The notes under the pieces were generated by a model, which saw only the letters and a program-made list of their open reading frames with translations, ran no database searches and was not told where the DNA came from. The position numbers and the translations under genes are program-made. Shown piece after piece: positions 1 to 57,034 of a stretch of 57,034 nucleotides of DNA. The DNA is from an uncultured Prevotellaceae bacterium (GTDB lineage Bacteria > Bacteroidota > Bacteroidia > Bacteroidales > Bacteroidaceae), in contig CADCIB010000018.1 in NCBI GenBank assembly GCA_902801375.1, positions 1 to 57,034 of the forward strand, given 5' to 3'. Numbering within the stretch: position 1 is the stretch's first letter; every line of letters begins with the position of its first letter.

Positions 1-1
1 C

Positions 2-637
2 TTGTTCGGTTCTCATATAGAGTTTATCGTTCAAGGGGACACGCTGATTGGCGGTGAGACTTACAAAAAACTCTACGTCGCTACGAACGAAGGCACACCC
101 ACATATTATTGCGCCATGAGAGAGAACGACGGACGGGTGTACCGCGTGGACAAAGGGCTGGATAACGAACGGTTGCTTTTCAATTTCTCGGCAGAAGTGG
201 GTGATGTCGTGTATCGGGAAAAGAATGACGATATAGAACGGAAACTGACGGTGGCGGCAATAGATGAGATTGCTGTTCACGGAACACCAAGAAAGCGCAT
301 CAGTCTTACAGGAACAGAGGTTTTCAACAACGGAGCCGACAAAAACGACTATTTCCATACCTATTTGGTGGAAGGCATAGGCAGCGATATATTATTCGAC
401 TTTCCAGAAGGTGCTTTTAGTGATGGTATGTGGTATTATCTGATTGATTGCAGTGAGGACAACGAGGTCGTTTTCAGAGACGATGACTTTTGCCGCGACG
501 GCGTATATTGCTATACTTATAGCACCATCGGCGAGTTGCGGAACTATTACGATCTTAATTTAACCATGCTCGCAATGAGTGGGAGTGTTGTCGTGAAGGT
601 GCAGGGCGACCGCGCGTTGCCGAGTGCGATGGTATGA
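2..637 (+). CDS. hypothetical secreted-type protein, 5' end cut by window
   Basis: The reading frame is open from the window edge, so the N-terminus is missing; the first codon in frame here is TTG and is unlikely to be the true start. The 211 visible residues contain many short beta-strand-like segments rich in acidic and aromatic residues, a composition common in Prevotella secreted proteins of unknown function. No catalytic motif or known domain is recognised. It ends at a TGA that overlaps the start of the next frame by four bases. Base use is similar to the following frame, and both may be pieces of one decayed gene. Confidence is good that it is coding, low on identity. Confidence 0.6.
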   Translation: MFGSHIEFIVQGDTLIGGETYKKLYVATNEGTPTYYCAMRENDGRVYRVDKGLDNERLLFNFSAEVGDVVYREKNDDIERKLTVAAIDEIAVHGTPRKRISLTGTEVFNNGADKNDYFHTYLVEGIGSDILFDFPEGAFSDGMWYYLIDCSEDNEVVFRDDDFCRDGVYCYTYSTIGELRNYYDLNLTMLAMSGSVVVKVQGDRALPSAMV

Positions 638-1095
638 TGTGCCTGTTCCCTAATAGGCATACTGACGTTTCTTCCATAAAGACGGAAAGAGTGTCGTCGG
701 GAGACATTGACTACGAATCATTCACAACAGAGGAAGTTATGGGTAGCGCCTTCGATTATCTGTACCAAGCCATCACTGTAAAGGCTGGCAACGTGAAAAG
801 GCTCGATGACGGCGTGTACATCGCAGGCAACAATGACGAGGAGCTAATCTATGTCAACGACGTGTTCGGCGTGCTTGCCGACCTTCCCTCATCCCCCGTA
901 GACCTTGTAGGATGTATCTCCCCCCATCCACATTCGAAGGCAAGCAGAATGTTGATACCCCTGAAAGCACCTGTCGGCGATTCTGACTTTATTTCGATTG
1001 TGGATATGCAAGACTGTTGCACAGAAGGCGTCTACGACCTGCAGGGCTGGGTACGAGAACCAAAGGTCGGCGCCTACGGGGAAAGCCAAAAGTAA
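634..1095 (+). pseudogene. hypothetical protein, probably frameshifted fragment with broken C-terminal tail
   Basis: This frame overlaps the preceding one by an ATGA junction. Near its end it reads EGVYDLQG, the start of the short sorting-type tail common in this window, but then leaves the tail and stops at 1095. The missing second half of the tail, KKGVYIVGGRKYVVK, lies in another frame at 1151-1201. Between them is a stretch of short C-rich repeat units (1117-1150). The simplest reading is a secreted protein whose tail was interrupted by a repeat insertion and a frameshift. No function is recognised for the body of the protein, and it may not be an independent gene. Confidence 0.45.
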
Positions 1096-1116
1096 TAAAG
1101 CGCATGACGCTAATCT

Positions 1117-1150
1117 CGCACCTTCGCACCCTCGCACCCCCATACCCTCG
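1117..1150 (+). repeat. C-rich short repeat (CTTCGCACC / CTCGCACCC units)
   Basis: Tandem units of CGCACC type separate the two halves of the broken C-terminal tail. A related stretch occurs at 46530-46576 inside a GH13 gene. The two copies share the units CTTCGCACC and TCGCACCCTCG. Confidence 0.6.
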
Positions 1151-1201
1151 ATGAAGAAGGGCGTCTACATCGTCGGCGGAAGGAAGTATGTCGTGAAGTG
1201 A

Positions 1202-1601
1202 CCAACCCGCATCACATAGATTTTGAGATGTAAGTGCAGATGACCCGCGCTGGCTCCTTGCAAGAAGAGGGGCGGCGCGGGTATCAAAGACCGGCTTCAT
1301 GAAATATGCCGTCCTCCCATCGACCCTTTCGGGCAGCTATACGCTGCAGCTATCCAATGACACGTACCCGTTCACAGGTGTGATTGGCTTGGAATAGCTA
1401 TATGTGCGATGGTTAATAATTAATAAATATGGCACTTGTCATGCAGTATTATCTGCATCCATGTGTTATATGAAACAGAATAAGACCGTCAATACAATTA
1501 CAGAAATTAAAAGCGAGGAACAACGAAAAAAAGGAAATTGTTATAACTGGTAATGCCCGGGATGGCAGTTTTAAATAGACAAAATATCAATAATTTAACT
1601 T
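1202..1601. other. region without an intact gene
   Basis: This 400-base stretch is AT-rich in its right half and has no convincing promoter. The only coding signal is a 32-codon remnant (1299-1397), listed separately. No stable hairpin or repeat was seen. Confidence 0.5.
1299..1397 (+). pseudogene. possible remnant of a small secreted protein (C-terminal end)
   Basis: An ATG opens a 32-codon frame reading SGSYTLQLSNDTY near its middle and ending in GVIGLE. The alternating pattern looks like the final beta-strands of the small DUF3244-type secreted proteins of Bacteroidales, but this is only a pattern resemblance. It lies in a decayed stretch between broken genes, so it is probably a fossil rather than an expressed peptide. 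Confidence 0.2.
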
Positions 1602-2201
1602 ATGAATAAGATGCAAAGATTTGATAAATTAATGTCGCTGATAGTCGCATTGCTTTTGGTGCCTATGATTAATGGGTGTAATGGTGATGACGGCGATGAT
1701 GATTGGATTAAAGCCGATTTCTCCAAATCAAATGTCATATATATAAGTAAAAAAGAGTCCAAGACCACCACAAGCCACATTGTTTCGGCTGGCACGTGTT
1801 TTGTCAATGCAAAAGAAGAGTCAGGCTGTCCATACCATTTCGATTGCCAGATAGACAATTCTTCTGATGTCTATGCCCTCCAGATTGATTGCAGGAAAAT
1901 CGGCGATGCGGAATTATTGGGCGATTTAAGTGTCGGAGAGAAACTTGATATCAGTCAGTTTCAGGCAACACTGTTTTTTCATACTCTTGCAACGGAGTAT
2001 AGGTCGAGTTATCCGCAGGCTACTAATGGTAGTATAATTGTTGAAGAGAATTCCATACTGGATAACAAGCGTGTCATAACACTACGTTTGGACAATCTGT
2101 TTTTTAGGGAATATGGTGGCCGGTATGAGGGTACATATATTCTCAATGGAACCGTAATATATCAAGAAAAAGAAGTCAATTATAAAGGCAAAAACGCATG
2201 A
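1602..2201 (+). CDS. hypothetical lipoprotein
   Basis: This 199-residue protein starts with a basic N-terminus, a hydrophobic stretch (about residues 11-24) and a lipobox-like MINGC, followed by an acidic DDGDDDD-type linker. It is therefore predicted to be a lipoprotein, and the acidic residues after the cysteine resemble a Bacteroidetes surface-export signal. The mature part has three further cysteines and a beta-rich pattern, but no recognised domain. Its stop overlaps the next gene start in an ATGA junction, so it is probably translationally coupled to the M43 peptidase remnant. The region has lower GC than the housekeeping genes, which suggests acquired DNA. Confidence 0.65.
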   Translation: MNKMQRFDKLMSLIVALLLVPMINGCNGDDGDDDWIKADFSKSNVIYISKKESKTTTSHIVSAGTCFVNAKEESGCPYHFDCQIDNSSDVYALQIDCRKIGDAELLGDLSVGEKLDISQFQATLFFHTLATEYRSSYPQATNGSIIVEENSILDNKRVITLRLDNLFFREYGGRYEGTYILNGTVIYQEKEVNYKGKNA

Positions 2202-2566
2202 AAAGAATCATTATATTGATGTGCTTCGTTTGTTTTTTTGTTAAACTTAATGCACAGGGCTTTTGTCTTACTCCTACAAGGACAAATATAGAGAATCGCA
2301 ATTTGTTGACAACCCATGTCATTTCCCATGAAATGGGGCATGTCCTGAATTTGTTCCATACTCATCATGGTACATTTGATACCAATGGGGAAAACAGCAA
2401 TGATCCTTACCATTGTAAAGAATTAGTGAATGGTAGCAATTCTGATACCTGCGGAGATTATATAGAAGACACCCCGGCAGACCCCAATTTGTCAGGCAAA
2501 GTAAATAATTATTGTATGTATACAGGAACTGATACTGATGCGTTGGGCCAACCTTATTCACTGTGA
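2198..2566 (+). pseudogene. truncated M43 (pappalysin-like) zinc metallopeptidase
   Basis: The 122-residue frame has a signal peptide (residues 1-19, ending LNAQ) followed almost at once by HEMGHVLNLFHTH, the extended zinc site HExxHxxxxxH of M43 peptidases, and then DTPADPNLSG, also typical of the family. Family members have roughly 150 residues between signal peptide and zinc site and continue to a Met-turn after it. Both parts are missing here, and the frame stops just after GQPYS. I read it as a gene with an internal deletion and a 3' truncation, lying 60 bases before a MITE-like element. A functional protease is unlikely. Confidence 0.7.
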
Positions 2567-2625
2567 ACTGAACGACTGCTTTTCAATTTCGATGCATATA
2601 GAGAAGATGTAAATGTTTTGTGTGG

Positions 2626-2777
2626 AGAGGATGTGTCAAAATGCGAAATGCCTGTTTTCTGTAGGGACATACTTTATGTATGTCCGCCAGATTACCGATA
2701 AATAGTAATTATGCATCGATGTTTCGGACATACATAAAAGTATGTCCCTACAATCGCTTCATCTTGACACACCCTCT
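2626..2777. mobile_element. MITE-like element with terminal and internal inverted repeats
   Basis: The ends GAGGATGTGTCAAAATG (2627-2643) and CATCTTGACACACCCTC (2760-2776) are inverted repeats with 15 of 17 matching positions. A second inverted pair, GTAGGGACATACTT... (2661-2686) and its complement (2725-2751), lies inside. The 150-bp element has no coding capacity. A GAGGGTGTGTCAA-like end resembles transposon termini, which suggests a non-autonomous element mobilised in trans. No clear target duplication was found. Confidence 0.75.
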
Positions 2778-2904
2778 TATGTGGCGTGCCGCACGGAGAC
2801 GAAGGAGGTGCTTTCGAAGCATTGTGGAGAAAGAATATGCCGTAAACTTTCATAAACTTTCGTAAGTGCTGTAAAAAAAAGTGGTGGTTGCGGAGAAATC
2901 ATAT

Positions 2905-2912
2905 TACCTTTG
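2905..2912 (+). promoter_or_regulatory. -7 box TACCTTTG
   Basis: Exact match to the Bacteroidetes -7 consensus TAnnTTTG, 31 bases before the ATG at 2944. No good -33 TTTG at the usual distance was found. Confidence 0.6.
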
Positions 2913-2943
2913 CAGATGTCAGGATTGCAAAACGACATAGTTT

Positions 2944-3330
2944 ATGAAACAGATACGCATTATGATGGCATTGTGGCTGTTCGCCCTAATGGCACATGCC
3001 GACAGCAAATTCCTGGTGTTTCAGGCTTACGACGGCACGGAAACATCAGTCGAGACAGAGAATCTCATCATCACTTTTGGTGACGGAAACCTGGTGACAA
3101 ACAAGGACGTGGTGCTGCCTTTATCGGAACTCAACAAGATGTTCTTCTCCAACACGGTGGGCATCAACGATATCCTCGTCGATGAAGCTGATGGCGAGGT
3201 GAGCGTGTTCCTGCCGTCGGGTGTGGAATGCGGCACTTACCACAATATGAACATCGCCCGTGCCTCGTTGCATCCCGGCGTGTATATCCTGAAATCAAGA
3301 AGTAAAAGCGTAAAAGTCATCATCAAATGA
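2944..3330 (+). CDS. small secreted protein with sorting-like C-terminus
   Basis: The 128-residue protein has a clear signal peptide (KQIRIMMALWLFALMAHA, cut about residue 19). The C-terminal region, PGVYILKSRSKSVKVIIK, resembles the second half of a type IX sorting tail although the YDLQGR part is absent. The mature part contains a motif of the type FxAYDGTETSVETENLxITFxDGxL, common in Prevotella proteins of unknown role. The next gene starts four bases before this one ends, so the two are probably co-transcribed and functionally linked. The start is supported by the -7 box at 2905. Confidence 0.75.
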   Translation: MKQIRIMMALWLFALMAHADSKFLVFQAYDGTETSVETENLIITFGDGNLVTNKDVVLPLSELNKMFFSNTVGINDILVDEADGEVSVFLPSGVECGTYHNMNIARASLHPGVYILKSRSKSVKVIIK

Positions 3331-4691
3331 AAAGGATTATTGCCAGTCTTTTGCTGTTGGCCTGCTTCGGATGGGCAGGTGCACAGACACTGAACGTCGT
3401 GACGGGCGACGTGACTTACGCCTTCACTTGCGATCAGACCGACGACATGGAGTTCACCGGCACGCAGTCGGTGACCATCTGCAATCGCGAGTTCCTTGTT
3501 GAGGAAATCAGCCAAATGGCTGTTGTCGACGAAGAGGTCGGCGAAAATACCGTCAGCATCAGCTATTCTGGTGCGACGGCCAAGGTGGTCGTGGCGGGCA
3601 ACATCGCTCAGTATATCAATGCTGAAGTACGTGGGGCGCATGTTAGAATCGTGGCCGACGAACTGCTCCCCGACGAGGTGACCTACACGCTGGAGGGTGC
3701 TTCTTCCGATGGTTCGTTCTTCATGGATGGCGAGCGAAAGGCCGTTTTCATTCTCAATGGCCTGTCGCTGAATTGTCCTGATAGCGCCGCCGTCAACATC
3801 CAATGTGGCAAACTCATCACGATGGTATTGGCCGAGGGGACGGAGAACGAACTGGCCGACGGCCTGACCTCTGTGACCGACGATGGCAGCGACGCTCACA
3901 AGGCAGCCTTGGTCATCAACGGGCACTCCGAGTGGGAAGGCTCCGGCAGTCTCACGCTCCATGGGAATGTGAAGCACGGTTTCCTCGCCGATGAGTATGT
4001 CCTGCTGAACAATGGCTTGGGAACCCTCACGGTGGCAACGGCCGTAGGCGATGGATTCCACGTCAACGAATATTTCCTGATGCAGGGCGGTACGGTCAAT
4101 ATCACAGCCATAGGCGATGGCATTGATGTAGGTGCAAAGTCGAGCAGCGATGCCGAGGAAAACGGACAACTCATGATAGCGGGGGGAACGCTCTCTGTGC
4201 AGACCTCGGGTGTGGACGTGAAAGGCATGAAATGCGACGCTGAGATGCTCATTTCCGGCGGCACCAACAGCGTGATCGTTACCGGCGACGGCAGCAAGGG
4301 ACTGTCAGCCCCTGGGGCTATCAACATTACTGGAGGCAAGACCACCGTGGTCACCACAGGCGAGATAGCCACCGTCGATGGCGATGAGAAGAAACCTCAC
4401 GGCGTGAAAAGCGATGCCGACATCACACTCGCAGGCGGCGAAATCTATGTGGCTGCCAGCGCCGATGGCGGGAAAGCCTTCGATACCGACACCTATATCT
4501 ACACCAATGGCGCTACGGTGATGGGCATTGGCGGTAAGGCCAGCACGCCCTCCAGCCTCTCCACCCACGAATTCACGAAATACAAGGATGTGAATGTGGC
4601 CGCAGGCAGCACCGTCAGCTATGATGGCGTGACCTTCAAAGTGCCTGAAATCTACAAGAATTCCTCGGCGAAAATCCTCGTTTCCAAATAG
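3327..4691 (+). CDS. secreted carbohydrate-binding-domain (DUF4353-type) protein
   Basis: The 454-residue protein has a signal peptide (about 1-19, ending WAGAQ) and a long right-handed beta-helix-like repeat region (about 140-430) with motifs such as GSGSLTLHGN, GDGFHVNEYF, GGTVNITAIGDGIDVG and ISGGTNSVIVTGDGSKGLSA. This pattern is that of the carbohydrate-binding family first described from Cthe_2159 (DUF4353), which binds acidic polysaccharides and calcium. It lacks the short YDLQGR tail. Residues 20-130 resemble the 128-residue upstream protein in style (FTCDQTDDMEF), so both may act at the cell surface as a pair. The start overlaps the upstream stop codon, indicating an operon. Confidence 0.75.
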   Translation: MKRIIASLLLLACFGWAGAQTLNVVTGDVTYAFTCDQTDDMEFTGTQSVTICNREFLVEEISQMAVVDEEVGENTVSISYSGATAKVVVAGNIAQYINAEVRGAHVRIVADELLPDEVTYTLEGASSDGSFFMDGERKAVFILNGLSLNCPDSAAVNIQCGKLITMVLAEGTENELADGLTSVTDDGSDAHKAALVINGHSEWEGSGSLTLHGNVKHGFLADEYVLLNNGLGTLTVATAVGDGFHVNEYFLMQGGTVNITAIGDGIDVGAKSSSDAEENGQLMIAGGTLSVQTSGVDVKGMKCDAEMLISGGTNSVIVTGDGSKGLSAPGAINITGGKTTVVTTGEIATVDGDEKKPHGVKSDADITLAGGEIYVAASADGGKAFDTDTYIYTNGATVMGIGGKASTPSSLSTHEFTKYKDVNVAAGSTVSYDGVTFKVPEIYKNSSAKILVSK

Positions 4692-4718
4692 TCAGAAGGC
4701 GAAGCCGAAGCTTTCATG

Positions 4719-5150
4719 TTATCTTTTTGTTATTTTCATGATGTCGTCGGGCAAAAGGTGCCCTTCGATATAGACGATGGCACCCACGAAGTCCTCGTCG
4801 CAGCGGAAGAGTACATAGCGGTTGATGCCCTCGCGCTGTGGGGGCATCATGTAGTAGCCGTTGCGCGGCTGGCCGTCCTCCACGATTTCGCGAATCTTCT
4901 TGGCTTTCGGGCGGTCGGCTTTCACGAGGGCCATGATTTCCTTTCCATATTTTCTGAAACTTAGGCTCTTATAGACCTTCAGGTCGTAGCCTTTCAGTTG
5001 GCCGTCGATGAGCGTCACCATCTTGCAGCCTTTCTGGCTGCCGTACTTCTGGAACGCCTGGTTGACGGCCAGGTCGGTTTGTGCCTGCGCCGCCGTTGCG
5101 ATGAGCAACAGGGCGAGCAGACGGATGAGTTGTCGTATCGTTGTTTTCAT
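4719..5150 (-). CDS. small secreted protein of the DUF6108/DUF4252-like type
   Basis: The 143-residue protein has a signal peptide (about 1-23, ending AQAQ) and a compact mature domain (YGSQKGCKMVTLIDGQLKGYDLKVYKSLSFRKYGKEI...) that resembles the small secreted families found next to ECF sigma/anti-sigma pairs in Bacteroides. The exact family assignment is from memory of pattern only. It is the last gene of a probable operon with the anti-sigma factor, the sigma factor and the beta-barrel gene. It ends 27 bases from the convergent carbohydrate-binding gene. A role in the envelope response controlled by the sigma factor is an inference from context. Confidence 0.65.
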   Translation of the reverse strand: MKTTIRQLIRLLALLLIATAAQAQTDLAVNQAFQKYGSQKGCKMVTLIDGQLKGYDLKVYKSLSFRKYGKEIMALVKADRPKAKKIREIVEDGQPRNGYYMMPPQREGINRYVLFRCDEDFVGAIVYIEGHLLPDDIMKITKR

Positions 5151-5229
5151 TTTTCTCTGGGGTTTGGGGTGAAAGAGGGTGGGGGGACGGCGACAAAACC
5201 GCCGTTAACACGACGAACAGAGAAGCCGC

Positions 5230-5619
5230 TCATGGGCTGTCGAACAAGGCTTCGAAGGTTTCCTCGTCGGTCGATGACACCATATTCAAAGCCTCCAAAG
5301 CCTCTTCCTGCACCACTTCGCGGTTGGTGACGCGCTGTCCGTCGATGATGGCGAAGCTCTTCTGGCGTGGCCAGAGGGCAAAGGCGATGGAAACGACCAC
5401 GAGCAACATGGCGGCGATGCGGAGCATTTGTACCACAGCGTGTTTTCTTCGAGTTACGGGGTGCGGCGTGTCTTCCCACTCCATCAGCGCCCGCATCCAT
5501 TCCAAGTCGGCGGGGATGATGCTCTCTGGCGACGTGAAGTAGCGCCGCAGCTGATCCTCTTCGTCGCGTGTGGTCAGGCCGTCCATGTATTTGTCAATCA
5601 ACTTCTGGATGTCGTTCAT
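5230..5619 (-). CDS. putative anti-sigma factor, single-pass membrane protein
   Basis: The 129-residue protein has an N-terminal helical segment (MNDIQKLIDKYMDGLTTRDEEDQLRRYF), typical of the small cytoplasmic sigma-binding part of Bacteroidetes anti-sigma factors. One membrane helix follows (about residues 65-83, MLRIAAMLLVVVSIAFALW), then a short periplasmic tail. It lacks a FecR-type domain. Its start overlaps the end of the sigma factor gene (ATGA), as expected for a co-translated sigma/anti-sigma pair. The release signal is unknown. Confidence 0.75.
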   Translation of the reverse strand: MNDIQKLIDKYMDGLTTRDEEDQLRRYFTSPESIIPADLEWMRALMEWEDTPHPVTRRKHAVVQMLRIAAMLLVVVSIAFALWPRQKSFAIIDGQRVTNREVVQEEALEALNMVSSTDEETFEALFDSP

Positions 5620-6104
5620 CTCGGTTTCCTCCTTTCGTTTAATCGTATATAGTCTTCACGAATCTTTCTTCTGGCACGCGAGAGGTTTTTTCGGATGCTG
5701 TCGGCCGAGCATCCCGTCAGCTGCTGGATTTCCTCCGTCTCGTAGCCCTCGATGTCCTTCATGCGGAAGATGCGCCGTTGCAAGGGCGGCAGGTGCTCCA
5801 CAATCCATTGGATGAGCTCCCAATCGCCCATCCCCGCCCTCTCCTCTGAGGGCAACGGCAAGGTGGCCTCCTGTTGTATCTTCTTCCTTTTCTCCTCGTC
5901 GAGGAAGCAGTTTTGCAAGATTTTCAGGGCCAGTGCCTGATGATTGGGATGCCCGTCTAACTGTCCGCGTTTGTCCCACAGGCGCAGCATCACCTCCTGC
6001 ACCAAATCTTCGGCGCGGTCGGCGTCGCGGGTCAGGCCCTTGGCTCTTGCCAAAAGCACAGTCCTCAGCGGCACTATCTGCTGTACAAACGCTTCTTTTT
6101 CCAA
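5616..6104 (-). CDS. RNA polymerase ECF-type sigma factor
   Basis: The 162-residue protein has a region 2 (about residues 15-50, RAKGLTRDADRAEDLVQEVMLRLWDKR) and a region 4 (about 105-150) with a helix-turn-helix ETEEIQQLTGCSADSIRKNLSRARRKIRE. This matches ECF sigma-70 factors of Bacteroidetes. It would direct RNA polymerase to a small set of envelope genes while being held by the anti-sigma factor encoded just downstream. The gene for a beta-barrel protein lies 15 bases upstream on the same strand, so the sigma factor may be translated from a transcript that begins before that gene. It has no nearby susC-like partner. Confidence 0.9.
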   Translation of the reverse strand: MEKEAFVQQIVPLRTVLLARAKGLTRDADRAEDLVQEVMLRLWDKRGQLDGHPNHQALALKILQNCFLDEEKRKKIQQEATLPLPSEERAGMGDWELIQWIVEHLPPLQRRIFRMKDIEGYETEEIQQLTGCSADSIRKNLSRARRKIREDYIRLNERRKPR

Positions 6105-6119
6105 GCTCTTTCGTCAGTT

Positions 6120-6974
6120 TTAGAAGCCCAAGGCCAATGTGATGGGGTAGCAGGTGGGCGAATGCCGCTTGTCCAAGAGAGGCGTGAGCCACTGGCGGAG
6201 GTAGAGCGACAGCCCTCCAAACCTCACGTTTGCTTCATAGCCTAACGAGAGGGCATTCAGATTGATGTCATTGGCGACGGTGTGTTTCTGCCCTCCTGAC
6301 TTGTAGCGAGAGTGTCCCCCAAAGTTATAGCCTACCAGCGGGCCGATGCTGACAGCCAACCTCCAATCGCCGATACGCCATTGCTTCTCGATGGTGGCGC
6401 TCATGCTGAGCGTCCAATAGCTGATGTAGCTCTTCGAGAGTCGCTCGCTGCTTTGTTCCATGAAGACATCGCCCTGCCCGTCGCGCATCAGGAAATAGTC
6501 GTCCTGGAAATGCAGATGCGTGTTGGAAATGCCCATGTTCAGGTTCCATCCCAAGTCGTTCAGTCGGCTGAGCGAATTCTCAAAACTCGCGATATTCAGT
6601 CCCCATTCCCACGATTTGGAATTCAATTGGTGCATACCGTCAGCCTTTCCCATCGAGAAAGCCCCGTTGGTGGGGAAGCAATAGCCAAGCCAGAATGCGG
6701 GATGACGTGAGGAAAAGCCTGTGAATCCCCGTTTCCGAGGGAGGAAAGGACTGTTCACGAAGACGCGCTCCTCGTCTTGTTCGGCCGAGTAATGCCCCTC
6801 GAAGGTCTTCTGCAGGGCATTGCCGAGCGAGTCGAATACCTCCACTTTCACCTTGCCGTCGATCTCTTCGACGGTCACTTTCTTGTCGTTCACCACAAAG
6901 GTGGTGTCTTGCGGTTCCGCCGCCATCATCGCGGCAGGCACCATTGCGAATAGCATTGCAAAGATCGTTTTCAT
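6120..6974 (-). CDS. putative outer-membrane beta-barrel protein
   Basis: The 284-residue protein has a signal peptide (about 1-18, MKTIFAMLFAMVPAAMMA) and an early segment TTFVVNDKKVTVEEIDGKVKVEVFDSLG. A region of alternating hydrophobic strands (about 90-284), ending in LALGF with a terminal Phe, is typical of outer-membrane barrels. It precedes the sigma and anti-sigma genes by 15 bases and is probably the first gene of their operon. The barrel itself may be a target or sensor of the sigma system; that is inference. No specific porin family is recognised. Confidence 0.65.
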   Translation of the reverse strand: MKTIFAMLFAMVPAAMMAAEPQDTTFVVNDKKVTVEEIDGKVKVEVFDSLGNALQKTFEGHYSAEQDEERVFVNSPFLPRKRGFTGFSSRHPAFWLGYCFPTNGAFSMGKADGMHQLNSKSWEWGLNIASFENSLSRLNDLGWNLNMGISNTHLHFQDDYFLMRDGQGDVFMEQSSERLSKSYISYWTLSMSATIEKQWRIGDWRLAVSIGPLVGYNFGGHSRYKSGGQKHTVANDINLNALSLGYEANVRFGGLSLYLRQWLTPLLDKRHSPTCYPITLALGF

Positions 6975-7195
6975 ACCTTATTTATATATATGCGTGTTAC
7001 CATTGTTTGTCGAAACGCATTTCCGCGTCCGGTTCTCTATTCTTATAAACGATTGAAAAGTCGAAATGTGACATTCCCGAGGCTTCTTTTTTTTCGTCGG
7101 GTGCATCGGGCCAGCCGCCGGAGTATAGTTTTCACGATGTGATTTAATGGCAATCCGAATGTGATTTGCGACAGATCACGTCGCGATTTGCGGCA

Positions 7196-7298
7196 AACGG
7201 CGACCGTACATTAATAACCTACGCAGCGTAGGTTAATAATGTACGGTGCGTAGGTTAATAATGTACGCAGCGTAGGTTATTAATGTACGCTCGCCGTT
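7196..7298. repeat. palindromic array of four 20-bp units (GCGTAGGTTAATAATGTACG)
   Basis: One inverted unit (7205-7224) and three direct units (7226-7245, 7248-7267, 7270-7289) of GCGTAGGTTAATAATGTACG occur with a 22-base period. The outer arms extend to 29 bases (7196-7224 and 7270-7298) and match in 28 positions as an inverted repeat. The array lies between the divergent beta-barrel gene (start 6974) and the kinase gene promoter (7409). The rest of the 6975-7432 gap (about 7120-7195) contains loosely repeated GATTTGCG motifs and nothing coding. Confidence 0.9.
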
Positions 7299-7361
7299 GA
7301 TGTGGTATGACATCGCCAGAGGGCATCAACGACAACGGCTTTCGCCGGAAATCATCGTTTT

Positions 7362-7405
7362 TTCAACAAATAATCAACTATCTATTATTAATTATCAATT
7401 TTATT
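7362..7405 (+). repeat. AT-rich short repeat (ATTATCAATT type)
   Basis: The stretch contains TAATCAACTA, TTATTAATTA and TCAATTTTAT, degenerate units of the ATTATCAATT kind seen between genes in Bacteroidetes. It directly precedes the kinase promoter. Confidence 0.35.
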
Positions 7406-7408
7406 CAC

Positions 7409-7416
7409 TACCTTTG
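7409..7416 (+). promoter_or_regulatory. -7 box TACCTTTG of kinase gene
   Basis: Exact TAnnTTTG match. It places transcription start near 7423, so the ATG at 7433 must be the start and the longer open frame from 7307 cannot be translated in full from this transcript. Confidence 0.7.
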
Positions 7417-7432
7417 CACCCAAATTCATGAT

Positions 7433-8266
7433 ATGGTGCAGAAGCAGATACTTTTGATCAACGACCTGGCGGGCTACGGCAAGGTGGCGACGGCAGCCAT
7501 GCTGCCCATCCTCTCGTATATGGGCCATCCTGTGTACAACCTGCCGACGGCGCTGGTGTCGAACACGCTCGACTATGGGAAATTCAACATCATGGAGACC
7601 ACCGACTATATGGAGGGCGTGTTTCCCGTGTGGAAAGAGCTGGGCTTTTCGTTCGATGCCATTGCTACGGGATTCATCTGTTCTGAACGGCAGGCCCGAT
7701 TGGTTGCAGACTATTGCCGCGAGCAGGCCGCTCACGGGACGGTCATCTATGTCGATCCTATCATGGGCGACGAGGGCAAGCTCTACAACGGGGTGACACC
7801 CGACCGCGTGGAATGCATGCGGGAGATGATTGGTGTGGCCAACCTGATTTTCCCCAACTATACAGAGGCAGCCTATCTGACGGGTTCTGAATACCATCCG
7901 GAAGGCGTCAGTTGGGAGGAAGCACGGCGGCTGATCGATGAGCTGCGCGCCATTGGGACACGTTCGGCCTTGATCACCAGCATGCTTGTGAAAGACGATC
8001 AGGGCCTAGGCCACAATGCCGTTGCTGGCTTTAACGAGGCCACCAATGAGTATTTCCTGCTGCCCTATACGGAGATACCCGTCCATTTCCCAGGTACGGG
8101 CGACATGTTTTCGGCCATCCTCATTGGCCATCTGATGAACGACGTGCCCCTGAAACATGCCACGCGGCGGGCGATGGATGCCCTCTCGCGGCTGATCGAG
8201 GCCAACAAAGACAACGTGGACAAGAACCGCGGCATACCCGTGGAACATTTCCTCGACATGATTTAG
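7433..8266 (+). CDS. pyridoxamine/pyridoxal kinase
   Basis: The 277-residue protein is a PfkB-fold vitamin B6 kinase that would phosphorylate pyridoxal, pyridoxine or pyridoxamine using ATP. Visible motifs are LINDLAGYGKVA at the N-terminus (substrate loop), YVDPIMGDEGKLY, PNYTEAAYLTG and the anion-hole motif PGTGDMFSA near residue 220, which carries the catalytic Asp. The frame is open back to 7307, but the -7 box at 7409 and the family N-terminus (MVQKQILLIND) support 7433. It stands alone, 48 bases before argS, with a promoter of its own. Confidence 0.88.
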   Translation: MVQKQILLINDLAGYGKVATAAMLPILSYMGHPVYNLPTALVSNTLDYGKFNIMETTDYMEGVFPVWKELGFSFDAIATGFICSERQARLVADYCREQAAHGTVIYVDPIMGDEGKLYNGVTPDRVECMREMIGVANLIFPNYTEAAYLTGSEYHPEGVSWEEARRLIDELRAIGTRSALITSMLVKDDQGLGHNAVAGFNEATNEYFLLPYTEIPVHFPGTGDMFSAILIGHLMNDVPLKHATRRAMDALSRLIEANKDNVDKNRGIPVEHFLDMI

Positions 8267-8314
8267 ATTTTCTTTTTAAGACGACGATTATACGAATAGA
8301 ACGAATAAATAAAT

Positions 8315-10126
8315 ATGGAAAAGCAGTTGATCAGCGCAGTCGTGAAGGCTGTCAGTGAATTATACGGGCAGGAAGTACCCGAGAGTATGGTGCAGTTGCA
8401 GAAGACCAAAGCCGGCTTTGAGGGCAACCTCACGGTCGTGGTGTTCCCGTTTCTGAAGATGTCGCGCAAGAAACCCGACCTCACCGCTCAGGAAATGGGC
8501 GAATGGCTCGCAAAGAACTGCCCCCTGGTGGAAGGTTTCAATGCCGTCGGCGGATTCCTGAACCTCGTGCTGTCGCAGGCCGTTTGGGCTGACATGCTCC
8601 TAAAAATAGACGCTGACGAGCACTTCGGCGAGCGACAGGCTACAGACGATTCGCCCCTTGTGATGGTTGAATATTCATCGCCCAACACCAACAAGCCCCT
8701 CCATTTGGGCCATGTGCGCAACAACCTGCTCGGCTGGTCGCTGGCTCAGATATTGGCAGCTAACGGCAACCGCGTGGTGAAAACCAATATCGTGAACGAC
8801 CGCGGCATCCACATCTGCAAGTCGATGCTGGCGTGGTTGAAATACGGCAACGGCGAGACGCCTGAGTCGTCGGGCAAGAAGGGCGACCACCTCATCGGCG
8901 ACTACTATGTGGCTTTCGACAAGCACTACCGCGAAGAGGTGAAGGAACTGAAGGCGAAGTTCGTGGCCGAAGGTATGGACGACGAAAAGGCCGAAGAGAA
9001 AGCCAAGGCTGAGGCACCGCTCATTCAGGAAGCCCACGACATGTTGGTGAAGTGGGAGCAGGGCGACCCCGAGGTGCGTGCCTTGTGGGAGAAGATGAAC
9101 GCGTGGGTCTATGCTGGTTTCGATGAAACCTACCAGAAACTTGGTGTGGGCTTCGACAAGATATACTATGAAAGCCAGACCTACCTCAAAGGCAAGGCCA
9201 AGGTGCTGGAAGGACTGGAGAAAGGTGTCTTCGAGAAACACGATGACGGTTCTGTCTGGGCCGACCTGACCGACGAGGGACTGGACAAGAAAATCCTCTT
9301 GCGCAGCGATGGCACCAGCGTCTATATCACCCAGGACATCGGTACAGCGCAGATGCGCTTTACCGACTATCCCATCGACAAGATGATCTATGTGGTGGGC
9401 AACGAGCAAAACTACCACTTCCAGGTGCTCAGCATCCTGCTCGACCGCCTCGGCTTTAAGTGGGGACGTGAACTGGTGCACTTCTCTTATGGTATGGTGG
9501 AGCTGCCCAACGGCAAGATGAAGAGTCGTGAGGGAACGGTGGTCGATGCCGACGACCTCATCGAACTCATGATTACCGATGCCCGCCGCACCGCCGACGA
9601 GGCCGGAAAGAATGGCGACCTGACCGAGGAAGAGAAGCAAGAGATTGCCCGCATCGTGGGAATGGGTGCCCTGAAATACTTCATCCTGAAGGTGGACGCC
9701 CGCAAGAACATGCTCTTTAACCCCGAAGAGAGCATTGATTTCAACGGCAACACGGGTCCCTTCATCCAATACACCCACGCCCGCATCAAGAGCATCATGC
9801 GTAAGGCTGAGGAGTTGGGAGTGAAGAGCGAAGAGTTAGGAGTGGCTTTGGCTCCGCTGAACGAGAAGGAAATCAACCTCATCCAGAAGATGAACGACTA
9901 TGCCGCCGTCGTGGAACAGGCTGGTAAGGACTACTCTCCGAGCGGCATTGCCAACTACTGCTACGAGCTGACGAAGGAATTCAACCAGTGGTATCACGAC
10001 TATTCCGTACTCAATGCTGACGATGAACAGACCAAGCGCACCCGCCTGCTCATAGCTAAGAACGTGGCCAAGACCATCAAGAACAGCATGCGGCTGTTGG
10101 GCATCGAAGTGCCGGAGCGCATGTAA
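8315..10126 (+). CDS. argS: arginyl-tRNA synthetase
   Basis: This class I aminoacyl-tRNA synthetase charges tRNA-Arg with arginine. The 603-residue protein has the N-terminal Add-1 domain, the HIGH motif as HLGH in SSPNTNKPLHLGHVRNN (about residues 128-144), a KMSKS-type loop as GKMKSREGT (about 400) and a C-terminal anticodon-binding DALR domain. Around residues 499-513 the sequence EELGVKSEELGV is an in-frame insertion made of a repeated short DNA unit (see the repeat feature). It lies between the catalytic and DALR regions, where it is likely tolerated. A strong terminator follows the gene. Confidence 0.97.
   Translation: MEKQLISAVVKAVSELYGQEVPESMVQLQKTKAGFEGNLTVVVFPFLKMSRKKPDLTAQEMGEWLAKNCPLVEGFNAVGGFLNLVLSQAVWADMLLKIDADEHFGERQATDDSPLVMVEYSSPNTNKPLHLGHVRNNLLGWSLAQILAANGNRVVKTNIVNDRGIHICKSMLAWLKYGNGETPESSGKKGDHLIGDYYVAFDKHYREEVKELKAKFVAEGMDDEKAEEKAKAEAPLIQEAHDMLVKWEQGDPEVRALWEKMNAWVYAGFDETYQKLGVGFDKIYYESQTYLKGKAKVLEGLEKGVFEKHDDGSVWADLTDEGLDKKILLRSDGTSVYITQDIGTAQMRFTDYPIDKMIYVVGNEQNYHFQVLSILLDRLGFKWGRELVHFSYGMVELPNGKMKSREGTVVDADDLIELMITDARRTADEAGKNGDLTEEEKQEIARIVGMGALKYFILKVDARKNMLFNPEESIDFNGNTGPFIQYTHARIKSIMRKAEELGVKSEELGVALAPLNEKEINLIQKMNDYAAVVEQAGKDYSPSGIANYCYELTKEFNQWYHDYSVLNADDEQTKRTRLLIAKNVAKTIKNSMRLLGIEVPERM
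9809..9853 (+). repeat. short repeat (GAGTTGGGAGTGAAGAGCGA type) inserted in argS
   Basis: Two near-identical units, GAGTTGGGAGTGAAGAGCGA and GAGTTAGGAGTGGC, are translated as EELGVKSEELGVA. Similar units (GAGTTGGGAGT) form the 3' end of tsaB at 17245-17260. This family of short repeats is widespread between genes in Bacteroidetes; here it is in frame inside an essential gene. Confidence 0.75.
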
Positions 10127-10136
10127 CCCTTCTTAT

Positions 10137-10164
10137 AGGTCATGCGGCAGAAGCCGCATGACCT
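10137..10164 (+). terminator. terminator after argS
   Basis: A perfect 12-bp stem, AGGTCATGCGGC / GCCGCATGACCT, with loop AGAA, starts 11 bases after the argS stop. It is followed by a pyrimidine-rich TCCTCTATT. Confidence 0.8.
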
Positions 10165-10200
10165 TCCTCTATTAAACAACCCCCTTAAAAATAACGCTTT

Positions 10201-11583
10201 ATGACCCTTCATCGTATTCTCCCCCTCTTGTTGGTTGTCCTGTCTTTAAGTGCCTCTGCCCAAGAGGAAACCACCCTCCGGCTGTTTGATGAGGTGACCT
10301 TCTACGACGGTTATCTCTTTGAGAAGAATCCCGACAAAGACCTGCAGGACGGCATCCTGCGCCACAATACGTCGCTCTATGCCGTGCGCCTCACCGACGA
10401 GCAACTGTCGCTCATCGGCGATAGCCTGTGGATGAACGTCACAGTGAAGGCCTGTTGCGACAACTACGACCGCATCGGCAACGTCAACCTAGCCTTCGTA
10501 CCGAAAGGTGCCACCACCTATGACCCCTACGGAGTGAAGCGCATAGAGTTGGGTCGCTTCATCACTCCTTTCATGAACAAGAACAAGAATCCCAAGCAAG
10601 TGCCATATGCCTACGATATCCACTACGTCAGCCATATCCTGCGCGATGCCAAATGGCGCGCCGACTACGACATCTGGGCGGAGTTGGAGATATTCGGTAT
10701 TCCCTATGCCGCCAACCAACAAGTGGACGGTTGTGAGGGTCGCAGCGATGTGTTCCAAGGCACATTGGAGTGGGTGACGACACAGCCGGCAGCGGAAATG
10801 ACCGATAAGGACGTGCTCGTGCCCATCGTCATGAAGAAGCCAGAATACATGGGTCACAACTTGAACAACTACAGCGAGGCTGGCACCGATACCATCGGCA
10901 AGACCACAAAGACCTATGTCTTCGATGTGCCGGAAGATGTGGCCGATGCCCAGTTGGTGATTGTGACCTCGAATCACGGGGCCAACGAGGGAGGCGAGGA
11001 GTACAACCGCCGTTGGCATTACATCTATGTTGACGACGAGCTGATGCTCAGCTATAAACCTGGCCGCACTTCGTGCGAGCCGTTCCGCAAGTACAATACG
11101 CAGCCGAACGGCATCTACGGATGGGCTAAGCGTAGCGACAAGGCGTGGCAGTCGTTCTCGAACTGGTGCCCGGGCGATGTCATCGACAACCGCATCATTC
11201 TGCTGGGCGCTTTCTCGCAAGGGCAGCACAAGGTGCGCATCAGCGTGCCTGAAGCAGAGTTTGTTGACAAACAGGGCGACATTCCTGTGTCCATCTTCTT
11301 CCAGGGACTGACTGAAGGAACGTTCTATGTAGGTATCGACCGTCCCACCATCGCCCCTGAAGAGCAGCAAGTAAACATCAGTATGAATAGTGGCAGCCTG
11401 CAGATAGCGGCTCGCGAGACTGTGATCAACATTGAACTCTACGACCTTCAGGGCCGACTCTACACCCGTTTGGACGAGCAAAAGCCCATCGACATCAGTC
11501 GTTGTCCGTCGGGATGGTATCTCGTGAATGTGGAATTGGCCAACGGCATCATAGAAACGCATAAAGTGCTGATTAAGAAATGA
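10201..11583 (+). CDS. secreted PNGase F-like peptide N-glycosidase with sorting tail
   Basis: The 460-residue protein resembles peptide-N4-(N-acetyl-beta-glucosaminyl)asparagine amidase F, which removes N-glycans from glycoproteins. Signal peptide is about 1-20 (ending ASAQ). CDNYDRIGNVNLAF (about 86-99) matches the PNGase F stretch holding the catalytic Asp (here D90). HGANEGGEEYNRRWHYIYVDDE matches the region of the second acidic active-site residue, and SNWCPGD matches the conserved WCPG turn. After the two eight-stranded domains, an added tail of about 65 residues contains YDLQGR and ends in VLIKK, a type IX sorting-type signal. Its stop overlaps the RNase H start by four bases. Action on host or dietary glycoproteins is inferred. 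Confidence 0.85.
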   Translation: MTLHRILPLLLVVLSLSASAQEETTLRLFDEVTFYDGYLFEKNPDKDLQDGILRHNTSLYAVRLTDEQLSLIGDSLWMNVTVKACCDNYDRIGNVNLAFVPKGATTYDPYGVKRIELGRFITPFMNKNKNPKQVPYAYDIHYVSHILRDAKWRADYDIWAELEIFGIPYAANQQVDGCEGRSDVFQGTLEWVTTQPAAEMTDKDVLVPIVMKKPEYMGHNLNNYSEAGTDTIGKTTKTYVFDVPEDVADAQLVIVTSNHGANEGGEEYNRRWHYIYVDDELMLSYKPGRTSCEPFRKYNTQPNGIYGWAKRSDKAWQSFSNWCPGDVIDNRIILLGAFSQGQHKVRISVPEAEFVDKQGDIPVSIFFQGLTEGTFYVGIDRPTIAPEEQQVNISMNSGSLQIAARETVINIELYDLQGRLYTRLDEQKPIDISRCPSGWYLVNVELANGIIETHKVLIKK

Positions 11584-11990
11584 TTCCCCAACAAGCGGCT
11601 TGGGTCGTGGATGCGGCCTGTTCTGGCAACCCTGGTATGATGGAATATCGGGGTGTTGACTTGCAGACCAGGCAGCAGATTTTCCACTTTGGTCCGGTGT
11701 ATGGCACGAACAACATTGGTGAGTTCCTTGCCATTGTGCATGCTTTGGCCTTGATGGAGCGGCAGGGAATCCGTGACAAGGTCATCTTTTCCGACTCTTA
11801 CAATGCCATTCTGTGGGTGAAAAAGAAGCAATGTAAGACCAAGTTGGAACGTTCTGAGCGCACAGAACAGCTTTATCAAATTATAGAGCGTGCGGAGTTT
11901 TGGCTCCGCACGCACACCATTTCCACTCCTATCCTGAAATGGGAAACTGCCCAATGGGGTGAGATTCCTGCCGATTTCGGACGTAAATAG
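11580..11990 (+). CDS. ribonuclease H-type protein
   Basis: The 136-residue protein has the RNase H fold signature: VDAACSGNPG with the first catalytic Asp (D11), GEFLAIVHAL with the catalytic Glu (E48) and FSDSYNAILWV with the next Asp (D72). The C-terminal ADFGRK may supply the last acidic residue. It would cleave RNA in RNA-DNA hybrids. It is a short bacterial form without the N-terminal hybrid-binding domain. The ATG overlaps the stop of the PNGase-like gene (ATGA), although the functions are unrelated. Confidence 0.82.
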   Translation: MIPQQAAWVVDAACSGNPGMMEYRGVDLQTRQQIFHFGPVYGTNNIGEFLAIVHALALMERQGIRDKVIFSDSYNAILWVKKKQCKTKLERSERTEQLYQIIERAEFWLRTHTISTPILKWETAQWGEIPADFGRK

Positions 11991-12039
11991 TAGGAGTTGT
12001 TTTTTCCTGTTTTGTTTTGAACGCTTTTCCGCTGACGGC

Positions 12040-13476
12040 TTATAGGTAGCCGAGCCAGCGGAGAATGTCGTTGAGGTTGGCCACGACCATCAGCAGAATC
12101 AGTATGCCGAAACCTACGTACTCGGCGCGTATCATGAAATTCTCAGAGGGTTTGCGGCGCGTGATGATTTCATAGAGCAGGAACAGCACGTGGCCACCGT
12201 CGAGTGCCGGTATGGGCAGAATGTTCATGAAGGCAAGGATGATGCTGAGGAAAGCTGTCATGAGCCAGAAACGGTGCCAGTCCCACGACTCTGGGAAGAG
12301 GCTGCCGATGGCTCCAAAACCACCGAGCGACTTTGCACCGTCGGCAGTGAACACGTATTTCAAGTCGTTCACGTAGCCGCGCAGGATGTTCCATCCATAG
12401 GCGATGCCAGCCGGGAAACTCTCGAAGAAGCCATATTCCACCTTGGTCGGCTCATAGTAGGAGTAGAGGTTGGTCTGTCCTACACCCATGAGCAGGTCGG
12501 GCGAGAGCGTCAAGGCGATCGTGTCTTTTGCCACTTCTGCCATCCCCTCTGTCGACTTGGCATTGGCATCGGTCGTCGACTGCGAGGCATGCTCCACGGC
12601 AATGGTTATCTGGCGCAGAGCCAGACTGTCTTTGGCTGTCTTGGCCTCCGTCATGCGGTCGGAAAGGATGCCTATCTGGTGGGTGAACTCATTCCAGGAG
12701 TCTATCTCCACGCCATTGAGGGCACGAATCATATCACCCTTTTTCAACCCTGCCTTTTCTGCAGGTGTACCCGGCATGACGCTGTCGATTTCGGCTGGGA
12801 TGAACGGCCGTGCAAACTGCGGTTCCTCCTTGAGCATGGTGAGGAGCGACATGTCTTCAGGCATATTGAGGGTAATCTCTTTCTCGCCGCGCTTCACTGT
12901 GACGGTCTTGGCGTCTGCCATGTGGCGATATACATCGACGTCGAAACGCTCGAAGGTCTTGCCGTCGTAGCCCATGAGAATATCACCGTCGCGGAAGCCG
13001 ATGTCCTTGGCCGTCTGGTTGAACTTCATACCCATGGTCATGTCTTTCATGGCCATGTAGGAGTCGCCCCAGTAGAAGAGCACCATCGAATAGATGAACA
13101 GGGCGAGCAGGAAGTTCACCAGCACGCCGCCAATCATGATAAGCAGGCGCTGCCAAGCAGGCTTGGAACGGAACTCCCACGGCTGTACGGGTTGTTTCAT
13201 CTGTTCGGTGTCGAAACTCTCGTCTATCATTCCCGCTATCTTGCAATAGCCGCCGAGAGGCAGCCAGCCGACGCCGTACTCGGTGTCGCTCTTCTTGGGC
13301 TTGAACTTGAAGAGCTGTCCTTTCCATTTTCCGATACCCAGGTCGAAGAAAAGGTAGAACTTCTCGACGCGCACGCCAAAGAGTTTAGAGAAAAAGAAGT
13401 GGCCACCCTCGTGCAGCAGCACAAGTAGTGAAATGGCCAACATGAACTGTAACAGTCTAATCAGAAAAACTTCCAT
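12040..13476 (-). CDS. rseP: RIP metalloprotease, site-2 protease
   Basis: This intramembrane zinc protease cleaves anti-sigma factors and remnant signal peptides within the inner membrane. The 478-residue protein has HExxH as HEGGH (residues 22-26) in the first membrane segment and the second zinc ligand region PIPALDGGHVLF (Asp about 426). There is a PDZ domain at about 210-300 (TPAEKAGLKKGDMIRALNG). An Asp/Thr/Ala-rich insertion after the PDZ (QSTTDANAKSTEGMAEVAKD) is poorly conserved in appearance. It is the last gene of the DUF4290-murA-rimM-dxr-rseP cluster, typical of Bacteroidetes. It could process the anti-sigma factor encoded at 5230-5619; that link is inference. Confidence 0.95.
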   Translation of the reverse strand: MEVFLIRLLQFMLAISLLVLLHEGGHFFFSKLFGVRVEKFYLFFDLGIGKWKGQLFKFKPKKSDTEYGVGWLPLGGYCKIAGMIDESFDTEQMKQPVQPWEFRSKPAWQRLLIMIGGVLVNFLLALFIYSMVLFYWGDSYMAMKDMTMGMKFNQTAKDIGFRDGDILMGYDGKTFERFDVDVYRHMADAKTVTVKRGEKEITLNMPEDMSLLTMLKEEPQFARPFIPAEIDSVMPGTPAEKAGLKKGDMIRALNGVEIDSWNEFTHQIGILSDRMTEAKTAKDSLALRQITIAVEHASQSTTDANAKSTEGMAEVAKDTIALTLSPDLLMGVGQTNLYSYYEPTKVEYGFFESFPAGIAYGWNILRGYVNDLKYVFTADGAKSLGGFGAIGSLFPESWDWHRFWLMTAFLSIILAFMNILPIPALDGGHVLFLLYEIITRRKPSENFMIRAEYVGFGILILLMVVANLNDILRWLGYL

Positions 13477-13527
13477 GATTCTATTTTGCGATGTTTGTTG
13501 TTTTGTTTCGTTTTGTTATTCTCGTCG

Positions 13528-14679
13528 TTATCCTAAGATTTCCCGGGCGATGGCGCGAGCCTCGGCATCGGTCTTGAAATAGGTGTCGAGGGTGGGCGTG
13601 GCATCGAAAGTGGCGCGTTGCATGGTCTTCTCAATGACTTCGGCCATCTGCAGGAAACCACAGCGGTCGTGGCGGAAGGCCTCGTTCACCACCTCGTTGG
13701 CAGCATTCAGGATGCACGGCATATTGCCGCCTTGGTGCATAGCTTCGAAGGCCAAGGCCAGACATCGGAACTTCCGTGTGTCGGGTTCGAAGAATTCCAA
13801 AGGTTTCTGGAACAAGTCTAGACGGTCACCCTTGAGCAGGAGCCGTTCGGGGAAGGAGAAAGCATATTGGATAGGCAGGCGCATGTCGGGCACACCGAGT
13901 TGCGCTTTCACCGAACCGTCGATGAACTGCACGGCGCTGTGGACGATGCTCTGCGGGTGAATCAGCACCTGTATCTTCTCCACAGGTACGCCGAAAAGCC
14001 ATTTCGCCTCTATCACCTCGAAGCCTTTGTTCATGAGCGAGGCCGAGTCGATGGTGATTTTCGCACCCATGTCCCACGTGGGATGCTTTAGGGCATCGGC
14101 GGCTGTGACGCTCTTCAGGCGTTCGTCGTCCATCAGTCGGAAGGGGCCGCCTGAGCAGGTGAGCAGTATTTTCTCTATCTCGTTGTCGCCTTCGCCCACA
14201 ATACTCTGGAAGATGGCGGAGTGCTCACTGTCGACAGGCAGGATGGGTGCATGGTGTTCTGCCGCCAATTGACAGATAAGCTCACCCGCCACGACCAGTG
14301 TCTCTTTGTTGGCTAAGCAGATCTTCTTCTTCGCTTGGATGGCTTTCACTGTGGGACCCAGTCCGGCGAAGCCCACCATGGCTGTGAGCACCATGTCGAT
14401 AGGAGCTGCCTGAACAATGTCCTCAAGCGCTTGTCGGCCAGCATAGACCTTGATGTCAGGCTCGTCGGCCAGAAGGTTTTTCAGCGTGTCGTAGTGTTGC
14501 TCGTTGGCAATGACCACGGCAGCAGGCTTGAACTGTCGTGCTTGTTGGGCCAATTGCTCATAACGGTTGTTGGCCGTCAGACAGTAGACTTCGTAGCGGT
14601 CGGGGTGCTGGCCTATGACATCGAGAGCCTGAGTGCCGATGGAGCCGGTGGAACCGAGTATGGCTATTTGTTTTTTCAT
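13528..14679 (-). CDS. dxr: 1-deoxy-D-xylulose 5-phosphate reductoisomerase
   Basis: This enzyme converts DXP to 2-C-methyl-D-erythritol 4-phosphate with NADPH in the non-mevalonate isoprenoid pathway. The 383-residue protein has the nucleotide-binding ILGSTGSIGTQALDVI at residues 7-22, ANKETLVVAGE, and the metal/substrate motif PVDSEHSAIFQ. Length is normal for the family. ispF of the same pathway is encoded at 22689-23174. The gene lies 51 bases before rseP and 44 bases after rimM in one operon. The upstream spacer contains GATGGTTGATGAGTGATGG, a short repeat. Confidence 0.97.
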   Translation of the reverse strand: MKKQIAILGSTGSIGTQALDVIGQHPDRYEVYCLTANNRYEQLAQQARQFKPAAVVIANEQHYDTLKNLLADEPDIKVYAGRQALEDIVQAAPIDMVLTAMVGFAGLGPTVKAIQAKKKICLANKETLVVAGELICQLAAEHHAPILPVDSEHSAIFQSIVGEGDNEIEKILLTCSGGPFRLMDDERLKSVTAADALKHPTWDMGAKITIDSASLMNKGFEVIEAKWLFGVPVEKIQVLIHPQSIVHSAVQFIDGSVKAQLGVPDMRLPIQYAFSFPERLLLKGDRLDLFQKPLEFFEPDTRKFRCLALAFEAMHQGGNMPCILNAANEVVNEAFRHDRCGFLQMAEVIEKTMQRATFDATPTLDTYFKTDAEARAIAREILG

Positions 14680-14683
14680 TCTT

Positions 14684-14722
14684 CTTGGATTGATGGTTGA
14701 TGAGTGATGGATGAGGAAGGAT
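14684..14722 (-). repeat. short repeat (GATGGTTGATGAGTGATGGA type) before dxr
   Basis: The rimM-dxr spacer consists of degenerate GATGAGT/GATGGTT units, another class of short Bacteroidetes spacer repeat. It sits directly upstream of the dxr start. Confidence 0.45.
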
Positions 14723-14723
14723 G

Positions 14724-15242
14724 CTAAAGAGTGAGTAGGCCTTCGGGTATAGTGATATGGATTTCTCGCTCTTGCCAGTCGATGTCGGCAATCAGTTCTT
14801 CGGCAGCCGGAACGAGAATTGAGCCGTTTGCCGTTTCCACTTCCAACAGGATATTGATTGTCGAATCGTCTACCCCCGTGATGGTGCCCACCAGTTTTCC
14901 GGTGGAAGCATCTTTCAGCTGCATACCTTCCAGACGGTTCCAGGTGAGGGCCTCCTCGTCGGTGTCGGCCAGACTGTGGGGGAAGAACACCTCACAGTTG
15001 GTCAGTTCGCGGGCCCGTTCCTGTGTGTCGATGCCATCGAACTTCATCAGCACGGTCTCATCGGTGCGGAAACGGTATTCCTCGATAAAGAAAGGCACCA
15101 GAATACCATCGACCATCAGCACCAGATAGTCGGCATCTACGCGGTCGAAAACATCGTCGTCGATATGGATGCTGACCTCGCCTTTGATGCCATGTGGTTT
15201 GCCGATACGGCCAATCTTGAATACTTCCTCTTCGCGAATCAT
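14724..15242 (-). CDS. rimM: 16S rRNA processing protein RimM
   Basis: RimM assists 30S subunit maturation by binding ribosomal protein S19. The 172-residue protein shows the N-terminal RimM barrel (IGRIGKPHGIKGEVSI) and the C-terminal PRC-barrel (LVGTITGVDDSTINILLEVE...GSILVPAAEELIADID). Length and motif order are normal. It is part of the murA-rimM-dxr operon with a 56-base gap after murA. Confidence 0.95.
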   Translation of the reverse strand: MIREEEVFKIGRIGKPHGIKGEVSIHIDDDVFDRVDADYLVLMVDGILVPFFIEEYRFRTDETVLMKFDGIDTQERARELTNCEVFFPHSLADTDEEALTWNRLEGMQLKDASTGKLVGTITGVDDSTINILLEVETANGSILVPAAEELIADIDWQEREIHITIPEGLLTL

Positions 15243-15298
15243 GGTGGTTTTGAGCGTTTGTGGGTCGTTGCGGAACAGCGACTTACTGGAATCTTTGG

Positions 15299-16609
15299 TT
15301 AGTTGCTGATGCGTTTGATGCAGGCACCGAGGGCATTCAGTCTCGACTCGATGTCCTGATAGCCACGGTCTATCTGGGCGATGTTGTCGATACGGCTTGT
15401 GCCGTTGGCGCTCAGTGCAGCAATGAGCAGGGCAATACCGGCGCGGATGTCGGGACTTGTCATGCGGCCGGCGCGTAAACGAAGCTTGCGGTCGTGCCCG
15501 ATGACAACGGCGCGATGCGGATCGCAGAGGATAATCTGTGCGCCCATGTCGATGAGTTTGTCGACAAAGAACAGACGGCTTTCAAACATCTTCTGGTGGA
15601 AGAGCACACTGCCGCGTGCCTGTGTGGCTACGACAATCAACACGGAGAGCAGGTCGGGGGTCAGTCCTGGCCATGGAGCATCGGCCAAGGTCATGATGGA
15701 TCCGTCGATAAACGACTCGATAGTGTAGTGGTTTTGCCGCGGGATAAAGAGATCGTCGCCTTCAGCCTTTATCTTCACGCCCAGCCGGCGGAAGGCATCG
15801 GGTATGATACCAAGGTTGCTCAGCGAAACGTCTTTGATGCGGATGCCGTCGCCCACCATGGCGGCCATACCGATGAATGAACCTACCTCAATCATGTCGG
15901 GCAACACGCGGTGTTCGGTGGCATGCAGTTCACGCACCCCTTCGATGGTGAGCAGGTTGCTGCCGATGCCTGTGATGCGTGCTCCCATGCTGTTGAGCAT
16001 GCGACAGAGTTGCTGGAGGTAGGGCTCGCAGGCTGCATTGTAGATGGTTGTGGTGCCTTTGGCGAAGATAGATGACATGATGACGTTGGCCGTACCGGTC
16101 ACCGAGGCCTCATCCAAGAGCATGTAACAACCCTTGAGCTGGCGTGCATGAATCTCGAAGACATTGCGGCTTTCGATGAAATTAAACTTCGCTCCCAAGT
16201 TGCGGAATCCCAGAAAGTGGGTGTCGAGACGGCGGCGTCCGATTTTGTCGCCACCAGGTTCGGCCACTACAGCCTTGCCAAAACGCGCCAACAACGGGCC
16301 GATCATCAGCACCGAACCGCGCAGTGCGGCGCATTTGCGGACGAACTCGTCGCTCTCTAAATAGTCCAAACGGACATCGTCGGCCTGGAAGACATAACTG
16401 CTATGACCTTGCTTTTCCACCTTCACGCCAATGTCGCGCAGCAAGGCGATGAGGTTGTTCACGTCAAGGATGTTGGGTATATTGTGGATCACCACCTGCT
16501 CGGAGGTGAGCAGTGTTGCACAGATCACCTCCAACGCTTCGTTCTTGGCACCTTGGGGAATGATGGTTCCCTGCAAGGGGTGGCCGCCTTCAATGATGAA
16601 TGACTCCAT
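15299..16609 (-). CDS. murA: UDP-N-acetylglucosamine 1-carboxyvinyltransferase, Asp-type
   Basis: MurA transfers enolpyruvate from PEP to UDP-GlcNAc, the first committed step of peptidoglycan synthesis. The 436-residue protein contains the substrate-binding AKNEALEVICATLLT (about 21-35) and a catalytic loop PGGDKIGRRRLDTHF. In E. coli MurA this loop carries Cys115; here the equivalent position is Asp (D121). That substitution is known from naturally fosfomycin-insensitive MurA enzymes. The gene starts 2 bases after the DUF4290 gene ends. Confidence 0.95.
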   Translation of the reverse strand: MESFIIEGGHPLQGTIIPQGAKNEALEVICATLLTSEQVVIHNIPNILDVNNLIALLRDIGVKVEKQGHSSYVFQADDVRLDYLESDEFVRKCAALRGSVLMIGPLLARFGKAVVAEPGGDKIGRRRLDTHFLGFRNLGAKFNFIESRNVFEIHARQLKGCYMLLDEASVTGTANVIMSSIFAKGTTTIYNAACEPYLQQLCRMLNSMGARITGIGSNLLTIEGVRELHATEHRVLPDMIEVGSFIGMAAMVGDGIRIKDVSLSNLGIIPDAFRRLGVKIKAEGDDLFIPRQNHYTIESFIDGSIMTLADAPWPGLTPDLLSVLIVVATQARGSVLFHQKMFESRLFFVDKLIDMGAQIILCDPHRAVVIGHDRKLRLRAGRMTSPDIRAGIALLIAALSANGTSRIDNIAQIDRGYQDIESRLNALGACIKRISN

Positions 16610-16611
16610 AA

Positions 16612-17217
16612 CTACTTCTTTTTCTTGTTATTCCCCTTTTGGGCAGCGAAATCTTTGGGATTGATGCTGTCTAACCGTAGCTCCTCCGGTGAGAGCTGGA
16701 TGGCACCGTCAGTGAAGTGTTCCAGGTCGGCAGCCACGCGGTCGTCGTCGGTAGCTCCGTGGTTCCACTGTAGCAAGTCACGCTTCATCTGCATGGCCGT
16801 ATACTGTGCCAGTTCATAGCGGGCGGGTCCGTCGGGCATGGTCTTCAGCTGTTCGAACAGCTCGAAAATCAGTTTGCCGTAGTGGCGCATGGGAATGTTG
16901 GCCATGGGATAGGGCAGAGGTTCCGGTCGTTCGGAAATCTCTTTCGCTGCAGTGACATCGTAAGGGTAGTCGATGTCAAGCTTGAAATCGCTCATAATGG
17001 CCAGATGATCCCACAACTTCCGGATATAGCCTTCGTTCTCCCGGCTTTGCGGAAACATCTGATACATGATATCGATGATGGTTTGCGCACAGGCCTGACG
17101 TTCGGCTTTAGTGGGTAGCGACACAGCATAGTCGACCATTTTCTGCACTTCGCGCCCATATTCTGGCAAAACCAGTTTTTTGCGCTGCGTATTGTAATCT
17201 AATCCTTCGATGTTCAT
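16612..17217 (-). CDS. DUF4290 family protein
   Basis: The 201-residue protein begins MNIEGLDYNTQRKKLVLPEYGREVQKMVDYA and includes SRENEGYIRKLWDHLAIMSDFKLDIDYPYD, the hallmark of DUF4290, a Bacteroidetes family of unknown function. It ends in a lysine-rich NNKKKK tail. Its place directly before murA is conserved in Bacteroidetes, so a role linked to cell-wall synthesis is possible but unproven. It is helical and soluble, with no signal peptide. Confidence 0.88.
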   Translation of the reverse strand: MNIEGLDYNTQRKKLVLPEYGREVQKMVDYAVSLPTKAERQACAQTIIDIMYQMFPQSRENEGYIRKLWDHLAIMSDFKLDIDYPYDVTAAKEISERPEPLPYPMANIPMRHYGKLIFELFEQLKTMPDGPARYELAQYTAMQMKRDLLQWNHGATDDDRVAADLEHFTDGAIQLSPEELRLDSINPKDFAAQKGNNKKKK

Positions 17218-17224
17218 AGTCTTT

Positions 17225-17268
17225 TTGGAGTTTGGGGTTAGAAGTTATGAGTTGGGAGTATGAAGCAG
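17225..17268 (-). repeat. short repeat (GAGTTGGGAGT type) at the tsaB 3' end
   Basis: The units GGAGTTTGGGGTTAGAAGTT and ATGAGTTGGGAGTATGAAG continue into the tsaB frame, where they encode the last residues TPNS and supply the stop codon. They are the same family as the argS insert. Confidence 0.6.
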
Positions 17269-17949
17269 ATCCTTTGCTGGCTTTGCCACAAAGTCTTTTA
17301 GGTAGAACGGTACGTAATAGGCCACATCTTCATACTGTTCCAGTGCGATACGTTTTTCTGCCAAGGGGAACATGTATTTGGCCAATGGTTCGATGCCTTC
17401 AATGAAATGGGCATTGGGATGCTGGATGATATCCATGCATTTCGCAGCTCCATTGCCGAAAAAGTAGACGGGATGCCTATCGAGAAACTCTCGGTAGGTG
17501 TCAGTTTCCACCACATCGGCCTGAACGGGGCGCAGCTCGTGCAGGGCGCGGTCGTAGACGGCGGCATAGACTTCCATGCGCCGAGCGTCGATCATGGGGC
17601 AGAGCAAGGCATCGTCTTCAATGTCTTTGTGAAGAAGCACGGGTACGGTCATCAGCTGGAGTGTGGGCACGCTGACCAACCGTGCTTCCATGCCGTAGCA
17701 TACGCCTTTGGCCATCGACACACCGATGCGCAGTCCTGTGTAGGAGCCAGGCCCGCCGCTGACGGCTACCACATCGAGTGGGATGGCGTGGCTGTCGATG
17801 AACGAGAGTGCCTGGTCAACGAACTGACCCAGCTTCACCGCATGGTTTGGACCGGAACGGTCGACCTCACTGAAGATGGGGGCTCCGTCCTGACTGACAG
17901 CCACAGAGCATACATTTGTGCTTGTTTCGATGTTCAATATACAGCTCAT
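17245..17949 (-). CDS. tsaB: tRNA threonylcarbamoyladenosine biosynthesis protein TsaB
   Basis: TsaB pairs with TsaD to make the t6A modification on tRNAs reading ANN codons. The 234-residue protein starts MSCILNIETSTNVCSVAVSQDG and has VSGGPGSYTGLRIGVSMAKG, the typical ASKHA-fold motif of TsaB. The open frame runs on to 18048, but a reverse -7 box at 17976-17983 places transcription start near 17969, so I chose the ATG at 17949. The C-terminus DLLHTPNS and the stop are formed by a short repeat, suggesting the original end was replaced. Confidence 0.92.
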   Translation of the reverse strand: MSCILNIETSTNVCSVAVSQDGAPIFSEVDRSGPNHAVKLGQFVDQALSFIDSHAIPLDVVAVSGGPGSYTGLRIGVSMAKGVCYGMEARLVSVPTLQLMTVPVLLHKDIEDDALLCPMIDARRMEVYAAVYDRALHELRPVQADVVETDTYREFLDRHPVYFFGNGAAKCMDIIQHPNAHFIEGIEPLAKYMFPLAEKRIALEQYEDVAYYVPFYLKDFVAKPAKDLLHTPNS

Positions 17950-17975
17950 TCTGAAACTTTTCGTGAAATATTTTG

Positions 17976-17983
17976 CAAAATTA
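17976..17983 (-). promoter_or_regulatory. -7 box TAATTTTG for tsaB
   Basis: The reverse strand reads TAATTTTG, matching TAnnTTTG, 27 bases before the tsaB ATG. It is divergent from the yicC promoter. Confidence 0.5.
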
Positions 17984-18005
17984 CTCAATTTCCAGAAATT
18001 ATTTG

Positions 18006-18013
18006 TACTTTTG
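18006..18013 (+). promoter_or_regulatory. -7 box TACTTTTG for yicC
   Basis: Forward TACTTTTG matching TAnnTTTG, 27 bases before the yicC ATG at 18040. No -33 TTTG at the usual distance. Confidence 0.55.
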
Positions 18014-18039
18014 CAGAAAATTAACGTTATAATCATCTT

Positions 18040-18915
18040 ATGATACAATCAATGACGGGTTACGGCAACGTTGTTGTAGCCTACAAGAACAAGAAAATTC
18101 ATGTTGAGGTGAAGTCGCTCAACGGAAAAAATCTCGACATCACCACGCGTATTGCGCCTGTCTATCGTGAGAAAGAAATGGAAATCCGGCAGATGCTCAC
18201 CACTGCCTTGTTGCGGGGAAAGGTGGAGTTTGCCGTGTGGGTGGAGAAGGATGCCGCAGTGGATGCAACCCCCATCAATGCTTCGCTCGTGGAGTATTAT
18301 CACCAGCAAATATGCGACATTTCGAAGCGGACGGGCATACCCGAACCCAACGACTGGTTCCTTCTGCTCACTCGGATGCCTGACGTATTGACGAAATCTG
18401 AGGTGGAAGTGCTTGCCGACGATGAATGGAATGAGGTGAAAAAAGCTATCCAGGCTGCCATCGACAACCTCGTGGACTTCCGTCGGCAGGAGGGTGAGGC
18501 GCTCATTGTGAAACTCAACCAGAACATCGATAACATCGGCCGTTTGCTGGCAAGTATCGAACCGTATGAGAAATCGCGTGTGGAGAAGATACGCCAGCGC
18601 CTTATGGAGAGCCTCAAGAGCATTCCAGAAGCGGAATACGACAAGAATCGCCTGGAGCAGGAACTTATCTATTACATCGAGAAACTCGATATCAACGAGG
18701 AGAAACAACGACTGACCAACCATCTGAAATACTTCCGCGAGACGCTGGCAGAGCCCGCCGGACAAGGGAAAAAACTCGGTTTCATTGCTCAGGAGATGGG
18801 TCGCGAAATCAACACCACCGGTTCTAAGAGCAATCAGGCAGAGATGCAGAACATCGTGGTGAAGATGAAAGACGAGCTGGAACAGATCAAGGAACAAGTG
18901 CTGAACATATTGTAA
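18040..18915 (+). CDS. yicC: YicC family endoribonuclease-like protein
   Basis: The 291-residue protein starts IQSMTGYGN and ends ELEQIKEQVLNIL, both diagnostic of the YicC family (N-terminal YicC domain and C-terminal DUF1732). The C-terminal motif GKKLGFIAQEMGREINTTGSKSN is also strictly conserved in the family. E. coli YicC is reported to act as an RNA-cleaving enzyme that affects the small RNA RyhB. The gene is directly followed by gmk after 10 bases, a pairing also seen in other bacteria. Confidence 0.93.
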   Translation: MIQSMTGYGNVVVAYKNKKIHVEVKSLNGKNLDITTRIAPVYREKEMEIRQMLTTALLRGKVEFAVWVEKDAAVDATPINASLVEYYHQQICDISKRTGIPEPNDWFLLLTRMPDVLTKSEVEVLADDEWNEVKKAIQAAIDNLVDFRRQEGEALIVKLNQNIDNIGRLLASIEPYEKSRVEKIRQRLMESLKSIPEAEYDKNRLEQELIYYIEKLDINEEKQRLTNHLKYFRETLAEPAGQGKKLGFIAQEMGREINTTGSKSNQAEMQNIVVKMKDELEQIKEQVLNIL

Positions 18916-18925
18916 TACCCCGACC

Positions 18926-19531
18926 ATGAACAATTCTTGTAAGAACAAAGGCCCCCGCCGGGGGAAGTGCCTCGTCTTTTCCGCTCCTAGTGGCAGTGGG
19001 AAGAGCACCATCATCGGATGGCTCATGAAGGAGCATCCCGAACTAAACCTGAGCTTTTCCGTCAGTTGCACAAGCCGTGCTCCTCGTGGTACGGAGCAGA
19101 ACGGTGTGGAGTATTTCTTCGTCACACCCGAGGAATTCCGCCAGCGCATAGAGCGCGATGAGTTCCTGGAATACGAAGAAGTCTACGAGAACCGATTCTA
19201 CGGCACGCTCAAAAGTCAGGTGGAGCAGCAACGTCTGGCTGGGCAGAACGTCGTGTTCGACGTCGACGTGAAAGGTGGCGTGAACATCAAGAAGTATTAT
19301 GCCGACGACTGCCTGAGCGTTTTCATTCAGCCACCCTCGATTGCAGAACTGCGTCGCCGTCTGGAAGGACGTGCCACCGATGCGCCCGAAGTGATTGAAC
19401 AGCGCTTGGCCAAAGCTGCCTACGAGCTGACTTTCGCCCCGCAGTTCGACCGCATTCTGGTGAACGATAACCTTGAAGTAGCCGAGCAGGAAGCGCTGGC
19501 TATCGTGAAGGAGTTTCTGGGTTGTGAATAG
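18926..19531 (+). CDS. gmk: guanylate kinase
   Basis: This enzyme phosphorylates GMP to GDP using ATP. The 201-residue protein has the P-loop SAPSGSGKSTI (about residues 19-29), the GMP-binding SCTSRAPRGTEQNGVEYFFV and the EYEEVYENRFYGTL segment. It has a basic N-terminal extension (NNSCKNKGPRRGK) before the P-loop strand. It is in an operon with yicC and probably nadD. Confidence 0.96.
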   Translation: MNNSCKNKGPRRGKCLVFSAPSGSGKSTIIGWLMKEHPELNLSFSVSCTSRAPRGTEQNGVEYFFVTPEEFRQRIERDEFLEYEEVYENRFYGTLKSQVEQQRLAGQNVVFDVDVKGGVNIKKYYADDCLSVFIQPPSIAELRRRLEGRATDAPEVIEQRLAKAAYELTFAPQFDRILVNDNLEVAEQEALAIVKEFLGCE

Positions 19532-19571
19532 GTGGAACGATAGTTAGCGCAAATAGCAAAGAGACAGATAG

Positions 19572-20144
19572 ATGAAGATAGGATTATTCGGTGGGTCGTT
19601 CAATCCCATTCATTTTGGACATGTCCGGCTGGCGCGCCACTTGCTTGCGCAGGCCGGGTTGGATGAGGTGTGGTTTGTGGTCTCACCGCAGAATCCTTTG
19701 AAGCAACAACACGATCTGCTCGACGATGAAGTGCGTCTGGAAATGGTTGAGGCTGCTCTGCGCCGTGAGAAAAACATGAGGGCTTCCGACGTGGAGTTCC
19801 GTCTGCCGAAACCTTCCTACACATGGAATACGCTGGAGATGTTGGGCAAGGAATGCCCTGACGATGAGTTCGTCCTGCTCATCGGAGGCGACAACTGGGA
19901 GCGTTTCCACCTGTGGCATCGCGCCGAGGAGATACAGAAAAAGTTTAGCATTGTAGTATATCCACGAGCAGGCTCCACCATCGACCCGCAGAGTCTGCCA
20001 CCCACCGTGCACATCGTCCACACGCCACTCATCAATATTAGTAGCACTATGGTTCGCGAACGCATACGAGAGGGTCGTTCCATCAGCCGTTTGGTGCCCA
20101 AACCCGTGGCCGACATCATCCGGGAACGCGGGCTCTATCTTTGA
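19572..20144 (+). CDS. nadD: nicotinate-nucleotide adenylyltransferase
   Basis: NadD adenylates nicotinate mononucleotide in NAD synthesis. The 190-residue protein has GLFGGSFNPIHFGHVRLA with the (H/T)xGH nucleotide-binding motif and ISSTMVRERIREGRSI near the C-terminus, the second adenylyl-binding motif. It lies 40 bases after gmk. Its last 10 bases overlap the convergent glycosyltransferase gene. Confidence 0.96.
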   Translation: MKIGLFGGSFNPIHFGHVRLARHLLAQAGLDEVWFVVSPQNPLKQQHDLLDDEVRLEMVEAALRREKNMRASDVEFRLPKPSYTWNTLEMLGKECPDDEFVLLIGGDNWERFHLWHRAEEIQKKFSIVVYPRAGSTIDPQSLPPTVHIVHTPLINISSTMVRERIREGRSISRLVPKPVADIIRERGLYL

Positions 20145-20917
20145 ATAACCGCCCTGACCACGAACCAGGCGTGCATCAGTAGTGTCGTGGGCAATCCGTA
20201 GTGGTGACGCATCACATCGAATCTTTCCTTCAGCGACTCGTGGTGATGGCGCGTGGTGGCTCCTTCCTCTAAATAGTCGGCCAGCACTTCGTCTGTATTC
20301 ACCAGCGGCAGTTTCTGTTCCTCAGCCTTTTTCATCACTCTTATGCACCAGTCCACATCGGCCGAATAGCGATATTGCAGGTCGTAGGGCGTTTGTCGGG
20401 CAATGTCGGTGAGGGCATAGAAGGCCTGATGACATACGAGCATGCCGTTGCGAAACGAACGCCAGGTGAGCCTCTTTGGCGGGGTCAGCCGACGTCGGTG
20501 CAGGATGATTCCTTTGTCATCTACAATGTCGGTATCGCCGTAAATCACTCCTGGCAGTCGCTCGGTTGCCGTCGAGGAGGCTGCTTTTGCAACTTCTTCC
20601 AGCGTGTTGTCGGCATGGAAACTGTCGCCTGCGTTCATGAAGACAATGTAGTCGCCTGTGGCACGGGCAAGGCCTTTGTTCATCGCATCGTAAATGCCGC
20701 GGTCGGGTTCCGACAGTACCACTACTTCATGTCCGTTGCCGGCAGCGTCCGACCGTTGTTTATAGCTCGTGGCCAAAGCCAATGTCTTATCTTTCGATGC
20801 ACCGTCTACAATCAGGTGCTCGACGCACGGATGTGTTTGGCGCAAAACGCTGTCGAGTGTCCATTGAAGCACATCCTCGGCATTATAGGTGATGGTGACA
20901 ACGGTAATCTTTGTCAT
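20135..20917 (-). CDS. glycosyltransferase family 2 protein
   Basis: The 260-residue protein is a GT-A fold transferase: TVVTITYNAEDVLQWTLDSVLRQTHPCVEHLIVDGASKDKT at the N-terminus, SEPDRGIYDAMNKGLARATGDYIVFMNAGD with the metal-binding region, and VIYGDTDIVDD. It would transfer a sugar from a nucleotide donor to a glycan. A near-membrane C-terminal helix (LLMHAWFVVRAVIQ) may anchor it. It is 14 bases after a family 4 glycosyltransferase gene, so both probably act on the same surface glycan or lipid-linked sugar. Confidence 0.92.
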   Translation of the reverse strand: MTKITVVTITYNAEDVLQWTLDSVLRQTHPCVEHLIVDGASKDKTLALATSYKQRSDAAGNGHEVVVLSEPDRGIYDAMNKGLARATGDYIVFMNAGDSFHADNTLEEVAKAASSTATERLPGVIYGDTDIVDDKGIILHRRRLTPPKRLTWRSFRNGMLVCHQAFYALTDIARQTPYDLQYRYSADVDWCIRVMKKAEEQKLPLVNTDEVLADYLEEGATTRHHHESLKERFDVMRHHYGLPTTLLMHAWFVVRAVIQR

Positions 20918-20931
20918 TGGTCGTATTCTTT

Positions 20932-22191
20932 TTATTTAGCTTCACTTGTATAAACTGCCAGGTAACGCTGGGCGACGCTCTCCTGTGAATACTCGCGTTG
21001 CACTTTTTCTATTGATTTCTCAGTCAGAAGCTTGCTGTCAGCCTCGTCAAGCACCCATCCGATGCCCCGTGCCAGGTCGGCACTGTCCATGAATTTTGCC
21101 ACGTAGCCCGTATGCAGGTGGTCGATCATCTCCGGGATGCCGCCCACACGGAAACCCACGCAGGGCACGCCGCAGGCCATCGCTTCCATGATGGTGTTGG
21201 GGAGATTGTCTTCCAACGACGGCGTGACAAATACGTCGGCGGCATTGTAGATATCGACGATGGTAGTCGGGTTGCTCACATATCCTAAAGGAAGGGCTGG
21301 GAGGGCCAGCTGGGCGGCCACTTCCTCTGCTTGTCCGCCAAGGATGGCAATGCGTGTGTCGGTCTTCCAGTCGGGGTGAATGTCGGCCAACTTTTTGACG
21401 GCCTCCATCAGGTAGCGGATGCCTTTGCGCTCGTCGGTGACGCGCTGCGATACAAATAGGATGATGCGTCCGTCGAGTGGAAGACCAGCGCGTTGGCGGG
21501 CTTCCCGCTTGTCGACAGGCTTGAACAGGGTGGTGTCAATGGGGTTGGGGATGTTGGTGATGGTGTGTGCTTGCAGCAGAGCACTCTTACGTGCCTCGCC
21601 GGCCAGCCATTTACTGCAGGCGACGAAGGTGATATGGCCGGCCTGCAGCATACGCTGCTTCCGTCGCCATACCTTGGCAGAGAGGTCATTGGAAGAGCCG
21701 TCTCCCAGTAGCAGGGGGCAGCGGGCACACTTTTGGAAATAGCGTTCGCAGCCCCGGGCATAGTGACAGAGGGCTGTGGCAGGCCACAGGTCGTGCATGG
21801 TCCACACCACAGGCTTGCCGCTTTGCAGGATGCGGCGGATACTCCGGAGCGACAGCATACCCTGATTCACCCAATGCAGATGTATCACGTCGGCCTCTTG
21901 GAAAGCCTTCAGGCGGGTGATGTCGGTTCCGGCATTGGCGATGTCGATTTGGAACAGGTTCTGTTTCCTGAAGCGGAGATGGAAAAAGATGCACAACCGC
22001 TCCCACAGGAAGTGCCAGCGGTGGAGCCAATGGCAGGGAAGGGCAGTGACATGCGGGTCGTTGGTCTGTCGTGTGCCCACCAGCATTTGTGCCTGAACGC
22101 CGTTGCGGTTCAGGGCCTCCATGAGGTGGTTGGCAGCCAGGGCGGCACCGCCTGTCCGCTCGCTCGTGCTAACAATCAATACGCGTACCAT
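20932..22191 (-). CDS. glycosyltransferase family 4 protein (GT-B fold)
   Basis: The 419-residue protein starts MVRVLIVSTSERTGGAALAANHLMEAL, with the glycine-rich acceptor loop. It has ILFVSQRVTDERKGIRYLMEAVKKL and the donor-binding block PSLEDNLPNTIMEAMACGVPCVGFRVGGIPEMIDH with the EX7E-type motif. A cysteine-rich patch in the middle (CHYARGCERYFQKCARCPLL) is characteristic of a subgroup that may bind a metal. The open frame extends to 22332, but a reverse -7 box at 22250-22257 and the family N-terminus support 22191. It heads a two-gene unit with the family 2 transferase. Confidence 0.9.
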   Translation of the reverse strand: MVRVLIVSTSERTGGAALAANHLMEALNRNGVQAQMLVGTRQTNDPHVTALPCHWLHRWHFLWERLCIFFHLRFRKQNLFQIDIANAGTDITRLKAFQEADVIHLHWVNQGMLSLRSIRRILQSGKPVVWTMHDLWPATALCHYARGCERYFQKCARCPLLLGDGSSNDLSAKVWRRKQRMLQAGHITFVACSKWLAGEARKSALLQAHTITNIPNPIDTTLFKPVDKREARQRAGLPLDGRIILFVSQRVTDERKGIRYLMEAVKKLADIHPDWKTDTRIAILGGQAEEVAAQLALPALPLGYVSNPTTIVDIYNAADVFVTPSLEDNLPNTIMEAMACGVPCVGFRVGGIPEMIDHLHTGYVAKFMDSADLARGIGWVLDEADSKLLTEKSIEKVQREYSQESVAQRYLAVYTSEAK

Positions 22192-22249
22192 AATTATAAT
22201 TATAGGGTTGTAGGGGCGTATGCCCGCGAACGTTCCGACATATCTCATG

Positions 22250-22257
22250 CAAAAGTA
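22250..22257 (-). promoter_or_regulatory. -7 box TACTTTTG for the glycosyltransferase pair
   Basis: The reverse strand reads TACTTTTG, 58 bases before the chosen ATG at 22191. No -33 box is evident. Confidence 0.5.
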
Positions 22258-22439
22258 AGTAAAAAAAGCCAATATCGTATAGATCTTTGGAATTGTTAAC
22301 ATTAATCCTGCTGAAAAACGACATGCTAACAAGGCATCTCAAATGTATCAATTTGTTAGTTTAAATTCGCTGTTTTCGCACACATGTTCTTGATGTAGGT
22401 CAAGAAAAGCCCTGTTTATAAGCATTTTGTGGCAAAATG

Positions 22440-22471
22440 TTTGGTCGGTGTTGAAAAACGTCGTACCTTTG
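22440..22471 (+). promoter_or_regulatory. full promoter TTTG-N20-TACCTTTG of candidate small RNA
   Basis: TTTG at 22440-22443 and TACCTTTG at 22464-22471 are spaced by exactly 20 bases, the best type of Bacteroidetes housekeeping promoter. No gene start follows; the next gene is convergent. Confidence 0.8.
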
Positions 22472-22477
22472 CACCGT

Positions 22478-22670
22478 CAAAAGGTTAATAGATTGTTTAG
22501 GTTAGTAGTAATAGATTTAGGTTTTTAGTTATTTACTTTAGGTAAATTTTTCATGATTGTTGAAGGATGATAATGGTGACCGTGAGGTTCCCATTTGATT
22601 CGAAAAGGATTTTTAGTTAAACATAGTCGATTGCGCTGCAGCTCGTAAGGGCTACAGCGCTTTCGCATTT
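22478..22670 (+). ncRNA. candidate small RNA with own promoter and terminator
   Basis: A transcript from the promoter at 22440-22471 would run about 190 bases to a terminator, with no convincing reading frame. A hairpin at 22572-22595 pairs AATGG..ACC with GGT..CCATT and is capped by GTGA, a GNRA-type tetraloop. A possible long-range stem pairs TGTTTA (22494-22499) with TAAACA (22618-22623). The terminator stem is capped by GTAA, again GNRA. The 5' part is unusually rich in TAGGTTAGTAG-type sequence. I do not assign it to a named RNA family; a global regulator such as 6S RNA is one possibility, untested. Confidence 0.6.
22633..22670 (+). terminator. terminator of candidate small RNA
   Basis: The stem GCGCTGCAGCTC / GGGCTACAGCGC (22633-22660) has one C-A mismatch and one G-T pair, with loop GTAA. 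It is followed by TTTCGCATTTT. It may also serve the convergent ispF gene. Confidence 0.7.
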
Positions 22671-22688
22671 TCTATGAAACGACTAAGA

Positions 22689-23174
22689 TTATTCTGATGT
22701 CCGATGAATGAGAACGGTGGCGTAGGCGGCAATGCCCTCCTCTCGTCCTGTGAAGCCGAGGCGCTCCGTGGTGGTGGCCTTGATGGAAATCTGGTCCTCG
22801 TCGACGTCCATCACCTGTGCCAAACATGCTTTGATGGCTGGCACGTGAGGATTGATTTTTGGACGTTCGGCACAGACAGTAGCATCAATGTTCCCCAGTT
22901 CATAGCCAGCCTTGCGAAGCATGGCCATCACCTCTTTCAGGATGATCTTACTATCCATGCCCTCGGTTGCGTCAGAAGTGTCAGGGAAATGGTAGCCGAT
23001 GTCGCGCATATTGGCTGCTCCCAAGAGGGCATCGGCGATGGCATGAATCAGCACATCGGCATCGCTGTGGCCGAGAAGTCCCAACGAATGCTCGATTCTT
23101 ATACCTCCTAACCACAGTTCGCGGTCAGGAACCAGACGGTGAACGTCGAAGCCAAAGCCAGTGCGAAAACTCAT
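22689..23174 (-). CDS. ispF: 2-C-methyl-D-erythritol 2,4-cyclodiphosphate synthase
   Basis: IspF closes the cyclodiphosphate ring in the non-mevalonate isoprenoid pathway. The 161-residue protein has the zinc-site motif GFGFDVHRL (Asp and His ligands), GHSDADVLIHAIADALLGAA and the C-terminal KATTTERLGFTGREEGIAAYA. It begins 2 bases after porV ends. This porU-porV-ispF order places a metabolic gene behind secretion genes and implies co-transcription. Confidence 0.97.
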   Translation of the reverse strand: MSFRTGFGFDVHRLVPDRELWLGGIRIEHSLGLLGHSDADVLIHAIADALLGAANMRDIGYHFPDTSDATEGMDSKIILKEVMAMLRKAGYELGNIDATVCAERPKINPHVPAIKACLAQVMDVDEDQISIKATTTERLGFTGREEGIAAYATVLIHRTSE

Positions 23175-23176
23175 AT

Positions 23177-24343
23177 TTACCTTCTGCTAAACAGGTCTTT
23201 GATACCGTCCATGTCGAATGTCAGGGAGAAACGCAGTGTCTGATCGAGGGGGTTACTCTTGGCAGTGGCCATCACATAACCTACGTCGAGCGCAAACACG
23301 CTCATGCGGAAACCGGCACCCAGGGTGAAGTATTTACGGTTACCCTTGTTTTCTGCCTCGTGGTGATAACCGCCACGGATGGAGAACTGGTCGTGGTAGA
23401 CATACTCTGCGCCGACGCTCCAGTTGATTTCCTGCAGCTCCTCGCTGAAACCGTTGGGGGCATCGCTGAAACTCTTGAAGATACCACTGATAGAGCTGAC
23501 GTCATAATACTCGCGCTTACCACGTTCGATATAGTCTTCTGAACTCTCGCCCTCTTCCTGTACAGGGTAGGTGGGAACAAGCAGTTTGTTGGCATCGGCC
23601 GAGATACTGAAACGGTTGTACTCGTCGACGGGTACCATCAGCGATGCACCCAATCGCATGTTTGTCGGGATGAACTCACTCTCATTGCTGCCGCCGAAAG
23701 TGATTTTACTACCGATGTTCGAGATATTCAGACCGAGTCCCAACTGGCATTCACGAGAGCCGAGATTGAAGTAGTTGTTGTAGTAGCAGGCGATGTCGGC
23801 AGCGAAGGCACTGCCGGGGCTGGTGTCGTCGGTATAGTCGTAGGTCAGGTCGGAATAGATCCATCTCACACCTGCGGCTATGGAGAACTTCTCGCTGAGC
23901 ATCAGCGAGTAGGCCAAGTCGAGCGACATCTCATAGGGGTTGATGGTCATCGCCTCGTCGCTCATGTCTGTAAACACCTCACCGAGCGAGAAGTAGCGCA
24001 GCGAGCCCGACACGGCACTGTAGTCGCCAATGCGGTAGTAGCCAGCCAGATAGGCCAGGTCCATGTCGCTCACCAACTGGCGCAGCCAAGGAGTGTAGTT
24101 CAGCGCCACGCCAGCACGGCTGATGCAGAACGGATATTTGGCAGGATTCCAGTACTGCGAGTTCACGTCGGGGTCGGTGGCCACACCCACGTCGCCCATA
24201 CCGGCGGCACGGGCATCGGGGGCGATGGTCTGCGAGGTGACCGATGCGTTCACAGGGTTGAACATATTCTTCTTGTCTTGCGCCTGTGTCTGGACAGAAA
24301 CCAGAAAGGCTGCCAATGCGATGATTCCAATCTTTTTGTTCAT
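23177..24343 (-). CDS. porV: type IX secretion outer-membrane protein PorV (LptO)
   Basis: PorV is a 14-stranded FadL-like barrel that shuttles type IX substrates from the translocon to the PorU sortase. The 388-residue protein has a signal peptide (about 1-21, ending VQTQAQ) and the typical start of the mature part, NPVNASVTSQTIAPDARAAGMGDVGVATDPDVNSQYWNPAKYPF. It ends in FDMDGIKDLFSRR after a long series of amphipathic strands. It lies 43 bases after porU. With porU it accounts for the sorting tails seen on several proteins in this window. Confidence 0.95.
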   Translation of the reverse strand: MNKKIGIIALAAFLVSVQTQAQDKKNMFNPVNASVTSQTIAPDARAAGMGDVGVATDPDVNSQYWNPAKYPFCISRAGVALNYTPWLRQLVSDMDLAYLAGYYRIGDYSAVSGSLRYFSLGEVFTDMSDEAMTINPYEMSLDLAYSLMLSEKFSIAAGVRWIYSDLTYDYTDDTSPGSAFAADIACYYNNYFNLGSRECQLGLGLNISNIGSKITFGGSNESEFIPTNMRLGASLMVPVDEYNRFSISADANKLLVPTYPVQEEGESSEDYIERGKREYYDVSSISGIFKSFSDAPNGFSEELQEINWSVGAEYVYHDQFSIRGGYHHEAENKGNRKYFTLGAGFRMSVFALDVGYVMATAKSNPLDQTLRFSLTFDMDGIKDLFSRR

Positions 24344-24386
24344 TGCTTTTTATGAGATTTTCTAAGATTTTCTTGGATAATGGAGA

Positions 24387-27300
24387 CTACTGGATGATGA
24401 CGAGCTTCTTGGCTTTCGAGGCACGGCTGCTGCCCTCGCTCCCCACCAGGATGCGGTAGAGGTAGACACCTGTTTGGAGCTTGGCTCCACTGTCGGTGGT
24501 GAGATCCCAGTTCAGGGTGTAGGTGCTGGTGGCCGAAGTGCCGGTCTCCGATTGCTTGTAGAGCAGTCGGCCGCTCATGTCGAAGATCTCGAGGTCGATG
24601 TCAAGGTCGCTGCCCGAGCGGTCGTGGGTAATGATGAAGGTGGTGGAGGTGCGTGCGGGGTTGTTGGTCACACTCACGTCGAGCAGTGTGGGCTGCAGGC
24701 CTTTCACCACGTTGAAGTTGAGAACCGCCGTGTTGGAGTTGTTCAGGATGTCCCAAGCACGGAACCGCAGCGTATGTTTCCCAGTCGAGAGCTGCGGAAT
24801 GTTATAATGTGTCGACCCGGAAGTGTACGATCCGAAGTCGTAGATAAAGTTGCTGTTCAGGTTGTAGGTCATCGACATGCTGTTGTCGATAATCAGCTCC
24901 AGATTATGACCAATGCCGTTGCCAGAAGTGTTGAGGCCATCCTTGTCGGTCACCTCTGCCACGAAGTAAGGTGTCTCGTTCACGTTGCCGCCGTCCACGA
25001 AGTCGCGGTTGTTGAGGTAGCAGTAGATTGACGGTCCGATAGAGTCGTTCACCACGTCTACCGATCCACCGATGATGAAGTCCTCGCAGGCACCGTTGGC
25101 ACAGAGCGTCTTGTCGTTGTTGCAAGTGAAGATGTTGATCTTGCCTCGTTCGTCGGTGTAGTTGATGTCTTTCGGCATGGCAAAGATGATGGTGAACTCG
25201 CCGTCCTTGACCTGGTTGGTGCCGTTGAAGAGCACCTTCGTGCGGTCGTCATATTCGAAGGCGGTGTAGGTGCCATCGGGGTTTCTCGACATGGTCGACC
25301 TGTCGTTGAGCTTGCAAACAATATGCTCTTTGGCATCGCGCACCAGAGCCGTCACCGTGCCGTTGTAGTCGGTCAGCTTTGTGCCGTTATGCTCGATGTG
25401 TCCCTTGATGGTCACGATGCTGCCAGCCTTGATGCCGGGCAGTTGGTCGCTCCCCACAGGTATGTCGTTGATGAGGTCCACCACGGCGTCGGCCTCGGGA
25501 ATGTTCAGGCGAACGGCGGGATCGCCCAGAATCAGGTATTGCAGCTTGTTTTGCGAACTGTCACGAGTCTTATTTATTTGTGAGCCGTCGAGCAAAGCAT
25601 CGCGATCGGTGTTGAGCAGGTAGTTCTTGGCCAGTCGCTGAGCCTCGCCCAGGGTGACGTGGCGTCCGTCCTGCTTGTCGAAGAGGAAGCGTATGAAGGC
25701 GCGGTTGATTAGGTCGTTTTGCGGAATGAACACGGTTCTGGACGAACCGAAGTAGGCGAAGGCGCCACCTTTCTTATTGAGCACCAACTGTTCGCCGATG
25801 TTGTCTGTTAGGCCGTCGAAGGGTGCCACGTCGCACGACGAGGTGATCCACAGCGGCAACCGAGTGTTGGAATAGTTCTTGACATCGTTCAGACTTATTA
25901 CCAACTCGTGCGAGATCTGTTGCTCTGAGCCATGACCAATGTAGTTCATGATGAGCGCTCCATTCGACTGATACTCTCTCACCATTTTGTTCACCTCGGG
26001 ATAAGACGAGCCCGTAGAGGTGGTGACGCGGTCGTAAGCATCCCAAAGCAGAGGTTTCACCACCATGCCAGGTTTGGCATCCTCCACGATCAGGCCTGCC
26101 TTGTAGGCGGTGTCCATGTGCTTGTTGTCGTTGCCGTCGTCGCCCATCATCACGACGATGTTCTCCCAATCGCCGGCATTCTGGTTCTCCACATAGCTGA
26201 TGGTCTTGTCAACCATGACCTTGGCTTCTTCGGCTGTGCGTACCGGGAATCGGCCCACACCAATGTCAGGACGGTCGGAACTCTCCGGGTTTTCGCCCTC
26301 GTTGTCGTCGAGACAGGCGAAATAGCCCTCGTTGTTATAGCTGTTGGCCTTGCTGACCGAGTTCTCACTCTCGAAACAGAGCAGCAGGTCATCAGCACTC
26401 AGGGTGCGGAGTTTGGGCAGTAACAAGCGGTTGTCCCAGACACCGTCACCGAAGAGCAGCAGGCTCTGGGGCATTTTGTCGTCGGTCTCAGCACGGTCGT
26501 AGAGCATCTTCAGGTAGCGGCGGTAGGCGTTCACGTCGGGTGTGCCGCTTGAGAACTCATTGAAGAGCTCGTCGGCAGGGACGATTTTCACGTTCAGCCC
26601 GTCGTGCTGCTCGTGGAAGGATTTCAGCCGTTCGGCCTGCGCGAGGAGTTTCTGCGAGGTGGGGATGATGATCACCATCTGGTAGTCGCGGTCCTGGTGC
26701 AAGTCCTGATTGGTGATGTTGTAGACATATTCCGGTACAGGGAACGATGTTCCCGTGAGTGGCTTGCACGGCCAAGGCGTGTTGAATGTGGCGCAGATGT
26801 AGTCGAGTCGGGCCACGCTTCCTGCCTCATTGTAGATGGTAATGGTGTTCTCCTTCTTCAGGTTTTTCACGTTGAAGTTCAGGTCGCGCGTCTCAGCTTT
26901 GTCGTAGGTGTTGGTTTTCTTTGTGGAATAAGTGGCTTCCTGCTCGCCGTTCAGCACGACCCGGCCAGAAGCCGAACCACCCAGACTGATTATCACACGG
27001 ATGTTGCCCGTAGTGTCGAACCCGGGAGTTTCGATAGTGTAGCTCTTCGACGAACCTGCGTTGATGGCTTCGTTGTAGAAAAGGTTGCGACCACCTTCAA
27101 ACCAGGCAAACTCTTCTTTCTCGATGAGAGAGTGATAGTCGTTGTTCGAGGGGTAGAAGGAGCTGACGAAAGCGGCACTATCTACCGTCAATGGTTCGGC
27201 GTCGCTTTCTGTGATGAAGTAGTAGCCGTAGTCGGAGCAGTAGTTACGCGTACGGGTCTTTACGGTCTTGTTGGTGTAGGAAACTGGACCATAGGCATAG

Positions 27301-28001
27301 AACAGACGTTTGCCGTCTACCGTGCATGTGGGCACTTCCATGAGGTCGTCGGTCTCCATCAGATAGTCGGGCGACAGTTTCTGGGGCTGCAGGTTGCCGC
27401 CGTAGCCGTAGATTTTTACCTTGCTCAGGCTGCTGAAGCCGGCTCGTTGCACCAGGGCTTCCGTCAGTTGGTGGACTCCCGACTCCGACACACGGATCTT
27501 CGCCCACTTGCCAGAGGCCAGCAGCGAGTGTTCGGCATAGCGACCTTCCTCTTCGCCGTCGGCGCGGGTCATGGCATGCCTCCGCCTGGGTGTTGTTGCT
27601 TTCGTAGCCTTCACATTGAGCATGAAACTCACCAGTTTCTGCATTTTCTCATCGCGGCAAACCAGTGGCGTGAAGCCGATGCAGAGCACACCGCGCTTGC
27701 GGTCGACGGTCATCATGGTTCTCACCTCCGGCAGTTCCGGCAGTTCGTCGGTGGTGATGGCTTTGTATCTGGCAATGTCGGCCTCATTCATGTCCATGAA
27801 CTCCGGATACTCAATGCTGACGGTGTACACCGAGTCGGCATAGTTGTAGCCCACAGGCAGCACATAGCTGAAATAGGGGAGCAGCGTGTCGATCTTCACC
27901 TCCTCGGCCGTGAGGTTGAAGAAACGGCTCTGCGCCGTCGCCCATTGGCAACAGGCAAGGAGCGCGATGGCTGCGATTGTTCTGATTGTCTTCATTGCCA
28001 T
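24387..28001 (-). CDS. porU: type IX secretion sortase PorU (C25 peptidase family)
   Basis: PorU removes the C-terminal signal of type IX cargo at the cell surface and attaches the cargo to A-LPS. The 1204-residue protein has a signal peptide (about 1-23), a large beta-rich N-terminal region, and a gingipain-like C25 catalytic region with GVGRFPVRTAEEA. The active-site His is in NYIGHGSEQQISHE (about residue 689) and the Cys in ITSSCDVAPFDG (about 722). The C-terminal end has TGVYLYRILVGSEGSSRASKAKKLVIIQ, itself a sorting-type domain, as known for PorU. It is followed by porV and preceded by a FAH-family gene 16 bases away. Confidence 0.96.
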   Translation of the reverse strand: MAMKTIRTIAAIALLACCQWATAQSRFFNLTAEEVKIDTLLPYFSYVLPVGYNYADSVYTVSIEYPEFMDMNEADIARYKAITTDELPELPEVRTMMTVDRKRGVLCIGFTPLVCRDEKMQKLVSFMLNVKATKATTPRRRHAMTRADGEEEGRYAEHSLLASGKWAKIRVSESGVHQLTEALVQRAGFSSLSKVKIYGYGGNLQPQKLSPDYLMETDDLMEVPTCTVDGKRLFYAYGPVSYTNKTVKTRTRNYCSDYGYYFITESDAEPLTVDSAAFVSSFYPSNNDYHSLIEKEEFAWFEGGRNLFYNEAINAGSSKSYTIETPGFDTTGNIRVIISLGGSASGRVVLNGEQEATYSTKKTNTYDKAETRDLNFNVKNLKKENTITIYNEAGSVARLDYICATFNTPWPCKPLTGTSFPVPEYVYNITNQDLHQDRDYQMVIIIPTSQKLLAQAERLKSFHEQHDGLNVKIVPADELFNEFSSGTPDVNAYRRYLKMLYDRAETDDKMPQSLLLFGDGVWDNRLLLPKLRTLSADDLLLCFESENSVSKANSYNNEGYFACLDDNEGENPESSDRPDIGVGRFPVRTAEEAKVMVDKTISYVENQNAGDWENIVVMMGDDGNDNKHMDTAYKAGLIVEDAKPGMVVKPLLWDAYDRVTTSTGSSYPEVNKMVREYQSNGALIMNYIGHGSEQQISHELVISLNDVKNYSNTRLPLWITSSCDVAPFDGLTDNIGEQLVLNKKGGAFAYFGSSRTVFIPQNDLINRAFIRFLFDKQDGRHVTLGEAQRLAKNYLLNTDRDALLDGSQINKTRDSSQNKLQYLILGDPAVRLNIPEADAVVDLINDIPVGSDQLPGIKAGSIVTIKGHIEHNGTKLTDYNGTVTALVRDAKEHIVCKLNDRSTMSRNPDGTYTAFEYDDRTKVLFNGTNQVKDGEFTIIFAMPKDINYTDERGKINIFTCNNDKTLCANGACEDFIIGGSVDVVNDSIGPSIYCYLNNRDFVDGGNVNETPYFVAEVTDKDGLNTSGNGIGHNLELIIDNSMSMTYNLNSNFIYDFGSYTSGSTHYNIPQLSTGKHTLRFRAWDILNNSNTAVLNFNVVKGLQPTLLDVSVTNNPARTSTTFIITHDRSGSDLDIDLEIFDMSGRLLYKQSETGTSATSTYTLNWDLTTDSGAKLQTGVYLYRILVGSEGSSRASKAKKLVIIQ

Positions 28002-28017
28002 GATTCTTGATGGTTGT

Positions 28018-28635
28018 CTATTTCACGTTGAACTCCAGCACCTTCTGGTCTTCGAGATAGCCCTCAAGGTGGTCGTCTACGTGTACGGGTCCTACGCCGG
28101 CTGGCGTGCCTGTGTAGAGGATGTCGCCTGTCTTCAGCGTGAAGTAGCGACTGATGTAGCTGATGATTTCGTCCACACGATAGAGCATGTCGGCGGTGCA
28201 GCCCTGTTGCACGGTCTGACCGTTGATGTCGAGGCGGAAGTGCAGCGCCTGAATATCGGGCAAACGGTCTTTCTCCATCCACTCGCCCAAAGCTGCTGCA
28301 CCATCGAAACCTTTGCTCAGGTCCCAAGGCAGCCCTTTGTCCTTCAGCCGTCGCTGCAACTCGCGTGCCGTGAAGTCGATGCCCACGGTCACTGCGTCGT
28401 AGTAGCGGTGGGCGAAACGCTCTGGGATGCTCTTGCCCAAACGGCAGATTCTCACCACCACCTCTGTCTCGTAGTCGATGCGGCCCAGGTCGTCGGGTGG
28501 GAAGAACGGCTTGCTGTTCTTCAGCAACGACGAGTCGGCTTTCAGGAATATCACGGGCGCCTCTGGTTTATATAACGCGCCATCCATCTCTTTATTGTGT
28601 TCGATGTAGTTTTTTCCTATGGCAAATATCTTCAT
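28018..28635 (-). CDS. fumarylacetoacetate hydrolase family protein
   Basis: The 205-residue protein is a short FAH-fold enzyme: KIFAIGKNYIEHNKEM at the N-terminus, DYETEVVVRICRLGKSIPERFA with the metal-binding acidic residue, TVGIDFTARELQRRLKDKGLPWDLSKGFDGAAALG and DILYTGTPAGVGPV. Members hydrolyse or decarboxylate 2-oxo acids such as acylpyruvates or oxaloacetate; the substrate here cannot be told. It is the first gene of the porU-porV-ispF operon and has its own -7 box at 28722-28729. Confidence 0.9.
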   Translation of the reverse strand: MKIFAIGKNYIEHNKEMDGALYKPEAPVIFLKADSSLLKNSKPFFPPDDLGRIDYETEVVVRICRLGKSIPERFAHRYYDAVTVGIDFTARELQRRLKDKGLPWDLSKGFDGAAALGEWMEKDRLPDIQALHFRLDINGQTVQQGCTADMLYRVDEIISYISRYFTLKTGDILYTGTPAGVGPVHVDDHLEGYLEDQKVLEFNVK

Positions 28636-28721
28636 ATTATGTTTTTTTAGGGGTTTGAAATAAACTTTTAGAAAAATAACTCACTTTATGCTTCTTAATG
28701 CCTACCCGCTGGCAGGCGATG

Positions 28722-28729
28722 CAAAGGTA
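28722..28729 (-). promoter_or_regulatory. -7 box TACCTTTG for the FAH-porU-porV-ispF operon
   Basis: The reverse strand reads TACCTTTG, giving a leader of about 80 bases before the ATG at 28635. No -33 TTTG was found at the usual spacing. Confidence 0.6.
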
Positions 28730-28837
28730 AGCATTTTTTTGAAGATAGAGAAGGGAATACACTTTTTTTGTGTTTTTTGGGCTGCGCTCATCCGGTTCGA
28801 AAAATAGAGTAGCTAAATACAATTTGAACCCGTTCTT

Positions 28838-28877
28838 CCCCCCTCCCCTAACCCTCCCCTTTGTGAAAGGTGGGGAG
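28838..28877. repeat. C-rich spacer repeat (CCCTAACCCTCCCCTTTGTG type)
   Basis: The stretch CCTCCCCTAACCCTCCCC continues into TTTGTGAAAGGTGGGGAG, giving an imperfect hairpin. This is a type of short dispersed repeat seen between Bacteroidetes genes. The rest of the 28636-29022 gap holds the -7 box and a terminator. Confidence 0.5.
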
Positions 28878-28927
28878 TGTCTACGTGGTCCAACCTTTCA
28901 GGCATTTCATAGAGGAACCAGGGTAAT

Positions 28928-28967
28928 GAAAAAACACCGCCCCACAAAGTGGAAACGGTGTTTTTTG
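28928..28967 (-). terminator. terminator after the X25 protein gene
   Basis: The stem AAAAAACACCG / CGGTGTTTTTT (28929-28939 and 28956-28966) encloses a small CCAC/GTGG hairpin. On the reverse strand the stem ends in a T-run, fitting a terminator for the gene ending at 29023. It can also work in the other direction. Confidence 0.75.
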
Positions 28968-29022
28968 CATTTATGAGCGCGGGAGCGGAAACCCCCACAG
29001 ACGTTTAGTCGTAATTACTACT

Positions 29023-30186
29023 TCACTTCACCACCACTTTTTTGCCGTTGGTGATGTAGAGGCCGCGCTGCAGACGGTTGGTCTGGATGCCCTGCAGGTT
29101 GTAGTAAACGGTTGCGGGCTGCTCGTTGTTCAGTTCGTCGATGCCGGTAGAGTCGCCACTGAGGTTCTTGGCCACGGCTGAAACCTTCTCGGCACCCTCG
29201 GTGAGGTCGAGCGTGAATGTCACGTTGTACTCGCCAGCACGGTTGATTTCAAGCAGTGCGTTGCCATCGGTTGTCTCAGGATCGCCATAGCTCAGTTCGA
29301 ACGAGTGGTCGAAGCAGGCCTTGAAGGCATAAGTTTCAGCGTCGAGCTGAACATTCTCCTTGACGAGCGTCCAGGTGCCGTCGCTCTGCTCGGTCATGTC
29401 GTTGTCAGCGCAAGCTGCATCCCAGAAGGGGCCGAAGAGAGTGGTCTCTCCGCTGTCGGCTCCTGCCACGCCACCGGCGATGGTCCATGTGTGATCGATA
29501 ACAGCCGAACCCGTTTTCTCGGGAGTAGCACTCACGGCATGTGTCGTTGGGTTGAAAGTGAAGGTGACGTCGTATGTGCCATCCTCAGGAATTGCGAACG
29601 AAGCGTTGCTCGAAGGATAGGCCTCTCCCCAGTCGTGGTTGGCAGCCACTTTATACTGGATGGTACCCTTACCGAGCTCAACAGCCTTCTTCACAAGCTT
29701 GAACGTGCCGTCGGACTGCTTAGTCATGTCGTTGTCAGCGTTTGCGGGATCCCATGAAGTGCCGAAGAGGGGTACAGAGCTACCAGCTACGGTCCAGGTC
29801 TTGGCATCGGGGTCTACGACATACTCACCCGTCTTCTCGGCGGTGGCACTCACATCCTGCCACTCTTCGTCGAATTCGAAAGTAACGGTGTACTCAGCCG
29901 TTTCCTCAACGGTCAGTACGGCATTGTCGGCGGGCCATGACTCTGCCCAAGAGTGGTTCTTCACTACCTTGTAGGTGTAGTCGCGACCAGCTTCCAGTTT
30001 ACAACCTGTTACCACCAGCTGATAGATGCCTGTCTCAACTTCAGTCATGTCGTTTTCGGTATTCGTCTGATCCCAGCTGGCGCCGTTCACGATGTCGGAA
30101 ACACCTGCTACGGTGTAAGTGTCCTGTGCGAATGTGCTGACGGTTCCCACCAGCATCATTGCGATAAGCGTAAAAATTTTTTTCAT
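29023..30186 (-). CDS. secreted protein with three X25-type starch-binding modules and sorting tail
   Basis: The 387-residue protein has a signal peptide (about 1-20, ending TFAQ) but no lipobox cysteine. Three repeats follow (about 22-120, 130-225, 232-335) with the pattern TVAG....LFGxxWDPAxxDNDMTxxxDGTxxLVK....YKVxxNHxWxESY, which resembles the amylopullulanase X25 module found in SusE/SusF-like proteins. The last 40 residues (YYNLQGIQTNRLQRGLYITNGKKVVVK) form a type IX sorting-type tail. It is probably a surface starch-binding protein exported by a different route from SusE and SusF. It lies 97 bases after the 992-residue amylase gene with no -7 box of its own, so it may be read from that promoter. 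Confidence 0.8.
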   Translation of the reverse strand: MKKIFTLIAMMLVGTVSTFAQDTYTVAGVSDIVNGASWDQTNTENDMTEVETGIYQLVVTGCKLEAGRDYTYKVVKNHSWAESWPADNAVLTVEETAEYTVTFEFDEEWQDVSATAEKTGEYVVDPDAKTWTVAGSSVPLFGTSWDPANADNDMTKQSDGTFKLVKKAVELGKGTIQYKVAANHDWGEAYPSSNASFAIPEDGTYDVTFTFNPTTHAVSATPEKTGSAVIDHTWTIAGGVAGADSGETTLFGPFWDAACADNDMTEQSDGTWTLVKENVQLDAETYAFKACFDHSFELSYGDPETTDGNALLEINRAGEYNVTFTLDLTEGAEKVSAVAKNLSGDSTGIDELNNEQPATVYYNLQGIQTNRLQRGLYITNGKKVVVK

Positions 30187-30234
30187 AAGCTAAACTATTT
30201 TAATGATTTGAATGATTTTGTCGTTGTTTGTAGA

Positions 30235-30274
30235 ATCCACTCCACGCTTTGGCGCGCCTCAGCATGGAGTGGAT
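30235..30274 (-). terminator. intercistronic hairpin between amylase and X25 gene
   Basis: A perfect 10-bp stem, ATCCACTCCA / TGGAGTGGAT, with a 20-base GC-rich loop. No T-run follows on the reverse strand, so it may attenuate or stabilise RNA rather than fully terminate. Confidence 0.5.
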
Positions 30275-30283
30275 GTTCTTCTC

Positions 30284-33262
30284 TTATTTTACGGCGTACT
30301 TGCGGCCGTTGATGATGTAGAGTCCCTTCATGGGTTTGCCGTTGATGCGGCGACCCTGGAGGTCATAGCATTTGCTATTTGCAAACTTGCTGTTTTCAAT
30401 CTGGCTGATAGTCGTGGGAGCTTCTGGCACGACGGCTTTCAGACCGTTTGGCGTGTAGTAGCCTCCGTTGACGAATTCGAAGTCGGCTGTCTGCGTGGTG
30501 GCGCTGTTATTCTCCACATTGGCGAAGAGCAGTCCTGTAGGCTCTGTCTCGAAGATGTAAGTGTAAACGCCCTTGCCACGGTTGTCGCCTACACGCGTCA
30601 TGGCGAGGTTGCCAGGCCACTCGATGGTGCTGACATTGCCTTCCTCGCCCCATGCCCATACGTAAGGCGAAGGATAGGCGGCTGTTGCCTCGAAATAGAC
30701 ATAGAGCTTTCCGGGCTGGTAGCGTGCGCAGTCGGGCAGCTGGAATTCCACGTAGTCGTCGGTGATGTCAGCATACTCACCACCGCCGTCGTACTCAAAG
30801 TAGCTGTCGGAGGTGATGCCTTCGATGTTCTCGGTCTGTGTCTCGCCGATGATGCCCTCTTCTGTTCCGTTGTTGAGGATAAGGCTGAGGCTCTCTGCGA
30901 TGAGGGTCTTCACGTAGAAGGTCTCGCCGTTGATGGTTTCCGTCTCGGTCATCTTGTTTCCTGGCCACGGACCGTTGATGGGTGTGCCTAACTCATCCCA
31001 AGCGTAGAGGTAGGGTGCGCTGGCAGCACGGGTCTTCGGCTCCACCATCTTCACATAGATAGTGATGGTGTGGTCTTCCACATCGCCCATCTGGTAGCTG
31101 GCGTCCACCTTCTGGTAGCCGGAGGCACCATTGTAATAGTAGTATACTTCGCCGGTGACATCCGTGATGTCGGCTGTCTGTCCGCCGTTGCCGTTGTTGA
31201 AGATGATGTTGGCCACTGCCACATTGCCGAGTGTGGTGGTGAACCACTGAGTGCCGTTGGGCGTAGTGGTCACCTCGCTCATCTTCGTGCCGGGCCATGT
31301 ACCGTTGATGGGATCGCCGTTCTCGTTCCAGGCATAGAGGTTGGGAGCCTCCTTGGCACATACATGCACGACAACCTTCTCGCCAGCGGGCTGGTAGTTC
31401 TTGTCGACAATCTCTACGCCAGTGTAGCCGTTGTAGGCGAAGTAGAGGTCAGTGCCGGTCAGGCCGAGGATATCGGGTGTCTTGCGCTCTTCGTCGCCCG
31501 ACTTACCGTTGTTGAAGATGATGTTCATCTCGTCGGCATCGATGCTCTGCACGTACCACACGGTGCCGTTCTCGCCTGTCTCGGTCGAGGTCATCTGCGT
31601 ACCGGGCCACTCGCCGTTGAGGGCTCCGCCTTCGTTCCAAGCATAGAGATAGGGTGCGCTGGGCGCATAGACATGTACCTTGATGGCCTCGGGCGGCAGT
31701 GGCTTGTAGAACTCGTTGTCGACAATCTCGTAGCCCGTCTTACCATTGTAGTAGAGATAGGTGGTCTCGTCGAGATCCTCGATGTTGGTGGTCTGCTGCG
31801 TGCCGCTGCTCAGGATGATGTTGAGGGCTGTGGCGTTGAAGGTCTTCACATACCACTCTGTGCCGTTGGGCGTGGTCTCCGTTTCGGTCATCTTTCCGCC
31901 CGGCCATTCACCGTTGAGCAGATCACCCTCGTTGTCCCAGGCATAGAGATAAGGCTCGCTGTGGGCGCAGACATAGAGCTTGTAGTCCTTCTTCGGCAGC
32001 TCGTCGTAGTTCAGGCCCTCTACGGTGACGTTTTCGCTCACGTAGTAGGCGAAGTTGCTGCCACTGGTGATGAGTTTGAAGCCAGTGGTGTCGTAGTTGC
32101 CCACGTTGCCGGCGGTCACCATGACGGTGCCCACCGTGCCCTGGGTCTTGATCACGTAGCCGCTGCCCACCGATGCCTGATAAATGATTTGGCTCTGGTT
32201 GGTCAGACCGGCGGCCTTACGGGCGAGAATCATGTTGCCGATGTCGCGGCTCCATTTCTTCCAGTGTTTCAGGAATACGCAGGGCGTGCCCGGCATGCCG
32301 AGGATGAAGGCCGTTGCGCCAAGCTGGTTGTTCAGACAGCGATTGTAGCTCTCGCGGTCGGAGTCGTGGTTGTCCACGAAGGTCACGATGTAGCGGTTGA
32401 TGCTGGCATCGCCGGCCAGACCCTTGTCGCCCAGTGCACCATAGTCGCCCGAGCCGAAAGCTTTGTTGAGCTGGTACTTCAGGGGGAAGTCGAAGGCAGC
32501 CGATGTCTTGCCCGTGCTGTTGATCCACCAGGTGATGGCCTCCTTGCCGTCCCAGTATTCGCCCACGCAGAACTGCGGCTTGCTGTATTCGTTGTACATC
32601 TTGGTGTACTCCGGGCCGTAGCCCTTCACCATGTCGAGGCGGAAGCCCACATAGCCAATCTTCTCCAAGAGGAACTTGCAGTAGGCCTTACAGTTCTCCT
32701 GCACGTTCGTACTCTTGTGGTCGAGGTCGCGACCGCCAGAGAAGTCGTCGCCCGTGTCGTCGTTGGGACCCACCTCGATGCCTTTCGATGCGGTGTATCC
32801 GCCATCGTCGTTCTTAGTGACATCTCTCGAGGTCAGCTGGTAGGTCTGTCCGTCGAGCGTGTTTTTCTCAGAGGGGAAGTCAGCCCAGTCGGCTACGCCG
32901 TTGCGGTGGTTGATGACCAGGTCCATGATGATGCCCGTTCCCTTTTCCTTGAACGTCTTAATCATGTTGAGCAGCTCCTTGGGCTTTCCGAAGGCGCTAT
33001 TGTGATTGTACCAATAGACGGGGTTGTAGCCCATGCTCTGCGATTGCTTGCAATAGCCGGAATTCGGTACCCATATCAGGTCGAAATACTTTGACAGCTC
33101 ATCGGCCTGGCTGGTGAGGTTTGTCCACTTGGTGTCGTCGTAGGAGTCCCACCAGAACCCCTGAAGCATGACACCGCCATAATTCTCAGGCCATCCCTGT
33201 GCCGATGCTGTGAGCGCCGACACGATGACCATTAATGTCATAAGGAATCTCTTTACCTTCAT
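30284..33262 (-). CDS. secreted GH13 alpha-amylase with five CBM26 modules and sorting tail
   Basis: The 992-residue enzyme should hydrolyse alpha-1,4 bonds of starch. Signal peptide is about 1-22. The GH13 barrel (about 23-420) has DLVINH (114-119), GFRLD with nucleophile D210, VGEYWD with acid/base E235 and FVDNHD with D300. Five starch-binding modules of CBM26 type follow at about 427-515, 528-620, 631-722, 733-834 and 851-940, each with a YLYAW...GEWPGxKM core. The tail YDLQGRRINGKPMKGLYIINGRKYAVK marks type IX export. The upstream region has a LacI-type site and a -7 box without a -33 box. Five tandem CBM26 units is a high number for one enzyme. Confidence 0.92.
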   Translation of the reverse strand: MKVKRFLMTLMVIVSALTASAQGWPENYGGVMLQGFWWDSYDDTKWTNLTSQADELSKYFDLIWVPNSGYCKQSQSMGYNPVYWYNHNSAFGKPKELLNMIKTFKEKGTGIIMDLVINHRNGVADWADFPSEKNTLDGQTYQLTSRDVTKNDDGGYTASKGIEVGPNDDTGDDFSGGRDLDHKSTNVQENCKAYCKFLLEKIGYVGFRLDMVKGYGPEYTKMYNEYSKPQFCVGEYWDGKEAITWWINSTGKTSAAFDFPLKYQLNKAFGSGDYGALGDKGLAGDASINRYIVTFVDNHDSDRESYNRCLNNQLGATAFILGMPGTPCVFLKHWKKWSRDIGNMILARKAAGLTNQSQIIYQASVGSGYVIKTQGTVGTVMVTAGNVGNYDTTGFKLITSGSNFAYYVSENVTVEGLNYDELPKKDYKLYVCAHSEPYLYAWDNEGDLLNGEWPGGKMTETETTPNGTEWYVKTFNATALNIILSSGTQQTTNIEDLDETTYLYYNGKTGYEIVDNEFYKPLPPEAIKVHVYAPSAPYLYAWNEGGALNGEWPGTQMTSTETGENGTVWYVQSIDADEMNIIFNNGKSGDEERKTPDILGLTGTDLYFAYNGYTGVEIVDKNYQPAGEKVVVHVCAKEAPNLYAWNENGDPINGTWPGTKMSEVTTTPNGTQWFTTTLGNVAVANIIFNNGNGGQTADITDVTGEVYYYYNGASGYQKVDASYQMGDVEDHTITIYVKMVEPKTRAASAPYLYAWDELGTPINGPWPGNKMTETETINGETFYVKTLIAESLSLILNNGTEEGIIGETQTENIEGITSDSYFEYDGGGEYADITDDYVEFQLPDCARYQPGKLYVYFEATAAYPSPYVWAWGEEGNVSTIEWPGNLAMTRVGDNRGKGVYTYIFETEPTGLLFANVENNSATTQTADFEFVNGGYYTPNGLKAVVPEAPTTISQIENSKFANSKCYDLQGRRINGKPMKGLYIINGRKYAVK

Positions 33263-33378
33263 ATGCGTATCATTATTTTAACGTTTTGCACACCAAAGAG
33301 CCATGGCGGAAGGCCCGTAAGCACTGATGGGTGCGTTGCAAACACTATTTCCGTAATGGCACAATCACATTCTTTATG

Positions 33379-33386
33379 CAAATTTA
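33379..33386 (-). promoter_or_regulatory. -7 box TAAATTTG of the five-CBM26 amylase gene
   Basis: The reverse strand reads TAAATTTG (TAnnTTTG). No TTTG or TTG lies 19-21 bases upstream (about 33406-33410), and a LacI-like site is centred 66 bp upstream. Position implies a leader of about 110 bases. Confidence 0.65.
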
Positions 33387-33442
33387 CGTATTATTCGTTT
33401 TCGTTGTTATCCTTTAGGATAATAATGTACAAAGAAAATTGC

Positions 33443-33454
33443 GTAATCGGTTGC
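33443..33454 (-). promoter_or_regulatory. candidate LacI-family site GCAACCGATTAC
   Basis: It matches the perfect palindrome GCAAACGTTTGC of the susC/lacI region at 9 of 12 positions, including GCAA and the central CG. The CG centre (33448.5) is 66 bp from the -7 box centre (33382.5), the same distance as at the other sites. Confidence 0.6.
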
Positions 33455-33509
33455 ATAAATATATTATTGGCGTGATGACGGGGCTAAATCACAAAGGGCG
33501 TTGTCGCAG

Positions 33510-33569
33510 TTGTCCCTGTTGTTTTTGATGAATACAACGAAGATCGTATTTCAAAAACAACAGGGACAA
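33510..33569 (-). terminator. long hairpin terminator after the 683-aa amylase gene
   Basis: A perfect 19-bp inverted repeat, TTGTCCCTGTTGTTTTTGA / its complement, flanks 22 bases that contain a further small stem. It lies 39 bases past the stop at 33608 and should end that gene's transcript. Confidence 0.8.
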
Positions 33570-33607
33570 ATCAGGCGTTTGGTATTACCAAAAACTTGTA
33601 TGGAGGA

Positions 33608-35659
33608 TTATCTCACGACGTACTTCTTGCCATTGACGATGTATAACCCCTTCTGGGTCAAGCTGTTGATACGGCGTCCCTGCAGGTCGTAGATGCGTAC
33701 GCCGGCAGGCTTGCCATCGGCAAAGATGTCATCGATGCCCACTTGCACTTGCTCCACGAAGCCATCCTTCGTGTAGTAGCCGCCATTGAAGAACGGCAGG
33801 TCGGCTGTCTGCGGCGCACCGTTGCTGCTGAAGATGATGTGCGACGGTGGTGTGGTGAAAGTCCCGGTATAGGTCCATTTCCACACGGCGTTGCCATTGC
33901 TTGCCTTGCCCAACTCGTTGCAGGCCTGGCCGGGCCATGAACCGCCAGTGTAGTTCACATTGTTGTTGTTGGTGTCCCACGCCCAGCACTTTATGTCGCT
34001 CCATGACAGGGGTGACTCGAAGAAGGCGCAAATCTCACCTTCTCCCACTGTGCAGAAGTCGGGGATGATCACGGGATCCTTCTCGTCGGCATTCTTCACC
34101 ACGTAGTTTCGAGTGATGACAGCGCTGACCTTTCCGTCGATGAGGAGGCCCACTTTCAGGGTGGTTTCTCCGTGCGGTATGACAACAGCAGCGCCATTCT
34201 CCACCTGGGTGTCGGCTGCCGTGGGCTCAGAACCGTCGAGCGTGTAGACCAGCTTCGCACCCTCTGCAGCGGTGACAGCTGCCAGTCGCACCTCCATTTC
34301 GCCCGTTCTGTATGTGCCAGAAGCCTTGTCTACCCATGCCGTGTTGAGCGAGTTGGCCAGATAGTAGCGGTAGTGACGGCCTTCGAGCACCTGCGTGTAT
34401 TGCGATGCTTGCGGTACCCAGCCTTCGAGATTGCTACCAACGACCACCACGAGGCGGTTTTCATCGCCCACCTTCACGGCAGTGGCGTAGTAGTCCTTGC
34501 TGCTGCGCATGTTGGCGTAAGAACTGGTATTGACGATGCCAGCGGCACGACGCACGTCGGCCATCGAGGCTATCTCGTTGGAATATTTCAGCCAGTGCTT
34601 CATGAACACGCACGGTGTGCCTGGCATGGCCAGCAGATAGGCGTTGGCGGCCAGCGTGTCTTTCTCCAACGGACCGTTGGAAGAGCCGTCGGGACGCTTT
34701 TCCGTGTCGTGGTTCTCCACGAAGGTGATTGCCCATTGGCGGAAGCTACCGCTTTTGAAACTGGAACTGTTCAGCGGCATGTCGCCCCAGGGGTTCTTCT
34801 GCCCCAGCTTGGAATAGTCTCCGTTATTGAACGCATTGGCACACACGTACTTGAACTGGAAGTCGAATGCAGCACTCTGCGGAACATCATCCACCTTGGT
34901 GCCATTGATCCAGTTGCTGATGGTCTCGGAGCTGTCCCAGCACTCGCCTACGGAGAACTGCGGCTTGGCTTCAGCATTATACTGGCCGGTAAATGAAGCA
35001 GAATAGCCTTTCACCATGTCGTAGCGGAATCCCGTATAGCCCAGGTCGTTGAGCAGGAAGTCGAGGTAAGCGCGGACGCAGCGCTGCACATTTTCGCTCT
35101 TATGATCAAGGTCTCGCATACCGCCCCAGTCCTCGCCGGTGTCGTTGTTGGCGCTGACCTGATAGCCGTTCTCTTCGGCCCATTTCTTGGCTGCGCCGCC
35201 ATCGTCGTTTCTGCAGATGTCGGTGGAGACCATCTCGTAGGTCTCGCCTTTGTAGGTCTCGCGGGGGAAGTCCACCCAGTTGGTGAGGTTCTTACGGTGG
35301 TTGATGACCACGTCGGCAATCGTTCCGATGCCTTTCTCCTTGAAGGTCTTGATCATGGAGCGCAGCTGGGCCTCGGTGCCGAAAGCGCTGTTGTAGTCGT
35401 TGAACCAGTAGAGGTCGTCGTAGCCCATCGACTTATAGCCGCAGTTGCCGCTCTGCGGAATCCAGACGAGGGAGAAAACGCGGGCCAGATCGTCGGCCTG
35501 ACTCTCGAGGACTGCCCATTGGGCGTCGTCGAAGCCGTCCCAGTAGAAACCTTGCAGCATGATGCCGCTGTAGTCTTTCGGCCAACCCTGGGCCGACATG
35601 TTTGTGCTTACTGCCATCAGGAGCAGTGTGCAGATGATGATGTGTAGATAATGTTTCAT
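33608..35659 (-). CDS. secreted GH13 alpha-amylase with CBM26 and sorting tail
   Basis: The 683-residue enzyme is a paralogue of the 992-residue amylase. Signal peptide is about 1-24. The GH13 barrel (about 25-440) has VVINH, GFRYD with nucleophile D214, VGECWD with acid/base E239 and FVENHD with D318. A beta-sandwich of chitobiase-C-terminal type follows (about 455-525, KLVYTLDGSEPTAADT), then one CBM26-like module (about 545-640) and the tail YDLQGRRINSLTQKGLYIVNGKKYVVR. It has a complete promoter (35688-35719) and strong hairpins on both sides, so it is a single-gene unit. Unlike its neighbour it has no LacI-like site at the 66-bp position. Confidence 0.93.
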   Translation of the reverse strand: MKHYLHIIICTLLLMAVSTNMSAQGWPKDYSGIMLQGFYWDGFDDAQWAVLESQADDLARVFSLVWIPQSGNCGYKSMGYDDLYWFNDYNSAFGTEAQLRSMIKTFKEKGIGTIADVVINHRKNLTNWVDFPRETYKGETYEMVSTDICRNDDGGAAKKWAEENGYQVSANNDTGEDWGGMRDLDHKSENVQRCVRAYLDFLLNDLGYTGFRYDMVKGYSASFTGQYNAEAKPQFSVGECWDSSETISNWINGTKVDDVPQSAAFDFQFKYVCANAFNNGDYSKLGQKNPWGDMPLNSSSFKSGSFRQWAITFVENHDTEKRPDGSSNGPLEKDTLAANAYLLAMPGTPCVFMKHWLKYSNEIASMADVRRAAGIVNTSSYANMRSSKDYYATAVKVGDENRLVVVVGSNLEGWVPQASQYTQVLEGRHYRYYLANSLNTAWVDKASGTYRTGEMEVRLAAVTAAEGAKLVYTLDGSEPTAADTQVENGAAVVIPHGETTLKVGLLIDGKVSAVITRNYVVKNADEKDPVIIPDFCTVGEGEICAFFESPLSWSDIKCWAWDTNNNNVNYTGGSWPGQACNELGKASNGNAVWKWTYTGTFTTPPSHIIFSSNGAPQTADLPFFNGGYYTKDGFVEQVQVGIDDIFADGKPAGVRIYDLQGRRINSLTQKGLYIVNGKKYVVR

Positions 35660-35687
35660 AGGATCTGTTTATTTGTTTTTATGACTG

Positions 35688-35719
35688 CAAATTTAAACAA
35701 ATAATCTGTTACGCCCAAA
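35688..35719 (-). promoter_or_regulatory. full promoter TTTG-N20-TAAATTTG of the 683-aa amylase gene
   Basis: On the reverse strand TTTG (35719-35716) and TAAATTTG (35695-35688) are spaced by 20 bases. This complete promoter contrasts with the four LacI-site promoters that lack the -33 element. Confidence 0.75.
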
Positions 35720-35740
35720 ACTTTTAATAATATTTTATAC

Positions 35741-35775
35741 AAAAGCGGGCCCGCAATGCCTGCGAACCCGCTTTT
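35741..35775 (-). terminator. terminator of the susCDEF unit
   Basis: The stem AAAAGCGGG / CCCGCTTTT (35741-35749 and 35767-35775) with inner pairing lies 23 bases past the stop of the susF-like gene. On the reverse strand it ends in CTTTTG. Confidence 0.75.
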
Positions 35776-35797
35776 CCTGTATCATACTACCTATCGT

Positions 35798-36841
35798 TTA
35801 TTGCTTGGTGACCACGGCGTGGTGGTTGCCAGTATAGGTAATGTAGAGTTTGATGTTGTAGGTGCCGGCCTCCACACTGAGGTTAGGACCATCCTGAACC
35901 AGGTCGTCGAAGCTGCCGCCCCAGTTGATAGCCCAGTCGTTGTTGGCACGGAACTTGAACTCGCCGTCGAGTTCGGTCGTTGCCTCCCAGCACTTCTCGT
36001 TATTGTTGTAGGTCATCTCTACGTCACCGCCCCATCCGTTGAAGCCACCGATGATACCGATGGAGTAAATGTTCATGATGGAGTAGGTCATGGCCACGAG
36101 GTCCACGTTGACGCGGTAGAAGCCTGCTGCAGCCGAGAGGTTGCCAGCCTGTGCCTCCAGGGTGCCATCTGCACCACCGCTACCCCAGTCGGGAGCATCC
36201 CATGTGGTTTCATGACTGCGGAACTTGAACTCGCCGTCGAGCCACATGTAACCCTCATACTTGCCGTCGCCGTTAGCGCAGAAGAGAGGATCGGCGGGTG
36301 AACCCCAACCATTGCTGTTTCCGGCCATCCAAATGAATTCAGCGAATTCGGGAGCCACGGGGATGACGGTGAGAACGAACGGTGTTGCAGTCAAAGCGAT
36401 GGCTGCTGTTCCCGTCTGTCCTTCCACATTCACGTTGGCAGAAACCAGGGCGTTGAAAGAACGCTCCACAGCTTCCTTATTGAACATACCGTTGGTGGCA
36501 TTCTGAAGATCCTCCACCTTCACGTTACCGTCGGCGTCAGCGGTCAGATTCCAGTCGGAATACTTGGCTTCGATGGTGTTGTTGCCAGTGTCAGTAAGTT
36601 TCACGTTGTAAGAGTCTACCGTCATTCCAGCGGGCAGAGCGGCAGAGAAGAGCTTCACTGTTTCTCCCTCGATGGTAGCAAGGTCAACAGCAGCGGACTG
36701 CTGTGGGGCAACCGCCAGTTCAACTCCTAACGTAGGTACCTGTTGGTTGGTCTGAGGCTCTACCCAGTCCTTGAAGTCCTCTGTGCAAGCGGAGAACAGG
36801 GCAAGGGCGGCCATTCCGAAAAATATTTTCTTAAACATCAT
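35798..36841 (-). CDS. SusF/SusE-like outer-membrane starch-binding lipoprotein
   Basis: The 347-residue protein has a lipoprotein signal (MMFKKIFFGMAALALFSAC, Cys 19) followed by TEDFKDW. An N-terminal Ig-like SusE domain (about 20-165) is followed by two starch-binding modules, the first with WMAGNSNGWGSPADPLFCANGDGKYEGYMWLDGEFKFRS and the second with GIIGGFNGWGGDVEMTYNNNEKCWEATTELDGEFKFRAN. It would hold starch at the cell surface for SusCD. It is the last gene of susCDE-susF, with an RNA hairpin between it and susE. Confidence 0.88.
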   Translation of the reverse strand: MMFKKIFFGMAALALFSACTEDFKDWVEPQTNQQVPTLGVELAVAPQQSAAVDLATIEGETVKLFSAALPAGMTVDSYNVKLTDTGNNTIEAKYSDWNLTADADGNVKVEDLQNATNGMFNKEAVERSFNALVSANVNVEGQTGTAAIALTATPFVLTVIPVAPEFAEFIWMAGNSNGWGSPADPLFCANGDGKYEGYMWLDGEFKFRSHETTWDAPDWGSGGADGTLEAQAGNLSAAAGFYRVNVDLVAMTYSIMNIYSIGIIGGFNGWGGDVEMTYNNNEKCWEATTELDGEFKFRANNDWAINWGGSFDDLVQDGPNLSVEAGTYNIKLYITYTGNHHAVVTKQ

Positions 36842-36891
36842 ATTATTTGCGATTTATAATATTTATGATTACTGTTTAATTCAGGGGTGAG

Positions 36892-36924
36892 GGCTCTCTC
36901 CGTATTTAGGTTGCGGAGAGAGCC
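36892..36924 (-). terminator. hairpin between susE and the susF-like gene
   Basis: A perfect 11-bp stem, GGCTCTCTCCG / CGGAGAGAGCC, with an 11-base loop, lies just past the susE stop. No T-run follows on the reverse strand, so partial termination or RNA protection is more likely than full termination. Confidence 0.6.
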
Positions 36925-36934
36925 GTCCCTGTTT

Positions 36935-38113
36935 TTACTTGATAGCTGCGTGCAGGCCATCCTGTGCAGGACGCTCGATGAACAGCTGGATGGTGTGCTC
37001 ACCAGCGTCGGCATTCAGGTTGGCGCCGTCCTGTTCGAGTGCGTCGAACGTACCACCGAGGTTAATGCCCCAATCGGCATCACGACGGAACTTGAACTCT
37101 GTAGCTTCCTCGAAGTTGACAGTTACGGAGAGACAGTGGTTGCCTTCATCGTAGGTCATCACCTCGTCGCCGCCCCATCCATTGAAGCCGCCGATGACAG
37201 ACCATGTGACAGCTGTGGCGTTCACAGTCTTGCTGTCCAAGTCAACCGTGAAGAAGTACATGCCCGGATCGCCGGTGAAGTTGATGTTGCCTCCGCCACC
37301 GTCGCCGCAGTCAATGTTGTCGCTCACAGTTGTGAAGCTGCCATTGTTGTACTCTGCAGACCAGTTGTCAACAGGAGTGAACTTGAACTCACCGTTCATG
37401 TAAGCATAACCGCTGAAGAATACGCCGTCCTCGGAAACAAGAATCGGGCAAACACCGTGGTTCCAACCGTTACCGTTGCCAGGAATCCACAGATAAGCCT
37501 CCTTGACAGGTTCTGCCATCACGTCCACCCAACCTGAGGGGATGAGCAACATCTTCTGAATATTGCTGGTGGCCAGAACCTGCTGGGCCCCCGTGCTGTA
37601 AGAAAGGCGTGCCACCACGCGGACAAAAGCTTCTGTGATGGGGAGTGCATCCTCAGCACTCCACAGGTTCAGCTTGTTCAGGGCAAGGTTCAACTCGTCG
37701 GAGCCGATATCTGCTTTACAACTTGAGTAAGTGGTGGGGAGTTCCACATAATCGTAACTTGAAGGTGCACCGGAATAGGTGCCGTCCTCGTTAGTCACTT
37801 CTGCAAGAGCCGCCTCGAAAGTACGAGTGAAATTGCCATCTTTCGACACCTGAACGGCGTAGTTGATGCCAAGGCTACCAGATGAAGCCAACGGAGCGTT
37901 GTCGGTGGTAAACACAGGCTGGGACCATGTGATGGTCACACTGCTCGTGTTTCCGAGTGCTACGTTTTGTTGGGCGAACTCCGGCGTGTTCAGGACAATG
38001 GTTGTGGTACCCTGAATGAGTTCAGGATTCGAGTCGTTGTCATCGCTACATGCCGTCACAAAGGCAGCACCGCAGAAAAGCAACAACGCTGATTTCAATA
38101 TCTTATTCATCAT
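36935..38113 (-). CDS. susE: SusE-type outer-membrane starch-binding lipoprotein
   Basis: The 392-residue protein has a lipobox (LFCGAAFVTAC, Cys 22) followed by SDDNDS, an acidic surface-export type signal. Residues about 35-185 form the SusE N-terminal domain (TTTIVLNTPEFAQQNVALGNTSSVTITWSQPVF...YAVQVSKDGNFTRTF). Two starch-binding modules follow (WIPGNGNGWNHGVCPILVSEDGVFFSGYAYMNGEFKFTP and VIGGFNGWGGDEVMTYDEGNHCLSVTVNFEEATEFKFRRD). It would bind starch with SusD and the SusF-like protein. It is the third gene of the locus, with an 82-base gap after susD containing ATTTACAATTTAC-type repeats. Confidence 0.92.
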   Translation of the reverse strand: MMNKILKSALLLFCGAAFVTACSDDNDSNPELIQGTTTIVLNTPEFAQQNVALGNTSSVTITWSQPVFTTDNAPLASSGSLGINYAVQVSKDGNFTRTFEAALAEVTNEDGTYSGAPSSYDYVELPTTYSSCKADIGSDELNLALNKLNLWSAEDALPITEAFVRVVARLSYSTGAQQVLATSNIQKMLLIPSGWVDVMAEPVKEAYLWIPGNGNGWNHGVCPILVSEDGVFFSGYAYMNGEFKFTPVDNWSAEYNNGSFTTVSDNIDCGDGGGGNINFTGDPGMYFFTVDLDSKTVNATAVTWSVIGGFNGWGGDEVMTYDEGNHCLSVTVNFEEATEFKFRRDADWGINLGGTFDALEQDGANLNADAGEHTIQLFIERPAQDGLHAAIK

Positions 38114-38117
38114 ATTG

Positions 38118-38148
38118 ATTTACAATTTACAAATTAATGATTTACGAA
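38118..38148 (-). repeat. AT-rich short repeat (ATTTACAATTTACAAATTAA) between susD and susE
   Basis: The susD-susE spacer contains GATTTACAATTTACAAATTA, a degenerate direct repeat of ATTTACA units like other AT-rich spacer repeats of this window. Confidence 0.45.
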
Positions 38149-38195
38149 ATGGTTATGATAGAGAAGATATACTATTCTTCTTTGTTCATCAGATA

Positions 38196-39812
38196 TTAGT
38201 ATCCGGGGTTCTGAATGAGCACTTCGTCAACAGCTGAAGCTGGGATGGCGAAGATGTTCTTCGTTGCCTCGAAGTTGCGGCCGTTCTTCACGCCGCCCTT
38301 CCAAGACCATTGATAGTCGCTGTTGCCTCCGAACTTGCCGAAACGGATGAGGTCCACACGACGACGACCTTCGAAGTAGAACTCCTTCTGCCACTCATCG
38401 AGAATGTTGCCCAGCGAATATACGGTCTTCGTGTCACCGTTGTTGGCGCGGGCACGGAGTGCATTGATGGCAGCAGTTCCCTCAGCAGTGGTGGAATTGC
38501 CATTGAGGCGGGCTGTAGCCTCTGCGTAAGTCAGATAAGCCTCTGCGACACGGAACATGAAGAAGTCGGTGTCAGGGAACTTGGCATCGTGACCTGATGA
38601 GCCGTCGGTCTTGAAGTTCACGAACTTGGCCACAGCATAACCATCCTTGAACACGCCAGCATAGCCGGTGGGATTGTCCACCTGACGTCCGATACCATCG
38701 AAGAGGGCGCGGTCGTCACCAGCGGCTTCCTTCATGTCATAGGCAGCCACCTGCGGAGCGTCATTGTTGGGGAAGAACTGCTTGATGAGCTCCAGGCGTG
38801 CACGGTTACCACCCCAGTTGGCATCGGTACCATTGGTTGCTCTTGACTCAGCATCAACATCGAAGGGGTTGGCATGCATGTCACCGTCGAATGTCGAGGC
38901 CATCACATACAAGGAAGTACCGTATGAAGTGGTGGTTCTACCATCGCAGAGGATGGGGAACACAGCCTCGTAGGCAGCATCTGTCTCACCATTGTCGCCC
39001 ATGAAGAGCATCTGATACGGTGTCCAGCCATTCACACCCTTGGTGTTCAAGCGATAGTCGGAGTCCATCACCTTCTTGGCATACTCGGCAGCCTTCTGCC
39101 ATTGTGCTGTTCCTGTGTACACCTCGGCGTTCAGGTACAGACGCATCAACAGAACCCATGCGGCAGCCTTGTCCACACGACCGTAGTTGGCGTCAGTGCT
39201 CTTCTTGGCCTTGGCCTCAGCAAGAGACGGTTCAATCTCAAGCAGCTCGCTCTCTATCCAGTCATAAGCCTCCTGACGAGTCATCCGAACCGGGTTGCCC
39301 AGTGTGGTGGAGAAGGGGATGTTTCCGAAGGCATCCATCAACAGATAATAATGGAATGCGCGGAGGAAACGCACCTCGGCCGTCATCGTGGCGTCATGGT
39401 CGGAAGCCACTGTAAGGTATTGGTTACAGTAGGAGATACCCGTTGTCAGACGGTTGAAATAACCGTTGAGCATCGGATGGCTGCTGTCGTATGAGTTGTA
39501 GCAGAACTGCGAGATACCATCGTCACCCCAAGAGCAGATGGCTTCGTCGGTAGTCAGCTCGTTGCTGTTCCACATCTGGCGTACGAATCCGGTGGTACCA
39601 CCGTCCAATCCATCAATGTCGCAATCGCCATCGGCACCACTGTTACCAGCCAAAGCGATGTTGGCGTAGCACTTGTTGAAAAGTCCTTCGGGGCTGTATT
39701 CCAATGCCAAATTGGGATTGATGGGAGTCACGTCCAGGTCACCCGTGCAGGATGACATTCCTAATGCGAGCGCGAAGGCTGCAGCAGGTACTATTTTATT
39801 GAAATATTTCAT
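38196..39812 (-). CDS. susD: SusD-type starch-binding outer-membrane lipoprotein
   Basis: SusD caps the SusC channel and captures maltooligosaccharides. The 538-residue protein has a lipobox ALALGMSSC (Cys 22) and TGDLDVTPINPNL. The TPR-rich SusD body has RFLRAFHYYLLMDAFGNIPFST (about 130-150) and the C-terminal part has EWQKEFYFEGRRRVDLIRFGKFGG, both diagnostic of the family. It ends in EVLIQNPGY, also typical. It lies 20 bases after susC. Confidence 0.95.
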   Translation of the reverse strand: MKYFNKIVPAAAFALALGMSSCTGDLDVTPINPNLALEYSPEGLFNKCYANIALAGNSGADGDCDIDGLDGGTTGFVRQMWNSNELTTDEAICSWGDDGISQFCYNSYDSSHPMLNGYFNRLTTGISYCNQYLTVASDHDATMTAEVRFLRAFHYYLLMDAFGNIPFSTTLGNPVRMTRQEAYDWIESELLEIEPSLAEAKAKKSTDANYGRVDKAAAWVLLMRLYLNAEVYTGTAQWQKAAEYAKKVMDSDYRLNTKGVNGWTPYQMLFMGDNGETDAAYEAVFPILCDGRTTTSYGTSLYVMASTFDGDMHANPFDVDAESRATNGTDANWGGNRARLELIKQFFPNNDAPQVAAYDMKEAAGDDRALFDGIGRQVDNPTGYAGVFKDGYAVAKFVNFKTDGSSGHDAKFPDTDFFMFRVAEAYLTYAEATARLNGNSTTAEGTAAINALRARANNGDTKTVYSLGNILDEWQKEFYFEGRRRVDLIRFGKFGGNSDYQWSWKGGVKNGRNFEATKNIFAIPASAVDEVLIQNPGY

Positions 39813-39832
39813 GACAATACTCTTTTATTATG

Positions 39833-42800
39833 TTAGAAATTAAGGTTCACACCAACGATAAACGACAGTGGACGCGGATACATCTCATTGTCATAGCCAC
39901 CAGAGATTTCCGGGTCAAGACCCTTGTACTTTGTGATTGTGAACACATTGGAAGCTGTAGCATAAACACGTCCGCTCATGCCGTTATAGTTTCCGCTCTT
40001 CAACAGACGGTCGAAGCTGTAACCCAGTGTGATGTTGTCGCACTTCAGGAACGAGGCGTTGTGAACATAGCGGTCGCTCAACAGGGCGGTCACGTCGTAG
40101 GTCTGCCAGTTGTCTTCGATGACGAATGTCGGACGGTTGCTCAGGTATTTCAGTGACGACCAAACCTCGTTGGGGTTCACACAAGCCTGTCCGCTCTCAA
40201 TGTTGTTGAACACGTAGTTGTTGAAGTTCGCACGGAGTGAGAAACTGAAGTCCCAATTCTTGTATTCCATGCGGGAAGCGAGGCCGACGGTCACGTCGGG
40301 AGCCGGCTTCTTATAGAAATAGCGGTCGTCCTGGGTGATCTGTCCGTCACCGTTGCGGTCAACCACGAGTCCCTCAATGGCCTTTCCATTGGCATCGTAA
40401 ACCTGTTGGTACACATAGAATGCGTTAGTGGCATAACCCACCTGGTTGTACTGCAGGTACTTGTCGGTACCGATAGTGGGACCTGTCGGAACGGGAGAGC
40501 CGTCTGAGCTCACACCGGAGAGGTCGGTGATTTCGTTGTGGTTGTAGGTCACATTGCCGTTCAGTGTCCAGTAGAAGTCACTGGTTTGGATGGCCTTCCA
40601 GTCGACTGTCACCTCAATACCCGTATTCTTCAGCGAACCGATGTTCTGCCAGGCCTTGTTACGGAATGCCGACATCGGCTTGGTGGGTGCATAGTTCAGA
40701 AGGTCGGTGGTCTTGCGGTAGTACCAATCGATGCTACCAGAGAGGCGCTGGTTCATCACACCCCAGTCAAGACCGATGTTGAAGGTCTCGGTGGTCTCCC
40801 ATTTCAGTTTCGGGGTGTAGTTGTCCGGACGGTACAGGATACCGGTTCCTGTGACAGGATAGAAGCCGTTTGTACCAGTGCTCATCGAATAGGTGGGAAT
40901 CCATGCATAGTCGTTGTTCACGTCTTGCTGACCAGTCTTACCCCAACCGAGACGAAGCTTCAGGTCAGAAAGCACGGTGGCATTCTTCAGGAAGCCTTCC
41001 TCGTTGATTTTCCAAGCGAAAGCGGCTGAGGGGAAGATGGACCAGTGGTCCTCGAAACGGCTGGAACCGTCGTCACGAATCGTGAAAGTCAGCATGTAAC
41101 GGTCGAGCAGTGAGTAATTGGCACGTCCGAAGAATGAGACGAGGTAGTTCTCAGTCTTGAACAGTCCCGGTGTGTGCGGACGCTCCTTTGTGGGATTGTT
41201 GTTAGCGTCGCGCTCGTAGCCTACATAGTCGCTGTGCTCGCTTCTCCAGAAACGCTGCCACTCGTAACCGCCCATGATGTCGAAGTGGTGCACTTCGGCG
41301 AAGTCCTTGTAATACTGGGCGTATGTGCTCAGCGTGAGGTTGCGCTTGGTGGTTGTCGACGAACCCTTCGATCCGTAATAAGCAGAACCTGGATAGGTAT
41401 AGGGATTGTCGGTGTACTGTGTACCTTTCGAAATGTCGGCACCGAGTGTCAGGTGGAGGCGCAGGTCCTCAAAACCGTGAATCTTGTAGTCGAAGTCAGC
41501 GCTGCCGATGAACGAGCGGCTGTAAGCTGTATCGAAAGCCGAAAGTAATGCCAACGGGTTCTTCGTGGCTTCCTGGCGTACGGTGTACGGCCAGCTGGGG
41601 TTGCCATAGGCAGCTGCGTTCAGCCACTCGAAGTAACCACCGAAGTTAGCTAATGTCTTTTTGTAAGTGTCGGTGTTCGCACCGCCCAACATACTGTCTT
41701 CACCGCCGATGTAATAAGGAGAGGTGAAGGCGTAGGGGTCTTGTGTCGGGTCCATACGGAAGGCAGCACCTACGGCACCACCGTTGGCATAGTCCGACTT
41801 GGCGAACATACCCTTGGCGTTCAGGTTCATTGTCAGGTGGTCGTCCAAGAGTGAGGGGTTCAGGTTCAGGGCGGCGGTGACACGCTGGAAGTCAGAGGTC
41901 TTCAGCGTACCTTGCTGTCCTGTGTAACCCAGTGACAGACGATAGGGGAGGTCTTTCATGGCGCCTGCTACGGTCACGTTGTGGTCGTGCGAGATACCTG
42001 TGCGGTAGATGAGGTCTTGCCAGTCGGTGTTAGCCGTTCCCAGTGCGGAATAAGCCTCACTGTTCTTGCCCCAGATCTTCTCGATAAATGCACGATATTC
42101 GTTACCGTCCATCACGTCGAGTGTGCTCTTGTTGACACTCACTGTGGCACTTCCAGCATAGGAAATGCTGGGTTTCTGACCCTTGCGACCCTTCTTCGTG
42201 GTGATGATGATGACACCGTTCGAACCACGGCTACCATAGATGGCCGTTGCCGAAGCGTCCTTCAGCACGTTGAAGCTCTCAATGTCCTGCGGGTTAATCA
42301 TAGAAAGAGGGTTAGCCAGACCCTTCACACCATTGTTATCCATGGGCACACCATCGAAACAATCAGCGGGTCGTTCGATGCGTTCAGTGACGATCCACCA
42401 CGAATACGGATGGTGGCACCACCACCAGGGGTACCGTCGCCGCTGGTGACGTTCACACCGGCAATCTTACCCTGCATCAGGTCTTGCGGATTCACCACGA
42501 GCCCCTTGTTCTTTGAATCCGGCTTCAAGGCAGCTACTGAACCGGTCAGGTCGCTCTTCTTGGCGACACCGTAACCGATGACCACCACTTCATTCAGTGT
42601 CTGAGCTGCATCGTCGTGCATGATAATGCTCAGATTCTCTGCGGCATCCACAATCACGGTGTCGAAGCCGATGAACGAAATCTCGATCTTGTCGCCAGGA
42701 TTTGCCTTAATCGTAAAATTACCGTCGAAGTCGGTCACCGTTCCGCCTTCTTGGCCCGCAACGCGGACCGTGGCGCCGATGACGTCTTCGCCGGTAGCAT

Positions 42801-42915
42801 CTTTCACATGGCCGTTGACAGTAATCTGCTGTGCAAAGGCCCCTAATGATAGGATCAGCCCACAAAAGAGGGCAAGAATCCGCTTGGGGATTCTGATGTT
42901 TACCTGCTTCATCAT
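39833..42915 (-). pseudogene. susC: SusC-type TonB-dependent starch transporter, frameshifted
   Basis: SusC is the outer-membrane channel that imports maltooligosaccharides using TonB energy. The N-terminal part (start 42915 or 42912) has a signal peptide, a carboxypeptidase-like domain (VNGHVKDATGEDVIGATVRV) and NEVVVIGYGVAKKSDLTGSV, then the plug up to [11 protein letters not shown]. There the frame is lost and stops near 42328. The remainder ([56 protein letters not shown]... to the end of the barrel, VGVNLNF) continues intact in another frame to 39833. One base is missing at about 42357, where GTT-ATC-GAT would be expected and GTT-TC-GAT is present. All else is intact, so this is either a very recent mutation or a sequence error. 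Confidence 0.92.
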
Positions 42916-42998
42916 GTTACATGTTTTTAAAGTTAATGTTATTAATAAAACCAAATTTCAAGCAGTAAATAGTAGCTATGATAGCTTGTATTATAGTG

Positions 42999-43006
42999 CA
43001 AAAGTA
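42999..43006 (-). promoter_or_regulatory. -7 box TACTTTTG of the susC operon
   Basis: The reverse strand reads TACTTTTG. No -33 TTTG or TTG lies 19-21 bases upstream (about 43026-43030). The LacI-type palindrome is centred 66 bp upstream. Confidence 0.75.
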
Positions 43007-43062
43007 AAGAAAAATCCAATAGCGCGTATAAATATGTAGGATAAAAATCTTGTTTGAGTGGC

Positions 43063-43074
43063 GCAAACGTTTGC
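43063..43074. promoter_or_regulatory. LacI-family operator GCAAACGTTTGC
   Basis: A perfect 12-bp palindrome with a central CG, the classical shape of LacI/PurR-family sites. It lies between susC and the lacI gene with its centre (43068.5) exactly 66 bp from both -7 boxes (43002.5 and 43134.5). The symmetric upstream location suggests activation of both promoters. Confidence 0.85.
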
Positions 43075-43130
43075 ATTAAAAATTGCCTAATAATATAAAA
43101 GAACACGTAAAAACTGATGCAAAAAATCAT

Positions 43131-43138
43131 TATCTTTG
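43131..43138 (+). promoter_or_regulatory. -7 box TATCTTTG of the lacI-type regulator gene
   Basis: Forward TATCTTTG (TAnnTTTG) places transcription start near 43145, consistent with a start codon at 43230. No -33 box is seen at 43107-43111. Confidence 0.7.
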
Positions 43139-43229
43139 CATTGTAAAGCAGAGAAATTGGACAATCTGTTTCATTTTTCTGCATTGTTGCACATGTTTTG
43201 CACAGTATTTGCACGGATATAATCTACGA

Positions 43230-44261
43230 ATGCCTATGAACGAACGTGGTGTCATCACAATGAAAGACATTGCCAGAGAACTGGGAGTCTCTGTGGCTAC
43301 CGTGTCGCGGGCGTTGAAAGACAGTCCACGCATCAGCCAGCAGAAGCGTGAGAAGATTCAGGCCTATGCTGAGGAGCATCATTTCTATCCGAATGTGATA
43401 GCTGAGACTTTGCGTAACAGCCGTGTTGCCCTGCCGAAAATCATTGGTGTCATCGTGCCTCAGATAGCCCACTATTACTTCTCTACCATCTTGGCAGGAA
43501 TCGAAGAGCAGTCGCGGGTGCGTGGCTACCGCATTATGGTGGCTCAGAGCAACGAGCAGTACGAGCGCGAGAAGCGCATCTGTGAGTCGTTCTTGGAACA
43601 CCGCGTCTGTGGCGTCATCGTTTCCTTGGCGAAAGACACAACGAGATACGAGCACTTCCAGCGCCTTGTGGACAACCATCTTCCTGTGGTGTTTTATGAT
43701 CGCATCTGCACGGGTGTGAACACGAATCGTGTTGTGGTCGACGATTACATGGGAGCCTACACCGCTGTTTCTCACCTGATCGATACGGGGTGTCGTCGCA
43801 TTGCTTTTTTCAGTTCTTCGATGAGTCTGGAGATTTCCAAAAACCGTTACAATGGTTACCGCGATGCCATTCTTAAGCGTGGATTGAATGTGGACGACAG
43901 CTTGCATTATATCTGCGACGAACGGAGCGAGGCAGAGATGATAACGCCGAAAATCCTGAACAGCCCGAATCGCCCAGATGCCTTTTTTGCCATCAACGAC
44001 GATACGGCCATTGGCATTCTCTATTCGGCCAAGCGTATGGGGTTCCGCGTCCCTCAAGACATCAGCATTTGCGGCTTCACCAATGGCGAACGAGCCATTG
44101 CCTGTGACCCGCAGCTTACTACCGTGGAGCAGCGTGGCCACATGGTGGGTGAGGAGGCCGTCGACATACTCGTAGACCATGTGGAGGGTATTACCCCGCC
44201 CGACAAGGTGGTGAAGCGTGTGGTGCGCACTCGTCTCATCGTCCGCGGCACAACGAGGTGA
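43230..44261 (+). CDS. LacI-family transcriptional regulator of the starch locus
   Basis: The 343-residue protein has an N-terminal LacI helix-turn-helix and hinge (ITMKDIARELGVSVATVSRALKDSPRISQQKREKIQAYAEEHHFYPN). A periplasmic-binding-type sugar domain follows (IIGVIVPQIAHYYFSTILAGIEEQ..., PVVFYDRICTGVNTNRVVVDDYMGAY, DAFFAINDDTAIGILYSAKRMGFRVPQDISICGF). The frame is open back to 43083, but that lies before the expected transcription start, so ATG 43230 was chosen; 43236 is also possible. It is divergent from susC and likely binds GCAAACGTTTGC between them. The ligand is probably maltose or a maltodextrin product (inference). Confidence 0.93.
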   Translation: MPMNERGVITMKDIARELGVSVATVSRALKDSPRISQQKREKIQAYAEEHHFYPNVIAETLRNSRVALPKIIGVIVPQIAHYYFSTILAGIEEQSRVRGYRIMVAQSNEQYEREKRICESFLEHRVCGVIVSLAKDTTRYEHFQRLVDNHLPVVFYDRICTGVNTNRVVVDDYMGAYTAVSHLIDTGCRRIAFFSSSMSLEISKNRYNGYRDAILKRGLNVDDSLHYICDERSEAEMITPKILNSPNRPDAFFAINDDTAIGILYSAKRMGFRVPQDISICGFTNGERAIACDPQLTTVEQRGHMVGEEAVDILVDHVEGITPPDKVVKRVVRTRLIVRGTTR

Positions 44262-44347
44262 TTCGATAATAAAAAGGACAACTCAAAAATAAATAAGATT
44301 GATATAGAACATTGTGGTCTGAAAGCATTAATAACGTTCTAATAGTT

Positions 44348-44371
44348 TGACAATTATGAATTATGAATTAA
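44348..44371 (+). repeat. AATTATGAATTATGAATTA repeat at the MFS gene start
   Basis: Tandem ATTATGA units overlap the start of the transporter gene and supply its ATG and first codons (MNYEL). This is a familiar AT-rich spacer repeat of Bacteroidetes. Confidence 0.55.
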
Positions 44372-45669
44372 AAACAAAGCCGAATCTGTCGTTTTGGCAG
44401 TTGTGGAACCTGTCGTTCGGGTTCTTTGGCGTGCAGATTGCCTATGCTCTGCAGAGTGCAAACATCTCGCGCATTTTCCGCACCCTTGGTGCCGACCCTC
44501 ACAACCTAAGTTTCTTCTGGATTCTTCCCCCGTTGATGGGCATCTTGGTGCAACCCATCGTGGGTACTTGTAGTGACAAGACATGGACACGCTGGGGTCG
44601 GCGCATACCTTATCTATTTATAGGTGCAGCCGTAGCCGTGGCCGTGATGTGCCTCTTGCCCAATTCCGGGTCATTGGGATTGGCCGTGTCGGCCGTGATG
44701 ATTTTCGGACTGCTCATGCTCATGCTCCTCGACACGAGTATCAACATGGCCATGCAGCCGTTCAAAATGCTTGTCGGCGATATGGTGAACGAAGAGCAGA
44801 AGGCCAAGGCCTACAGCATCCAGTCGTTCCTGTGTAATGCCGGTAGCGTGGTGGGCTTCCTTTTCCCCTTCGTGTTCACATGGATTGGTCTGAAGAACAC
44901 GGCTCCGGAAGGCGTCGTGCCGCCCTCAGTGGTATGGTCGTTCTACATTGGTGCCTTGATTCTCATCCTCTGTGTCATTTACACTACCGTGAAGGTGAAG
45001 GAGTGGGATCCGCAGGAGTATCGCGCCTACAATCCCGTGAGCGAGGAGAAGGAGGATAAGGCCAACTGGTTTGCACTGCTGAAGAATGCACCCTCTACTT
45101 TCTGGAAAGTTGGACTCGTACAGTTCTTCTGCTGGGCTGCATTCCTTTACATGTGGACCTACGTCACCGATGCCGTTTCCGAAACCGTATGGGGAACGAC
45201 GGATGCCGCCACTGAGGCTTACCAGAAGGCTGGTAACTGGACGGGTGTGCTTTACGCCATCCAGGCCATGGGCAGTGTGTGCTGGGCCATGTTGCTGCCG
45301 CGTTTCAAAAACACGAAGCTGGCCTACGCCATCAGTCTTCTCATTGGTGGTATCGGCTTCGCGCTGATTCCCTTCTGCCCCAACCAGTACCTGCAGATTG
45401 TTCCCTTCCTGCTCATCGGTTGTGCGTGGGCTGCCATGCTTGCCATGCCGTTCACCTTTGTGACTAACGCCCTGCAGGGTTACGGCCACATGGGTGCTTA
45501 CCTGGGATTGTTCAATGGCACCATCTGCCTGCCGCAGATCATTGCAGCTGTCTGTGGTGGCACCATTTTCACCATCGTGGGTGGTCACCAGAGCACGATG
45601 ATGATTGTGTCGGGTGTGCTTCTTGCCATCGGAGCCTGCTGCGTCACCGCCATCAAGACCCGCCGATAA
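44356..45669 (+). CDS. MFS sugar transporter, SLC45/GPH-like (probable maltose uptake)
   Basis: The 437-residue protein has twelve predicted membrane helices. It shows the family motifs SFWQLWNLSFGFFGVQIAYALQSANISRIFRTLGADP near the N-terminus and DKTWTRWGRRIPYLFIGA in the loop between helices 2 and 3 (the MFS-type RxGRR signature). It resembles the sucrose/maltose proton symporters of the SLC45-like group, often encoded with GH13 enzymes in Bacteroidetes. It follows the lacI gene by 94 bases and probably shares its transcript. It would import maltose or short maltodextrins from the periplasm. The first residues (MNYELK) come from a spacer repeat, so the native start may have been replaced. 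Confidence 0.87.
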   Translation: MNYELKTKPNLSFWQLWNLSFGFFGVQIAYALQSANISRIFRTLGADPHNLSFFWILPPLMGILVQPIVGTCSDKTWTRWGRRIPYLFIGAAVAVAVMCLLPNSGSLGLAVSAVMIFGLLMLMLLDTSINMAMQPFKMLVGDMVNEEQKAKAYSIQSFLCNAGSVVGFLFPFVFTWIGLKNTAPEGVVPPSVVWSFYIGALILILCVIYTTVKVKEWDPQEYRAYNPVSEEKEDKANWFALLKNAPSTFWKVGLVQFFCWAAFLYMWTYVTDAVSETVWGTTDAATEAYQKAGNWTGVLYAIQAMGSVCWAMLLPRFKNTKLAYAISLLIGGIGFALIPFCPNQYLQIVPFLLIGCAWAAMLAMPFTFVTNALQGYGHMGAYLGLFNGTICLPQIIAAVCGGTIFTIVGGHQSTMMIVSGVLLAIGACCVTAIKTRR

Positions 45670-45689
45670 GCGCTTTCCATCAATGTAAA

Positions 45690-45736
45690 ATAAAGCGCCG
45701 CCTGGTTCTTCTATAGAATGCCAGGCGGCGCTTTAT
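45690..45736. terminator. bidirectional terminator between MFS and neopullulanase genes
   Basis: A perfect 16-bp stem, ATAAAGCGCCGCCTGG / CCAGGCGGCGCTTTAT, with a 15-base loop, flanked by A/T-runs on both sides. It separates the two convergent genes. Confidence 0.88.
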
Positions 45737-45764
45737 ATTTATAAAACGTTTGTGAATAAAGGGC

Positions 45765-47774
45765 TCAGAATTCAAGGATGAGCGTTTCGCGTGGTGTGAG
45801 GATGACGTCGCTCGAGAGGTCAATGGTGCGGCCTGTGATGACGTCGGCTGCGGTCTTCGTCGTGCCGATGAGCTCCTCGTAGCGTTTCACCTCCATCGTC
45901 GCGGGCTTGGATGTGCCGTTGAGAATGGTCATCACGGTGCGTCCGTTCAGTCGGCGTGCGATGACATAGATGCCGTTGTGGGGGATGAACTGCGTCATAC
46001 GACCCTTTGTAATGACCTCATTGCCTTGACGCCAGTGGAGCAGGCGCGAAGTGAAGTTGAACATGTCGTTCTCCGCTTGGGTGCGTCCTTCAGCGGTAAA
46101 GGCACTGCGTGCATCGCCTGGGAATCCGCCAGGGAAGTCCTTGCGCACGTTGCCGTCAGTCCTGTGCTTTGTACCGTTCATCATGATCTCCGTGCCGTAG
46201 TAGAGCTGCGGGATGCGCGGAATGGTGAGCAGCAGGGCCAGTCCCTGCTTCAGGGCCAATGCGTCTTGTCCGTCCTCGAGGAAACGGTTGGTGTCGTGGT
46301 TGTCGAGGAAGGCCATCACGCTGTTCGGGTTCTCGTACAGGTAGTCATAGACGAACGAAATGTACAGGCGATTGTAGCCGCGCCACCAATTGTCTGTCTC
46401 CTCGTGTTTGGCGCTGTCGAGACTCTCCTGGAAGGAGAAGTCCATCACGGTCTTGAGGTAGGAGTTCTTCGAAGGAGCTTGGCTGCGGCAGTGCGAGGGT
46501 TCGAGATTACCTTCTGCCTCCGGACATTTCTCGCACTCACTTACCTTCGCACCATCGCACCCTCGAGAATTGCACTTAGGAACCAATCGTGAGTCTTTTT
46601 GCCACGTAGCAGTATAGGCGGGTTGAGTGACCCATGTCTCACCCACAACGTTGAAGTTGGGGTATTCCTCGTCGAGGGTCTTCATCCAGCGGGCCATGCC
46701 GTCGGCGAAGGCATAGGGATAGGTGTCCATGCGGATGCCGTCGATGCCGATGGTTTCAATCCACCAGATAGAGTTCTGGATGAGATAGGTCATGACGTGC
46801 GTGTTGCGCTGGTTGAGGTCGGGCATGGTGCTGACGAACCATCCTTCCACCGTCTCGCGGCGGTCCACCTCACTGGCGTAGGGGTCGAGCACAGGAGTCA
46901 GTTTGTAGCTTGTCTGTAGGAACGAAGTGTTGCGCGAGTCGCTGGTGCCTCCCGACTCTTTCAGCCAGTCGTGCAGGTTGAACCAGTCGTTCGAAGGCAT
47001 GTCAGCCACCCACGGATGCTCGAAGCCGCAGTGGTTGAAGATCATGTCCATCACGATTTTCAGTCCTTTCTGATGTGCTTCGTCGGTGAGCTGGCGGTAT
47101 TCCTCATTGGTGCCGAAGCGTGGGTCTACGCGGTAATAGTCGGTAGTGGCATAGCCATGGTAGGTGGAAAAATCGAACTGGTCGGGCGAATCGTTCTCCA
47201 GGACGGGCGTAAACCACAATGCCGTCACGCCAAGGTCGTTGAAGTAGTCGAGGTGCTGGCGAAGTCCTTCCAGGTCGCCGCCGTGGCGAAGCGAAGGCTT
47301 GCTGCGGTCGACGGTGTAGTGGCGCATTCCCTTGATGGGCGCTTTCGTGTATTTGCCTGACGAGGCGAAACGGTCGGGCATGAGCATGTAAAGCACATCC
47401 TCGTTGGTGAACCCCATGCGTTCCTCGCCACTCATCTCCCGCTCGCGGAGCAAGTATTTCACCGCTTTCTTTTGTTTGCCGATGGTGAAGTTGAGGGTCA
47501 TCTCACCTGGCTGTGCGTCTTTCAGGTTCATGTAGACGAGCAGGTAGTTGGGCGAGTCGAGTCTCACAAGACTGTCGATGACAGCGCCGGGATAGCTGGT
47601 CGACACATCGGCTTCTCGAATACCGTTGCCATACACCATGAGCTGTACTGATGGATTCTTGAGACCTACATACCAGTCAGTAGGGTCGATGCGAGTGATG
47701 TTCACTTTATTGGCGGCATTCAGCGTACATGTAGTTGCCGCTAAAAGGGCGAAAAGAAATAGGATTTTCTTCAT
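45765..47774 (-). CDS. GH13 neopullulanase/cyclomaltodextrinase-like enzyme (SusA-like)
   Basis: The 669-residue enzyme has a signal peptide (MKKILFLFALLAATTCTLNA) and an N-terminal cyclomaltodextrinase-type domain (ITRIDPTDWYVGLKNPSVQLMVYG). In the GH13 barrel, DMIFNH, GIDGIRMD with the nucleophile Asp, NVVGETW with the acid/base Glu and FLDNHDTNRF are all present. It would cut maltodextrins in the periplasm. The frame is open to 47960, but the signal peptide and a -7 box at 47805-47812 support the start at 47774. An unusual stretch of about 35 residues, rich in Cys, Glu and Ser (CDGAKVSECEKCPEAEGN...), is inserted at about residues 400-435, encoded by short repeats. It has no sorting tail. 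Confidence 0.9.
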   Translation of the reverse strand: MKKILFLFALLAATTCTLNAANKVNITRIDPTDWYVGLKNPSVQLMVYGNGIREADVSTSYPGAVIDSLVRLDSPNYLLVYMNLKDAQPGEMTLNFTIGKQKKAVKYLLREREMSGEERMGFTNEDVLYMLMPDRFASSGKYTKAPIKGMRHYTVDRSKPSLRHGGDLEGLRQHLDYFNDLGVTALWFTPVLENDSPDQFDFSTYHGYATTDYYRVDPRFGTNEEYRQLTDEAHQKGLKIVMDMIFNHCGFEHPWVADMPSNDWFNLHDWLKESGGTSDSRNTSFLQTSYKLTPVLDPYASEVDRRETVEGWFVSTMPDLNQRNTHVMTYLIQNSIWWIETIGIDGIRMDTYPYAFADGMARWMKTLDEEYPNFNVVGETWVTQPAYTATWQKDSRLVPKCNSRGCDGAKVSECEKCPEAEGNLEPSHCRSQAPSKNSYLKTVMDFSFQESLDSAKHEETDNWWRGYNRLYISFVYDYLYENPNSVMAFLDNHDTNRFLEDGQDALALKQGLALLLTIPRIPQLYYGTEIMMNGTKHRTDGNVRKDFPGGFPGDARSAFTAEGRTQAENDMFNFTSRLLHWRQGNEVITKGRMTQFIPHNGIYVIARRLNGRTVMTILNGTSKPATMEVKRYEELIGTTKTAADVITGRTIDLSSDVILTPRETLILEF
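46470..46576 (-). repeat. in-frame repeat insertion inside the GH13 gene
   Basis: This stretch contains CTTCGCACCATCGCACCCTC units like those at 1117-1150, and an inverted pair GTGCGAG (46491-46497) / CTCGCAC (46530-46536). It encodes the low-complexity Cys/Glu/Ser-rich insert between LVPK and NSYLKTVMDFS. It is a multiple of three in length, so the frame is kept. Confidence 0.6.
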
Positions 47775-47804
47775 AAAGGTTGGTGGTTTTAGAAGTTTGC
47801 GAAG

Positions 47805-47812
47805 CAAAGATA
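47805..47812 (-). promoter_or_regulatory. -7 box TATCTTTG of the neopullulanase-like gene
   Basis: The reverse strand reads TATCTTTG. It lies 31 bases before the ATG at 47774. No -33 box is seen at about 47832-47836. Confidence 0.7.
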
Positions 47813-47868
47813 TTGATTTTTGCGAGAATATAGGATATGTCGTCATGCAATTTACTCGCATTTTTTGT

Positions 47869-47880
47869 ACAAACGATTGC
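47869..47880 (-). promoter_or_regulatory. candidate LacI-family site GCAATCGTTTGT
   Basis: It matches GCAAACGTTTGC at 10 of 12 positions. Its CG centre (47874.5) is 66 bp from the -7 box centre (47808.5), exactly as at the susC and lacI promoters. Confidence 0.75.
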
Positions 47881-47947
47881 ATGGTACAACCAAAACACTC
47901 CATGTTCGCGATTTTCTCCGCTTTATTGACTAAAACAGTAATAAAAA

Positions 47948-47978
47948 TTGGCAGTTTCATTTTTTATTTGTACTTTTG
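47948..47978 (+). promoter_or_regulatory. promoter TTG-N20-TACTTTTG for the PCMD operon
   Basis: TTG at 47948-47950 and TACTTTTG at 47971-47978 are spaced by 20 bases. It is divergent from the GH13 promoter and has no LacI-like site at the 66-bp position. It supports the start at 48003. Confidence 0.7.
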
Positions 47979-48002
47979 CACCGTTTTTCAGGAAAAGACT
48001 TT

Positions 48003-49148
48003 ATGCCAAAGAAAGAAATATTGATATTGTTATGGGGTGTGCTCTTGCTGACAAGCTGTTTCAAGGAAGAGCCACTGAATGCAGAATGCGATATCCTGGA
48101 AGCCCGCGTCAGTGTAGGGAATGCCGATGAGGTGTTCTTCCACGCGAGCGACTCGTTGGTGCGTGTGAATTCCGAGGACAATCATATCGTGTTCACGGTC
48201 CGGCGTACGGCCGACCTCACCCGTATGTCGCCCTGTTTCACGATTACCGAAGGGGCCACCATCGTGCCGGAGAGTGGCTCTGCCCACGACTTCAGCCAAG
48301 GTCCCGTGACCTATACCGTCACTTCGCAGGACCGTCAATGGCAGCGGCAATATCAGGTGGGGTTCCAACCCATCTCGGTGAGTGTGACCGATACGGTGAA
48401 ATATGACTTCGAGCACTATCAGCTGGACGCCAACTACCAAAAGTTCTACGTGTGGTATGAGGAGGGCGACGAGGGACCGGAGATGATTTGGGCCAGCGGC
48501 AACGGCGGCTTCTTCATCGCCAATCAGAGCAAAGGTGCAAACGATTACCCCACCATCCCTGACGTCAATGGCCTCGACGGTCAATGCCTGAAGCTGACAA
48601 CCCTCGACACGGGACCTTTGGGACGCAGCACCGGGCGCCCGATTGCTGCAGGGAACATGTTCCTCGGCTCACTCAACACCGCCATTGTGCTGCGCGATGC
48701 CCTTCACGCTACGGAGATGGGTGTGCCGTTCACCCAAGAACCGACCTTGCTTACCGGCTATTACAAATACCAGCCAGGGCCGGAATATAAGAACAAGGCT
48801 CAGCAAATCGTGGAGAACCGTACCGACAGTGCCGACATCTACTCGGTGCTTTACCGCAACCACGATGAAAAGGGTCAGCCCGTAGTGCTGTATGGCGACA
48901 ACGTGCTCACCAGCGAACTCATCGTGCGCAAGGCGCGCATCGACGTGGTGAAGACCACCAGCGATTGGTGCTATTTCGAGATACCTTACGAGCGCCTGGG
49001 CGACATCGACGAGCAGCTGTTGCGCGAACGGGGCTACAACCTGGCGCTGGTCTTTGCCGCCAGCCGCAATGGCGATATGTTTGAAGGAGCCATCGGATCA
49101 ACATTATATATAGATAAGGTAAGAATCATTTGCACACACGATGAATAG
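48003..49148 (+). CDS. PCMD-domain surface lipoprotein
   Basis: The 381-residue protein has a lipobox LLLTSC (Cys about 18), an N-terminal Ig-like part with VTYTVTSQDRQWQRQYQVGFQ, and a C-terminal PCMD domain (putative carbohydrate metabolism domain). In that domain, KFYVWYEEGDEGPEMIWASGNGGFFIANQSKGANDYPT and DWCYFEIPYERLGDIDEQLLRERGYNLALVFAASRNGDMFEGAIGSTLYIDKVRI are typical. The function of PCMD proteins is not established; they are thought to bind glycans. The frame is open from 47976, but the -7 box at 47971 rules out that start. Its end overlaps the next gene by 8 bases. Confidence 0.83.
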   Translation: MPKKEILILLWGVLLLTSCFKEEPLNAECDILEARVSVGNADEVFFHASDSLVRVNSEDNHIVFTVRRTADLTRMSPCFTITEGATIVPESGSAHDFSQGPVTYTVTSQDRQWQRQYQVGFQPISVSVTDTVKYDFEHYQLDANYQKFYVWYEEGDEGPEMIWASGNGGFFIANQSKGANDYPTIPDVNGLDGQCLKLTTLDTGPLGRSTGRPIAAGNMFLGSLNTAIVLRDALHATEMGVPFTQEPTLLTGYYKYQPGPEYKNKAQQIVENRTDSADIYSVLYRNHDEKGQPVVLYGDNVLTSELIVRKARIDVVKTTSDWCYFEIPYERLGDIDEQLLRERGYNLALVFAASRNGDMFEGAIGSTLYIDKVRIICTHDE

Positions 49149-49896
49149 CAGAAGAATTGTTTTCTCCCTCTTAGCCATGTTGCTCGCCGTGAGCAGCAGC
49201 GCCATCCGTCCTGCCGACAGCCTGCGTGTAGCAGTCAGGGCTGGCTATAGCTTAGGAGCATCCACGCCCACAAGCATCCCCGCCTCGATACGCAGATTGA
49301 ACAGTTTCGCACTGACTCCCAATTTCCTCGTAGGCGTGGACGTGTACTACCCGTTGTCTGGACAATGGGGTTTGCAGACGGGCTTACATTTTGAGAACAA
49401 AGGCATGAACGTAGCCGTCACCACAAAGGGCTATCACATGGCGATGGTGAAGGGTGGGGAAGAACTCGAAGGACTGTACACGGGTCGTGTGGAGCAGAAG
49501 ACGAAGTCGTGGATGCTGACCATCCCTTTGAAGGGTACCTACGATGTGGCCAAACGTTGGCGGCTGCATGCAGGTCCCTATCTGTCGGTGCTGACAGCGA
49601 GGCGATTCTCTGGCAATGTTGCCGATGGCTATCTGCGTAAAGACACACCGACTGGACAAAAGATAGAAATGGGACATGCGATGGAGGAACGAGCCACCTA
49701 TGATTTCAGCGAGCACATGCGCCGTTGCCAGATGGGGCTGGATTTGGGGACCGACTATCACATCGCCCGCCGGTTGGACCTCTCAGCCGACCTTTCGTGG
49801 GGACTGACAGGACTGATGCACAGCTCGTTCAAGACTGTGGAGCAGACTCTCTATCCCATCTACGGCACACTTTCCCTTGCATATCAAATCAAGTGA
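49141..49896 (+). CDS. outer-membrane beta-barrel (porin-family) protein
   Basis: The 251-residue protein has a signal peptide (about 1-22, MNSRRIVFSLLAMLLAVSSSA). Strand-rich segments such as VAVRAGYSLGAST, GVDVYYPLSGQWGLQTGLHFENKGMNV, WMLTIPLKGTYDVAKRWRLHAGPYLSVL and LDLGTDYHIARRLDLSADLSWGLTG are the pattern of the small PF13568-type barrels of Bacteroidetes. It is coupled to the PCMD lipoprotein gene by an overlap and is followed after 36 bases by the calycin/PCMD gene. The three proteins probably work together at the outer membrane. Confidence 0.82.
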   Translation: MNSRRIVFSLLAMLLAVSSSAIRPADSLRVAVRAGYSLGASTPTSIPASIRRLNSFALTPNFLVGVDVYYPLSGQWGLQTGLHFENKGMNVAVTTKGYHMAMVKGGEELEGLYTGRVEQKTKSWMLTIPLKGTYDVAKRWRLHAGPYLSVLTARRFSGNVADGYLRKDTPTGQKIEMGHAMEERATYDFSEHMRRCQMGLDLGTDYHIARRLDLSADLSWGLTGLMHSSFKTVEQTLYPIYGTLSLAYQIK

Positions 49897-49932
49897 CATT
49901 CACATAAAACATTAAATAAAGAATAAGGCATC

Positions 49933-51441
49933 ATGAAAAAAATTCTATCTCTTCTGATGATGATCACCGTCGCAATGACGGTGAAAGCAACCGACTACAC
50001 CGACCGCATCCTGGTGCTGGTCAATGGAGTGGGAACAGAGCAAACAGCCACCATCACCGTCAGCGAACACGAGGGAGTCTACGACCTCAACCTGAAAAAC
50101 TTCGTGCTGATGAACGGCGACCAGCCCATGCCTGTGGGCAATGTGGAACTCACCAATATCACCCCAGAGACATCAGGCAAAGCCATCTTCCTGCGTGCTT
50201 CGCAAGACATCACCATTGCCGAGGGCGACCTCGAGGATGTGCTCTTCTGGCTGGGACCGTCGTTGGGCGAGCTGCCCGTGGAGGTGACAGCCGTCGTGGA
50301 AGGCGACAAGCTGCGCGCACTCATCAACCTCGACCTGATGGATATGATGGGGCAGCTTATCGACGTGAAATTCGGCGATGAACTGGTGACAGGCAAGAAC
50401 TATCATGTGCCCAATGGCAACTTTGAGGAGTGGCACACAGCATCGGAAAGCTTTATGGAACCCAACGCCTGGCATTCGTTTGAAACCGCAACGGGCACCT
50501 TCGCTCTGTTGGCCGGACACCATCTTGAGAAGTCGGGCAAAGGTCGCAACGAATCTGTTTGCGCACGCATCTATGCCACCTCTATTTTTGGCATCGTGGC
50601 CAACGGTACCATGACCACTGGTCGCATGAACGCTGGTTCCATGGTTGCCGCCGACGTGAAAAACAATGCCTACATCGACGTGAGCAAGACCGAAACCGAT
50701 GGCAATGGTGACCCGTATCACGTGGCACTCTGCCACCGCCCCGACTCGCTCGTGATGTACGTGCAATTCCATCAGGGTACAGCCATTGCCGAACATCCTT
50801 ATGCTACGGTGAGTGCCGTGATCACAGATGGAACGTATTACCAAGACCCAGAGGACAAAACCTATACCAACGTGGTGGCCAAGGCCGCTGACAACAAGAT
50901 TGCCGTGACGGGCAACGAATGGCAGCGCATCGCCATCCCCTTCGTCTATACCGATAACAATGTGGAGCCGAAGACCATACTCATCACCATTTCTACCAAC
51001 GCCGACCCTGGACAGGGAAGCGAAAACGACGAGGTCCTCATCGACGACCTTACTCTCGTCTATAACAGCAGGCTGAGTTCGCTCAACGTGGAAGGCTTCT
51101 CGCCCGACAAGTTCGACTACGTGGTGGCCGAGGAGATGTCCGTTGAAGAGCTTGCTCCCGTGGCCGACGGCCAAGGCTCCTACGTGCTGACCACCCTTGA
51201 GGAAACAGAAGAAGGCAAATGTGCCGTCGTCAAGGTCTTTGCCGAAGACCTCCGCGCAAGCAGCACCTACACCGTTCGATTCGGCAAAGGCGACGACCAG
51301 CCGACCGCCATCAGTCCCGCCACCGTTGTGAACAACGCAACTCCTTCACATTTCCTCTACGACCTCCAAGGCCGAAAGATGGGTGATGCTTGCAACAAGG
51401 GCGTGTATGTGCGCGACGGCCGCAAGGTCGTGATTAAGTGA
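49933..51441 (+). CDS. secreted calycin-like and PCMD-domain protein with sorting tail
   Basis: The 502-residue protein has a signal peptide (about 1-19). A calycin/lipocalin-like domain (about 20-155, ATITVSEHEGVYDLNLKNFVLMNGDQPMPVGNVELTNI) is followed by a PCMD domain (about 156-375, VPNGNFEEWHTASESFMEPNAWHSFETATG... and NEWQRIAIPFVYTDNNVEPKTILITISTNADPG). A short linker domain comes next, and the tail YDLQGRKMGDACNKGVYVRDGRKVVIK marks type IX export. It completes an operon with the PCMD lipoprotein and the barrel. The last 15 bases of the tail are duplicated 76 bases downstream. Confidence 0.85.
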   Translation: MKKILSLLMMITVAMTVKATDYTDRILVLVNGVGTEQTATITVSEHEGVYDLNLKNFVLMNGDQPMPVGNVELTNITPETSGKAIFLRASQDITIAEGDLEDVLFWLGPSLGELPVEVTAVVEGDKLRALINLDLMDMMGQLIDVKFGDELVTGKNYHVPNGNFEEWHTASESFMEPNAWHSFETATGTFALLAGHHLEKSGKGRNESVCARIYATSIFGIVANGTMTTGRMNAGSMVAADVKNNAYIDVSKTETDGNGDPYHVALCHRPDSLVMYVQFHQGTAIAEHPYATVSAVITDGTYYQDPEDKTYTNVVAKAADNKIAVTGNEWQRIAIPFVYTDNNVEPKTILITISTNADPGQGSENDEVLIDDLTLVYNSRLSSLNVEGFSPDKFDYVVAEEMSVEELAPVADGQGSYVLTTLEETEEGKCAVVKVFAEDLRASSTYTVRFGKGDDQPTAISPATVVNNATPSHFLYDLQGRKMGDACNKGVYVRDGRKVVIK

Positions 51442-51513
51442 GCATAAAGCAGAGCTTGCTCATGCTTTATCGAACGTGAGCGAGCTCGAGCTTCAGCTCA
51501 AGGTCGTGATTAA
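51423..51513 (+). repeat. palindrome-rich segment between 15-bp direct repeats
   Basis: CAAGGTCGTGATTAA occurs at 51423-51437 (end of the calycin/PCMD gene) and again at 51499-51513. The 61 bases between them consist mainly of palindromes, one hairpin at 51444-51470 and GAGCT/AGCTC pairs at about 51482-51499. It lies just before a Y1-transposase gene, as REP elements do around RAYT genes. Confidence 0.6.
51444..51470 (+). terminator. hairpin terminator after the calycin/PCMD gene
   Basis: Stem ATAAAGCAGAGC / GCTCATGCTTTAT has a single bulged A and a two-base apex. It is inside the palindrome-rich segment and may be part of a REP-like unit instead of a dedicated terminator. Confidence 0.5.
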
Positions 51514-51537
51514 TTAGGTGTTGTCTATGGTTTTCAT

Positions 51538-51545
51538 TACTTTTG
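51538..51545 (+). promoter_or_regulatory. -7 box TACTTTTG before the transposase gene
   Basis: Forward TACTTTTG ends seven bases before the ATG at 51552, which would give a leaderless or nearly leaderless message, or translation from ATG 51579. Confidence 0.4.
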
Positions 51546-51551
51546 TCGTCG

Positions 51552-52655
51552 ATGAATGATCGTTGTCAGACACGCCGCATGTACGGACACGACTACGCTG
51601 TGCCTGGGACATACGAGGTGACCTTGGTGGTTGCCGGCAGACGTCCTGTATTCGGAGAGATTGCCGGCACTTCGAAGGCTGGAGGTGAAGTGCCTCATCT
51701 GAAGCCATCGGCGCTGGGGCAGGCCGTTCTCAATCATGAAATACCGAAGATACACCATTATTATCCGATGGTTGACATCTGGCAGGTATGCCTAATGCCA
51801 GACCATTTGCACATGATAGTCCGCATTAACCGCGCCCTGCCCCAGGGAAAGCACCTCGGCATCATCATTGGCGCTTTCAAAGGCGGTGTCAGCCGCGCCT
51901 GGTGGCGATTGTCGGATACTTCTGGGGCTGACGCCCCATACACAGTGGCAGGCGCAAAGGCCACCATGCCTGCAACCGTGTCAGCCTCGCTGCCAGCCAC
52001 CGTTCCCAAGGCGTCAGCCTCGGCATCCCGTCCCCCTCTCTTTGAACCCAACTACAACGACCACATCCTTATGCGCGATGGTCAGCTGGCGAACTGGAAA
52101 CGCTATCTTCGCGATAACCCCCGTCGCTTCATGATGCGACGCGAGTTTCCGGGTCTGTTCCAGCGCGCCCTCTGCCTCATCATCGGCGATGTGCGCTACA
52201 GTGCCTTTGGCAATATGCTCCTCCTCCGCCAGCCCGAAAAGCACCAAGTGTTCTTTCACCGCCGTACTGACGGCATCCCCACGGAAGACACCGACCTGTG
52301 GAAGAACGAGTGCCAACGCCTGTTATCAGCTGCCAGGAGTGGCGATGTATTGGTCACCCCCGGCATCTCTGAGTGTGAAAAGCGGATAAAGAACTTCGCC
52401 TTGGAGCAGCAGCTGCGTTTGATACACCTGCAAGCCGACCCCATCGGTCCATTCTGGAAACCTGAGCGCAGTCGATTCGAGGCCTGTGCCAACGGCACGC
52501 TGCTCATCCTCGCGCCGTGGTCCGAAGACATGCCTGCCTTCACGTGCCAATACGGGCGTTTTCATTACCTCAACCACCTGGCCGAAACCGTCTGTGCCAT
52601 CAGCCATACTACCGGTGTGGCTGTGCAAGGTTTGCGCCACGTTTATGGTGGCTGA
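51552..52655 (+). CDS. Y1 (RAYT/IS200-type) transposase fused to an extra C-terminal domain
   Basis: The 367-residue protein has a RAYT start (YGHDYAVPGTYEVTLVVAGRRPVFG), a HUH motif in VCLMPDHLHMIVRI (His 85 and His 87) and the Tyr region LFEPNYNDHILMRDGQLANWKRYLRDNPRRF (catalytic Tyr about 168). An Ala/Ser/Pro-rich stretch of about 35 residues separates them. Residues about 205-367 form an added domain (CLIIGDVRYSAFGNMLLLRQPEKHQVFFHRRT, LLSAARSGDVLVTPGISECEKRI) that looks like a Rossmann-type fold; DprA/SLOG likeness is a guess. It probably nicks single-stranded DNA at palindromes. It stands alone, with palindromes on both sides. Confidence 0.78.
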   Translation: MNDRCQTRRMYGHDYAVPGTYEVTLVVAGRRPVFGEIAGTSKAGGEVPHLKPSALGQAVLNHEIPKIHHYYPMVDIWQVCLMPDHLHMIVRINRALPQGKHLGIIIGAFKGGVSRAWWRLSDTSGADAPYTVAGAKATMPATVSASLPATVPKASASASRPPLFEPNYNDHILMRDGQLANWKRYLRDNPRRFMMRREFPGLFQRALCLIIGDVRYSAFGNMLLLRQPEKHQVFFHRRTDGIPTEDTDLWKNECQRLLSAARSGDVLVTPGISECEKRIKNFALEQQLRLIHLQADPIGPFWKPERSRFEACANGTLLILAPWSEDMPAFTCQYGRFHYLNHLAETVCAISHTTGVAVQGLRHVYGG

Positions 52656-52705
52656 TGCTTGTTCGGGCATTGGCTTTCACGAGGGTAGGCAGTATACAAG
52701 TACAT

Positions 52706-52729
52706 AATTGTTGTTTTCTGACAACAATT
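52706..52729 (+). terminator. hairpin after the transposase gene
   Basis: A perfect 9-bp stem, AATTGTTGT / ACAACAATT, with loop TTTCTG. No T-run follows, so a role as transposase target or weak terminator are both possible. Confidence 0.45.
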
Positions 52730-52806
52730 TAGTATAGAAATTTCAAAAGTTTCCCAAAAAGGAAAACTTTTTCTTGGATATATTTTTTATTGTCGTAAAA
52801 AAATGG

Positions 52807-52814
52807 TAACTTTG
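52807..52814 (+). promoter_or_regulatory. -7 box TAACTTTG
   Basis: Forward TAACTTTG (TAnnTTTG), 52 bases before the ATG at 52867. Confidence 0.5.
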
Positions 52815-52866
52815 CGGGCAAATTGAATATTTACCGTTAAATACGGATTTGTTTTAGGATAACAAT

Positions 52867-54054
52867 ATGTTGTATTCTACAATTGTACAGCGGGATGAAA
52901 CGTGTTTCAATCAGATTTATGATGCTGCCCGTGAATTTGAGGAGCTGAACGTCCTTGAAGCCATTACTGCATGCAAGTTTACCAAGAAGAAGGTTGAGCA
53001 AACGCTGAACCTGGTACGGGCGTACCAGTTGCGCCTGAACAACGAGTCGATGGACTTGGTGGAGTTCTCGGAAACATTCATCGAGGAATATGCCACAGAC
53101 CATAATGAGTGTTTCCGTGTGACAGAAAAGTTGGTTAGGCGTATCGGCACAACCATCACAGGAAGCATGAAGCTATTCCGCAGTTTCTGTCCTGTTGTTC
53201 GTCGCAAGATCGAAGGTGCCGGCAATATAGTGCCTACGCTCGACTATACGCGTCTCACTTTTCGCCAGTTCCACGGCCAGTTTTTCGGCGTGGAAGTTTA
53301 TATTGACTTAGTAAAGACCTTGCTTCACGAACTGGCAACTTTCTTCTACCATCTGGTGACGGTGCTGAAGATTTGCAAGGACATGATTCGTAAAGAGCAG
53401 GAAGTGATGGGCGACTATAAGCGACTCAAAGAGATATTTGAGAAAAGTTGTGACGAAGTTCTCCATAGTGTCAATGTTGTATTCAACACATTCGGACAGG
53501 TGAAACTGATTTCCGAAGAAGAGCTGGCAGAGCGCCGCAAGAACGCCTGCCCAATGAGTGAGTGGCTGGCAAAGGATTATCACGCCCACGATAAGAAGTG
53601 GCTCATGCAAGAAGGCTACATTCGCAGGCTGGTGTCTGGCCGCCAATACGGTCTTGATGAGACGGCTTCTATTCTATGGGCTCATAATCCCGAATGGGGT
53701 CGCAAGGTATGCGACATTATTCCAAAACTTGACACACTTCACATACCGTTCAAACACTCTAAAAAAGCCGAGGCGGCGGGTAAGAAGGGCACCTATAATG
53801 CACGCGAGATGGTTTACCTGATCAAGTGGAGCGGTGTCAGTTGGATGAGCGCTGATGGGGAAACTATCAAAAATGAAACCAGTGAAAGGCAATTCTACGA
53901 AAACTATTTGAAGGCTCATTACAAGGGGGATTACCTGTTGCCCACATGGCAGGCGGTATGTCGTGAACGCAAGTATATGTATAATGTAAAGATTACAATG
54001 CAAGAGATGGCCGACAATTTTGCCGCACATCTTTCGCAGGCTGATGCTGCCTAA
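52867..54054 (+). CDS. unrecognised cytoplasmic protein, 395 residues
   Basis: No known family is recognised. The N-terminal half (about 1-220) is helical and rich in charged residues (KKKVEQTLNLVRAYQLRLNNESMDLVEFSETFIEEYATDHNE and HELATFFYHLVTVLKICKDMIRKEQEVMGDYKRLKEIFEKSCDEV), probably coiled-coil-like. The C-terminal half has scattered conserved-looking Trp residues and basic patches (KHSKKAEAAGKKGTYNAREMVYLIKWSG). There is no signal peptide or membrane helix. It has its own promoter and a strong terminator, so it is a single-gene unit. It stands between the transposase and the RepA/primase genes, which suggests mobile-element cargo. Confidence 0.6.
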   Translation: MLYSTIVQRDETCFNQIYDAAREFEELNVLEAITACKFTKKKVEQTLNLVRAYQLRLNNESMDLVEFSETFIEEYATDHNECFRVTEKLVRRIGTTITGSMKLFRSFCPVVRRKIEGAGNIVPTLDYTRLTFRQFHGQFFGVEVYIDLVKTLLHELATFFYHLVTVLKICKDMIRKEQEVMGDYKRLKEIFEKSCDEVLHSVNVVFNTFGQVKLISEEELAERRKNACPMSEWLAKDYHAHDKKWLMQEGYIRRLVSGRQYGLDETASILWAHNPEWGRKVCDIIPKLDTLHIPFKHSKKAEAAGKKGTYNAREMVYLIKWSGVSWMSADGETIKNETSERQFYENYLKAHYKGDYLLPTWQAVCRERKYMYNVKITMQEMADNFAAHLSQADAA

Positions 54055-54080
54055 TCAGCATTTCCGCCTAAAAAACATTT

Positions 54081-54115
54081 GACAGGTTTCCAACGAAACC
54101 TGTCTTTTTTTTTTT
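54081..54115 (+). terminator. strong terminator
   Basis: Stem GACAGGTTT / AAACCTGTC with loop CCAACG is followed by a run of 11 T. It lies 26 bases after the unrecognised gene. Confidence 0.92.
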
Positions 54116-54152
54116 ACAGCAATCCATGTTATTTCGCTATGATTATCCGTTT

Positions 54153-54229
54153 AGTTTTTACAGAGAACAAAGGTTTTGTAAAAACTAATACGAGATACAA
54201 CCTGACCATCGTCTGGTTTTGTAAAAACT
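54153..54229. repeat. iteron-like repeats (GGTTTTGTAAAAACT) upstream of RepA-like gene
   Basis: GGTTTTGTAAAAACT occurs twice at 54172-54186 and 54215-54229 (43-base spacing). An inverted partner AGTTTTTAC at 54153-54161 pairs with the first copy. The surrounding 54116-54438 region is AT-rich and otherwise non-coding, with a near-palindrome AGGTGTAAACCT at about 54270 and a weak -7-like TACCTTCG near 54325. Such repeats before a RepA-type gene could be an origin or an operator. Confidence 0.5.
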
Positions 54230-54438
54230 GTTTGACAGATGGGTTGTAAATGCCTGAATTATAGCATTTTAGGTGTAAACCTATATTCTCCGTTTTCTAT
54301 TGTTATTTCGCACAAAAGCATTACCTTCGCGGCGTAATTACAAAGGGGATAAACACCCGAGCACGGGTCCCGCCGGTTGTGAATGCATCCGTCATTGATA
54401 CCGGTAGTGCGAGGATGCTCAACTTAATACTTACGACA

Positions 54439-55605
54439 ATGTCTGAAGTTATTAAGCATGAGAGTGAAAACGTTCAGCCGACGGTGGGTCTGGCTGGACA
54501 GGTAGGCAACCAAGCCCAGACGGTGAAGGACATCGTGGGCGAGGCTGTCAAACAATCAACAGAAGAGGAGCAACAGCGTGAGCGACTCAGGCAGGTGCTA
54601 CGCATGACGCGCATCCGTACCGACACGGAGGTGCCCCCCGAAGAGTATGCGCTGGAGGTGGAAGGCAAGGGCATCTTTGCCCGCCGCGACATCCACGCCA
54701 TCAAGGCCAAGCAGAAGGCAGGCAAGACCACAGCCTTGAAGGTATGTATGGCTGCATTGCTACGGGGCGAGGTGTTCCGCGTGAAGTCGCTCTTGGAGCG
54801 TCCGCGCATTGTCTATTTCGACACGGAGCAGAGCCGTACAGACACAAAGTTCATCCTTGAAGATGTGGCTCGCCTGACGGGGCTTGGCCCGGAGGTCATC
54901 GACAGCCAGGTGGCACTCTACTCCCTGCGTCGTTGCGACCGCGAAGACCTGTATCCGCTACTGGGCCAGGCCATCGCCGACGAGAAGCCCGACGTGGTGT
55001 TCATCGATGGTATCGTGGAGTTCGTGGCCTCGTTCAACGACGAGTCGGAGTCGAAGCAGCTCATCCACGACATGCTGAAACTCAGCGACGACTCCAATTG
55101 CGCCATTGTCTGCGTGCTCCACACCAACAAGGCCGACGAGGATCACAACATGCGCGGTCATCTCGGCACGATGCTGGCTCAGAAGGCGTCTACGGTGCTG
55201 GAGTGCAAAAAGGAGCGGGGGAGCAGTGTCATCACCGTCTCGTGTTCTGAGGCACGCCATCAGGAGATGCCCGACTGGAGTATCACCTTCGACGAGGAGG
55301 GCCGCATCGTGGATGCCGACGAGCTGCGTCGCCAGTTCATAGAACAGCGCAGGGTCGAACTGCAGATGAAGCGCCAGGAGACCGTGGAGAAGGAGAGGCA
55401 GGAACGCCTCGACAAGTGTGTGGCCATTCTGCGAGACAAAGGCGGCGCGGTCAGCCGCAAGCAACTGACGGCCATTCTCATCAATGTTTTCGGCCGTGAG
55501 CGTTCCACCGTTTCCTCGTACATCTCAGGATGGCTCAAGGAAGGAGTGCTTGCCGAGACCGAGGGCATGATCCAGGTGTCCAACAATTCGGACATTCCCT
55601 TCTGA
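54439..55605 (+). CDS. RepA-like RecA-fold ATPase with C-terminal winged helix
   Basis: The 388-residue protein has a Walker A-like segment AKQKAGKTTAL (about 90-100; the usual first Gly is Ala) and YFDTEQSRTDT. Walker B is DVVFIDGIVEF (Asp about 190), followed by VCVLHTNKADEDHNMRGHLGTMLAQKA. This is the pattern of AAA_25/RepA-type helicase ATPases of plasmids and integrative elements. A C-terminal part (AVSRKQLTAILINVFGRERSTVSSYISGWLKEGVLAE) looks like a winged helix for DNA binding. The frame is open from 54379; I chose the ATG at 54439 because MSEVIKHESENVQPT looks like a start, but both are possible. The next gene, 113 bases downstream, is primase-like. Confidence 0.8.
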   Translation: MSEVIKHESENVQPTVGLAGQVGNQAQTVKDIVGEAVKQSTEEEQQRERLRQVLRMTRIRTDTEVPPEEYALEVEGKGIFARRDIHAIKAKQKAGKTTALKVCMAALLRGEVFRVKSLLERPRIVYFDTEQSRTDTKFILEDVARLTGLGPEVIDSQVALYSLRRCDREDLYPLLGQAIADEKPDVVFIDGIVEFVASFNDESESKQLIHDMLKLSDDSNCAIVCVLHTNKADEDHNMRGHLGTMLAQKASTVLECKKERGSSVITVSCSEARHQEMPDWSITFDEEGRIVDADELRRQFIEQRRVELQMKRQETVEKERQERLDKCVAILRDKGGAVSRKQLTAILINVFGRERSTVSSYISGWLKEGVLAETEGMIQVSNNSDIPF

Positions 55606-55718
55606 ATCCCGCGATAAGATTTTTGTTTGTTGTTGGAGCCGCCTATATATATAGCGGCTCCAACAACGAACGAGAATCGCCCGACAAATACAGTAAAAAC
55701 AACAAAACGATAATCATT

Positions 55719-56618
55719 ATGAATACAGACTTTCGTTATCAGTTAGAAACCCGCCGCCTGACGGGACGCAGCCAGAGAAAGTTCACCTGCCCTCACTGCG
55801 GCAAGAAGAAATGTTTCGTGCGTTACATCGACACGCACCATGACAATCGCTATGTGGCCGACGACGTAGGCAAGTGCGACCACCAGCACTCCTGTGGCTA
55901 CCACTATAAGCCTGGGGAGTATTATCGCGACAACCAGTGGGCGCGCGAGCCAAGTGCAAGCACTCGCTGCCAACCGGTAAGCCTGCCTCCCTTCCAGCCT
56001 ATTCCCATCGAGTATGTGGAGCGCAGTCACTCGCCGCGCAGCGTCTTCTGGCAGTGGTTCACTACCCATGTCGCCGACAGGCTCAGCCTTTCTGGGGAGC
56101 AGACAAACCGTGTGTACGAAGACTACCTGATAGGTGCAACCCACAAGGGTAGCATCATCTACTGGCAGATAGACCACGCAGGGCAGGTACATGGCGGACA
56201 CATCATGCAATACAGCGTAGACGGCCACCGAGAAGGCTATCAGGGATGGACGCATATACCGCTGATCAAGCGAGGGAAACTGCCACTCGACTGGCAGCTT
56301 TACCAGTGCTTTTTCGGACAGCACCTTCTTCCCCGGAGACCCGATGCCCACGTATGTATCGTCGAGAGCGAGAAGACGGCGCTTGTCATGGCGGCCTATC
56401 AGCCACAATATCTTTGGCTGGCTACTGCCGGCAGTGGTGGACTGTCGCCAGAGAAGGTGGCATGTCTGCAAGGGCGACGGGTGACGCTCTTCCCGGACAG
56501 CGGCTGCTATGAGAAGTGGAAAAAACAGATGGCGCAAACCACGGGGATTGACTATAACATTGACCATCACCTGGAAGCATTTCCACCCAACACCGACCTT
56601 TGCGACATGCTGCTTTGA
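55719..56618 (+). CDS. DUF6371/TOPRIM primase-like protein with zinc finger
   Basis: The 299-residue protein has an N-terminal zinc-binding region (TCPHCGKKKCF ... GKCDHQHSCGYHY, about residues 20-68), as in CHC2-type primases. The central part is DUF6371-like (SPRSVFWQWF... GSIIYWQIDHAGQVHGGHIMQY). A TOPRIM-like part has CIVESEKTALV with the Glu and LFPDSGCYEKW with the Asp. It could act as a primase or DNA-binding helper of the RepA-like ATPase. The frame is open from 55530, but that part overlaps the upstream gene in another frame; MNTDFRYQLETRRLTGRSQ is the natural start. Confidence 0.8.
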   Translation: MNTDFRYQLETRRLTGRSQRKFTCPHCGKKKCFVRYIDTHHDNRYVADDVGKCDHQHSCGYHYKPGEYYRDNQWAREPSASTRCQPVSLPPFQPIPIEYVERSHSPRSVFWQWFTTHVADRLSLSGEQTNRVYEDYLIGATHKGSIIYWQIDHAGQVHGGHIMQYSVDGHREGYQGWTHIPLIKRGKLPLDWQLYQCFFGQHLLPRRPDAHVCIVESEKTALVMAAYQPQYLWLATAGSGGLSPEKVACLQGRRVTLFPDSGCYEKWKKQMAQTTGIDYNIDHHLEAFPPNTDLCDMLL

Positions 56619-56627
56619 ACAACGGCT

Positions 56628-56663
56628 GGGGTGTGTCTGTCTTGACATGCCCCCCCTTTTTTT
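56628..56663 (+). terminator. terminator after the primase-like gene
   Basis: Stem GGGGTGTGTC / GACATGCCCC (two G-T-type pairs), loop TGTCTT, followed by CCC and a run of seven T. Confidence 0.85.
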
Positions 56664-56731
56664 AGCCCCAAAAAGCTTGCCGCAATTTATGCAATATTTA
56701 ACATAAATACCTGAAAATAAATGACTTAAAG

Positions 56732-56763
56732 TTTGGCGATATGGAAGATTTTTTGTACCTTTG
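56732..56763 (+). promoter_or_regulatory. full promoter TTTG-N20-TACCTTTG for the HU-like gene
   Basis: TTTG at 56732-56735 and TACCTTTG at 56756-56763 with 20-base spacing. It gives a leader of about 150 bases before the ATG at 56918. Confidence 0.8.
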
Positions 56764-56899
56764 TGACGTATTAGAAGAGCTCTTTGAACACGATGTGAAC
56801 GACCCCGGGAGGCCATCTCCGAAACGCATGGAGAACGCTTCCGACACCCTCTCACTACATCTGAGACAGGCTCTCAGATCATTCCAAACTAATGTTTAA
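56741..56899 (+). CDS. possible small ORF in the leader (doubtful)
   Basis: A 52-codon frame from ATG 56741 reads EDFLYLCDVLEELFEHDVNDPGRPSPKRM... and ends 19 bases before the HU-like gene. Its start overlaps the promoter -7 box, so it could not be translated whole from that transcript; a shorter peptide from the Met at 56830 (ENASDTLSLHLRQALRSFQTNV) could. I see no family match, so treat it as a candidate leader peptide only. Confidence 0.25.
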   Translation: MEDFLYLCDVLEELFEHDVNDPGRPSPKRMENASDTLSLHLRQALRSFQTNV

Positions 56900-56917
56900 C
56901 CCTAAATTTTTAACGTT

Positions 56918-57034
56918 ATGTCAGTACTTTATCGTTTGTATCAGAACAACAACAAGAAGAACACGAAGGCCTATGGCAAGTGGTATGCCAAGGCTGTGCA
57001 GACCAATGTCTATGGCACCGATGAGCTGGCCCAG
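56918..57034 (+). CDS. HU-like DNA-binding protein, 3' end cut by window
   Basis: The 39 visible residues, MSVLYRLYQNNNKKNTKAYGKWYAKAVQTNVYGTDELAQ, match the start of the Bacteroidetes HU-related family (TIGR01201 type, SVLYRLYQ...GKWYARAV). These basic proteins bind and bend DNA and are often found near mobile or capsule-linked regions, commonly ahead of an amidase gene. The remaining sequence is outside the window. Its promoter is complete. Confidence 0.85.
   Translation, partial: MSVLYRLYQNNNKKNTKAYGKWYAKAVQTNVYGTDELAQ

Follow-up and report, generated by a model that had tools for sequence, protein, structure and literature searches.

Most of the characterized members of the LacI family are repressors that are released by a sugar, and LacI-family activators are already known as well. 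Cra/FruR and CcpA are known to activate from upstream sites; they belong to the same protein family as the regulator described here but are global carbon regulators with mixed roles, and we know of no fixed distance to one class of promoter for either of them. In class I activation of the CRP type in E. coli, the site lies at about -61.5 or -71.5 and does not overlap the core promoter. That position is similar to the one found here, but the protein family and the sigma factor are different, and the contact with the C-terminal domain of the alpha subunit could be carried over to the present case only by analogy. To our knowledge, little has been established about activator action at the unusual -7/-33 promoters found in Bacteroidota. 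In B. fragilis, the osu starch operon and its maltose-responsive activator OsuR were reportedly described by Spence, Wells and Smith in 2006 (J Bacteriol 188:4663), and the osu system would share with the locus described here a positive, maltose-responsive control of a susC-like starch operon. The predicted sus loci of B. fragilis and B. uniformis are described as containing GH65s, MFS transporters, and regulators predicted to be of the LacI type, and the two species as having no SusR homologue (PMC11633381). SusR of B. thetaiotaomicron is a membrane protein and a maltose-responsive activator of the susC operon, and the sites predicted for it consist of direct repeats with a spacing of 67 or 77 bp (PMC3878776). 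The LacI-family sugar regulators KdgR, UxaR, UxuR, and UxmR of Bacteroides, from the same phylum, are assigned there to uronate pathways rather than to starch, and no starch LacI regulator appears in the regulator table as far as the accessible text gives it (PMC3878776). A comparative study of the LacI family places sites relative to the start codon, describes Cra as both repressor and activator, and predicts activation for some members from the position of their sites, and its accessible part contains no fixed-distance rule for LacI-family sites (PMC4052901). In the literature covered, which lay mostly outside subscription journals and was accessible in part, we found no description of the operator geometry reported below or of a LacI-type starch activator in Prevotella.

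The stretch of DNA analyzed here (57,034 nucleotides, hereafter the window) contains a starch/maltodextrin locus. Its regulator gene (43236..44261, + strand) encodes a LacI/GalR-family protein, as judged from the translation and from matches above the Pfam cut-offs to LacI (PF00356, 57.8 bits, cut-off 27) and Peripla_BP_3 (PF13377, 106.9 bits, cut-off 26.5). The protein scores far below the equivalog cut-offs of both CcpA (NCBIfam TIGR01481, 157.2 vs. 442.35 bits) and Cra/FruR (NF008452, 132.9 vs. 385 bits). This regulator and SusR both stand at susC operons, but SusR is a membrane protein with direct-repeat sites whereas here a LacI-family protein goes with one palindrome, so that neither the regulator nor its site is of the SusR type. 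An MFS/GPH-type sugar transporter gene (44347..45669, + strand; MFS_1) lies 3′ of lacI and is probably co-transcribed with it. The sus-like cluster comprises a susC-like TonB-dependent receptor (39833..42915, - strand; TIGR04056) in two frames (42325-42915 and 39833-42349), a susD-like starch-binding lipoprotein (38196..39812, - strand; SusD_RagB, with NF033071 below its cut-off), a protein with a SusF_N match below the cut-off, and, at its end, a susG-like GH13 amylase with CBM26 (33608..35659, - strand; Pfam). The split of the susC-like gene between frames falls at 42325-42349 (- strand), inside the plug domain, and is either an assembly error or a real frameshift. A cyclomaltodextrinase/neopullulanase (45765..47774, - strand; Pfam) likely has its true start at the ATG at 47774, where a signal peptide was judged by eye. 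A second GH13 amylase carries four CBM26 modules by domain search (30284..33262, - strand). Downstream of it, a protein with three pullulanase X25 domains (29023-30186, - strand) is probably another starch-binding protein. From the sequence evidence presented below, we consider it quite likely that the LacI-family protein controls starch use, is of the maltose/maltodextrin type, and acts as a class I-like activator, including at its own gene.

Between the divergent susC and lacI genes lies a predicted shared operator, the perfect palindrome GCAAACGTTTGC (43063..43074, assigned to no strand; center 43068.5). It is an even palindrome with a central CG, the latter being a characteristic feature of LacI-family operators (PMC4052901), and so has the form of a LacI-type operator by sequence. 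By pattern, the -7 box of the susC promoter is TACTTTTG (42999..43006, - strand, forward letters CAAAAGTA; center 43002.5) and that of the lacI promoter is TATCTTTG (43131..43138, + strand; center 43134.5). The center of the operator is 66 bp from each of them. The first-pass annotation had given these coordinates and both distances and had noted that neither promoter has TTTG near -33, all of which proved correct when the letters were read again. The palindrome alone was rejected as evidence, since it occurs exactly once in the 3.48 Mb genome, as does the reversed control, and with up to two mismatches it is found at 142 places while the reversed control is found at 162. Because the palindrome is no rarer than its reversed control, the informative part is its placement.

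It is evident that this placement recurs within the window. We scanned the 30 TAnnTTTG boxes of the window over distances from -60 to 199 bp, i.e., 7,800 combinations of box and distance, for operators matching GCAAWCGWTTGC at 10 or more of the 12 positions. Such operators were found at six combinations, four of which are at exactly 66 bp, with the remaining two at 100 and 109 bp. The four cases at 66 bp are susC, lacI, the cyclomaltodextrinase, and the second amylase. The predicted second operator, GCAATCGTTTGT (11/12; 47869..47880, - strand), lies upstream of the -7 box TATCTTTG of the cyclomaltodextrinase (47805..47812, - strand; by pattern), and the predicted third operator, GCAACCGATTAC (10/12; 33443..33454, - strand), lies upstream of the -7 box TAAATTTG of the second amylase (33379..33386, - strand; by pattern). 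The geometry of operator and -7 box is far beyond chance.

Close relatives of the LacI protein (63-77% identity, two of them partial) are present in 28 of 35 relatives of the same genus. In this first set, nearly all operator-bearing loci have -7 boxes 65-66 bp away toward susC and 64-67 bp away toward lacI, the exceptions being L015, where the susC-side box is missing, and L031, where no box stands at 64-67 bp toward lacI. Named records, most of them metagenome assemblies of Prevotella and some of them strains of Segatella or Hoylesella, contributed a further 80 loci. The resulting 110 loci comprise 103 non-identical upstream regions, of which 100 are at least 300 bp long, the window included. 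The operator GCAAWCGWTTGC is present in 93 of these 100 regions. The susC-side box lies at 65-66 bp in 89 regions (36 at 65 bp and 53 at 66 bp), the lacI-side box lies at 64-67 bp in 91 regions (2 at 64, 28 at 65, 50 at 66, and 11 at 67 bp), and both boxes are found at these distances in 87 of the 100. In L106, from Segatella baroniae B14 (formerly Prevotella bryantii B14), the operator is 65 bp from both -7 boxes, and the lacI side has another box at 55 bp. The 66-bp spacing seen in the window is thus kept to within one or two bases in most relatives, a check that the first-pass annotation had proposed. Seven regions lack the exact operator. In five of them an operator with one to three mismatches stands 64-68 bp from each of the two boxes; the other two (L088 and L093) have neither an operator in the upstream region nor a match to susC.

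A divergent susC gene lies within 700 bp in 122 of 137 loci and was not detected in the other 15, where some of the contigs end. Three loci with no susC in the available DNA (L015, L137, and L147) still keep the lacI-side distance at 64-65 bp. In three loci of three genera (L027, L214, and L219) there are two operators, one located 65-66 bp from each promoter. In a sample of the family, 28 of 161 genomes have a close orthologue and 133 do not. Besides the window, this sample provides 27 loci at 52-75% identity, seven of the same genus, with L205 repeating a locus of the genus set. The lacI-side distance is 64-67 bp in 26 of the 27, with at most one mismatch in the operator (19 of the 20 outside the genus), and the susC-side distance is 65-68 bp in 21 of the 27 (15 of the 20 outside the genus) and missed in six. 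In another family of the order, the locus L031/L187 (52% identity) keeps 65 bp on the susC side but not the lacI-side distance. Eleven regulators of the order that are less closely related (36-48% identity) include L183, with a one-mismatch operator 67 bp from the lacI-side box, and L177, with a one-mismatch operator at 55 bp on the other side; the remaining nine show no such geometry.

We also searched 150 genomes of the genus for a -7 box and the operator separated by a gap of 41-71 bp, corresponding to center distances of 51-81 bp. The pattern was matched in 95 genomes, and its reversed control in none of the 150; many of the 55 genomes without a match are incomplete. Among the 150 matches listed, which come from 57 genomes, 139 are at 65-67 bp. 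The distances in this list are 65 bp (56 matches), 66 bp (73), 67 bp (10), 64 bp (3), 55 bp (4), and 51, 53, 63, and 81 bp (1 each). The listed matches trace back to 101 operators; 47 of these are flanked by two boxes, the other 54 by a box on one side only, and 46 of the 54 one-sided operators have the box at 65-67 bp. We inspected 20 of these listed one-sided cases, all at 65-67 bp. In 14 of the 20, the first gene encodes a starch enzyme: a GH13 amylase in nine, a GH77 4-alpha-glucanotransferase in four, and a GH97 enzyme in one. Of the other six targets, one is a DUF3575 protein, one is beta-lactamase-like, and four are first frames from a simple gene caller that have no Pfam match. In the beta-lactamase case (L175, in G100), the same operator sequence stands 67 bp upstream of a -7 box that precedes a class A beta-lactamase-like gene, and the matched stretch is identical in G010:C3:1358824 and G017:C57:1781, the gene itself having been identified in L175 only. 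An identical stretch in three genomes suggests a mobile element, and the operator there is probably a coincidence of sequence. Across the phylum, where only the exact operator was searched and few genomes of the own order were included, five of 295 other genomes match, at distances of 52, 55, 56, 68, 74, and 78 bp, and a phylum-wide rule of 65-66 bp is accordingly unsupported.

The genomes compared are related and many are metagenome-assembled, so the counts of related loci are not independent and should not be read as probabilities. It could be argued on this ground that a compact divergent region was simply inherited whole, and that the distance itself is meaningless. We regard this as extremely improbable. 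The operator and the distance are kept among relatives although the spacer sequences have visibly diverged, one-sided operators at other genes stand at the same distance, and the loci with two operators keep one operator per promoter. Taken together with the loci in which no susC was detected, these cases cannot be explained by inheritance of one compact region. Each promoter keeps the distance on its own, and this extends to other starch genes and to the two-operator loci.

If the center of the -7 box is taken as -7, a distance of 65-66 bp puts the operator at -72/-73. The first-pass annotation had suggested that the regulator replaces the contact at -33; this part of its proposal was given up, as -33 is out of reach for a site at -73, and the natural reading would be that RNA polymerase is contacted from a more upstream position. 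TTTG at -33 is found in 1 of 89 susC promoters and 5 of 91 lacI promoters, which are related sequences, and in 10 of 58 background -7 boxes, a set that holds false boxes. The missing TTTG, which had been cited in favor of activation, therefore points in the expected direction but is weak evidence, given that so few background boxes have it. The -33 consensus came originally from 23 promoters, and a study in which no -33 motif could be identified in F. johnsoniae is cited in the literature (PMC7366714). In B. thetaiotaomicron, by contrast, a start-site map gives a -33 element.

Many of the relatives' susC promoters have a conserved A-tract (about -39 to -34) followed by GTACAACG, the two together covering about -39 to -26, so that GTACAACG stands where a -33 element would be expected. 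A T run at about -48 is likewise conserved in many of them. By reading, the susC promoter in the window keeps the T run and lacks the A-tract/GTACAACG element. In addition, a TTGAN6TCAA palindrome, which we take to be CRP/FNR-like, occurs between the operator and the -7 box in a few promoters: 7 of 89 on the susC side, where its distance to the box is 40 bp every time, and 9 of 91 on the lacI side, where its position varies. These low numbers led us to reject it as a shared partner site, and a second regulator may act there in some species. Such elements bear on the possibility that the regulator is a repressor that, from -73, blocks an UP element or the contact of another activator, or forms a loop, and is released by sugar. 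This would agree with the habit of most characterized LacI-family members, the T run and the A-tract of susC could be a contact region, and a minority of susC promoters carry the TTGAN6TCAA palindrome. However, the operator is the sole upstream motif common to the susC and lacI promoter sets, no other being found in them. Occlusion, moreover, needs no distance that is precise to one base at many promoters, and looping needs paired operators, whereas 94 exact operators were found in 93 loci, with weaker second sites possible.

Positions typical of a classical repressor are also rare. In the 150 genomes of the genus, a search of the 10-40 bp that follow -7 boxes gave 10 operator matches in nine genomes (three at 13 bp, three at 34 bp, and one each at 14, 15, 17, and 19 bp), compared with one match for the reversed control. 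The operators described here do not overlap the promoter or the start, as those of a Lac-type repressor would, but lie 64-67 bp upstream of the -7 box. An upstream repressor thus appears unlikely to us. Operators 10-40 bp upstream of a -7 box gave 18 matches in 15 of the 150 genomes, 13 of the 18 being at 28-29 bp; among these 13, G009:C17 and G027:C61 are just upstream of a LacI paralogue, and G012:C50 and G006:C95 are the sus/lacI operator itself. In 12 of the 93 operator-bearing loci (e.g., L003, L006, and L130), a -7-like box stands on the lacI side at 29 bp from the operator, an arrangement that places the operator's own TTTG at -33, and 11 of the 12 also carry the lacI-side box at 64-67 bp. 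The 29-bp box could be a second promoter that is blocked by the bound protein.

A second LacI paralogue (33-37% identity; L188 and L230-L249), present also in the own genome (G000:C23:35155, 35% identity), shows this closer spacing at its own promoter. The palindrome ACGTAAACGTTTGCG or a close variant was found in 13 of the 20 loci examined; in all 13 it is separated by 28-29 bp from the -7 box of the paralogue itself, which puts its TTTG at -33. Its distance to the box of the divergent neighbor is 54-55 bp in seven loci, 64-65 bp in three, and 73 bp in one. In the own genome, the one locus where the neighbor was identified, the neighbor is kdsB. We set the paralogue aside as evidence on helical phasing since kdsB may not be a target; in the genus search, 4 of the 150 listed matches are at 55 bp, which is few for this purpose. 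The genus therefore uses an overlapping, repressor-like arrangement for the paralogue, and the starch regulator is placed differently. The 29-bp boxes and the paralogue's spacing at its own promoter would fit a dual regulator that activates starch genes from -72 and represses its own gene, or represses when sugar is absent. This seems to us rather improbable, because 81 of the 93 operator-bearing loci, the window included, are without a 29-bp box, and because the lacI-side distance is kept in L015, L137, and L147, where no divergent susC was detected. The paralogue, having a similar core motif in the same genome, might itself bind the site, or an unrelated factor might do so. We think this very improbable, as the site adjoins this lacI gene and accompanies it throughout the family, and the paralogue's sites differ in their geometry and in carrying an extended ACG flank.

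These results are best explained by activation from upstream. The first-pass annotation had proposed that the regulator activates both susC and its own gene; the placement required by this proposal is borne out by the conserved 65-66 bp and the rarity of downstream operators, and activation itself is what we infer from that placement. With -7 boxes assigned by pattern, the site lies upstream of the core promoter, without overlap and at a fixed distance, as in class I promoters, and its position is circumstantial evidence for activation. A dimer would bind one palindrome whose center falls some 72-73 bp before the start and, once bound, would help RNA polymerase from about -72 in a class I-like manner, presumably in response to a sugar effector. 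Given the two-fold symmetry of such a dimer and the equal distance of both -7 boxes from the operator, the same surface could face both divergent promoters. One dimer would then serve both the sus-like operon and the lacI-MFS operon, and, as the latter is among the targets, we propose that the regulator gene activates itself. The cyclomaltodextrinase and the second amylase would be served by separate operators at the same distance.

A broader generalization, on which we are evenly divided, is that the LacI clade of Prevotella, Segatella, Hoylesella, and related genera consists of dedicated activators, in which one symmetric dimer at -72/-73 drives two equidistant divergent sigma-ABfr promoters with positive autoregulation, the strict 65-66 bp being the first class I rule for the RNA polymerase of Bacteroidota. 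If OsuR is an orthologue of this regulator, its genetics would support activation. The operator together with a -7 box at 65-66 bp provides a simple rule to identify members of the regulon in unannotated genomes. If the activator reading is true, a LacI-type activator runs starch use of the Prevotella type in place of SusR, and, going by published annotation, possibly that of B. fragilis as well.
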